Source: a virus. From it: a DNA stretch of 34,944 bases. The notes beneath the pieces are model-generated. The model saw nothing but the letters and a program-made list of their open reading frames with translations, was not told the origin of the DNA and ran no database searches. The stretch is taken from the IMG/VR virus record IMGVR_UViG_3300041407_000225, positions 1-34,944 of that record, one strand, 5' to 3'. The position numbers and the translations under genes were made by a program. Every line of letters begins with the position of its first letter. Within the stretch, counting starts at the first letter, position 1. Of this stretch, positions 1-34,944 are shown one piece after another.

Positions 1-42
1 TTGACCGACGGTTATCTCATCTCTATACTTCGCCGCCATTGA

Positions 43-127
43 GCCCTGATGGCGGAATTGGTAGACGCGGCGGATTCAAAATCCGTTTTCGCAAGAAGTG
101 GGAGTTCGAGTCTCCCTCGGGGCACCA
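43..127 (+). tRNA. tRNA-Leu (anticodon CAA), integration target
   Basis: An 85-base tRNA of class II form. The acceptor strand GCCCTGA pairs with TCGGGGC followed by an encoded ACCA. The D-arm has the GGCGGAATTGGTAGACGC pattern usual for tRNA-Leu. The anticodon loop TTCAAAA gives CAA, reading Leu codon UUG. There is a long variable arm, and the T-loop is TTCGAGT. The last 14-18 bases are repeated at the far end of the window, so this is the attachment gene of the prophage. The 5' part is chromosomal, while the extreme 3' end was probably supplied by the phage and restores an intact tRNA. Confidence 0.97.
110..127 (+). repeat. attL core (3' end of tRNA-Leu)
   Basis: The segment matches 34814-34831 at 17 of 18 positions, with the mismatch at 113 versus 34817. 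The innermost 14 bases, CCCTCGGGGCACCA, are identical (114-127 and 34818-34831). It ends exactly at the CCA of the tRNA, as is normal for tyrosine-integrase elements that use tRNA 3' ends. The two copies bracket 34.7 kb holding one integrase and a full phage gene set. Confidence 0.93.
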
Positions 128-139
128 GCACAATGAAGA

Positions 140-169
140 AAGGCCTTGATTATCAAGGCCTTTTTTTTT
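140..169 (+). terminator. Rho-independent terminator after tRNA-Leu (phage-supplied copy)
   Basis: A stem of AAGGCCTTGA with TCAAGGCCTT and a very short loop is followed by nine T. It lies 12 bases after the tRNA, on the phage side of the attL core. A closely similar hairpin, with one stem wobble and another loop, sits at the same place after attR (34840-34869). The phage therefore seems to carry its own copy of the tRNA terminator. Confidence 0.85.
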
Positions 170-172
170 GCC

Positions 173-191
173 TGGCGTAATCTTGGCGTAA
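173..191 (+). promoter_or_regulatory. Candidate integrase arm-binding pair, left end
   Basis: Two copies of TGGCGTAA (173-180 and 184-191) start 11 bases apart, 45 bases inside the attL core. The same 8-mer, in the same orientation and with the same 11-base pitch, occurs at 34671-34689 near attR. Paired helical-phase direct repeats on both sides of the core are what arm-type sites of lambda-class integrases look like. The function is inferred from sequence and position only. Confidence 0.65.
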
Positions 192-413
192 TGACACGGC
201 AGCGCCCTGCAGCACGGGGCCATACACATACACCTACTGCTGGCGACGAATGCGCACTCACAGCACGAAGGCGTGGCACACTGGCCGCCACCCCCTATAG
301 GACTCAGATCCTAAAATCTGTGGGGTGCTCAGAAATTAGTAATATTGGTAATACCCTTCCGAAAAAACCGCCACAGCCCTTCCAGATCAAGGCTTTCAGC
401 AATTCCGGAAAAG

Positions 414-441
414 GCGATATTGAAGCGATACATTGGCGATA
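414..441 (+). repeat. Three phased GCGATA repeats
   Basis: GCGATA begins at 414, 425 and 436, an exact 11-base pitch. The outer two copies extend to GGCGATATTG (413-422 and 435-444). Inverted copies (TATCGC) lie at 522-527 and 608-613. Repeats spaced one helical turn apart suggest a protein binding along one DNA face. No binding protein can be named. Confidence 0.55.
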
Positions 442-481
442 TTGTTACCTTTCTAAATAGCTATATTTACATTCTTTAAAA

Positions 482-499
482 CCCAATGAATCCGGGGGT
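482..499 (+). repeat. 18-base direct repeat, copy 1
   Basis: CCCAATGAATCCGGGGGT occurs here and again, identical, at 875-892. The flanks differ. The role is unknown; it may mark a duplication or a recognition site in the non-coding left end. Confidence 0.75.
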
Positions 500-874
500 T
501 TGAGGAAAATATTACGTTTCATATCGCTTGATATTACTTCGCCATGTAATACCGGAAGGCCACATATTACGCGGCCTGTAGGGCAGATCGATGGGGCGTA
601 TAGCCAATATCGCTGTTTTCAGAATTACCCCCCTCGCTCTGAGAACAACTCTCATCAAAATCCTGTTTTTCGCGCATCCAAAAACGGCAAGCAAACGCAG
701 CAGTGCATGTGCAGCCCCGTGAAAACTGGTTTAACCCCAGATATCGGCTGCAGGCCACGGCTGGCCTGATGCACACCGCGTAGCGTCCTGCCCGGACTGA
801 TTGCATTACACCGGTAATTTCTGATCGATCTCGATTCTGAAAATGCACCGAAATGCCCGTTTTCGTATTTTTCG

Positions 875-892
875 CCCAATGAATCCGGGGGT
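875..892 (+). repeat. 18-base direct repeat, copy 2
   Basis: This is identical to 482-499 and lies 393 bases downstream in the same orientation. No gene or hairpin overlaps it convincingly. Confidence 0.75.
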
Positions 893-1200
893 GTCAGCCT
901 TTGGCCGCTTTCACCTGGTCGGCCCGTCGCTGTGCAACCGCGCTTCATTTCCTTGCAAAACCTTTCACAAAATGAAAAGGCCGATCACCTGCAGAGGCCC
1001 ACGGGCGGCGCGGGCTGCAGCCTCGTTTGCACTACCTTTGGAATTGCACAAAAAAATCACACAAAGCCCGTCGGCGGGAGGGGGATAAGTGCGTTTTCCT
1101 CTTCGGTTTTGATTCGGATGACGATTTTACTGCGCACCCTGTCCATAGGAGGCAGAGCCGCTTTCCGTTGGCACCAAGCAAGTGAGGATTTGCGATCAGA

Positions 1201-1260
1201 CAATTCTGCAGATTCGTGCAGATTCGTGTTGGTTCGTGTTGATTCATGTTGTATCAATCA
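1201..1260 (+). repeat. 10-base tandem array, consensus GATTCGTGTT
   Basis: Successive 10-base units are GATTCGTGCA, GATTCGTGTT, GGTTCGTGTT and GATTCATGTT (1211-1250), with decayed units on each side. The unit core TTCGTGTT is the reverse complement of AACACGAA. That word occurs twice at a 10-base pitch beside the integrase (34695-34712) and once in the repressor/Cro intergenic region (27881-27888). The array lies just upstream of the accessory cassette and may be a recombination or regulatory site. Confidence 0.7.
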
Positions 1261-1393
1261 GACCCTATAGGCCAGAATGCCAGCAACGAGCGACGGACCG
1301 CCTAGGCAGCCATCAAGGGTGAAGAAGCCCGACCAGCGCCTTTGTGCTTTCGCAAGACTAAAAGTGAGCTTTCAGGCTTACGCGGCAGGAGTG

Positions 1394-2431
1394 ATGGGCG
1401 TGTTGAGCAAGAAGGACAAAGAGCTATCGGCTGTAATTTTTGAGCTTCTCAAAAACGCGACGAGTCAACAGGTCGTTAGAGATTTTCTAAGACAAAAAGG
1501 GGTAGCCACCTCTGGAAATTGGGACGAGCTCTACGAGAAACGTATCGAGCCGGCGCTCAATGAAAAGAAGCTCACAATCAAAGATTTGAGAGAACTGCTC
1601 CAGACAGTTGAAGAATATGGTCGTCAGCATACTTTTCTTTTTCAGTGCAGCCCGCAACGCGCTCAAGACATGATAAAGCCTGCACGGGTAAGGGCGATTG
1701 CACGCGATGAGAGCATGGAAGCCCTTTTAGATACGCCGCTTGACATAAACTGTCCTGATAAACCCACGATAGTCGATATCCGGATCCTCCAGCCTGATCT
1801 AACACTCATGCCCGTCAGCCTGACGATCAAAATTATTGAAAAACGGCTCACTAAGACCTTCGATTCTGAATCGATTGATCGCGCTGCTGGCACTATCATC
1901 AAAAAATACTACTTTACCGAGAAGCGAGCCGTAAACGTTGCTACGCTAAATCACGAAGGCTTGCTTGAATTGCGCATCGCCTCTCAGGACAACTCGACCA
2001 AATACACCGAGTTGGTAAAGGAAATGTTAATTAAAATTAGAAAATTCATTTCTCTGGACGGGTTTGCTACAGTTTCTCTAAGTGCAGCCAAAGATAAAAT
2101 TCTGAAAGACCGCGCAAAACTTGCAGCCGAATTCAGGTACAGCAACTCTACAGCTGTAAACGATCTCGGCGCAGTGATGCAGATATCTTCATCGTCACAC
2201 GAAGATAACCTTTCGTCCGATAGCGGCTCCATGGCTGCTATTGATAGCTTCCTGGCAAGCGACGGACATGTGACGGGCGCGAACGTTTACGCTAAGATAC
2301 AAGGGACGGATCCGCAGCGAGAAATTCACTTGCTGTTAAACGGCGATATAAATGAGTTCGCTATTCCAGTTGCATGCTCCCCAGGAGAATATTCATATGT
2401 ACGCGGAAAAGTTATCTCCCTTAATAAGTAA
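1394..2431 (+). CDS. Unknown protein, first gene of accessory cassette
   Basis: The product is about 345 residues and I do not recognise a family with confidence. The N-terminal part has a helix-turn-helix-like stretch around LRQKGVATSGNWDELYEKR that resembles a SAP-type motif (LRxxGLxxxGxxxxL). This is weak and would suggest nucleic-acid binding. The middle is mixed alpha/beta, followed by a Ser-rich linker (SSSSHEDNLSSDSGS) and a beta-rich C-terminus. There is no signal peptide or membrane segment. An AGGAG lies at 1387-1391. It is too close to ATG 1394 but well placed for GTG 1400, so the start is 1394 or 1400. An upstream ATG at 1277 lacks a ribosome site. The gene is clearly more AT-rich than the phage core and overlaps the next gene by 35 bases, so the three genes form one transcript. 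Confidence 0.8.
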   Translation: MGVLSKKDKELSAVIFELLKNATSQQVVRDFLRQKGVATSGNWDELYEKRIEPALNEKKLTIKDLRELLQTVEEYGRQHTFLFQCSPQRAQDMIKPARVRAIARDESMEALLDTPLDINCPDKPTIVDIRILQPDLTLMPVSLTIKIIEKRLTKTFDSESIDRAAGTIIKKYYFTEKRAVNVATLNHEGLLELRIASQDNSTKYTELVKEMLIKIRKFISLDGFATVSLSAAKDKILKDRAKLAAEFRYSNSTAVNDLGAVMQISSSSHEDNLSSDSGSMAAIDSFLASDGHVTGANVYAKIQGTDPQREIHLLLNGDINEFAIPVACSPGEYSYVRGKVISLNK

Positions 2432-2780
2432 GTTTCCGCAGGATGCAGAAGCCTTACGCAGAATGGAGAGGTTCCTGGGAGATTTTGAATCCCGGAGAGC
2501 CACTGACTTGCCGTTGATGAGACTTAATCCGTCAAGAATGTTCGATATCTTGCAAGCGGGAAGTAGTGCCCGCTTGTCTAGAATAATCTCAATATTAATA
2601 GACGGTCAGGTTTTTCGCCGCCAAGTAATTGTGCGGTGTTCATCCGGAAGCGGCATAACCTTTTCCAATTACTCTGAGCTCCCGTCCATAGTCCGCGACC
2701 CTATTCAAGATATCGAAGTAGATGTCACCGAAGATAACATAGAGCCTTCTTACCTGTTGGTGATCAATGAAACCGACTGA
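2397..2780 (+). CDS. Small unknown protein, second gene of accessory cassette
   Basis: This is 127 residues with no recognised family. An N-terminal helical half (LSPLISKFPQDAEALRRMERFLGDFESRRA) precedes a beta-rich half with acidic strands (IEVDVTEDNIE). There is no signal peptide or membrane segment. ATG 2397 is chosen because AGGAG at 2383-2387 sits 9 bases upstream; an ATG at 2352 in the same frame has no such site. It overlaps the upstream gene by 35 bases in another frame and the downstream hydrolase gene by 14 bases. The tight coupling suggests fixed stoichiometry with its partners, perhaps as an adaptor or immunity partner of the hydrolase; that is inference. A frameshifted continuation of the first gene is an alternative. 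Confidence 0.75.
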   Translation: MYAEKLSPLISKFPQDAEALRRMERFLGDFESRRATDLPLMRLNPSRMFDILQAGSSARLSRIISILIDGQVFRRQVIVRCSSGSGITFSNYSELPSIVRDPIQDIEVDVTEDNIEPSYLLVINETD

Positions 2781-3678
2781 AGTTTTTAAACTCTTCGATA
2801 ACACTTGGAACAACAGCCTGCCAGACAAAAGACTCCAACAGATTCAGACCGTCAGAAGTCAAGTACCTCCCGAATACAGAGAGTTTTTTGACAGCATGCT
2901 GGACGCAAAGCTGGCAGGAGTGCAAGACAATCCACTAGCGACTGTTGTTTTTCTAATCCATGGAATCCAAACAGATGGAGCTTGGCACAACTTGGTGGAG
3001 AAACAGCTGGGCACTCTCCCTCATACAAACGTGCACGGCCTTGGTTACAATTTTGTATCGGCGCTGCAACTGGCTTCGCCGATACGCTCTACTCCTATTA
3101 ATAAGATCACTCAAGACATTCGAGACGCGAAGTCAATGGAGCCAAATGCGCAGTTCATGGTGATCGCACACAGCTTCGGCAGTTATATTCTAAGTCGCAT
3201 TTTATCTAAATCTTCAGATATAAGCTTTTCGAGGATTATTCTTTGCGGATGCATCATTCCGACTACCTATCCTTGGGGCCTCTATACCAAAAATATGCAG
3301 AAAAAGTCCATATTAAACGACGTAGGCACTCGGGATATCTATCCTGTAGTGGCTACCTGCACGAGCTTTGGATATGGTAGTTCTGGCCGTAAGGGCTTCC
3401 AAGTACCGCTAATTAAAGACCGATACTTTGATTACGGACACAGTGACTTTTTTGAGCCGAAAAACGACCATATAGAACGCTACTGGAAACCGTTTGTTGC
3501 GACAGGCGAAATCGTAGAAAGTGAGTGGGATCATAACAGAACAAAGTTAAGCATTAAGACCAATATGGCTGCACACCCATGGATTGGACGCCCACTATTT
3601 TTTCTATCGTTCTTCGCGACCGTAGCTCTTATTTGTTTCGGAATCTGGAAAGCTATCAACGGCATAGGATGGATCTGA
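2767..3678 (+). CDS. Membrane-anchored alpha/beta hydrolase, third gene of accessory cassette
   Basis: This 303-residue protein has an alpha/beta-hydrolase core. After a strand (TVVFLI) comes the oxyanion-type HG at 65-66. The nucleophile elbow AHSFG puts the likely catalytic Ser at 136, with Ala in place of the first Gly of GxSxG. Asp185 or Asp190 (RDIYPV) and His225 (YGHSDFF) are candidates for the rest of the triad. A hydrophobic segment at about 276-296 near the C-terminus suggests inner-membrane anchoring. The family is nearest to the serine esterase/lipase-like hydrolases. The substrate is unknown, but a phospholipid or acyl ester would fit the membrane tether. The start ATG overlaps the previous gene. 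In the cassette it is the obvious effector candidate. Confidence 0.85.
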   Translation: MKPTEVFKLFDNTWNNSLPDKRLQQIQTVRSQVPPEYREFFDSMLDAKLAGVQDNPLATVVFLIHGIQTDGAWHNLVEKQLGTLPHTNVHGLGYNFVSALQLASPIRSTPINKITQDIRDAKSMEPNAQFMVIAHSFGSYILSRILSKSSDISFSRIILCGCIIPTTYPWGLYTKNMQKKSILNDVGTRDIYPVVATCTSFGYGSSGRKGFQVPLIKDRYFDYGHSDFFEPKNDHIERYWKPFVATGEIVESEWDHNRTKLSIKTNMAAHPWIGRPLFFLSFFATVALICFGIWKAINGIGWI

Positions 3679-3723
3679 CACAAGCTCTATCAAATAAAGA
3701 ACCTTATTATCGAATTTTAGATT

Positions 3724-3754
3724 TTTCAATTCAAAAGCCCGCACATGGCGGGCT
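3724..3754 (-). terminator. Terminator of the late tail operon
   Basis: A perfect 7-base stem, AGCCCGC with GCGGGCT (3736-3742 and 3748-3754), has a 5-base loop. Read on the minus strand it is followed by TTTTG and a further T-rich tail. It lies about 45 bases past the last minus-strand tail gene and also separates that operon from the convergent accessory cassette. On the plus strand no T tract follows. Confidence 0.7.
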
Positions 3755-3799
3755 GTAGTTGGAATTTGTAGTTTAGATATCAGACGTTACCTACCAGTG

Positions 3800-4558
3800 T
3801 CAAAGTCTCGCTAGACGCATCTTGGCAAAGGCCTTGAGGTTCGTGTAGAGCGCCGCGTCCTGGGTCACATCCTTGCTAAACAGTGCTACTAGGTCGACCT
3901 CACCTGCAAAGGGGTAAAGGCCAGACGACCCCAGTAGGAAGTCCAGAACAGACGTAGAGGTCACTGCCGTGGCGCTGGTTGCTGATCCCGCGAACATGTT
4001 GGTCGCTCGGGTCAGCGTGCCGTCATACGACGCGATGAAGGCCACCGGACTCGCGGCATCCAGCACCGGGGTGTTTGGCAGCGCTGCGCCGCGCACGTTG
4101 CGCATCAGAGGGCTTGCGCCTGTCAGGCTCTCCACCCGGATGTTACCCCCGCCCGCTCCCACTGGCGCGCCGGCAATGGCCATCTGTGCGGCATAGCTGT
4201 TCGGCTTGGCGATCACGACGATGCTGTATGGCAGGATGCCGTTGATCTTCGCGCCGACGCCCGCGATGTAGCTGGTACCCGACGGCACCAGGGCAACCGT
4301 CCCGCCCTTTGCTTTAGAAACCAAAGTAGCCTTGGTTGCTCCCGCATTGAATGAAAGCAGTGGGCCGTTATCATTCCATGACTCTACCGACAGAATACCG
4401 TTCTGCGCGTCCAGATTCAGAAACTCGGGAACGTCAAAGCGCCAGATCCCTTGGCAGGATTCATGAGTTGCCAATAATGACTTGTAATCCTTGATCACAG
4501 TCAGTGCATCGTTGTCGAAATCGGCACCTTTGATATGAAGCATTGTTGTTTGCAGCAT
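3800..4558 (-). CDS. Putative tail-associated protein, last gene of late operon
   Basis: This 252-residue protein is predominantly beta in character. The C-terminal pattern around EVDLVALFSKDVTQDAALY resembles the end of concanavalin/laminin-G-like sandwich domains seen in some phage tail proteins; this is a weak family hint. It has no signal peptide or membrane segment. ATG 4558 is preceded by AAGG at a good distance. It sits 10 bases after the SGNH tailspike gene, in the position where fibre or spike accessory proteins (chaperone, second adhesin) are encoded. The role is probably receptor binding or spike decoration, inferred from place and composition only. Confidence 0.75.
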   Translation of the reverse strand: MLQTTMLHIKGADFDNDALTVIKDYKSLLATHESCQGIWRFDVPEFLNLDAQNGILSVESWNDNGPLLSFNAGATKATLVSKAKGGTVALVPSGTSYIAGVGAKINGILPYSIVVIAKPNSYAAQMAIAGAPVGAGGGNIRVESLTGASPLMRNVRGAALPNTPVLDAASPVAFIASYDGTLTRATNMFAGSATSATAVTSTSVLDFLLGSSGLYPFAGEVDLVALFSKDVTQDAALYTNLKAFAKMRLARL

Positions 4559-4568
4559 GATTAATACC

Positions 4569-6899
4569 TTAGAAAAGTGAGCAGATAAGTTTGCCGTAGA
4601 GTTCTACTTCTCTATAGCCGGGATGGTTGACCATGTTGGTAGAACAAAGGGTTTTAGGCGCAATGCCGAGATAGCCAATATTAACATCATCGGCCACATC
4701 GGCATAAGGTACATATGCAGCCCCGACATCTAAAGCAACACGTCGCAGCATACGATTGGTATAACGCCACCCATTAATGTTTTCGGACATGTAACTACGG
4801 CGCGGAACTCCCAAGATAATAATCTCAGCCCCACCCGCAATGAGTTGTTCCGCAATACTGCGCATGTTTGCATAGGTAGTAGCGCTACCCAGTTCATTCA
4901 TGCCGAAGCCAAGGATGGCCAAGTCCGGTTTACTTGCCAGCAGCGGATTAATACGTGCAGGCCATAGACCGTTGTTTTCGGTAGCTGCCGAGGTGGTGCC
5001 ACCAATACCCCAGTTGTCATAGGTGATGGTCACGCCGAACCGGCTCTCCAGGTAAGCCTTCAACGTCCAGATGCTGCCGGTCTTCACATGACGCAGACCC
5101 GCACCGTCGCCCAGGTCAAAGAGGCCTGCGAGCACACGGGTGTCGTACGGATACAGCGTTCCGTAGTGCTCAGTGCGATCACGGTACGGGCCATTGGCGG
5201 TGGCAAGAGCTGGAACAGTGCCATTGCCCTGGGCAGTGATCGAATCACCGTAGCCTGCCATGCGGATCGTCGCGCCCCGGGTTAGCTTGCCCATAACTTT
5301 GGACAAGCATCGTTGAGCGTGCTGACGAATGGCTGGGAAGCCTGCGGAGTGGAGCCGTCCCGGATACCCTTCCAACCAGGCACTGGCGTCAATGAGCGTT
5401 ACCGTCTCACCGTAGACATAGACGTGGTAAAGAGGAATGCACCCGTTTGTTGGCTTGGCTCGATAGAAGTTCTCATGAGCATCGAGGCTGCGCTCGACAC
5501 CCTTGATGACTTCCAGCGCCAAAGTCTCGGTGTTCAGCTGGATCAGGTCGTAACGCTCTTTTTTATAGTCGTAGACCACGGAAACCGGCGTAGATACAGC
5601 CGTGGATACCAACCCGGTCAGCGTACTGTTCGTGCCATCTGCTGAAAGTGCGTAGTCAACGCCCAAGGTCAGCAGTACGGAATCGGCGATGCGCGTCACC
5701 TTGGTATTGAAGGCGTGCTTGACTCGGCGATAGCTGTCGTCAGCGGCTTGGCCGTCAGTCACGTGCAGAATCGCGTTGTACGGAAGATTCCCCGTGAACG
5801 CTACGCCCGCCACCGAAGCCGTGGCATCAATGGTCACCGAACCGGAAATGGGGAATGACGCGCCCTCTTTACGCAATTCGCCACCGATCGTGACGACACG
5901 GCCGGCAACGGTTGCCTTGGGATATGCCTCGTCATAGATACCGATATCCCTTGGCAGACCCACTGCCTCCAAAACGTCCAGGCGCGCCTTGATCGGGCCC
6001 AACGCAATGGGCACTGCGTAGCTTTCGCCCGTAACCGGGTCATACCCATCGACGATCCTGAAAGAGCTGTCACGGACTGGTTTCCAGATCTGGGGAAACC
6101 AGTCGTGATAGTTGCGTGTTTCCTGCTCAAGGCTCCCAATGTGTACGTCGCCCTTCCTGTCGAACGTGATCGGCGCTTTCCCGCCTACGCCTACCAGGGC
6201 ACCGATCATTTCTTCGCTGACATCGTTCGCCACTGTAATTACTGCAGGCTGATCGTTGAGCTGAAGCCAGCTGCCCGCGCCGCTCGCCCCGACCTTCTCG
6301 TACCAGCCGTTGTTTTCCAGAATCGGGTCGTTGGTCACCATGGCGCGGACTTCGTCATCGGCAGACACGTCCTGCAGCATCAGTGCGAGGGTTTTAAACG
6401 ATTTGACGGATCCTGCGATCGCTTTGGCGCTGGGATAGCGCTTTACTTCTACTGCGGTGCCGGCGGTATTTTTGTAGAGGATGACAAACTCGTTGACGTC
6501 GTCGCTGGCCACGCTGAAAAACTCACCGTCGACAGTTTTTGCCAGCCCGTCTTCAATCGAGCTGGCATTGCCACGCGACAACAGCGAAGCATCGAGCGCC
6601 GCTTCTGCCCGATGGGCGTAACCCTGCGCGGCTGCCAAATCGTCATCGACGTCATTGAATTGCAGGTGAATACGGAAGTCGCGGGTATCGGTAACCACCC
6701 GCACGTCATACAAACCATTTGCTGCAGCGAACTGGACCAGGCCGTTCTCGTCCGATTTGAACGGGTTGGTTAACGTGCCCCCCGTTACGCTGACCACACT
6801 GGTCAACAGATTTTCGGTACCGCGCCCGTACACGTAGCACGTCGCACCAGGCAATTTGTTGCCTTGGTCATCCTGGACAAAGAAGTTCTTGAGTTCCAA
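4569..6899 (-). CDS. Tailspike with C-terminal SGNH/GDSL hydrolase domain
   Basis: This is 776 residues. The N-terminal 100 or so residues (DDQGNKLPGATCYVYGRG and on) resemble virion-anchoring domains of tailspikes. A long middle region follows, then an SGNH hydrolase from about residue 540. Block I is GDSIT with Ser553, block II is GIGGTT near 631-636, block III is GMNE with Asn668, and block V is NHPG with His759. These are the oxyanion and catalytic residues of the family, so the domain is probably an active esterase or deacetylase acting on O-acetylated surface polysaccharide. The TTG start has GGAG six bases upstream and overlaps nothing. It lies directly after the baseplate spike gene. 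Confidence 0.9.
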   Translation of the reverse strand: MELKNFFVQDDQGNKLPGATCYVYGRGTENLLTSVVSVTGGTLTNPFKSDENGLVQFAAANGLYDVRVVTDTRDFRIHLQFNDVDDDLAAAQGYAHRAEAALDASLLSRGNASSIEDGLAKTVDGEFFSVASDDVNEFVILYKNTAGTAVEVKRYPSAKAIAGSVKSFKTLALMLQDVSADDEVRAMVTNDPILENNGWYEKVGASGAGSWLQLNDQPAVITVANDVSEEMIGALVGVGGKAPITFDRKGDVHIGSLEQETRNYHDWFPQIWKPVRDSSFRIVDGYDPVTGESYAVPIALGPIKARLDVLEAVGLPRDIGIYDEAYPKATVAGRVVTIGGELRKEGASFPISGSVTIDATASVAGVAFTGNLPYNAILHVTDGQAADDSYRRVKHAFNTKVTRIADSVLLTLGVDYALSADGTNSTLTGLVSTAVSTPVSVVYDYKKERYDLIQLNTETLALEVIKGVERSLDAHENFYRAKPTNGCIPLYHVYVYGETVTLIDASAWLEGYPGRLHSAGFPAIRQHAQRCLSKVMGKLTRGATIRMAGYGDSITAQGNGTVPALATANGPYRDRTEHYGTLYPYDTRVLAGLFDLGDGAGLRHVKTGSIWTLKAYLESRFGVTITYDNWGIGGTTSAATENNGLWPARINPLLASKPDLAILGFGMNELGSATTYANMRSIAEQLIAGGAEIIILGVPRRSYMSENINGWRYTNRMLRRVALDVGAAYVPYADVADDVNIGYLGIAPKTLCSTNMVNHPGYREVELYGKLICSLF

Positions 6900-6900
6900 A

Positions 6901-7851
6901 TCATGCTCCAGTAATGGGCTTCAATTGCCCAGAAAGTAGTAAGCCGGTACCGGCGTGTTCGGCGAAGCTCGCCGCGTTGGAAGGCACCGGGCTGGAGCCA
7001 TGCATATGGCCCGCGATATCGGTGTTGGTCTGGATGACCAGGTCAATCAGGTCGCAGAGCACCTGCAGCACGTTTACGCTCTCGGAACCGAGCCAGGTCT
7101 TGGAAGCAATGCTCTGGCGCGCGCCCTTGACTCGTTCGAGCAGATCTCCCCCTATCGCGCTGTTCGAATCACGGGCAACGGCCTCGTTCTTGTCACGACC
7201 GGTGGCCAGGTGCAGGTCATCGATCGCCGCCAGGCTGGCGGATCCGCCTGACAGCAACTTGAGCGCGCCCAGGGCCTCGATCTTCTTGATGCCGCCGACG
7301 GTTTCCGTTGAGTGGTCGTCGACCTCCACCGTGTTGGTCTGGTGCTTTTCGGCGTTGTTGAGGCTGCTGATCTCGCGATCAATGGAATCGTCCTTGATCC
7401 GCCCATCTGTCTGGCGCAGCCAGTTGCCGTCGGCGTCCACGCGCTGCTGGGCGACTTCGCTGTGCTGCCACACCTGGTCACCCTTGGGCACCTTGGGCAG
7501 GCTCAGACCGTGCGGAAGGATGGTTTGGATGAAGGGCTTGCTGGGCATGCCATAGGCAAACGACACCACCACCGTTGTGCCCTCGTCCGGGAAGGCAAAG
7601 AACCCCATCTCATCACCCCCCATCGGCATGGGCAGTGGCACGCCAGCCAAAATCGGCAGGCTGCTGTCAGGCTCGCCATCGGGCCCTAGGACCTCCACGT
7701 CTACCGCGAAACGCGGGCGAAAGTCGTCACAGATCCCGGCGCCGGCGGGCGCGTCTGCGATACCGGTTACCCGGCCAAAACGTGGCAGGTGGTAGCCCCC
7801 AGTCAGTTCCGGGAACTGACGCTCTACGCTGCGGCGGATTACTTCTTCCAT
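6901..7851 (-). CDS. Baseplate spike protein (gpV-like)
   Basis: This is 316 residues. The first 120 or so residues fit the OB-fold of gpV/gp5-type spikes (FGRVTGIADAP, VDVEVLGPDGE, FAFPDEGTTVVVSFAYGMPSKPFI). The middle has repeating short beta segments (HSTETVGGIKKIEALGALKLLSGG) suited to a trimeric beta-helix, and the C-terminus contains GHMHGSSPVPS, a His-rich element. It would form the tip that punctures the outer membrane, sitting under the hub. It overlaps the hub gene upstream by 13 bases. Confidence 0.85.
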   Translation of the reverse strand: MEEVIRRSVERQFPELTGGYHLPRFGRVTGIADAPAGAGICDDFRPRFAVDVEVLGPDGEPDSSLPILAGVPLPMPMGGDEMGFFAFPDEGTTVVVSFAYGMPSKPFIQTILPHGLSLPKVPKGDQVWQHSEVAQQRVDADGNWLRQTDGRIKDDSIDREISSLNNAEKHQTNTVEVDDHSTETVGGIKKIEALGALKLLSGGSASLAAIDDLHLATGRDKNEAVARDSNSAIGGDLLERVKGARQSIASKTWLGSESVNVLQVLCDLIDLVIQTNTDIAGHMHGSSPVPSNAASFAEHAGTGLLLSGQLKPITGA

Positions 7852-8534
7852 TGGATCGCCATTTGGGTGCCGGCCAGACTCACTTTCGTGATCCGCTCGC
7901 CGCTGTTGATGGTTGCACCAGGTCGCAGCCCCGGCAGAGCTGCCACCACGGCGCTCTGATTGCCCTGGTAATCGTCAAAAAGCTCGGTGGGGAGCTGCAA
8001 CGCTGGGCGCGAACCAAAGAAACTGTCGGCCCAACTGCCCACGAACACTTCACCGTTGCCCTGCTGCTGCCAGATGTAATCGGGAATGCTGAACACCTTG
8101 GCCAGGCTGTCCATGGCCTGGAAGCCGGCAGCCAGGCTGTAAAAGAACGGTGCTTTTACTTTGGCGTACGCCTGGTCAGGAACCAGAAACGCAAGGCCGG
8201 TTTTCTGATGGATCTCGCCCAGGACGGTGCGCAGATCCGCATGCCGCAAATTCAGGGGCAATGGGGCGGACAGGATCGAAGCCAGCTCACGGCAGAACAG
8301 CACCTGCTCAACGGCGTTCGAGGGCGTGCAGCGCTCCACGTAGCCGATAAAGTGGCGCTGCAGCGTGCTGTCGTTGTAGCCGATGTCCAGCGTGACCAGC
8401 CCTGATACGGGTACCGCTGACTGGATCGTAAGCAGTGCCCGCCCCGGGGTGCGGATCTCGAGCCGCACATCGTCCTTCACCAGGGGGTAAACCGTGCCCG
8501 CGATCGTCAGCACCTTGTTGAGTTTCATGCTCAT
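7839..8534 (-). CDS. Baseplate hub protein (gpD-like)
   Basis: This is 231 residues. It begins MKLNKVLTIAGTVYPLVKDDVRLEIRTPGRALLTIQ, with alternating beta strands that fit the gpD/gp27-type hub fold (the N-terminal domain is tube-like). Its place immediately before the gpV-like spike gene is the standard hub-spike arrangement of P2- and Mu-type phages. It is short compared with P2 gpD (about 390 residues), so only part of the hub fold may be present or it may be shared with the preceding gene product. The start overlaps the previous stop as ATGA. Confidence 0.75.
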   Translation of the reverse strand: MSMKLNKVLTIAGTVYPLVKDDVRLEIRTPGRALLTIQSAVPVSGLVTLDIGYNDSTLQRHFIGYVERCTPSNAVEQVLFCRELASILSAPLPLNLRHADLRTVLGEIHQKTGLAFLVPDQAYAKVKAPFFYSLAAGFQAMDSLAKVFSIPDYIWQQQGNGEVFVGSWADSFFGSRPALQLPTELFDDYQGNQSAVVAALPGLRPGATINSGERITKVSLAGTQMAIQWKK

Positions 8535-9082
8535 GCGTCGGCCCCCAGGTAATCGTCTACCCGTTTCAACACCGCCTCGAAGCCGCTGAGTTCGGAACCA
8601 CCACCCGTGGCACCTGCACCGGTACCGCCACTGGTGCCGCCGACCGATACGCCGGTACCGGCCTGCTGATTCACCGCTTTGGCGGCGCGCCGGCTTTCCA
8701 CCCGCTCAGGGTTTGAGAGCTTCTCGGTCAGGGTGAACTGGATCCGCCAGCCGCTAAGCGTGTCGTCTTCGCGGGCACTTACGCCGTCGGAGAACTGCAC
8801 CTGGCGAATACCAAATGCAGCGGCGGTATCGCTGACTACCCGGTAGGTTTTGAGCTGGCCACCCGCTTCGGTGGCTTCCGCCAGGCTCATCAGCGATCGG
8901 AGCTGGCTCTCGTCGACGTAGCGAATAAGCAGCGTGACCGCCAAAGTCTTGGGCTTGAATCCCTTGTGCGCCTTCTCGGTGTTGCTGGTCTGCCCCGACA
9001 GATCCTCGCTTTCAATGCGCAGATTCGCCGTGACCTTGAGCCCCTTGCCGCGTACCTCCTGACCATCGAGCAAAAGTGTCAT
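8531..9082 (-). CDS. Putative baseplate/tail protein
   Basis: This is 183 residues. The first 130 or so residues are beta-rich (LLLDGQEVRGKGLKVTANLRIESEDLSGQT), with a segment about stretching and response to position (SQLRSLMSLAEATEAGGQLKTYRVVSD) of the kind found in baseplate proteins next to the hub. A Gly-rich linker (GTSGGTGAGATGGGSE) leads to a short C-terminal helix. No precise family is recognised. It may be the functional counterpart of P2 gpU. The start at ATG 9082 overlaps the previous stop as ATGA; a longer frame to 9157 is unlikely. Confidence 0.75.
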   Translation of the reverse strand: MTLLLDGQEVRGKGLKVTANLRIESEDLSGQTSNTEKAHKGFKPKTLAVTLLIRYVDESQLRSLMSLAEATEAGGQLKTYRVVSDTAAAFGIRQVQFSDGVSAREDDTLSGWRIQFTLTEKLSNPERVESRRAAKAVNQQAGTGVSVGGTSGGTGAGATGGGSELSGFEAVLKRVDDYLGADA

Positions 9083-9999
9083 AGGCCGACCAGCTCCCGA
9101 ACGAAAGCGAGGCCTGGCAGCGAGCCCACCAGCATGACGCCGGCAGACAACGGCCACTCGTGCCCAGGGGTCTCACCAGCAAGTAACTGCTGGCGCAGCT
9201 CGGCCGCATTGCCCGGACCGATCAGACGCGCGCGCATGGTGCTGCTCGCCGAACTGCCAGCCAGTTGCGCTTTCAGATCCGTCAGGGTCTGCAACATGCC
9301 CTTGGCCTGCGCCGCTTTGCGGGTGGCCAGCGCGGACAGGTCGCCCAGCGGCGTGCTGTCGGCATAGCTCTCTAGGGCAGCGAGTTGACCGGACATGGCC
9401 TGGCCCGCGACCTTGGTGATGGTGCATCGATCCAGAGGCAGCTTGTCCCACAACGGCAGCATGCCGGCTGTTGGCAACTCCCACTTGTCCGCTTCCAGGG
9501 CGAATAACTGCCTGGCGCGTCGTTCGGCTCGTTGCAAGTCCTTCATTGGCAGCAAGGCGTTAAACGCTGCCAAGGTGCCGGCCATCTGGTCGTACTGGGT
9601 CGCAAGAAACATAAGCACCAGGGCGTGCTGGGAATCACCCGGGCGCTTGTCATCGCTGCTGTCCTGGAGCTTGTCCGCCATGTGCTGCAGCAGGTTGGGG
9701 GCGGATAGGTAACGCTGATAGCCAACGCCCTGACCGACACCACTCTGGAACGGCGTCACGACCAGGCAGAGCGGCGGCTCGCCCAGCGCACCAGCCAATG
9801 CCGCACGACCAGCCGCGACGGCCTGCAGCGCGGCTGCGCCGACTGGCCCGGGCGACGTGGTGGCCAGCGTGGCAAGCGCCGCAACCCGCTCACCGGTGCT
9901 GGCCAGCTCCAGCCCTGCAAGACCTTGGGCGTTGCCTAGATCGGACAGCCACTGGGTCGCCTGGTCGGGCCAGCGCATCTGTACGGGTGACCAGGTCAT
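9079..9999 (-). CDS. Unknown structural protein of the tail module
   Basis: This is 306 residues, strongly helical and Ala/Leu-rich, with no recognised family. Visible segments include long amphipathic helices (LQRAERRARQLFALEADKW; LATRKAAQAKGMLQTLTDLKAQLAGSS) and no membrane segment long enough to be sure of. Coupling by ATGA to both neighbours places it firmly in the late tail operon between fibre and baseplate hub genes, so a baseplate or tail-assembly role is likely. The start is ATG 9999; the in-frame extension to 10104 would overlap the previous gene deeply. Confidence 0.75.
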   Translation of the reverse strand: MTWSPVQMRWPDQATQWLSDLGNAQGLAGLELASTGERVAALATLATTSPGPVGAAALQAVAAGRAALAGALGEPPLCLVVTPFQSGVGQGVGYQRYLSAPNLLQHMADKLQDSSDDKRPGDSQHALVLMFLATQYDQMAGTLAAFNALLPMKDLQRAERRARQLFALEADKWELPTAGMLPLWDKLPLDRCTITKVAGQAMSGQLAALESYADSTPLGDLSALATRKAAQAKGMLQTLTDLKAQLAGSSASSTMRARLIGPGNAAELRQQLLAGETPGHEWPLSAGVMLVGSLPGLAFVRELVGL

Positions 10000-10193
10000 G
10001 GATTCAGTTCCACGAGCTGCCAGGCCTGGCCGTCCCACTGGGCGAACTTGCCCGCAGTGATGCGGGGTGGTGCCTGAGTAACGCAGCCACTCGGGATGAG
10101 CCATACATCGGTTTCGAGGGGGGATCGATCTGCGACGGTCTTACCCACGTAGCGGCCTTGATCGTCGAGCTGGTAAACGGTCTTGGTATCCAT
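9996..10193 (-). CDS. Small fibre-associated protein
   Basis: This is 65 residues. The sequence has the look of the short N-terminal module of phage tail proteins that follow fibre genes: YQLDDQGRYVGKTVADRSPLE, then ITAGKFAQWDGQAWQLVE. Full fibre-assembly chaperones are longer (about 150-200 residues), so this is a minimal relative or a connector. ATG 10193 has AGGGG six bases upstream; a TTG at 10208 is less likely. It directly follows the collar-fibre gene and overlaps the next gene as ATGA. Confidence 0.75.
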   Translation of the reverse strand: MDTKTVYQLDDQGRYVGKTVADRSPLETDVWLIPSGCVTQAPPRITAGKFAQWDGQAWQLVELNP

Positions 10194-10204
10194 GCTGTCC
10201 CCTT

Positions 10205-11731
10205 TCAATACTTAATGCAGGCGAGTAAGGCGATGTTGCGAGGGCGAGCCTCGGTGCCGCCGGACGGTGCGATTTCAATGGTGTGGTCGTGTTCGCCGTC
10301 TTCCTGGGTAGTGGCCACGCCTTCGCCGTAATACGGTTCGTCACCCCACAGGGCGTTACCGTCACCACCTGGGCCTCGGTCGAGTTTTAAATTCAGGACG
10401 TGCGAGTGCCTGCCTGAACGGCTGACAGTCCCGGTGTGCCCGTGCTTGAGGTTCTGACTAAGCTGAGAGCTGCCCATATTTCGGCCTGAATCGATGCCTC
10501 GACCGTTATCCCAGCCCCGAATGAACTCGCCTCGAAGGTCCGGGAGGGAAAAGGTCGTGGTGCCGTCACCGACGCCGTGCGCTGTGCCAATGCGCTCGAA
10601 CAAGGCCGCGTAAGTAGTCCGCGATACCACAGCCCCGTTTGCACGCAACCAGCCGGTCGGCGGGACCGTCATGGGGAACATGCCGACCATGCCTGTCAGG
10701 TTGCCATTGAGGCTGCTCATGAGTTCGAACAGAGCCTTGGTGGTGGCCAGAATGTCGCTGCTGTTGGTTAATGGGTCGTCGCTCTTGGCGTTGGGTAACT
10801 GATCGAGGCCAACGTCATCCTTGGTCGTTGCCCGGGCGCGCAGCTGTTCGTAGTCACCATCACGCGCGGCAAAATGCTCAACCAGGGCTTTGGTGATCGG
10901 CTGAACAGCTCGCAGGTCGGTGATGCCACCTGTTGCCGTCAAGCTAGCCAGCGGCACCACGTAATGCTGATTGCCGTTGGCGTCTTTGTAGTCGGCTTTG
11001 GCCGCGCCAAAGACCACCGTCCACCCCGCAACCACGTCGCTGCCCACATGAGCCAGGTAGACATCGAGCCAGGCCTTGGCCGGAAGTGCTGGAAGCTGGA
11101 CGAAGGTCGCGGCGTCCAATGCCACCCTGACGCCTTCGATGTAGGCATTGCCCGCCTTGAGCTGGTAAAGGCCCAAGTTGTTGCGCTCCAGCTGCAGACT
11201 GTTGCCAAAAAAACAGGCGCGGCCGTAGATGTCGCGGTTGCTCAAACGCTCGCGCTCATCGATGCCGTTCAAGCGGATCGTGAAATCGTGTTGCCAGGTG
11301 CTGGCGTCGACGACGAGGCCGGTCAGCGCCTGGGCCCCACTGAACTCCACAAGAAAGTTGCGAGTGATGTTGTTGCCGATCTGCAGCGGCGGGATGTTGC
11401 GTCGCTTCTGCTGCACGGGCACGTAAGCGATGGCGAGCAGTACGTTTTCCGCCGTCTCCAGCCCGATCCAGTTGAAGTCCCAGTCTCCGACATCAGAGCC
11501 GACCATCAGGCTGTAGATCACCTGACGCGGGCTGACGAACCCTTTGCGGTTCACATTGGCCGTGTAAACGATTTGATTGGCTGCAGGCTTGACGCCGGCC
11601 CGATCGACCGCTGCATTAACGTTCAGCCCCGGGACGTAGGCGAGCACAAACCGAGCAACGTCGAGTACCTGCTGAGCCGCCTGTTTCTGCGCAATGAGCG
11701 TCTCGCCGGCAAGGGTAATACTAGCTCCCAT
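10205..11731 (-). CDS. Tail fibre with collar domain (gpH-like)
   Basis: This is 508 residues. The N-terminal half (ASITLAGETLIAQKQAAQQVLDVARFVLAYVPGL and on) fits the virion-proximal domain of P2-type fibres (DUF3751-like). From about residue 345 comes a phage tail-collar domain (GWLRANGAVVSRTTYAALFERIGTAHGVGDGTTTFSLPDLRGEFIRG). The tip is His-rich with HGHTG, HSH and HDH, the HxH pattern that binds metal in gp37/gpH-like tips. It ends RNIALLACIKY, a typical fibre C-terminus. Its job is host adsorption. It overlaps the gpI-like gene by 11 bases. Confidence 0.9.
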   Translation of the reverse strand: MGASITLAGETLIAQKQAAQQVLDVARFVLAYVPGLNVNAAVDRAGVKPAANQIVYTANVNRKGFVSPRQVIYSLMVGSDVGDWDFNWIGLETAENVLLAIAYVPVQQKRRNIPPLQIGNNITRNFLVEFSGAQALTGLVVDASTWQHDFTIRLNGIDERERLSNRDIYGRACFFGNSLQLERNNLGLYQLKAGNAYIEGVRVALDAATFVQLPALPAKAWLDVYLAHVGSDVVAGWTVVFGAAKADYKDANGNQHYVVPLASLTATGGITDLRAVQPITKALVEHFAARDGDYEQLRARATTKDDVGLDQLPNAKSDDPLTNSSDILATTKALFELMSSLNGNLTGMVGMFPMTVPPTGWLRANGAVVSRTTYAALFERIGTAHGVGDGTTTFSLPDLRGEFIRGWDNGRGIDSGRNMGSSQLSQNLKHGHTGTVSRSGRHSHVLNLKLDRGPGGDGNALWGDEPYYGEGVATTQEDGEHDHTIEIAPSGGTEARPRNIALLACIKY

Positions 11732-12332
11732 GGGGGCTCCTAAATGGGTCGTTCAAAAGGGTCATCAGCACCTGGTCATTGATCACCACCAGTTTGTTGG
11801 TGGCTTCGTCCAGGCTCGCGAACAGTGTTTGTTGGTCGTCGTTGAAATCTGCGATACGCAGGCCCAACACAACCGGGGTGATGGTCACAAAGTCATAGCG
11901 CCGGCAGGTGCGGCCGTACTGCTGCATGAGCACGCGCAACAGCACTGGGTTTTCGCTCAGCTGTGTGTCTGAGAGGTGCAGCAGAATGATGTCCCAGTCC
12001 AGGCCATCGACCCGCTCTTCCAGCTCGACATAACCCACGCCCAGACGCTCGAACACGCGGACCATGCCCGCAGTGCTGCCCGCATCCACCGCGTTGACAA
12101 AGGCGTATTTGACGCGAAGGCGATACAAGCGCTCAGGCTCGCCATGAAAGCGCTGGATATCGCGCTGCCAGGCGAGCAGATCGAGCACGGATACGTGGCA
12201 GGTTTCGGCGTCCAGCTGCAGCATCGGCCAGCGAACCCAGTCTTCGGCCTTGGTCCACCACGACTGGGCGGCAGCTTTCAATTTGGTCAGCTCGACGCCG
12301 TCGAGCCAGAAAGGCAGGCTCAACTTAAGCAA
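11721..12332 (-). CDS. Baseplate/tail protein I
   Basis: This is 203 residues, of the P2 gpI type. It shows the LPFWLDGVELTKLKAAAQSWW and LDLLAWQRDIQRFHGEPERLYRLRVKYAFVNAVDAGSTAGM segments expected of the family, which links baseplate wedges to the fibres. It lies between gpJ-like and fibre genes, the conserved J-I-H order. The start is TTG 12332, with GAGGTG five bases upstream; the gene overlaps the J-like stop by 8 bases. Confidence 0.88.
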   Translation of the reverse strand: MLKLSLPFWLDGVELTKLKAAAQSWWTKAEDWVRWPMLQLDAETCHVSVLDLLAWQRDIQRFHGEPERLYRLRVKYAFVNAVDAGSTAGMVRVFERLGVGYVELEERVDGLDWDIILLHLSDTQLSENPVLLRVLMQQYGRTCRRYDFVTITPVVLGLRIADFNDDQQTLFASLDEATNKLVVINDQVLMTLLNDPFRSPHGS

Positions 12333-13497
12333 GGTTCACCTCGACATCCGTTAGCCGCGGGATGGTGAGCTCGGAAATGATGTCGTCGTTTTCGAAATGC
12401 AGCGACTCGATACCCGCGAACTGCTGGTGCAACTCTTCGCCGAGTCGGCTGAATGAGAACCGTGATTGGGGAAAGGTCAGGGTCGGCTGGTAGTCGCTTT
12501 CGGTGCTTTCGCGAAACGCGGCCCGGATATACAGCTCGACATCGTTTTTAAGCGCTGGCCAGCGTTCGGAGCCCACTTCGGCCTTGGGCCAGACGGTCAA
12601 CTGCACCAGGTGCTGGGTTTCCAGCATCTGCATCACGACCAGGTCATCACCGTGGCCATGGTTGCCCTGGTCACGGATATACGAGTTGATTTCGGCCAGG
12701 TAGGTGTCGGCGGGCGAATTGGCCTCAAACAGTACGTAGGCATTTGCCGTGCCTGGGCCCCGGGGGGCGCCATGCTCGAAATACACCCCGTCAGCCTGTA
12801 CGCCCGGGAAGGCGGCGATCATCGCGCGATACACCGCGTCGGTGTGCCACTGGTTCACCGCCGAGAACTGGTTGCGGGTGCGCAGGCGCAGGTCGTCGTT
12901 GCTCTCCACATCCGCCCCGGGCTGGCTCAACCAGCCCTCGGCATTGACCACCTGAATCACGCCCGGTACCGGTTCGGGCAGGATCGAAAAGTAACCCGGG
13001 GCCAGGTTGTATCCGCTACCGGCTTCACTAGCCACGGCCGGAACCAGCACTTGTGATTGACCGTCTACAAAGCTGGTGGCCACCGTCGTCACCAGGACAT
13101 ACACGTTGCCGTTGATGGCGATCGACTGGATCCTCGTTCCCGCCGGCACTTCCAGCACTCCGACCACGGCGCTGCGGGTAAACAGCAGCATGCCTTCGGC
13201 CTTGGTCGCGGCTTTGCGGGTGACGTTGACCTGCCAGGCCAGCATGTCCAGCCAGGCATCGACCGCCGTTTTCACGAAGAAATTAGGCAGCACCGTCAGC
13301 GCAATGAAGTCGATCAGCCACATCACCGGCTTGGTGACCAGTGCGGTCACCACACGCCAGAACGGCGACCACGAGCTGGTGTTGCTCAACTTGCTGCCCT
13401 GGGCGACTACTTCGGCCTCCCAGGCAGCACGGAGCTTGGCCTCGGTGGTCGGAACGCCGGCGTCGCTCAGCGCCTGCTTGAAATCAACATCACTCAC
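12325..13497 (-). CDS. Baseplate wedge protein J
   Basis: This is 390 residues, a clear gpJ-like baseplate protein of the P2/Mu gp47 class. Visible features are the N-terminal helical part (SWSPFWRVVTALVTKPVMWLIDFIAL), the region RKAATKAEGMLLFTRSAVVGVLEVPAGTRIQS, the conserved AVASEAGSGYNLAPG, and NDDLRLRTRNQFSAVNQWHTDAVYRAMI. It forms the wedge ring that triggers sheath contraction. The start is GTG 13497, overlapping the previous stop as GTGA. Confidence 0.93.
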   Translation of the reverse strand: MSDVDFKQALSDAGVPTTEAKLRAAWEAEVVAQGSKLSNTSSWSPFWRVVTALVTKPVMWLIDFIALTVLPNFFVKTAVDAWLDMLAWQVNVTRKAATKAEGMLLFTRSAVVGVLEVPAGTRIQSIAINGNVYVLVTTVATSFVDGQSQVLVPAVASEAGSGYNLAPGYFSILPEPVPGVIQVVNAEGWLSQPGADVESNDDLRLRTRNQFSAVNQWHTDAVYRAMIAAFPGVQADGVYFEHGAPRGPGTANAYVLFEANSPADTYLAEINSYIRDQGNHGHGDDLVVMQMLETQHLVQLTVWPKAEVGSERWPALKNDVELYIRAAFRESTESDYQPTLTFPQSRFSFSRLGEELHQQFAGIESLHFENDDIISELTIPRLTDVEVNLA

Positions 13498-13811
13498 AGG
13501 ACTACCTCGACAGATCCAAACTCAACGGTTTTCGCAGTCACCAGGTACTGTCCTGGCTCCTGCTTTATGAAACGGGTGGTTCCCGGTACCAGGCGATCGT
13601 CGTTCTCGACGAGCAGCTCCAACTGCTGGATGCAATCGGCCTGGCGGTAGCGGTTGCGCTCGCCGACCAACGTCACCAGCAGCCCGCTTTCGCGGATCAT
13701 GTGGGCGATGTCCTGGGCGATGCTGGCCCGGTCATCGATCGGCAGCGGCTGGTTTGAAGCATCCAGGGTCAGGTCGTTGTTGGTGATCAGCAGGTCGATA
13801 TAGAGGCTCAT
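13494..13811 (-). CDS. DUF2590 family baseplate protein
   Basis: This is 105 residues. The sequence from MSLYIDLLITNNDLTLD through IDDRASIAQDIAHMIRESGLLVTLVGERN fits the DUF2590 phage family of HP1/K139-type phages. Its size and place before gpJ suggest the gpW/gp25 wedge role, which is inference. ATGA couplings link it to the tape-measure gene upstream and the J gene downstream. Confidence 0.75.
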   Translation of the reverse strand: MSLYIDLLITNNDLTLDASNQPLPIDDRASIAQDIAHMIRESGLLVTLVGERNRYRQADCIQQLELLVENDDRLVPGTTRFIKQEPGQYLVTAKTVEFGSVEVVL

Positions 13812-15829
13812 GAACCCACCGCCATGCTCACCATGTTTTCCAGCTCAAGCGGCGACATCGGTTTGGCGGTGTGGATCTCCACCTTGTCGACTCGAATACC
13901 CTTGTCCTGGCTTTGGTTGGTGGTGTTCTGGATGCTGCGCATCAGCCCGCCCTGGGGCACGGCCGTCGGTCCCCTCGGAGAGATATTGGCGGCGCTGGCC
14001 GTCATGCTCTGGCGAGCCTGGTCGGCCTGCTCGGTCCGCGCCGGTGCCATGACCAGCGGCGGTACGATGGATAACGCCGGGCGCGCAGCCAACGGTCCCT
14101 GTGCAACCTGCAGCGCTCGATCCACGGCCGGAGTACTTGGCACCGGTGACTGACGGCTCGATGCCCCAGGAATCTCCGGCACGGCAGGCACCTCGCCAAA
14201 CGTCGTGTCGATGTTGATGCCTGGGATCTTGTTCAGCAGCTCGATCAGGCCTTTCAAAGCCTTGCCGATCACAGCGAACGGGGAAATGTTGGTCAGCGAC
14301 CAGATGAACGCATCCCAGATCGTGTTCGCCGACACCGTTACGCCAAGCATCTCGCCCAGCCAGTTCACGACCTGCATCCCAAAAGCGAACACCTGCTGCA
14401 GGCCAACCCACAGCACGTTGAGCAATGCGGTAAATACCCGGAACAGGAGGATGACGGGGGTGATCATCGTGACCAGCGCCTGGAACCAGGCGGTGTTGCC
14501 GAACGAGGCTTTCAGGCGATCCCAGTACAGGATCCCCAGGCCGACGCCGATCACCAGGGCGGCGATCGCGATGACGATCAAGGCGATCGGGCTGGCCAGC
14601 ATCGACAGCATGCTGATGATGCTGCCAATCACCGTCAGTGCCCCGATCGCAATCACCAGGCCCAAAACACCCAGGGTGACAAAAGCAATCAGCCTGGTCA
14701 GGTTCGGAAACAGCTGCGTCCAGCGGGTCAGCGTGCTGGCGATGCCTACCAGCTTGTCCATGAGTGGCGTCAGCATGGGAATGAGCGCTTGGCCAAAGGC
14801 AATACGCAGCGACTGCACGGCTGCGCCGAACTGTTGCCACGGGTCCACCATGGCTTTAGCCATCCGCTCGGCCGTTTCCAGCCCGCGCACTTTGCCCAAC
14901 TCATCCAACCCGTTCTTGAAGCGTTCGGTGTCCTTGGCTAGGGCATCGATCACCCGGGCACCTTCGCCGCCAAACGCCTCGGTTAACTTGGTGCCGGCAG
15001 CAGCGCTCGTCAGATCGCCGAACTTGCCTTCCAGCTTAGCCAGAATGTCGGCCATGGGCATCAGTTGCCCGTTTTGCTGGGTGAACTTCATCCCGAGCTT
15101 CTCGGACGCCGCGCCGATGTTCTCGAAAAACGACTTGTACAGGCCGCCGGCATCGCCGCCTTCCATGGTGCTGCTCAGCGTGCCGATGACCGCGAACTGC
15201 TCGGCGATATCAACGCCAGCGGTGTTCGCGATCTGGCCCACTTCCTTGAACGCATCCTTGAGCTGCGCGCCGTCGGTACGGAACAGCTTGGCTGCCAGCG
15301 CCGTCTGACCGCCCAGTTTCTCGACCCACTGGCTTTTACCCATGGCATCGGCGGAGGTCTTGAACAGGTTGTACATGGTGCCCACGTAGGCGCTCATGGT
15401 TTCGCCGTCGGACTTGGTCGCCTTGGCCAGCAGGTTGCTGGTGTTGGTGAACGTCGCTAGCTGGTCGCCGGTCAGGCCTTTGATTGCTCCGGAAATGCTG
15501 TAGGCCGATGCTACGAAGTCACGGGCGTTCTCGCCGTAGTTAACCGAGAACTCCAGCGATTTCGCGTTCAGGGCTGACAATGCATCTTCGGCCACACCCA
15601 GAGAGCGAACGTCGCCCAGGGCGCGGTTCATTTCCAGCGCGGGTTCCAGCGATTCGGAGATGGCTACGCCCGCACCCACCATGCCAGCCAGGCCGGTGCC
15701 CATCTGCATGATGCTCTTCTGGCCTTGTGTGGCCAGGTCGGTGAAGCTGGTTTTTACCTTACCCAGGGGGGCGCTGACCTTGTCGGTCAGACTGAGGATG
15801 AAAGCCAGGCGTGCGGAGCGGTCAGCCAT
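13808..15829 (-). CDS. Tail tape measure protein
   Basis: This is 673 residues. The N-terminal TP901-type tape-measure domain is seen in LTDKVSAPLGKVKTSFTDL, in ALGDVRSLGVAEDALSALNAKSLEFS and in YSISGAIKGLTGDQLATFTNTSNLLAKATKS. Hydrophobic membrane-like segments lie at about 375-433 and 449-476, as usual for the part that enters the inner membrane. A Pro/Ala/Gln-rich C-terminus follows. Its length sets tail length; by family rule this is a fairly short contractile tail. The start ATG 15829 has AGGA upstream and follows the E' frameshift stop by 6 bases. Confidence 0.92.
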   Translation of the reverse strand: MADRSARLAFILSLTDKVSAPLGKVKTSFTDLATQGQKSIMQMGTGLAGMVGAGVAISESLEPALEMNRALGDVRSLGVAEDALSALNAKSLEFSVNYGENARDFVASAYSISGAIKGLTGDQLATFTNTSNLLAKATKSDGETMSAYVGTMYNLFKTSADAMGKSQWVEKLGGQTALAAKLFRTDGAQLKDAFKEVGQIANTAGVDIAEQFAVIGTLSSTMEGGDAGGLYKSFFENIGAASEKLGMKFTQQNGQLMPMADILAKLEGKFGDLTSAAAGTKLTEAFGGEGARVIDALAKDTERFKNGLDELGKVRGLETAERMAKAMVDPWQQFGAAVQSLRIAFGQALIPMLTPLMDKLVGIASTLTRWTQLFPNLTRLIAFVTLGVLGLVIAIGALTVIGSIISMLSMLASPIALIVIAIAALVIGVGLGILYWDRLKASFGNTAWFQALVTMITPVILLFRVFTALLNVLWVGLQQVFAFGMQVVNWLGEMLGVTVSANTIWDAFIWSLTNISPFAVIGKALKGLIELLNKIPGINIDTTFGEVPAVPEIPGASSRQSPVPSTPAVDRALQVAQGPLAARPALSIVPPLVMAPARTEQADQARQSMTASAANISPRGPTAVPQGGLMRSIQNTTNQSQDKGIRVDKVEIHTAKPMSPLELENMVSMAVGS

Positions 15830-15835
15830 AAAATC

Positions 15836-16290
15836 CTATCCGTTAAATGCGTGGGCAATGCCGTTGGCAACGGCAATTTCCATACGTCGCCAGTGCTCGT
15901 CCTCGAGCCACTTGGCCACCCCCATGTTCTCGATGGTGGGTTCGGTACCAGGCAGCCAGCGATTGGTCAGGGCCAGCAGCTGGCCTAGCCCGTCGTCGGT
16001 CAGGCGCTCAGCGTGTCCGAGGACTTTTTTACGATGACGTCGATATCTGGCGAGTACTCCTCGAGCAAGGCACCGACCAGCTCCATCACCGTCACCGGGT
16101 TAGCCAGGAACGGTTTCAACTCGGCGCGCTGCGCCTGGTCGATCGTGTTAACCAAAAAGTTGTTGGCCGGCGCGACCTTGTTGTTCTGGTTCGTCGAGTT
16201 GAAGTACTTGGTGACGTCCGCAGGGGTCAGGCGAAAGGTGAATTCCTTGTTTGCGAATTCCAGGGTGATGTCGCGGTTTACTTCGCTCAT
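15836..16290 (-). CDS. Tail assembly chaperone E-E' fusion by programmed -1 frameshift
   Basis: The zero-frame gene at 16000-16290 carries the slippery heptamer A AAA AAG at 16024-16030, in the correct codon phase. Slipping back one base gives 62 more codons in the -1 frame (VLGHAERLTDDGLGQLLALT and on to AHAFNG), ending at TAG 15836-15838, just before the tape-measure gene. The product would be 151 residues. P2 makes E+E' in the same place and lambda makes G/GT likewise. The longer form is thought to load onto the tape-measure protein. Codon phase, heptamer, uninterrupted frame and position all agree. Confidence 0.88.
16000..16290 (-). CDS. Tail assembly chaperone E
   Basis: This is 96 residues, of the gpE/tail assembly chaperone type, starting MSEVNRDITLEFANKEFTFRLTPADVTKYFNS. 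It is the abundant zero-frame product that coats the tape-measure protein during tail assembly and leaves the finished virion. It precedes the tape-measure gene, separated only by the E' extension. Its start overlaps the Rz stop as ATGA. Ribosomes that slip at 16024-16030 make the longer E-E' form. Confidence 0.88.
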   Translation of the reverse strand: MSEVNRDITLEFANKEFTFRLTPADVTKYFNSTNQNNKVAPANNFLVNTIDQAQRAELKPFLANPVTVMELVGALLEEYSPDIDVIVKKSSDTLSA

Positions 16291-16802
16291 TGGGGCTCTT
16301 CCGTTGGTGTAATGGATGAAGCGGCCGCCGGGGTTCGTTGAACTACCAGGCGTATGTGGTCCTGCAGGCCGAGGATCATTTGCTTGCTTAGGGCGAGCTG
16401 GTCTCGGAGGGTGAAATAATCTTGTCGAGCGTCTGCTGCGAGTTCGGCGGTGCCTGCATCAGCCACGCCGGCGGCGCTGGAATTGGCGGGCACACCCGGG
16501 ATGGAGCAGGTGGCGCGGATGCGCAGCCGCTTAAGGCCAGCGTCAACATCGCCACGCAGAGCGTCGTTTTGTTTGCGTTCATCGTTCAGTTCCTGGGTAC
16601 GTTGCAGGTCAATGGCGTCGCGGACCGCCAGCATCTCGCCGCTGATCACTGCGGCTTCGCGCAGGCCATCGCGCTCTTCCACGGCGATGCCCAGATCCCG
16701 ACGCGCTGCGTCACGCTCGTCGGCGACGTAGTCGAACAGGATGTATGCGCCCAGGCTGGCCAGCAGCGCGAACAGGGCAAGGCGCAGTGGGGAAATGATC
16801 AC
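16287..16802 (-). CDS. Inner-membrane spanin Rz
   Basis: This is 171 residues. A single N-terminal membrane segment at about 4-23 (LRLALFALLASLGAYILF) is followed by a charged coiled-coil stretch to about residue 100, the normal Rz architecture. With Rz1 it fuses inner and outer membranes at the end of lysis. The start is GTG 16802, overlapping the endolysin stop as GTGA; longer upstream frames run through the endolysin gene and are not credible. The Rz1 lipoprotein gene is wholly embedded in another frame. Confidence 0.88.
   Translation of the reverse strand: MIISPLRLALFALLASLGAYILFDYVADERDAARRDLGIAVEERDGLREAAVISGEMLAVRDAIDLQRTQELNDERKQNDALRGDVDAGLKRLRIRATCSIPGVPANSSAAGVADAGTAELAADARQDYFTLRDQLALSKQMILGLQDHIRLVVQRTPAAASSITPTEEPQ
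16388..16582 (-). CDS. Outer-membrane spanin lipoprotein Rz1 (embedded in Rz)
   Basis: This is 64 residues, entirely inside Rz in a different frame. The signal peptide (KTTLCVAMLTLALSGCAS) ends in the lipobox LSGC with the lipidated Cys at 20. The mature 45 residues are Pro-rich (APPAPSRVCPPIPAPPAW), as in other Rz1 proteins. It is anchored in the outer membrane and binds Rz across the periplasm. Complete embedding is the lambda-like arrangement. Confidence 0.9.
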   Translation of the reverse strand: MNANKTTLCVAMLTLALSGCASAPPAPSRVCPPIPAPPAWLMQAPPNSQQTLDKIISPSETSSP

Positions 16803-17323
16803 TTGGCGCACACTCCCGCTTCTGCCAGGCGACGGTTGTGCAGTCCCTGGACAAAGGTTTTTTGCCCGCGACTGTTGGTCACAAAAGCCCAAACCGGACG
16901 GCCATCGGCCCCCCATGCCAGTGCCCTGCAGCCGTCAGCAATGCGTCCGGCGTTGATCAGCACCACGGCGCGACTGGCGCAGGTCGCGGCCACACCGAAG
17001 TTGTGGGCATGACTGGTCAGCGCGTCGAAGGTGTTCTGGCCGATCCGCTGGTTGGTCAGGCACTTGGCCAGGGCCAGCTGGGTTGTTTCGATCACCAGAT
17101 GTTCAACTTCGGCGCAACGCTCGTCTGACCAGGTGTCACCCACGACCACCGGATACGGGCTGGTATAGCGGGTAATGCCCTTGCAAACGGTCGGCAGGCC
17201 TCGGGCCAACTTGTCGGCGTACACCACGTTCTGGCCATTGCCCTCCCAGGTGCCCAGGAAGAGCGTCAGCGAACTTCCCGCCAGTGCGATCAGGCCGGCG
17301 GCAATCTTGCCGCGCAGGCTCAT
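16799..17323 (-). CDS. SAR-type endolysin (lysozyme, GH24-like)
   Basis: This is 174 residues. An N-terminal, weakly hydrophobic, Gly/Ala/Ser-rich segment (residues 7-24) fits a signal-anchor-release domain, by which such endolysins wait in the inner membrane until released. Glu27 in GTWEGNG is the likely catalytic acid, with Asp37 and Thr45 (LPTVCKG) as partners. The Glu-Asp gap is one residue longer than the classic spacing. Several Cys residues could support disulphide control of activity. ATG 17323 overlaps the holin stop as ATGA; a GTG at 17332 is possible. Confidence 0.88.
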   Translation of the reverse strand: MSLRGKIAAGLIALAGSSLTLFLGTWEGNGQNVVYADKLARGLPTVCKGITRYTSPYPVVVGDTWSDERCAEVEHLVIETTQLALAKCLTNQRIGQNTFDALTSHAHNFGVAATCASRAVVLINAGRIADGCRALAWGADGRPVWAFVTNSRGQKTFVQGLHNRRLAEAGVCAK

Positions 17324-17649
17324 GGGAACCACACCCGCAACACGGCTGGGACTGCCATCTGGAGCACCGCGCCGACCAGCATGAGGACGGTGAACAGCTT
17401 GCCGACCTTTTGCCCGATATCGGTGACGGCCTCAGTCAGCTTGCCCAGACCGGTGTTGACTGCCTGCAGCTGTCCCGCCATGTGCTCGAACTGCTGCTCG
17501 AGCTTGGTGACACGGATCGGCACTGAGTCGTGACGCTTTTCCATGGAGGACAGGCGGTATTCAATCAGCATGACTTCACGCTCGATTCTGCCCACGCGGC
17601 TGGTATCGGCCCCTGGGTCGTCTGAAAGCTGCTGCAGGAGGCTGGACAT
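17320..17649 (-). CDS. Holin-like coiled-coil membrane protein
   Basis: This is 109 residues. A long coiled coil (REVMLIEYRLSSMEKRH through LGKLTEAVTDIGQKVG) is followed by one C-terminal hydrophobic segment (KLFTVLMLVGAVLQMAVPAVL, about 84-105). Its position right before the SAR endolysin and spanins makes it the likely holin or pinholin that triggers lysis. The topology, with one C-terminal membrane helix, is atypical for a classic holin, so an antiholin or membrane adaptor is possible. The start overlaps the zinc-finger gene stop as TGATG. Confidence 0.7.
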   Translation of the reverse strand: MSSLLQQLSDDPGADTSRVGRIEREVMLIEYRLSSMEKRHDSVPIRVTKLEQQFEHMAGQLQAVNTGLGKLTEAVTDIGQKVGKLFTVLMLVGAVLQMAVPAVLRVWFP

Positions 17650-17858
17650 CAGCGTTTTCCTTGCTCGTGGGTGGACTGACACGGCACGCAGCGCAGGATC
17701 CCGCCCAGCGCCTGACGCGCCGGGGGAATGGGCTGTTCACAGCAGAGGCAAAGGGACCGGCTCTCACCTGCAGGGCGAGGCTTGGCGAGCTGGGCGGCAA
17801 TAGCTAGGTCGCGCTCGCGCTGCTCTTGCGCCTGGGCACGATCGAACCAGTCCACCAT
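17649..17858 (-). CDS. DksA/TraR-type zinc finger protein
   Basis: This is 69 residues. The four-Cys finger (CLCCEQPIP and CVPC) with an N-terminal helix (WFDRAQAQEQRERDLAIAAQLA) is the short TraR form of the DksA family. F-plasmid TraR binds RNA polymerase through the secondary channel without ppGpp. Here it may retune host transcription late in infection. It sits between tube and lysis genes, coupled to both by TGATG overlaps. Confidence 0.85.
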   Translation of the reverse strand: MVDWFDRAQAQEQRERDLAIAAQLAKPRPAGESRSLCLCCEQPIPPARQALGGILRCVPCQSTHEQGKR

Positions 17859-18310
17859 CAGCTCAGGCCTTCGATTTCAGTGGCGTCCAGGTACGGAACG
17901 CCGTTGATTTTCACGAAGTCGGGACTGGTGACATCGAACGGGATCTTGTGCTTGTTCTTCTCCGCGCCCTTGGGATCGATGCTCAGCAGGCTGGACAGGC
18001 GCAACTTGCAGGCGAAGGCCTCAATGCGCAGCTCTTCGTCCCCCGCCTTGGCAAAAAACACGATGTCGAACGGAGTCAACGCCCGGAAACTGCCGGCAGA
18101 CTTGGCCGACTCGATCAGCAGGTTGAAGTTGGTGGTGTCCAGCTCGATCTCACCCGCCGCCGACACATCGCCATCGACGTGCCCGTCAGGCACGCCCTTG
18201 GTTTGCGCCACGGCGGTGTTGTCGGTGATGTCTAGGGTGCAGCTCTCCACGTGAACCTTGAGGTCGCCCAGGTTCACGTCGAAGTTCTTGCCGCCAATTT
18301 TTGCTGACAT
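17858..18310 (-). CDS. Tail tube protein (DUF2597)
   Basis: This is 150 residues, matching the DUF2597 phage family (MSAKIGGKNFDVNLGDLKVHVESCTLDI and on to the KINGVPYLDATE end). Directly after the sheath gene, it takes the place of the P2 FII tube protein. Beta-rich content with an extended central hairpin (HVDGDVSAAGEIELDT) agrees with a tube subunit. It starts 3 bases after the sheath stop. Confidence 0.85.
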   Translation of the reverse strand: MSAKIGGKNFDVNLGDLKVHVESCTLDITDNTAVAQTKGVPDGHVDGDVSAAGEIELDTTNFNLLIESAKSAGSFRALTPFDIVFFAKAGDEELRIEAFACKLRLSSLLSIDPKGAEKNKHKIPFDVTSPDFVKINGVPYLDATEIEGLS

Positions 18311-18313
18311 GTA

Positions 18314-19429
18314 TTACTCCGAAGCGTCGACCGAAAGATCCAGCGCGATGTTCGCGGTCAGGTCTTTCGGGCAGTTGAGGGGGCGCAGCTTGAGGTAGGC
18401 CACGACGGCGGTTTTGCTCATCCAGGTGAGGACGATGTCGCCGTCCTTTGGCTGCTCGATATCGCCCGGGAACACCTGGCCACCAAAGGTGGTGGACTTG
18501 GCCATGGCGCGCAGTGGAGCCATCAGGGCGTTCACGGCCACGGCCATGCTGTTGGGGCTGTTGTTCAGCAACCGGTCGGCGACGCGGCGAATCAGTAGCG
18601 GGCGGATCTGGCGAGCGGCCTTATCGACGGTGCGCAGGTACTCGATCACCTGGAAGTCGCTGCCTGGCGCATCGAGCATGTTGCCGTCACCCCAGAACAC
18701 GCCCGGATAGTCCGGATATGTCTGGCTGACCGAGAAACGGGCTGCGTCCAGAGCGCTGCGTGTGGCTGACTGCAGTGGAATGCCGTCCTTGTCGACCGGC
18801 ACAGTGCCCAAGCCCAGCAACGAGCCAGTGGCCACGCGCATCGGACTGTCCGCGATACTCACTGCAGCGTTGGCCAGGCGACCGGCCAAAACACCCAGGT
18901 CATTGCCGTGCAACTGGGGAACGACCAGGACACGCGGCGCGGCGAGGTTGAGGGTGATGGCCTGCTGTTCAGCCAGGTATTCAGACCAGCTCTGCAGCGC
19001 CTGAATACCGGCCGTTGCCGCCATCACAAACACGCGACGCCCATAGATATTGCTCAGCTCGGTGGCGGCGTCGTGCATGTCCGACAGCTCGTCAGCGGTG
19101 GCCACCGGTGCGGTGATCACCACAGCTTCAACCGAGTGGCCGAGCTGCTGGGCCTTCTCCAGCGCGACATACCAGTCGCCATCGGCAGCGATCGGAGCTG
19201 CCAGACAGGCCCAGCGATCGCCACCGTTCAACCGTGCGGCCGTGATCTGGGTTTTCAGGTCGCTGGCCGGTACGCCCAGCTGCACATCCAGATCACTGTC
19301 AGTGTTCAGGGGAAGAATGGAACCGATGCTTTTGGCACCGGGACCGATGAAGAGGAAATAGCGTTCAACCGCCGTCACAGCGCCTTGGCCGAGATTGAGA
19401 TTGTTAACGCTGACTTTGCCGAGTGCCAT
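18314..19429 (-). CDS. Tail sheath protein (DUF2586)
   Basis: This is 371 residues, of the DUF2586 family, which supplies the contractile sheath in HP1/K139-type phages. Seen are SVNNLNLGQGAVTAVERYFLFIG at the N-terminus and the C-terminal segment IEYLRTVDKAARQIRPLLIRRVADRLLNNSPNSMA, common to sheath proteins, ending in a beta-rich tail. It polymerises around the tube and contracts on adsorption. It follows the S-like gene by 11 bases. Confidence 0.88.
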   Translation of the reverse strand: MALGKVSVNNLNLGQGAVTAVERYFLFIGPGAKSIGSILPLNTDSDLDVQLGVPASDLKTQITAARLNGGDRWACLAAPIAADGDWYVALEKAQQLGHSVEAVVITAPVATADELSDMHDAATELSNIYGRRVFVMAATAGIQALQSWSEYLAEQQAITLNLAAPRVLVVPQLHGNDLGVLAGRLANAAVSIADSPMRVATGSLLGLGTVPVDKDGIPLQSATRSALDAARFSVSQTYPDYPGVFWGDGNMLDAPGSDFQVIEYLRTVDKAARQIRPLLIRRVADRLLNNSPNSMAVAVNALMAPLRAMAKSTTFGGQVFPGDIEQPKDGDIVLTWMSKTAVVAYLKLRPLNCPKDLTANIALDLSVDASE

Positions 19430-19440
19430 GCAGTGCCTCG

Positions 19441-20121
19441 CTAGCGGGGTGAATTAAGGATTTGTTGCAGCACCAGGTTCACCAGCGCGCTGGTTTCTGA
19501 TTCCGTGCCAGGGCCGAGGAACTGACGTTTTGGCAGGGTGATGTCCCAGCTTTGCGCACCAGATGACTCGGATTGTTCGTCGTCCAGGATGCGGATCAGC
19601 AGACCCGCCTTGGCGTAGTTCACGTGCTCTTTAATCCACGCCACGGATGGGCGTGTCAGGGTCTTTTTGCCTGCCTGACGGGTCTTGAAACCCAGCCGGC
19701 GCAAGCGCTTGGCCTGCTTTTCGGTCGCAGCCAGGCCGACCGGAACCCGGTTCCACTGGCGCATCTGGGCGGCGGTTCGGCGCTCGGAAACACCGTTGTG
19801 CTGCTGCGAAGCCACCCAACGGGTCAATGCGTTACGCCAGCCCAGTTCGGCCTCGTTGGCACTCAGGCGGGTCACGTCGAGCAATTTGCCCAGGCCGGAT
19901 TCCATTTTTTTCTTGCCCTTGGACGACGCTTTGCGCGGGGCGAAGGGTGTTCCGTCCAGGTTCTGCTGGGTGCTGACGCGCTTGCGACTGATACTGCGCA
20001 CCCGCTTGCTCACGTTGTTCAGCAGACGCCGGCGCAACTTGGGCGGCAGCTCGAGCAGGGCCACCAGCTGTTCAGCGTCAGCCAGGCCGCGAATGTCCAG
20101 GTCGAAGTTGTTACGCGCCAT
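19441..20121 (-). CDS. Tail completion protein S (virion morphogenesis)
   Basis: This is 226 residues, of the P2 gpS/phage virion morphogenesis family. It begins FDLDIRGLADAEQLVALLELPPKLRRRLLNNVSKRVRSISRKRV and has the family's basic stretch and RQFLG element near the C-terminus (LPKRQFLGPGTE). It joins tail to head. ATG 20121 with GAGGTGG upstream is preferred; the frame to 20271 runs through the R-like gene. It overlaps that gene by 11 bases. Confidence 0.88.
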   Translation of the reverse strand: MARNNFDLDIRGLADAEQLVALLELPPKLRRRLLNNVSKRVRSISRKRVSTQQNLDGTPFAPRKASSKGKKKMESGLGKLLDVTRLSANEAELGWRNALTRWVASQQHNGVSERRTAAQMRQWNRVPVGLAATEKQAKRLRRLGFKTRQAGKKTLTRPSVAWIKEHVNYAKAGLLIRILDDEQSESSGAQSWDITLPKRQFLGPGTESETSALVNLVLQQILNSPR

Positions 20122-20551
20122 TGGCCACCTCGCCCGTTTCCGCAACCCACAGTTCGAACGGCACAAATGACCAGGTCTTTTTGAACGCGGTGATTTCGCC
20201 GGCGGGATCTTCGGCAAGGTATTGCGGCTCGGAGAACTGCAGCTTGATATCGACGTCGGCCAGGTCGTCATCGAGCATGGTGATGTCGAACACGGTGGCC
20301 GGCAGGCCGTCGCGGTCCTCGTCGTGGGTCTCCAGCCAACTGCCGACCAAGGCCATCAGACGACCGGGGTGATCGGCAAAACGCTCCAGCACGATTGTGG
20401 CGCTGTAGTTCATATCGCCCATGTGCATGCCGTCGACGTCGTCTTTCCAGATCAATTCCAGCTGCACCTGGTCCGTCCAGCTGTCGAGCTGTTCGGGGGT
20501 CACCAGCTGGCGTTCGATTAGGTAGGCCGTCAAAGCCTGCAGCTTGATCAA
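20111..20551 (-). CDS. Tail completion protein R
   Basis: This is 146 residues (P2 gpR is about 155). It has the family's opening KLQALTAYLIE followed by QVQLELIWKDDV and the beta-rich end FKKTWSFVPFELWVA. The TTG start overlaps the L-like stop as TTGA. The longer frame reaching 20719 is a shadow of the L-like gene. With the S-like product it completes the tail end that meets the head. Confidence 0.82.
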   Translation of the reverse strand: MIKLQALTAYLIERQLVTPEQLDSWTDQVQLELIWKDDVDGMHMGDMNYSATIVLERFADHPGRLMALVGSWLETHDEDRDGLPATVFDITMLDDDLADVDIKLQFSEPQYLAEDPAGEITAFKKTWSFVPFELWVAETGEVANGA

Positions 20552-21009
20552 AGGAGCACCGCCGTCATGCGGCCACGGCCCTGCAGCGAACGAACAGAGG
20601 CCTGGCTGAAAGCCAGAAAGGTCTCCGACCGTTCCGGCAGTTCCTTGCCGGTGTTCTCGGCGCTCTCGCGGCGGGTCACGGTGGCGAACTGGGTCAGCAG
20701 GCTGGCTTTGGCACGGCAATACACGGCGCGCTTGTACGTCGCTGCTTGAAATGTACGTTCCGGCAGCACCATAGGGTCAGCCGTTTCCAGGCTGACGACG
20801 CCAGAGGACTGCCAGCGGGCTTTCATCCTGGCCAGATCGGTGTTCACCTCGACCATGGCCATCGATAAATCAGCGGCCAGCATCTCGCCCAGGTATTCCG
20901 CAGGAAGGCGATAGGCCTTCTGGAACTCAATCACGGAGAGGTCCGGCCAAAAGCCGTCGTTCCCGATGATCTGTTCCACGAATGTGGTGGGTTTACCTGA
21001 AAAGCTCAT
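20548..21009 (-). CDS. Head completion protein L
   Basis: This is 153 residues from ATG 21009 (MSFSGKPTTFVEQIIGNDGFWPDLSVIEFQKAYRLP). The family's NDGFWP motif sits near the N-terminus, as expected for gpL head-completion proteins. There is no clear ribosome site there, so GTG 21084 or ATG 21063, which add 25 or 18 residues, are real alternatives. It fills the portal vertex after packaging. A run of eight G lies just upstream at about 21097-21104. Confidence 0.8.
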   Translation of the reverse strand: MSFSGKPTTFVEQIIGNDGFWPDLSVIEFQKAYRLPAEYLGEMLAADLSMAMVEVNTDLARMKARWQSSGVVSLETADPMVLPERTFQAATYKRAVYCRAKASLLTQFATVTRRESAENTGKELPERSETFLAFSQASVRSLQGRGRMTAVLL

Positions 21010-21111
21010 TGCTGGGCGCTCGAATAGGAGCGGGGAAGCTGTTGGCGGTGGGTCGACGGCCATAAATGGCTGACTCACTTCCACAGTTCCCCGCTGGGGG
21101 GGGTAGCCGGG

Positions 21112-21834
21112 TTATTCGGTTGGTTTGTCTGCTGCTGCGGCTTCGGCTTTTTTCAAGGCCTTGCGCGCAGCGTCCAGGCGTGTCCCTACGCCAATTTCCG
21201 GGTAGAGCACGACCGCACGTTCAAAGTGAGCAATTGCCTGGGGCCATTCCTCCAGATCGAGCGACACAAGGCCCAGCAACTTGTGGAAGCGAGCCGGGAT
21301 GCGCTCGAACAGCTGCCACTCGCCATCTGCCAAGGGGAGCAGGTCGGAGACGTACGGCTCGAAGCTGCGGCCGGCCTTGTATTCGGCTTCGGCCCAGTCG
21401 ATCACCTCGTCAGCGACAAACGTCTGCACGTTGCGCTTGAAGCGCTCCGGCAGTTCTTGCCCCTGCAGCATGGCCACGTTGGCCAGCTCCATGCCGGCAG
21501 TGAACTGCTGGGTATCGAACAGCCAGACCAGGACCTGCATCATTACCGGGTTCGGGAAAATCAATTCCGAATCAAGGTAGCGCTGCACGTACTCCTGATA
21601 TTTGGGCAGCAGCTCGTCACGCTTGAGCTGCTGACGCAGTTCGCGGCTGTCGATCGCGCTGATACGCTCCAGGTCGATCTTCATCGCATCGACCATCAGC
21701 ATCAGGTGCTTTTTGGCGTTGGCTGGGCTGTTGAGTGCGTTGGCGGCCGAGTAAACGACCGCAGCGGCACTGGCACCGTTGGCCGCAGGCCCTTGGGCAA
21801 TCAAGCGGCGCTTATGCGCCAGTGCCAGGCTCAC
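21112..21834 (-). CDS. Terminase small subunit M
   Basis: This is 240 residues, gpM-like. It is largely helical, with HKRRLIAQGPAANG at the start, then LMLMVDAMKIDLERISAIDSRELRQQLKRDELLPKYQEYVQRYL and a C-terminal TPR-like stretch (AIAHFERAVVLYPEIGVGTRLDAARKALKKAE). It recognises the packaging site and works with the large subunit at 23944. The start overlaps the capsid gene stop as ATGA. Confidence 0.9.
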   Translation of the reverse strand: MSLALAHKRRLIAQGPAANGASAAAVVYSAANALNSPANAKKHLMLMVDAMKIDLERISAIDSRELRQQLKRDELLPKYQEYVQRYLDSELIFPNPVMMQVLVWLFDTQQFTAGMELANVAMLQGQELPERFKRNVQTFVADEVIDWAEAEYKAGRSFEPYVSDLLPLADGEWQLFERIPARFHKLLGLVSLDLEEWPQAIAHFERAVVLYPEIGVGTRLDAARKALKKAEAAAADKPTE

Positions 21835-22853
21835 GCGGTCACCAGTTCGACGTTTTCGATCATCGCGAACTTCTCGAGCTGCTCGATCACATAGCCTTCG
21901 TTACGGCTGTTGAAATCTTCAACGCGGGAGCGTTTCGGGTTATCGATGGTCTGCTTGCGCCAGCTCGAGTCCTGGAAGTACAGCGACAGGTTGTCGAAGC
22001 TGGTCACCACGACTGTGTTGACCGGGAAGAACGGCACGCTGTGGCTCGGCAGACCGCCGTAGGTGGCGATCACCTGGGCGTCTTCGATGCGTTCCTTCTC
22101 GGTAGGCGCATCGCCTTGTTTGGCGTACAGCTTGGCCTTATCGGCCGCCAGCAGGTCGGTACCGATGATCGCAATCAGATCACCGCCGTCACGCAAGCGT
22201 TCGTCGACCAGCTGCTTGGCGTCATGCACCAGGGCGTCAAGGTTGGCGTAGTCGCCGCCCGCGCCAAGGGTCACTTTTCCGTCTACTGCGCCTTCACTGA
22301 GCACCTGTTCCGGGATCTGTTCACGGGCGATCTGCAGCCAGCCCTTGTTCACGTCCTGCAGCATCGGATACGTGGCGATGTTGGTCTGCGGGGCCACGTG
22401 GGTGCCATGGAAGCCCACCATGATGCGATCGAGCGCAATCTGTTTCTGCACGGCAGCGGAGTAGCGCTGGTGGAAGTCGGGAAACTTCGCCCAGGCGTCG
22501 ATCTTCGCGTACGGCAGGCCCACATCGGATTCGGTAGACGACAGCTCGTAGGTGCTGTCATCCAGCGCCGACGCATCCTTGGCCACGCGATCGGTGGTGC
22601 TGGTGTTGGTGCGGCTGGTGACCGGGCCGGAAACGCCCAGGAAAACCTTCTGACCTTTGATTTCCGACACGCCGATGACGTTGATGCGCTGCAGAAAGTC
22701 CGATTTGGCGGTGATCGCCTCGTTCAGCTCCTGGGCGATCGTCGGATCAACGCTGAACATGCGTCGAGACAGGTCGACGCCGTAGCTCTCGGCAATTGCT
22801 ACCTGCAGCGCGGCGTACATCTTCGCGCCATGGTTGCTTAGGGAATACGCCAT
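21831..22853 (-). CDS. Major capsid protein N
   Basis: This is 340 residues, gpN family of P2-like phages. It begins LSNHGAKMYAALQVAIAESYGVDLSRRMFSVDPTIAQELNEAI, a segment near the site cleaved by the scaffold protease in the family. Later comes NKGWLQIAREQIPEQVL, and DALVHDAKQLVDERLRDGGDLIAIIGTDLL of the HK97-type fold. Length is close to P2 gpN (357). It lies one base after the scaffold gene. Confidence 0.94.
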   Translation of the reverse strand: MAYSLSNHGAKMYAALQVAIAESYGVDLSRRMFSVDPTIAQELNEAITAKSDFLQRINVIGVSEIKGQKVFLGVSGPVTSRTNTSTTDRVAKDASALDDSTYELSSTESDVGLPYAKIDAWAKFPDFHQRYSAAVQKQIALDRIMVGFHGTHVAPQTNIATYPMLQDVNKGWLQIAREQIPEQVLSEGAVDGKVTLGAGGDYANLDALVHDAKQLVDERLRDGGDLIAIIGTDLLAADKAKLYAKQGDAPTEKERIEDAQVIATYGGLPSHSVPFFPVNTVVVTSFDNLSLYFQDSSWRKQTIDNPKRSRVEDFNSRNEGYVIEQLEKFAMIENVELVTA

Positions 22854-22854
22854 G

Positions 22855-23781
22855 TCAGAGCACCCGCTTCTTGATGATGTCGGTCGCGCCAGTCACGGGC
22901 GGGATAACACGGCCTTGGGGAGTGTTCAGCAGTTCGCTGAACTGTTGCTCGATGCGGGCCAGGCCAGCGGCGAGTACTTCGTTGCCGGCCACACTTTTGC
23001 GTCGGAACTCTCGATCCTTCTCAACAGTGGTGACAATGTCGTCGACGGCGGTCTGCACGTCGGCGATCGGCTCGGGCTCTGGTTCAGGCGCATCCACAGC
23101 GACCGGTTCGATCACTGTTTGAATGCCGGCACAAATGACCAGCAATTGCGCCAGCAGGGCTTTCAACGCCGTGGCTGTAGCTTCATCCATTGGGGGTTTG
23201 CTCTCGGTGGGGGGGGTCGTGGGGGTGTCAGACGGCTGGTCATCAACGGCAAAGTGTTTGACCAAGCGCGAAAACAGGCTTGCCAGCAGGCCGATGTCGC
23301 CAGCAGGTTCGGCCTCAGTCAGCACACCCAGCGGCACAGCGGCTGCAAAATGCGCGGGCTTGTTGGTTGCTCGGGAGAAGTAGAGTTCCTGGGTGCCCAG
23401 GCTGGCTGGCGAATCCGTCACGGCCAGGCCGGAGAGATAGCACTTGCCGCTGTTCGCGAAGTTGGGGGTGATCTCGATGCTGGTGAACAGTTTCTCGCCC
23501 TGGTCATTGAGGGCCAGCAACTTGTCGTTGGGCTTCAACTGGGCTTCCAGGGCAACCTGACCAGGCTCCAGGCCTTCAACGTCTTCGACCAGGCGCACCG
23601 CAAACACGGTGCCGTAGGAGCCTGACCATCGATCGTGCTCGGACCAGATCACAGCCGTGTACTTGGCCGTGCTGTACGTCTCGGCGATATCGCGCAGCTC
23701 CTGGGGAAGGATCTCGCGACCGTCGGCGGTGATGCCGCTGGTGGCGACACGTTTCCAAAATGAAACAAGGGAACGGGGCAT
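22855..23781 (-). CDS. Capsid scaffolding protein/maturation protease O
   Basis: This is 308 residues. The N-terminal protease half shows the gpO triad candidates Asp20 (TADGR), His49 (WSEHDRW) and a Ser in the TDSPAS motif (124 or 127). A Pro-rich linker and a negatively charged stretch (DAPEPEPEPIADVQ) lead to a helical scaffold C-terminus ending FSELLNTPQGRVIPPVTGATDIIKKRVL. It organises capsid assembly, cleaves N, O and L in the P2 system, and is lost from the head. First gene of the long late operon. Confidence 0.92.
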   Translation of the reverse strand: MPRSLVSFWKRVATSGITADGREILPQELRDIAETYSTAKYTAVIWSEHDRWSGSYGTVFAVRLVEDVEGLEPGQVALEAQLKPNDKLLALNDQGEKLFTSIEITPNFANSGKCYLSGLAVTDSPASLGTQELYFSRATNKPAHFAAAVPLGVLTEAEPAGDIGLLASLFSRLVKHFAVDDQPSDTPTTPPTESKPPMDEATATALKALLAQLLVICAGIQTVIEPVAVDAPEPEPEPIADVQTAVDDIVTTVEKDREFRRKSVAGNEVLAAGLARIEQQFSELLNTPQGRVIPPVTGATDIIKKRVL

Positions 23782-23943
23782 GGGCGTTAACTGCGCTCAA
23801 TCGGTGGTTTGAGCCGCCAAGATAGGGAGCTGCAGCCCCTCCAACAATTGATTAACTTTCGCGCTGGTCCTATTTCCACGATCTAGGACGAAGGCGGATT
23901 TTTACCCCACGTTTCCAGCGTTTTCGCCGCATAGACTGCGGCC
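23782..23943. promoter_or_regulatory. Divergent late promoter region
   Basis: These 162 bases separate the minus-strand scaffold operon from the plus-strand terminase-portal operon. In P2-type phages the same gap holds two divergent promoters switched on by Ogr. I searched for the P2 Ogr pattern (TGT, 12 bases, ACA) on both strands and did not find it, so the activator here must recognise another sequence or the site lies elsewhere. No hairpin terminator is seen. Confidence 0.5.
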
Positions 23944-26007
23944 ATGCCATACGCCCCCGAACTTAAAGAAGCCGCCAAACGCCTCTATTTACGCCGCTGC
24001 AAGCCGCGTGAAATTCAGGCGCAGTTATCCCTGCCCAACATCCGGATCGTCTATTACTGGATCCGCCAGGGTGAATGGGACGACATGCTGTCGGACGAAG
24101 AACCGCTGACCGCTGTCAGTCGGCGAATCACTCTGCTCCTGGAGAAAGCCGACAGCCTGACCAAGGGCGAGCTGGACGAACTGGACCGCCTGACCACCGT
24201 CCGCGAACGCCTGGCCAAGCAATGCGCCAAGCCACCCCCGGTGGCGGCTAACGATCCGATCGAGGACGGTGGCCACCGTCGTGATGAGCAGCGCGGCGAG
24301 CGTCGGAAAAAAGGCGATCGCGGGGATAAAGGCGGTAAAAAGCGCCAGAAGCAAGTGAAGAACGACGTCAGCGAACTGACCGAAGTCGACTTCCTGGACA
24401 AGTTCATCAGCAAAATGTACGGCTACCAGAAAGAGCTGTACGCGGCAAAGATCAACCCGCTGACGGCACGGATCCGCAACATCCTCAAAAGCCGCCAGGT
24501 GGGCCTGACCTACTACTTCGCCGGCGAAGCCTTCATGGATGCGGTATTGACCGGTGACAACCAGATCTTCCTGTCGGCCAGCCGCGCCCAGTCCGAGATT
24601 TTCCGCAGCTACATCATCTCGTTTGCCCAGGAATGGTTCGGCCTGGAGCTGACCGGCAACCCGATCGTGCTCAGCAAGGACGGCAAGCCGTGGGCCGAGC
24701 TGCGCTTTCTCAGCACCAACAGCAGCACCGCGCAGGGCCACCATGGCCATGTGTACGTCGACGAATATTTCTGGATCCGCGACTTCGAAAAGCTGAACAC
24801 CGTGGCGAGCGCCATGGCGACCCACAAGAAATGGCGCAAAACCTACTTCTCCACGCCCAGCGCGGTGTCGCACCAGGCTTATCCGTTCTGGATGGGCGAG
24901 AAATTCCGCAACAGCAAGCGCAAGGCGGCAAAGGAGCCGTGGCCGAGCGACAAGCAAATGTCTGCAGGAGCGCTCTGTCCGGACGGCCAGTGGCGCAAGG
25001 TCATCACCATCCTGGACGCGATTGCCGGCGGCTGCGATCTGTTCGACCTCGAGCAGCTGCAGCTGGAGTACGACGAGGACCGGTTCCAGCAGCTGTTCAT
25101 GTGCAAATTCATCGACAGCACACAGAGTGTGTTTGCCCTGGGCGATCTGGAACGCTGTTATTCCGATCTGTCGTTGTGGACCGACTACGACCCGGACGAC
25201 CCGCGACCGTTCGGCAACAGCCCCGTCTGGATCGGCTACGACCCGAGCCGCACCCGGGACGACGCCACCTGTGTGGTCGTCGCGCCGCCGCTCGAGCCCG
25301 AAGGAAAATTCCGGATCCTCGAGAAGCACAGCTGGCGGGGGCAGTCGTTCAAGTACCAGGCCGAGCAGGTCAAGCGGCTCACGGAGCGCTTCAACGTCCA
25401 GCATATCGGGATCGACACCACCGGCATCGGTTACGGCGTGTTCGACCTGGTGCGCGACTTCTACCCGCGTGCCACCTCGATCCATTACAGCCTGGAAACC
25501 AAGAACACCCTGGTCCTCAAGGCGCAGGACACCATCGTGGGCAGCCGGATCGAGTGGGACGCCGGCTGGAACGATATCGCCCAGGCGTTCCTGACGATCA
25601 AGCGCGGGGCCACCAACAGCGGGCAGATCACGTACAGCGCCTCGCGCACGGACGCCACCGGTCACGCCGATATCGCCTGGGCAATCATGCATGCCCTAGC
25701 CAACGAACCCCTCAACACCAACAAGCAGCGGCGTAGTCGCTACGCACTCAGTGGATCCGCAACCTATGGCTCGTCACCAAACAACACAGCAGGAAAAACC
25801 GGCACCAGGGCCCATGCGCGCCTTTTCGTTCGGAGCGCCGGAACAAGTCCTGACCGACAACATCGGCCAGTATCTCGGCGTGTTCGCCAGTCACGACGGT
25901 CGCCTATACACGCCGCCGGTGTCGCGCCAAGGCCTGGCCAAGCTGCTGCGAGCCAACGCGCACCACGGGGCCATTCCCGGTTTCAAGCGCAATCTGCTGC
26001 TGCGTGA
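23944..26007 (+). CDS. Terminase large subunit P (ATPase/nuclease), with odd C-terminal extension
   Basis: The frame is 687 residues. Residues 1-600 are a complete gpP-type large terminase: an N-terminal helix-turn-helix-like part, the Walker A variant KSRQVGLTYYF near 182, Walker B VYVDE near 270, and a RuvC-like nuclease with GYDPS near 430, GIDTTGIG, and a late Asp in HADIAWAIMHAL. P2 gpP is 590 residues. The remaining 87 residues (from about 25745) are Arg/Ala/Pro-rich and overlap the portal gene by about 240 bases in another frame. That tail looks like a shadow translation. The true end was probably near 25750, and a small frameshift or base change may have removed the stop. Confidence 0.9.
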   Translation: MPYAPELKEAAKRLYLRRCKPREIQAQLSLPNIRIVYYWIRQGEWDDMLSDEEPLTAVSRRITLLLEKADSLTKGELDELDRLTTVRERLAKQCAKPPPVAANDPIEDGGHRRDEQRGERRKKGDRGDKGGKKRQKQVKNDVSELTEVDFLDKFISKMYGYQKELYAAKINPLTARIRNILKSRQVGLTYYFAGEAFMDAVLTGDNQIFLSASRAQSEIFRSYIISFAQEWFGLELTGNPIVLSKDGKPWAELRFLSTNSSTAQGHHGHVYVDEYFWIRDFEKLNTVASAMATHKKWRKTYFSTPSAVSHQAYPFWMGEKFRNSKRKAAKEPWPSDKQMSAGALCPDGQWRKVITILDAIAGGCDLFDLEQLQLEYDEDRFQQLFMCKFIDSTQSVFALGDLERCYSDLSLWTDYDPDDPRPFGNSPVWIGYDPSRTRDDATCVVVAPPLEPEGKFRILEKHSWRGQSFKYQAEQVKRLTERFNVQHIGIDTTGIGYGVFDLVRDFYPRATSIHYSLETKNTLVLKAQDTIVGSRIEWDAGWNDIAQAFLTIKRGATNSGQITYSASRTDATGHADIAWAIMHALANEPLNTNKQRRSRYALSGSATYGSSPNNTAGKTGTRAHARLFVRSAGTSPDRQHRPVSRRVRQSRRSPIHAAGVAPRPGQAAASQRAPRGHSRFQAQSAAA

Positions 26008-26788
26008 GTTCATTCCGTCTGCGGGGTTTTCCACCCGGACAATGAGCCGCGCCGCACTGGACTTCATGGTGTTTGGTGAGGCGTATCTGTATCGCACTCG
26101 CAACGCCTTGGGCCAGGTCATTGAGATGCAGCACCTGCCGACAATCAACATGCGGGTCAAGCGTGATGGCGGCTTTGTGATGCTGCAGGCGGACGGTGGG
26201 GAAATCGAGTTTTCCCAGGAAGAGGTCGAGCACATCCTCAACTATGACGTGGAGCAGAACATCTACGGCATTCCGGACTATCTGGGCGGCCTGCAGGCGC
26301 TGTTGCTCAACGAGGCCGCGACCCTGTTCCGCAGGCGCTATTACAGCAACGGGGCACACGCGGGTTACATCTTCTACACCAACGACCCGAATTTGACCGA
26401 GGAAGACGAAGACGAGCTGAAAGCCCAGATCACTGCCAGCAAGGGCGTGGGCAACTTCAGATCAATGTTCGTCAACATCCCGAACGGTGCAGAGAAAGCC
26501 ATCCAGATCATCCCGGTCGGGGATTTCCAGGCAAAGGACGAGCTGGAGAAGGTCAAGAACATCACCCGCAATGACGTCATCGCCGCCTGGCGCATGAACC
26601 CCGCACTGGCGGGGATCATCCCGGAAAACAGTGCCGGCTTCGGCGATATCGAAAAGATAGATCGGGTGTACACCAGCAACGAAATTAGACCCATCTGTCA
26701 ACTTTTCGACCAAGCGAACGATACCTTGCGGGAAGACAGGCGATTCCACTGGCGTGACGCTCCAGATGCAGGGGAAACCACTATATAA
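25766..26788 (+). CDS. Portal protein Q
   Basis: This is 340 residues from ATG 25766; a GTG at 25751 adds five. It is a gpQ/PBSX-type portal, with FSFGAPEQVL near the start, RAALDFMVFGEAYLYRTRNALGQV, EVEHILNYDVEQNIYGIPDYLGGLQALLLNEAATLFRRRYYSNGAHAGYI, and the C-terminal AWRMNPALAGIIPENSAGFGD. It forms the ring through which DNA enters the head. It follows terminase in the P2 order and has a long apparent overlap with the terminase frame. Next plus-strand gene is the activator at 26864. Confidence 0.93.
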   Translation: MARHQTTQQEKPAPGPMRAFSFGAPEQVLTDNIGQYLGVFASHDGRLYTPPVSRQGLAKLLRANAHHGAIPGFKRNLLLREFIPSAGFSTRTMSRAALDFMVFGEAYLYRTRNALGQVIEMQHLPTINMRVKRDGGFVMLQADGGEIEFSQEEVEHILNYDVEQNIYGIPDYLGGLQALLLNEAATLFRRRYYSNGAHAGYIFYTNDPNLTEEDEDELKAQITASKGVGNFRSMFVNIPNGAEKAIQIIPVGDFQAKDELEKVKNITRNDVIAAWRMNPALAGIIPENSAGFGDIEKIDRVYTSNEIRPICQLFDQANDTLREDRRFHWRDAPDAGETTI

Positions 26789-26805
26789 GGGTGCCTACGC
26801 TAGAG

Positions 26806-26840
26806 ATTGCCACTACATACTGTGGCAAAATAGTGGCAAT
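26806..26840 (+). repeat. 10-base inverted repeat between portal and activator genes
   Basis: ATTGCCACTA (26806-26815) and TAGTGGCAAT (26831-26840) are perfect inverted copies. A third GTGGCA (26822-26827) lies exactly 11 bases before the one at 26833. The group sits in the 75-base gap upstream of the Ogr-like gene. It may be an operator controlling late-gene activation; no T tract follows, so a terminator is less likely. P2 keeps cos near the portal gene, so a packaging signal is also possible. Confidence 0.6.
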
Positions 26841-26863
26841 TGGCCGACCCTGGGGAGGGATGT

Positions 26864-27112
26864 ATGCGGATTATTTGTAAGTGCGGGCACAAGGGACGGA
26901 TTGCCTCGCGGGAACAACTCTCGAACGACTTCGCGAAGTTGTACTGCCAGTGTCTGGACGCAAAGTGCGGGCACACATGGGTATCAAATCTCACGTTTTC
27001 GCACACGCTAAGCCCGTCGGCCCAGGCCATGGACCGGCTCATTTTCGACAGCCTGAAGAATTTGTCACGGGCGAAACAGCGGGAGCTGTTCGATCAGCTG
27101 GGGGCAGCGTAA
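26864..27112 (+). CDS. ogr: Late gene activator of the Ogr/Delta family
   Basis: This is 82 residues. The Cys4-type zinc site uses Cys5, Cys7, and Cys29/Cys31/Cys36 candidates (IICKCGHKG, LYCQCLDAKCGHTW), then the conserved TFSHTLSP. P2 Ogr is a 72-residue zinc protein that contacts RNA polymerase alpha to switch on late promoters. ATG 26864 follows a GGGGAGGGA ribosome site; a TTG at 26840 lies on the inverted repeat and is unlikely. It should activate the divergent late promoters at 23782-23943. Confidence 0.88.
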   Translation: MRIICKCGHKGRIASREQLSNDFAKLYCQCLDAKCGHTWVSNLTFSHTLSPSAQAMDRLIFDSLKNLSRAKQRELFDQLGAA

Positions 27113-27174
27113 TAACGCGGGAACGCCAGCCACAAGGGCCAGCGCCTGATGCAACGTAAGGACAAGCGAGGTGG

Positions 27175-27372
27175 TTAGGCGATTGCTTTGTCGATGTCAG
27201 GGCAGTCAGGAGTTTCCAAGAGTATTTCCGACATGCGCCTTACATATTTCTGATCTTCCACAGACATGCGTCGGTACTGGTTGATCAACCGTAGCTCTAA
27301 CGCGCTAAGCGCCTGCCAATCAAATTCACCAGATTCGTTGTAACTGCATTCAAATTTAGCTCGATCCAACAT
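27175..27372 (-). CDS. Small protein resembling the repressor C-terminal segment
   Basis: This is 65 residues with no helix-turn-helix. Residues about 24-53 (LSALELRLINQYRRMSVEDQ and following) align with the C-terminal 30 residues of the repressor encoded next to it (LNPVEAQIIEQYRNIPEDDQ and following), with 12 identities of 30 by eye. ATG 27372 has GGAG nine bases upstream. It lies on the same strand 99 bases downstream of the repressor gene, so it may be co-transcribed. If the shared part is an oligomerisation or cleavage-control segment, the protein could modulate the repressor. Function otherwise unknown. Confidence 0.7.
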   Translation of the reverse strand: MLDRAKFECSYNESGEFDWQALSALELRLINQYRRMSVEDQKYVRRMSEILLETPDCPDIDKAIA

Positions 27373-27471
27373 GCGTACGGCTCCATAGGTGCATGAATGA
27401 ATCGACGTTATCGGGCGAAAACTGTATTGGCAGAGAGAGGAATACAGCTAGTGCTAACAATTCGTTACAAC

Positions 27472-27831
27472 CTAGTTCAAACCGCGAGATTCCATTGCGG
27501 CCATCGCCGACAGCATTCGACGAATCAATTTTTGGTCGTCCTCGGGGATGTTTCGATATTGCTCGATTATTTGGGCCTCCACTGGATTCAGATCACTGAC
27601 CTGTTTTTGGCCGGTAAGGACGAAGACGGTGTCGATGCCAAGACTGGCAACTGCCGCAAGGTAAGCGGTGTCGGGGTTTCGAGCCCCCCGTTCATAGCTG
27701 CCCTGGGTGTTCCGATTCACGCCGCCGACCTGTGCCAAGTCCTCCTGACTCAGACCTAACCTAAGGCGCTCATCACGCAAGCGGTCACCTGCAGAACGTC
27801 CGTCTTCTGGATTTGGTGCACAATTTTTCAA
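27472..27831 (-). CDS. XRE-family phage repressor
   Basis: This is 119 residues. A Cro/C1-type helix-turn-helix occupies about 16-70 (LRDERLRLGLSQEDLAQVGGVNRNTQGSYERGARNPDTAYLAAVASLGIDTVFVLTG), followed by a short helical C-terminus. There is no peptidase domain, so it is not a LexA-type self-cleaving repressor and induction must act differently. The TTG start has GAGGGA four bases upstream. It is divergent from the Cro/Cox-like gene, the standard immunity switch, and is followed by a small gene carrying a copy-like C-terminal segment. Confidence 0.85.
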   Translation of the reverse strand: MKNCAPNPEDGRSAGDRLRDERLRLGLSQEDLAQVGGVNRNTQGSYERGARNPDTAYLAAVASLGIDTVFVLTGQKQVSDLNPVEAQIIEQYRNIPEDDQKLIRRMLSAMAAMESRGLN

Positions 27832-27918
27832 GCTATCCCTCTGTACAAGATCAAATTAGCGTGCATAATCACCACCTATGAACACGAAACAACTCATATC
27901 AACAGGAGTGAACGCACT
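27832..27918. promoter_or_regulatory. Divergent repressor/early promoter and operator region
   Basis: These 87 bases separate the repressor and Cro/Cox-like genes. A plus-strand -10 candidate CATAAT is at 27864-27869. For the minus strand, TTGTTT and TTATGC at about an 18-base spacing are plausible. An AACACGAA word at 27881-27888 matches the pair beside the integrase, and TGTACA is palindromic at 27842-27847. These are reading-level guesses; the presence of a switch region follows from the divergent genes. Confidence 0.55.
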
Positions 27919-28119
27919 ATGCACGCGCCAGTTACACCGGAGCAAGCCCGCGCTGCGCTTGATCGTCAGGGGATGAGCATTGCGGAATTCAGTCGCATCC
28001 ATCAGCTGAACAAAAATTTGGTTAGCGACCTTTTGAATGGTCGTCGGAAAGGTCGACGCGGGGAGGCACATCGAGCTGCCGTATTGCTGGGGATCAAAGA
28101 TGGCGTGATTGCACAGTAA
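27919..28119 (+). CDS. Cro/Cox-like DNA-binding protein
   Basis: This is 66 residues with one helix-turn-helix (SIAEFSRIHQLNKNLVSDLLNGRRKGRRGEAHRAAVLLGIK). It is the first plus-strand early gene, divergent from the repressor, the position of Cro in lambda and Cox in P2. AGGAG at 27904-27908 precedes the ATG by 10 bases. It should shut off repressor synthesis and, if Cox-like, may also direct excision. Confidence 0.85.
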   Translation: MHAPVTPEQARAALDRQGMSIAEFSRIHQLNKNLVSDLLNGRRKGRRGEAHRAAVLLGIKDGVIAQ

Positions 28120-28628
28120 TGGCACGGATCATCAGGGAAAAGCAGAACATGAAAAGCCCCGTTCTAAAGACACGCCGCGAAGTCGTCAGCGCAATCATCT
28201 GCAGCTATCCAGGCGGTCGCGAATGCGCTGCAGCACGCATCGGTTTGGCATTGAAGAAGTTCGATAACCACGCCTACGAAAACAACAACAGCCGGCCACT
28301 GACAGACGCCCAGCTGTACCAGCTCGAGCAGGAAGCAGGCACACAGCATTTCCCGCACTACGTGGCGTCGATGTATGGCGGATTGTTTGTGGCGGTACCG
28401 GATCCCGAAACGAATGACACGGTGGAAATGTACTCACTGTCGGTCCAGGTCTCTGCAAAGCGTGGCTGCGTCGACCAAGAGATCGCCAAGGCTTTAGCCG
28501 ATGGCTGCATCACCGAAGCCGAGGCTGAACACATCCTCAACGCTCACAACCTGCATATGGCCGCACGCCACGCCGAAGTGCTGGCAGCGATTGACCTTTA
28601 CCGCGCCAAAACAGGGCCAGCCCAATGA
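28119..28628 (+). CDS. CII/YmfL-like phage regulatory protein
   Basis: This is 169 residues from ATG 28119, or 159 from ATG 28149. The core resembles the phage regulatory CII (CP76/YmfL) family: VSAIICSYPGGRECAAARIGLALKKFDNHAYENNNSRPLTDAQLYQLEQEAGTQHFPHYVASMYGGLFVAVP. Family members act in the lysis-lysogeny choice or replication control. The ATG at 28119 shares a base with the previous stop (TAATG), which favours coupling, while an AGGGA lies before 28149. It is followed by an ATGA overlap with the next gene. Confidence 0.78.
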   Translation: MARIIREKQNMKSPVLKTRREVVSAIICSYPGGRECAAARIGLALKKFDNHAYENNNSRPLTDAQLYQLEQEAGTQHFPHYVASMYGGLFVAVPDPETNDTVEMYSLSVQVSAKRGCVDQEIAKALADGCITEAEAEHILNAHNLHMAARHAEVLAAIDLYRAKTGPAQ

Positions 28629-28990
28629 ACAATGCGCCTGCAGTACAGGAATATCAGGACGTGCTTAAAGCCGCCGCCCTTGCCTTTCTCGAGCGTCACC
28701 ATTGCGAACACCTGGGCAACGACCAGCAACTGATCGGTCGGACCGTTCGCCACCTGGTGGCCGACTACGACGTGCTGACGCAGATGGCTGAAAAGATGGT
28801 TCACCTGGCCTACAGCGACATGAACGCAATCCGCGATCGCCAGCGCCTCGACATCCGCAACAGCACCGCCACCCACTCGGTGATTGTTGACCCTACCACC
28901 GGCAATGCCTGGGCAATCCCGGTCAGCCTGATCTATGAACGCATTATCAACGCATCGGACAACGGGCGTTACCGCTTAGCCAACTCGTAA
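28625..28990 (+). CDS. Unknown early protein
   Basis: This is 121 residues with no recognised family. The N-terminal two thirds are helical (ALAFLERHHCEHLGNDQQLIGRTVRHLVADYDVL and following), then a short beta part (SVIVDPTTGNAWAIPVSLIYERII). It overlaps the CII-like gene as ATGA and precedes the primase operon, so it is expressed early. A regulator or replication accessory role is possible but not shown. Confidence 0.75.
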   Translation: MNNAPAVQEYQDVLKAAALAFLERHHCEHLGNDQQLIGRTVRHLVADYDVLTQMAEKMVHLAYSDMNAIRDRQRLDIRNSTATHSVIVDPTTGNAWAIPVSLIYERIINASDNGRYRLANS

Positions 28991-29063
28991 CACCAACCCT
29001 ACAAATTGCCTGCCCCACACCCCGTGGGTTTGGGTGAGCTGCGCCCGAATTCGAGGTTTTACG

Positions 29064-29303
29064 ATGGGAAACGCCGTAATTGTCACCGCCCAACTGCCAC
29101 CGGCAGAGGCAGAAGCCTTGCTGGCAGCCCTGCGTGAACAGTACCGACTGAACCTCAACGAGTACTGGTATGCCGACCAATTCCGCCTGGTGGCGGATGG
29201 TCTGCGCCACGGCGCAATCATCGCCCACGTCCCGGTAATGGCCGCGCAAAAACGCCTTATGGCAGCCCTGTCCCACAGCCTCAACGCAGTGAAGCAATCA
29301 TGA
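29064..29303 (+). CDS. Unknown small early protein
   Basis: This is 79 residues with no recognised family. It is mostly helical (PPAEAEALLAALREQYRLNLNEYW). ATG 29064 is chosen, with GAGG seven bases upstream, over a longer start at 29034. The stop overlaps the primase-helicase start as ATGA, so the two are translated together, which suggests a replication-linked function. Confidence 0.72.
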   Translation: MGNAVIVTAQLPPAEAEALLAALREQYRLNLNEYWYADQFRLVADGLRHGAIIAHVPVMAAQKRLMAALSHSLNAVKQS

Positions 29304-31993
29304 GAGACGATCTACGTCACGACGTCCTGCAGCGCATCGAATCCGACTTCGGCCTCAAACACCGTCCCGGCACCGATTACATGCGCGGTGGCACCTGCCC
29401 CAAATGTAATAAAAGGGAGCTGTACACACGCTTTGAGAAACCTTGGCAGCTCAACTGTGGACGCCAGGAAAAATGCGGCCACACCGTACACGTCAAGGAG
29501 ATCTACTCCGACCTTTTCGAAGACTGGAGCAAGCGCGTTCCGGCTACTGAAAACGCGCCTTCGGCTACAGCTCGGGCGTATCTGGAGTTTTCCCGCGGCT
29601 TCGATATTTCGCTGATCGGTAACTGGTTTACCCAGGACACGTACTACTCGAGCCAGCACAACGCCGGCAGCGCGACTGTTCGGTTTGCCCTAGAGAAAGG
29701 TGGTTATTGGGAACGACTGATCGACAAGCCCGCTCGTTTCGGCAAGATGAAAGCCCGGTTTATGCCAGGTGAGAGCTATAAGGGCGTCTGGTGGTGTCCT
29801 CCGAACGTCGACCTGGCCACCGTCAAAGAGCTATGGATTGTCGAAGGCATTTTTGATGCGATCGCCCTGGGGCACCATGGCATTGCCGCCGTATCTGCGA
29901 TGTCATCTAACGCATTCCCGGCTGACTCTCTTAAAGCACTGACAGCAGCGCGCCAAGGCAGTCTGCCGAAGCTGGTATGGGCGCTGGATAACGAACCCGG
30001 TGCACACGCTTACACGAAGCGCTGGGTGCGTATGGCTCGTGAGTTAGGCTTTACCTGCGAAGCGGCGCAGATCCCCCAGCGCGACAACAGAAAAGTCGAC
30101 TGGAACGATCTCCACCAGCGTTGGCAGTTCCTGGACGAAGGCGAGAAGCGCGCTGTTCAGGTCGATAAGGACATCACAACTGCGCGCCACTTCGGTGCTC
30201 TGCTGATCGCAGAAAACGCGACCGAAAAAGCCCTGGTCATGTTCGATTGGAAGCGCCGTAGCGAATTCCACCTAGAGTTTGGCAACCGCCTCTACTGGTT
30301 CAGGCTCGATCTGGACAAGTACAACAAGGCGATCCAGGAGCTGGAAGAGAGCGAGCACCACGACGACCAGCAACTGAACAATAAACAGATGCGTGCGAAG
30401 GCCATGCAACAGTGCGGTGCGTTGCAACGGATCGCCACGTGCAACCCGAAAGCCCTGTACTACCAGGAAAACAAGCTGACCGACGAGGCCTGGTACTACT
30501 TCCGGATCACGTTCGCTCACGATGCCGCGCCGATCAAGAACACCTTCACCAGCTCGCAGATCTCCTCCTCTGCCGAGTTCAAGAAGCGCCTGCTTGGCAT
30601 CGCCCCTGGCGGTATGTTCACCGGTACAACGCAGCAGCTGGACGCCTTCATTGAAGAGCAGACAGATGCACTCAAAACAGTGCAGACCATCGACTTCACC
30701 GGCTACACCAAAGAGCACGGCGCTTATGTCTACGGCGACGTAGCAGTACGCGACGGGAAAGTGTTCAAGCTCAATGAAGAAGACTTCTTCGACATGGAGC
30801 GCCTGAGCATCAAGACGCTCAGTCAGTCGGTGATTCTGAATCTGAATACCGATCTCGAGAAATTCGATACCGAGTGGCTGGACATCATCTGGGAATGTTT
30901 CGGTCCCAAAGGGCTGGTCGCGCTCGCCTTCTGGTTCGGGTCCCTGTTCGCCGAACAGATCCGTCAATTCCAGAAGAGCTACCCCTTTGCTGAAATCATC
31001 GGTGAACCCGGTGCGGGTAAATCCACACTGATCGAGTTCCTGTGGAAGCTTTGCGGCCGTATCGATTACGAGGGCTTCGACCCAACCAAGGGCACGCCAG
31101 TTGCTCGAGCACGGAACTTCGCCCAGGTCGGCAACCTGCCTGTAGTGCTGATCGAGTCGGAGCGGGAAAAGACCGACGGCAGCCAGACCAAGCAGTACGA
31201 CTGGGACGAACTCAAGACTGCCTACAACGGCCGTAGCGTTCGCTCCACCGGTGTGAAGAACAACGGCAACGACACACGTGAACCGCCATTCCGTGGTGCC
31301 GTGGTGATCGGTCAGAACCATGCGGTGAATGCGTCCGAACCCATCCTGCAGCGCCTGGTGCACATCGCTATGACCAAGGATGGCCAGACCCCACAGACAA
31401 AGCTGTTGGTGGAAAAGCTGGAGCGTATGCCGGTTGACCGCGTCAGCGGGTTCCTGGTCAAGGCCACGATGAAAGAAAGCTGCGTGATGCAGACCGTTCG
31501 CGAACAGGTGCCGATCTACGAACAGCAGCTGCTGGCACTACCTGAGATTCGTACGGTCCGGATTGCCAAGAATCACGCCCAGTTGCACGCGCTGGTCGAC
31601 GCTCTGGTGCACGTCGTACCGCTGACCAAGCCGCAGATCAAAGCCGCCCATGCGGAGATCCAGAGCATGGCCAAGGAACGCCAGCTGGCGATCAACGCAG
31701 ATCACCCGATCGTCGTTGAATTCTGGGAGCTGTACGAATACCTGAACAGCACCGCCGGCGGCCTCAATCACTCCCGCAACGAAGGGTTGATTGCCGTGAA
31801 CCTGAACGACTTTGCGAAGGAAGCTGCCGAGAAACGCCAGAAGGTGCCCGACCTCACCGAGCTGAAACGCCATCTGAAAACCAGCAAGTGCCCCAAGTTC
31901 ATCGAGACCAACCGGAACGTGTGTTCGGCCTGGGACGTCGACGCGGCCAACAGAGCCAAAACCGTGCGGTGCTGGATTTTCCAAGCGGCCTGA
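29300..31993 (+). CDS. Primase-helicase replication protein
   Basis: This is 897 residues. An N-terminal Cys4 zinc-binding site uses Cys33, Cys36, Cys53 and Cys59 (GGTCPKCNKRELY; LNCGRQEKCGH). A TOPRIM-like region begins near 178 (WIVEGIFDAIALGHHGIAAVS, then LVWALDNEPG). The helicase Walker A GEPGAGKST is at 568-576, with an acidic Walker B-like region after it and a helical C-terminus. It would unwind DNA and make primers at the phage origin. P2 and HP1 use a rolling-circle A-type protein in this position, so the replication strategy differs. It is the largest gene of the early operon. Confidence 0.9.
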   Translation: MRDDLRHDVLQRIESDFGLKHRPGTDYMRGGTCPKCNKRELYTRFEKPWQLNCGRQEKCGHTVHVKEIYSDLFEDWSKRVPATENAPSATARAYLEFSRGFDISLIGNWFTQDTYYSSQHNAGSATVRFALEKGGYWERLIDKPARFGKMKARFMPGESYKGVWWCPPNVDLATVKELWIVEGIFDAIALGHHGIAAVSAMSSNAFPADSLKALTAARQGSLPKLVWALDNEPGAHAYTKRWVRMARELGFTCEAAQIPQRDNRKVDWNDLHQRWQFLDEGEKRAVQVDKDITTARHFGALLIAENATEKALVMFDWKRRSEFHLEFGNRLYWFRLDLDKYNKAIQELEESEHHDDQQLNNKQMRAKAMQQCGALQRIATCNPKALYYQENKLTDEAWYYFRITFAHDAAPIKNTFTSSQISSSAEFKKRLLGIAPGGMFTGTTQQLDAFIEEQTDALKTVQTIDFTGYTKEHGAYVYGDVAVRDGKVFKLNEEDFFDMERLSIKTLSQSVILNLNTDLEKFDTEWLDIIWECFGPKGLVALAFWFGSLFAEQIRQFQKSYPFAEIIGEPGAGKSTLIEFLWKLCGRIDYEGFDPTKGTPVARARNFAQVGNLPVVLIESEREKTDGSQTKQYDWDELKTAYNGRSVRSTGVKNNGNDTREPPFRGAVVIGQNHAVNASEPILQRLVHIAMTKDGQTPQTKLLVEKLERMPVDRVSGFLVKATMKESCVMQTVREQVPIYEQQLLALPEIRTVRIAKNHAQLHALVDALVHVVPLTKPQIKAAHAEIQSMAKERQLAINADHPIVVEFWELYEYLNSTAGGLNHSRNEGLIAVNLNDFAKEAAEKRQKVPDLTELKRHLKTSKCPKFIETNRNVCSAWDVDAANRAKTVRCWIFQAA

Positions 31994-32015
31994 TGACACC
32001 AACGAGGAAACGTCA

Positions 32016-32330
32016 ATGCAGATTGAAGTCGTTATCGAATCCCGCACCACTGACGCAGCAGACCTGATTCCGTTTCTAACCGCCTGCCTCAAAGAGACCG
32101 GCGATGGCCTGCCAATCGTCCACGCGGATGCCTACGCCATTGATGGGTTGCTGGAGATTTTGGACGTCCGCGCCGCTCGGGGTGAGCGGGAAATTCTGGT
32201 GATGGGCTGCAGCCGCGATCAGATTCAAGCGGTTTTGGAATGGCAGTCAGAGACCGAAGAAGTCGCTGATCTGGAGAGCCTGGTGCTTCACCTGGTGCGC
32301 TCAGATCCGATTGAACAGAACGCCGGTTAA
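32016..32330 (+). CDS. Unknown early protein
   Basis: This is 104 residues with no recognised family. It mixes strand and helix (IEVVIESRTTDAADLIPFLTACL) and is acidic. A GAGGAAA ribosome site precedes ATG 32016. It lies 22 bases after the primase-helicase gene on the same strand, so it is in the same transcript. Confidence 0.72.
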   Translation: MQIEVVIESRTTDAADLIPFLTACLKETGDGLPIVHADAYAIDGLLEILDVRAARGEREILVMGCSRDQIQAVLEWQSETEEVADLESLVLHLVRSDPIEQNAG

Positions 32331-32398
32331 ACCCGGTTAAACAAAGGCGTCGAGGAGTTCGCACCTCCCCGACACCAACCACCACAGAGGGCAACACC

Positions 32399-32680
32399 AT
32401 GCAAGCACAGCACCAAAGCAGCAGCGTTGTGGAGGCTACCACAACACACGAACAAAGCGCGCAAGCCACCCGCCACCTGCTGACGATCCGCATCGTTGGT
32501 GCAGCGCTTTTCGAGTACCAGGTGCGCAAGACACCCGATGCCCGTGTCCGACTCGAGTCGTTGGCCACCTTCGCAAAGGCACAAGGTGACCTAACCGACG
32601 TCGAGGCGCTGGTCGTCGCTAATGCTCTCGCCATACCCACAAAATCACTCCAGCAGCTGCAGGGCCGACATCATGTCTGA
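32399..32680 (+). CDS. Unknown early protein
   Basis: This is 93 residues with no recognised family. A Ser/Thr/Gln-rich start is followed by a helical stretch (HLLTIRIVGAALFEYQVRK; DVEALVVANALAIPTK). ATG 32399 has GAGGG upstream. The stop overlaps the next gene by 8 bases. Confidence 0.7.
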   Translation: MQAQHQSSSVVEATTTHEQSAQATRHLLTIRIVGAALFEYQVRKTPDARVRLESLATFAKAQGDLTDVEALVVANALAIPTKSLQQLQGRHHV

Positions 32681-33116
32681 GCACACCAATATCAAGCGCT
32701 TCAAAGTGAGCGAGTCCTGGAAAGATTACGAGGTGCTGCTCGAGGTCAATCTCGATGTGTTGACGCCTGATCGAGCAGCCATGATCAACAGCTACCTTTC
32801 CGACGATCAAACCAGGTTGATGGATGAAGATGGCGACGTCATACGCGTTGCGATCCGAATGGCCGGTTCGACCATGATCAGGATCATGCTCGAGCAAGGT
32901 GGGGCAGGTTTCACCCCGACCTTCAAGAATATCTTCGGTGACAACCCCGGCCCCAGCTGGACCCATGACCTGCATAGCACCGAGGGTTTTGGCGGCTGTG
33001 AGGCGGACGAGAGGCCGTATGGCTGGTGCGGTATGCGTGTCATAGGTGCCGATGTCGATGTGCCCGGGTTCTTTGAAGTCGAACTCAAAGAATTATCAGC
33101 CCAGAAGGACGACTGA
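32673..33116 (+). CDS. DUF2528 family protein
   Basis: This is 147 residues that fit the DUF2528 phage family: RFKVSESWKDYEVLLEVNLDVLTPDRAAMINSYLSDDQTRLMDEDGDVI, then GFGGCEADERPYGWCGMRVIGADVDVPGFFEVELKEL. The family has no known function and is found in phage early regions. ATG 32673 is preferred over 32622, which would extend into the previous gene's frame space. Confidence 0.78.
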   Translation: MSEHTNIKRFKVSESWKDYEVLLEVNLDVLTPDRAAMINSYLSDDQTRLMDEDGDVIRVAIRMAGSTMIRIMLEQGGAGFTPTFKNIFGDNPGPSWTHDLHSTEGFGGCEADERPYGWCGMRVIGADVDVPGFFEVELKELSAQKDD

Positions 33117-33118
33117 CG

Positions 33119-33328
33119 ATGCACGTAACAGAAAGGATCCGACCACCGCTGGCCAGCCATCGCCTTGACCTGCCCAGCATGTGCGATATCTGCAACTTCG
33201 CACGATCAATTCCAAGGCACCAGGTCTGCAGCAAGATCCGTCAGCAACGTAAAGCAGATGAATGGGCGACAGTGATGGCAGACAAACAGGCTGCGCGAGA
33301 AGCGAGGGAGAAACGCTATGCCCGGTGA
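33119..33328 (+). CDS. Small Cys-containing unknown protein
   Basis: This is 69 residues with CxxC (MCDICNFARS) and a third Cys (VCSKI) that may bind metal. The C-terminus is a charged helix (ADKQAAREAREKRYA). It begins 2 bases after the DUF2528 stop and overlaps the excisionase-like gene by 11 bases. No family is recognised. Confidence 0.65.
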   Translation: MHVTERIRPPLASHRLDLPSMCDICNFARSIPRHQVCSKIRQQRKADEWATVMADKQAAREAREKRYAR

Positions 33329-33632
33329 CGTTCAACCAGGAACGGTTGATCTGATCAGCTCGCTGCAGGAACTGATCCGACAGCTGCAGCGTCCAGCGGT
33401 AGCGCCAGAGCACGAACTGTGGACCTCACAGGACATAGCTGCCTACCTGAAGCTGTCGGGCGACACTGTAGAGCGTAGGATCGTTGTCCAGCCGAGTTTC
33501 CCCACGAGCGTCCAACCCTGCGCAACGGGTGCGAAAGCAGCGAAAAGATGGTTTGCGGAAGAGGTTATTGTTTGGTTGCGCCAACATCGTGCGAGGTTGC
33601 CCGTTGCGAGGCGAACCAGACACACCGCGTGA
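33318..33632 (+). CDS. Excisionase/AlpA-like DNA-binding protein
   Basis: This is 104 residues. A MerR/AlpA-like winged helix is suggested by LWTSQDIAAYLKLSGDTVERRI followed by KRWFAEEVIVWLRQHR, the helix-turn-helix then Trp-containing wing pattern. It is the last gene of the early operon and convergent with the integrase, typical of a recombination directionality factor. GAGGGAGA precedes ATG 33318. Confidence 0.72.
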   Translation: MPGDVQPGTVDLISSLQELIRQLQRPAVAPEHELWTSQDIAAYLKLSGDTVERRIVVQPSFPTSVQPCATGAKAAKRWFAEEVIVWLRQHRARLPVARRTRHTA

Positions 33633-33635
33633 ATG

Positions 33636-33664
33636 AAAGCCTGCGTACTCCGCAGGCTTTTTTT
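33636..33664. terminator. Bidirectional terminator between early operon and integrase
   Basis: A 10-base perfect stem, AAAGCCTGCG with CGCAGGCTTT, has a 5-base loop and runs of T on the plus strand (to 33664) and A/T on the other side. It sits between two convergent genes. The integrase stop codon overlaps the plus-strand T tract. Confidence 0.9.
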
Positions 33665-34661
33665 ATCCCAGCCGCTCCGCCACCTCGGATGCCGTAGCGT
33701 TGTAGTAAATCATCAAGGACTTGAGATCCTTGTGACCGGTGATACGTGCGAGGTCCAACACCTCAACCTTGCGGGCTAGCCGAGTAATGGCTTCATGCCG
33801 GGTGTCGTGAAAGGTCAGGCCATCGATTTTGAGTTCGTCTCGGACCTTGCGAAACATGGTGTCCGCTGATGCTGACTCGAGTTTGAATAGGCGATCCGTA
33901 GCGCCCTTCCCTTCCAACATCGGCGCTAATAATTCGCCCGCCCGCTTACTCAAAGGAACATTTCGAGTAGAGCCATTTTTTGTCTTGGGTAGGTGAACGA
34001 AGCGTTCGCGCAAATTCACCCACTTCGCGGTCATACCCAATATCTCGCCTTGCCTCATTGCAGTTTCGATAGCGAGGAGGAATGCATATGCCAACTCTTG
34101 CAGCAGAGTCACCGGCGGCTGCCCCTCAACATAGCCAAGCCGATTAATCAGCGCACTAATTTCACCGGTAGCAACACGTCGCTCGCGAGGCGGGCCATTA
34201 CTCGGCCTTTTGGCGTCTCGTACAGGGTTGACCAGGCACGTTTTCCACTCCCGCCGAGCGATTTCAAATACGGAGGAGAGGAGTGTCATCTCCCGCCGCA
34301 CGGTCGAACTCTTGACCTTTTTCAGCCGTTCATCACGCCATTGGGCGACCTGCTCTGACGTGATGTTGCCCATGAGCTCTCCTACCCATTCGAGCTCCCG
34401 GTCAAACCGATCCAACCGCAGCTCTTCCCAACGCTGGCCTTCCTTGGTGGGCGAAACATCCCGTTTGTATCTGGCCAAGGCTTCCGAAACAGTCATGGAC
34501 ACACTTGCACGGGATGTCCCGCTCTGAGCCATGATTTCAGCTTCACGAGCGATTGCCCATGCGACAGCTGCAGCCTTGGTATCGAACGTTTGGGAGTCAC
34601 GCACCCCCAGCTTCACCACCTCGGCTCTCCAACCACCGCTCCGTTTCCTATATGAAGCCAT
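33663..34661 (-). CDS. int: Tyrosine integrase
   Basis: This is 332 residues from ATG 34661, with AGGAGG upstream at about the usual spacing. An N-terminal arm-binding domain (MASYRKRSGGWRAEVVKLGV) and core-binding helical domain precede the catalytic domain. Residues of the tyrosine-recombinase set are Arg203 (TAMRQGE), His285 and Arg288 (FHDTRH), His310 (ITGHKD) and Tyr319 (MIYY, the usual distance after the His). It reads inward, away from attR, and its upstream region holds the TGGCGTAA pair and AACACGAA pair. It catalyses insertion into tRNA-Leu(CAA). Confidence 0.95.
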   Translation of the reverse strand: MASYRKRSGGWRAEVVKLGVRDSQTFDTKAAAVAWAIAREAEIMAQSGTSRASVSMTVSEALARYKRDVSPTKEGQRWEELRLDRFDRELEWVGELMGNITSEQVAQWRDERLKKVKSSTVRREMTLLSSVFEIARREWKTCLVNPVRDAKRPSNGPPRERRVATGEISALINRLGYVEGQPPVTLLQELAYAFLLAIETAMRQGEILGMTAKWVNLRERFVHLPKTKNGSTRNVPLSKRAGELLAPMLEGKGATDRLFKLESASADTMFRKVRDELKIDGLTFHDTRHEAITRLARKVEVLDLARITGHKDLKSLMIYYNATASEVAERLG

Positions 34662-34670
34662 ACACCCTCC

Positions 34671-34689
34671 TGGCGTAAAAATGGCGTAA
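34671..34689 (+). promoter_or_regulatory. Candidate integrase arm-binding pair, right end
   Basis: TGGCGTAA at 34671-34678 and 34682-34689 has the same spacing and orientation as the pair at 173-191. It overlaps the integrase ribosome-site region, so integrase binding here could also repress its own translation or transcription. The distance to the attR core is about 129 bases. Confidence 0.65.
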
Positions 34690-34694
34690 AGGCT

Positions 34695-34712
34695 AACACG
34701 AAGAAACACGAA
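34695..34712 (+). repeat. AACACGAA direct pair near attR
   Basis: AACACGAA starts at 34695 and again at 34705, a 10-base pitch, upstream of the integrase gene. It is the reverse complement of the unit core in the 1201-1260 array and also occurs at 27881-27888 in the immunity switch. A Cox/Xis-type protein that binds both att and the switch would fit, as P2 Cox does. Confidence 0.6.
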
Positions 34713-34813
34713 GCTGCCGTCAGCTGTCGTTTGTGGATATCGGTTTCGGCCAACGTGGCCGGGCCTTGCCGGCTTTTGCCGCTAATTGCCGTTTACTGTC
34801 CAAGGACTCCCGT

Positions 34814-34831
34814 GTCCCCCTCGGGGCACCA
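34814..34831 (+). repeat. attR core
   Basis: This copies the tRNA-Leu 3' end (17 of 18 with 110-127). It marks the right boundary of the prophage. The tRNA fragment here is not functional by itself, since no tRNA body lies upstream. Confidence 0.93.
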
Positions 34832-34839
34832 AAATTAAG

Positions 34840-34869
34840 AAAGGTCTTGCTTTGCAAGGCCTTTTTTTT
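34840..34869 (+). terminator. Original chromosomal tRNA-Leu terminator
   Basis: AAGGTCTTGC and GCAAGGCCTT pair with one T-G wobble, followed by eight T. It lies 8 bases after attR, where the tRNA terminator stood before insertion. Compare the phage-side copy at 140-169. Confidence 0.85.
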
Positions 34870-34903
34870 CGCCTACAGAAAAGTGAGCTTGCCCCGCCAC
34901 CGC

Positions 34904-34928
34904 GTAGGAGCTGCCGAAGGCTGCGATC
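34904..34928 (+). repeat. Pseudomonas REP-like element
   Basis: The element begins GTAGGAGCTGCCGAAGGCTG and ends CGATC, the form of the widespread repetitive extragenic palindrome of the P. fluorescens group. It lies in chromosomal flank outside the prophage and supports the host call. The window ends 16 bases later. Confidence 0.8.
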
Positions 34929-34944
34929 TTTTGATCTTGCTTTT

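Follow-up and report, generated by a model that had tools for sequence, protein, structure and literature searches.

A stand-alone homologue of the repressor tail as a probable antirepressor in P2-like Pseudomonas phages

What does a 65-residue protein do when its gene lies directly downstream of a presumed phage immunity repressor, whose C terminus it resembles? The question arises in the window, the whole stretch of 34,944 nt of viral DNA analysed here, for which a preliminary description had proposed a partial duplication of the repressor's C-terminal segment that could tune or titrate the repressor. A literature search for such a repressor/small-gene pair found no description. We report that the two segments are homologous, that they appear to have descended as a pair since an old split, and that the small protein probably serves the phage as an antirepressor, a built-in means of switching prophage immunity off.

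Results

The gene content marks the window as a P2-like Pseudomonas phage or prophage: PHROG and Pfam matches identify genes for baseplate, integrase, portal, terminase and scaffold together with Ogr and CII-like genes, and the last five, being of P2 type, place it in the Peduoviridae (P2-like). The nearest annotated relative of the region is Pseudomonas phage UFJF_PfPro (Peduoviridae), which has the same gene order. The open frames of terminase and portal overlap by ~257 nt (25751-26007); the UFJF_PfPro terminase is likewise 683 aa long, and in that phage's annotation the portal begins after the terminase. The genes of the repressor and the 65-aa protein, both on the minus strand, are flanked by ogr (plus) and by divergent early genes (27919 onwards, plus):

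26840..27112, plus strand: Ogr/Delta-like late activator, convergent neighbour (Pfam Ogr_Delta, E 6.5e-13)
27175..27372, minus strand: 65-aa stand-alone hook protein (open reading frame; PHROG 23693; purifying selection)
27217..27312, minus strand: hook segment of the small protein, residues 21-52, predicted helices 24-35 and 38-53 (motif alignment; AlphaFold2)
27373..27471, minus strand: 99-bp spacer between repressor and small gene (terminator-like site and LexA box not found)
27381..27384, minus strand: Shine-Dalgarno sequence GGAG, 8 nt before the start codon (kept in an alignment of 10 loci including UFJF_PfPro)
27472..27831, minus strand: 119-aa HTH repressor with TTG start, presumed immunity repressor (HTH_3; PHROG 8, transcriptional regulator)
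27499..27594, minus strand: C-terminal hook of the repressor, residues 80-111, homologous to the small protein (alignments; predicted helices 83-93 and 97-115)
27643..27789, minus strand: helix-turn-helix, repressor residues 15-63 (Pfam HTH_31/HTH_3; structural match to P22 c2 and the SinR HTH)
27919..28119, plus strand: small HTH protein in Cox-like position, divergent from the repressor (PHROG 925), where phage Sirocco has its 'cox-like antirepressor'
28119..28628, plus strand: CII-like regulator (Pfam Phage_CP76; PHROG 101)

The 65-aa open reading frame is a real gene, because it is under purifying selection among its relatives (the median dN/dS is 0.27 for the group of the window and 0.14 for that of PfPro, and no value exceeds 1) and its Shine-Dalgarno sequence is conserved; the start codon, too, is kept as far as UFJF_PfPro. 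As described earlier, it follows the repressor gene on the same strand, and a Pfam search detected no DNA-binding domain in it. Its only family match is PHROG 23693, of unknown function, which aligns over nearly its full length (E 1.8e-10, profile positions 1-52 of 59) and also detects the counterpart gene of UFJF_PfPro. AlphaFold2 predicts the two helices with pLDDT 86-93 over residues 21-50. A sequence search of the PDB returned no relative of solved structure, and Foldseek found no match for the hook, two helices being too little for a fold search.

The repressor is short and, by its profile matches, resembles RstR and DicA. It matches HTH_3 in Pfam (E 4.5e-8), and the search found no self-cleavage domain in it, which bears out the earlier reading. 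Both the RstR and the DicA subfamily models match below their cut-offs; that for RstR (NF041951) scores 44.1 bits against a cut-off of 80, though it aligns with residues 15-114. The tail helices are predicted with pLDDT in the 60s. A two-helix hook is predicted in both proteins.

How good is the resemblance between the two? The 12 of 30 shared residues counted by eye were essentially right: BLASTP aligns residues 14-47 of the small protein with the repressor tail at 13/34 identities (E 3e-7). The local alignment score of 67 stands against maxima of 52 and 55 in two sets of 20,000 shuffles, and hhalign joins the two family alignments with 96.3% probability (E 2e-9). When the profile of the small family is run against a whole 5.9-Mb Pseudomonas genome, the neighbouring repressor tail is the second-best match (E 3.9e-5); PHROG 23693, a strong match to the small protein, matches the tail weakly. 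The small protein and the C-terminal segment of the repressor are homologous.

The proposed origin by partial duplication beside the repressor gene did not hold up. A tree of 133 segments separates small proteins cleanly from repressor tails, in two clades with none of the 133 misplaced (support 0.93, the strength of the tree being limited by segments of 31 residues each), and every segment has its nearest neighbour among its own kind. Identity between small protein and tail is 31.2% for cognate and 31.3% for non-cognate combinations. Local duplication is thus unsupported, since the clades are clean and old and cognate identity is no higher than non-cognate identity, and a recent event of this kind was rejected. 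The split between small protein and tail appears instead to be old, with both genes handed down as a pair.

We searched for such pairs in viral contigs and in 399 Pseudomonas genomes and obtained 79, each a small protein with a tail-bearing gene upstream on the same strand. In 70 of them the small protein starts with MLD or MLE and the spacer measures 75-103 bp (median 99). Four small proteins (L065, L067-L069) are listed as unpaired, yet they follow an HTH gene whose tail falls below the motif threshold. Other stand-alone hook proteins do not lie directly beside a tail-bearing HTH gene (L070:10564-10755, L071:1297-1488, L075:1590-1838, L104:1004-1189, L017:1486-1671); at L070, L071 and L075 such a gene lies ~3.5-9 kb away. 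When 369 genomes of the class were scanned with a wider profile of the small proteins, the matches outside were few and weak and lay in open frames of 116-164 aa. Related repressors also occur in the Burkholderia phages KS5 and AP3; a search for a small gene beside them found none. In phages Dobby and Sirocco the repressor is followed by a mini version of 38 aa, whose score is reached by 0 of 2000 shuffles with the wider profile and by 3 of 2000 with the motif profile.

These two Citexviruses also illustrate how the repressors are built: their C-terminal parts share 57/58 residues, their HTH parts, which look unrelated, 23/55, and the 38-aa downstream genes are identical (Dobby/Sirocco, L117:1334-1941 and L118:2378-2999). 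Several further locus pairs have near-identical small genes and HTH parts only 33-46% identical, and the breakpoints within the repressors fall between HTH and tail. In these comparisons, HTH domains are swapped between phages, and the tail and the small gene are kept together. The small protein shows a partial correlation of 0.66 with the repressor tail and 0.03 with the HTH; however, the DNA downstream of the small gene correlates equally well (0.82 versus 0.81). Specific coevolution of small protein and tail was therefore rejected: the downstream DNA also stays with them, so linkage alone can explain their co-retention.

How, then, is the small gene expressed? Between the two genes of the window we sought a terminator, a LexA box and a promoter of its own, and found none; because terminator and LexA box are missing there, repressor and small gene are likely co-transcribed. 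LexA control of the kind known for Tum and GfoA/GftA was not found at the window gene. The spacer contains an inverted repeat, CTGTATT-N12-AATACAG (27422-27447), which is either a chance occurrence or a local operator, because its spacing is wrong for LexA and it is absent from locus L003.

A different arrangement is found in a P2-like subgroup of seven loci (L101, L123-L127, L129), named MEPI after the first residues of its small proteins, which are 50-100% identical to that of L101:

L101:1353-1595 (also L123-L127, L129): LexA-preceded stand-alone hook gene, after a terminator-like stem-loop

In all seven, a perfect LexA box, CTGTAT-N4-ATACAG, lies 35 nt upstream of the small gene; the LexA pattern is found ahead of a start codon in 332/399 Pseudomonas genomes, its backward control in only a few. 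In the upstream sequences the repressor gene is followed by a stem-loop and a run of Ts, reported by the terminator finder at L101, L123 and L126 and visible by eye at L129, where the finder missed it. The layout is that of SOS-induced antirepressors, because the LexA box precedes the small gene after a terminator-like stem-loop; by this sequence arrangement, the small gene of the subgroup is a probable SOS-induced antirepressor. The profile score places the MEPI hooks in the family (33.8 bits, against 9.9 for the highest of 2000 shuffles); in a direct test against their own repressor tail the similarity was not significant, 48/2000 shuffles reaching the score.

Discussion

We lean towards the small protein being a hook-type antirepressor or tuner that would heterodimerise with the repressor tail. 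In the mechanism that we infer, the stand-alone oligomerisation hook would bind its two-helix homologue at the end of the adjacent repressor. Contacts between repressors would give way to a mixed dimer that has a single DNA-binding domain, so that operator binding would be weakened by a logic like that of SinI. In the window phage, the small protein would probably be made from the transcript of the presumed immunity repressor and would set how easily lysogeny is lost; in the MEPI subgroup, a promoter of its own with a LexA box would make it an SOS-induced off-switch. Tail homology, the 79 pairs, purifying selection, the predicted hooks, a short non-cleavable repressor and the LexA box at 7/7 loci all speak for this reading. 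It is the best explanation because a short RstR/DicA-like, non-cleavable repressor is accompanied by a conserved adjoining homologue of its tail that is, in one branch, under SOS control. Against it, neither a LexA box nor a separate promoter was found at the window gene, and an antirepressor made together with its repressor would be odd unless the two differ in stability or translation; the coevolution amounts to no more than linkage, homology to SinI was undetected, and the similarity of hook and tail in the MEPI subgroup is not significant. The heterodimer modelling suggested at the outset likewise gave no confident interface: a tethered AlphaFold model of repressor, spacer and small protein, in which stop codons were modelled as glycine solely to provide a linker, reached a pTM of 0.38 with no usable interface.

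The antirepressor reading has to be weighed against others. The hook could be a co-repressor or stabiliser that supports immunity: as part of repressor multimers it would be required for, or would enhance, the binding of operators, looping or the stability of the repressor. Both proteins of the window type are probably made together in the lysogen, there being neither terminator nor LexA box between the genes, and in phage TP901-1 the Mor protein is antirepressor and corepressor in one (PMC11149083); yet the LexA box of the seven-locus subgroup means that the small gene would be shut off in the lysogen there, and no adjoining small gene was found at the related repressors of KS5 and AP3, which leaves this role unlikely. 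Nor do we put much weight on the idea, less probable still, that the hook is aimed mainly at further regulators with such a tail, encoded by the host or by co-resident prophages, for immunity interference or cross-induction. Many other Pseudomonas regulators, 116-164 aa long, do carry the tail motif, loci with different HTH domains have tail and small gene in common, and Gifsy antirepressors act on non-cognate repressors (PMC3121763), but the small gene of the pairs always follows directly after its cognate repressor. That the small gene is a functionless remnant of a recent local duplication, as adjacent genes of similar sequence might suggest, is extremely improbable: the selection and tree results already contradict it, with dN/dS of 0.14-0.27, a conserved start codon and Shine-Dalgarno sequence, an old and clean split into two clades, and no excess of cognate identity.

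Finally, we would like to place the pair among known systems. The closest parallel in architecture is SinI/SinR of Bacillus subtilis, in which a ~110-aa HTH repressor with a C-terminal two-helix hook is adjoined by a ~57-aa homologue of the hook; SinR 74-111 and SinI 3-39 share the two-helix make-up and hook into a four-helix bundle, and the heterodimer abolishes DNA binding (PMC3163267). However, SinI/SinR is a cellular biofilm switch rather than a phage immunity system, SinI is controlled by Spo0A, and no homology to the SinI/SinR hook was detected (hhalign probability 0.6%; no Pfam SinI match at E up to 1 and no SinI match among PDB sequences). Small antirepressors are known to act on RstR, the DicA/GfoR group and 186 CI (PMC3121763). 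Among these systems, Gifsy GfoA/GftA with GfoR/GtgR of Salmonella likewise combine a small antirepressor with a short, non-cleavable DicA-like repressor, and their operons have a terminator and then a LexA box as in the MEPI subgroup (PMC3121763); the Gifsy antirepressor gene lies outside the immunity region, and the window gene has no LexA box. Tum of phage 186 is a LexA-controlled antirepressor of a P2-family phage (PMC3121763), but at 146 aa and with a DinI-like half it is a different gene. RstC is the antirepressor of RstR in RS1/CTXphi (PMC3121763), and the RstR model covers most of the window repressor, with a score below cut-off; RstC comes from a satellite phage. Going by the titles of the entries, AimX is a small antirepressor bound to the short HTH repressor of phi106 (PDB 9sf2, 9iaq), in Bacillus phages and under arbitrium control. 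The smORF modules of linear plasmid-like phages also encode a small protein that inactivates the phage's own repressor, but they are without homologues, their expression is turned on by a divergent transcription factor, and their targets are cleavable cI repressors (PMC10432266).

The mosaic repressors make a wider speculation enticing, doubtful as it is: a modular immunity switch in which the operator-reading domain is exchanged and hook and anti-hook are kept, the anti-hook being wired to the repressor transcript or to the SOS response depending on the branch. A small protein of this kind could disarm prophages of different immunity that share its hook, and cross-talk among such prophages is what the idea predicts. 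P2-like prophages are common in Pseudomonas. The analysis suggests a function for a phage protein family of unknown function, PHROG 23693. Short repressors without a cleavage domain need another off-switch, and a conserved companion of the tail would be a concrete and easily tested answer.
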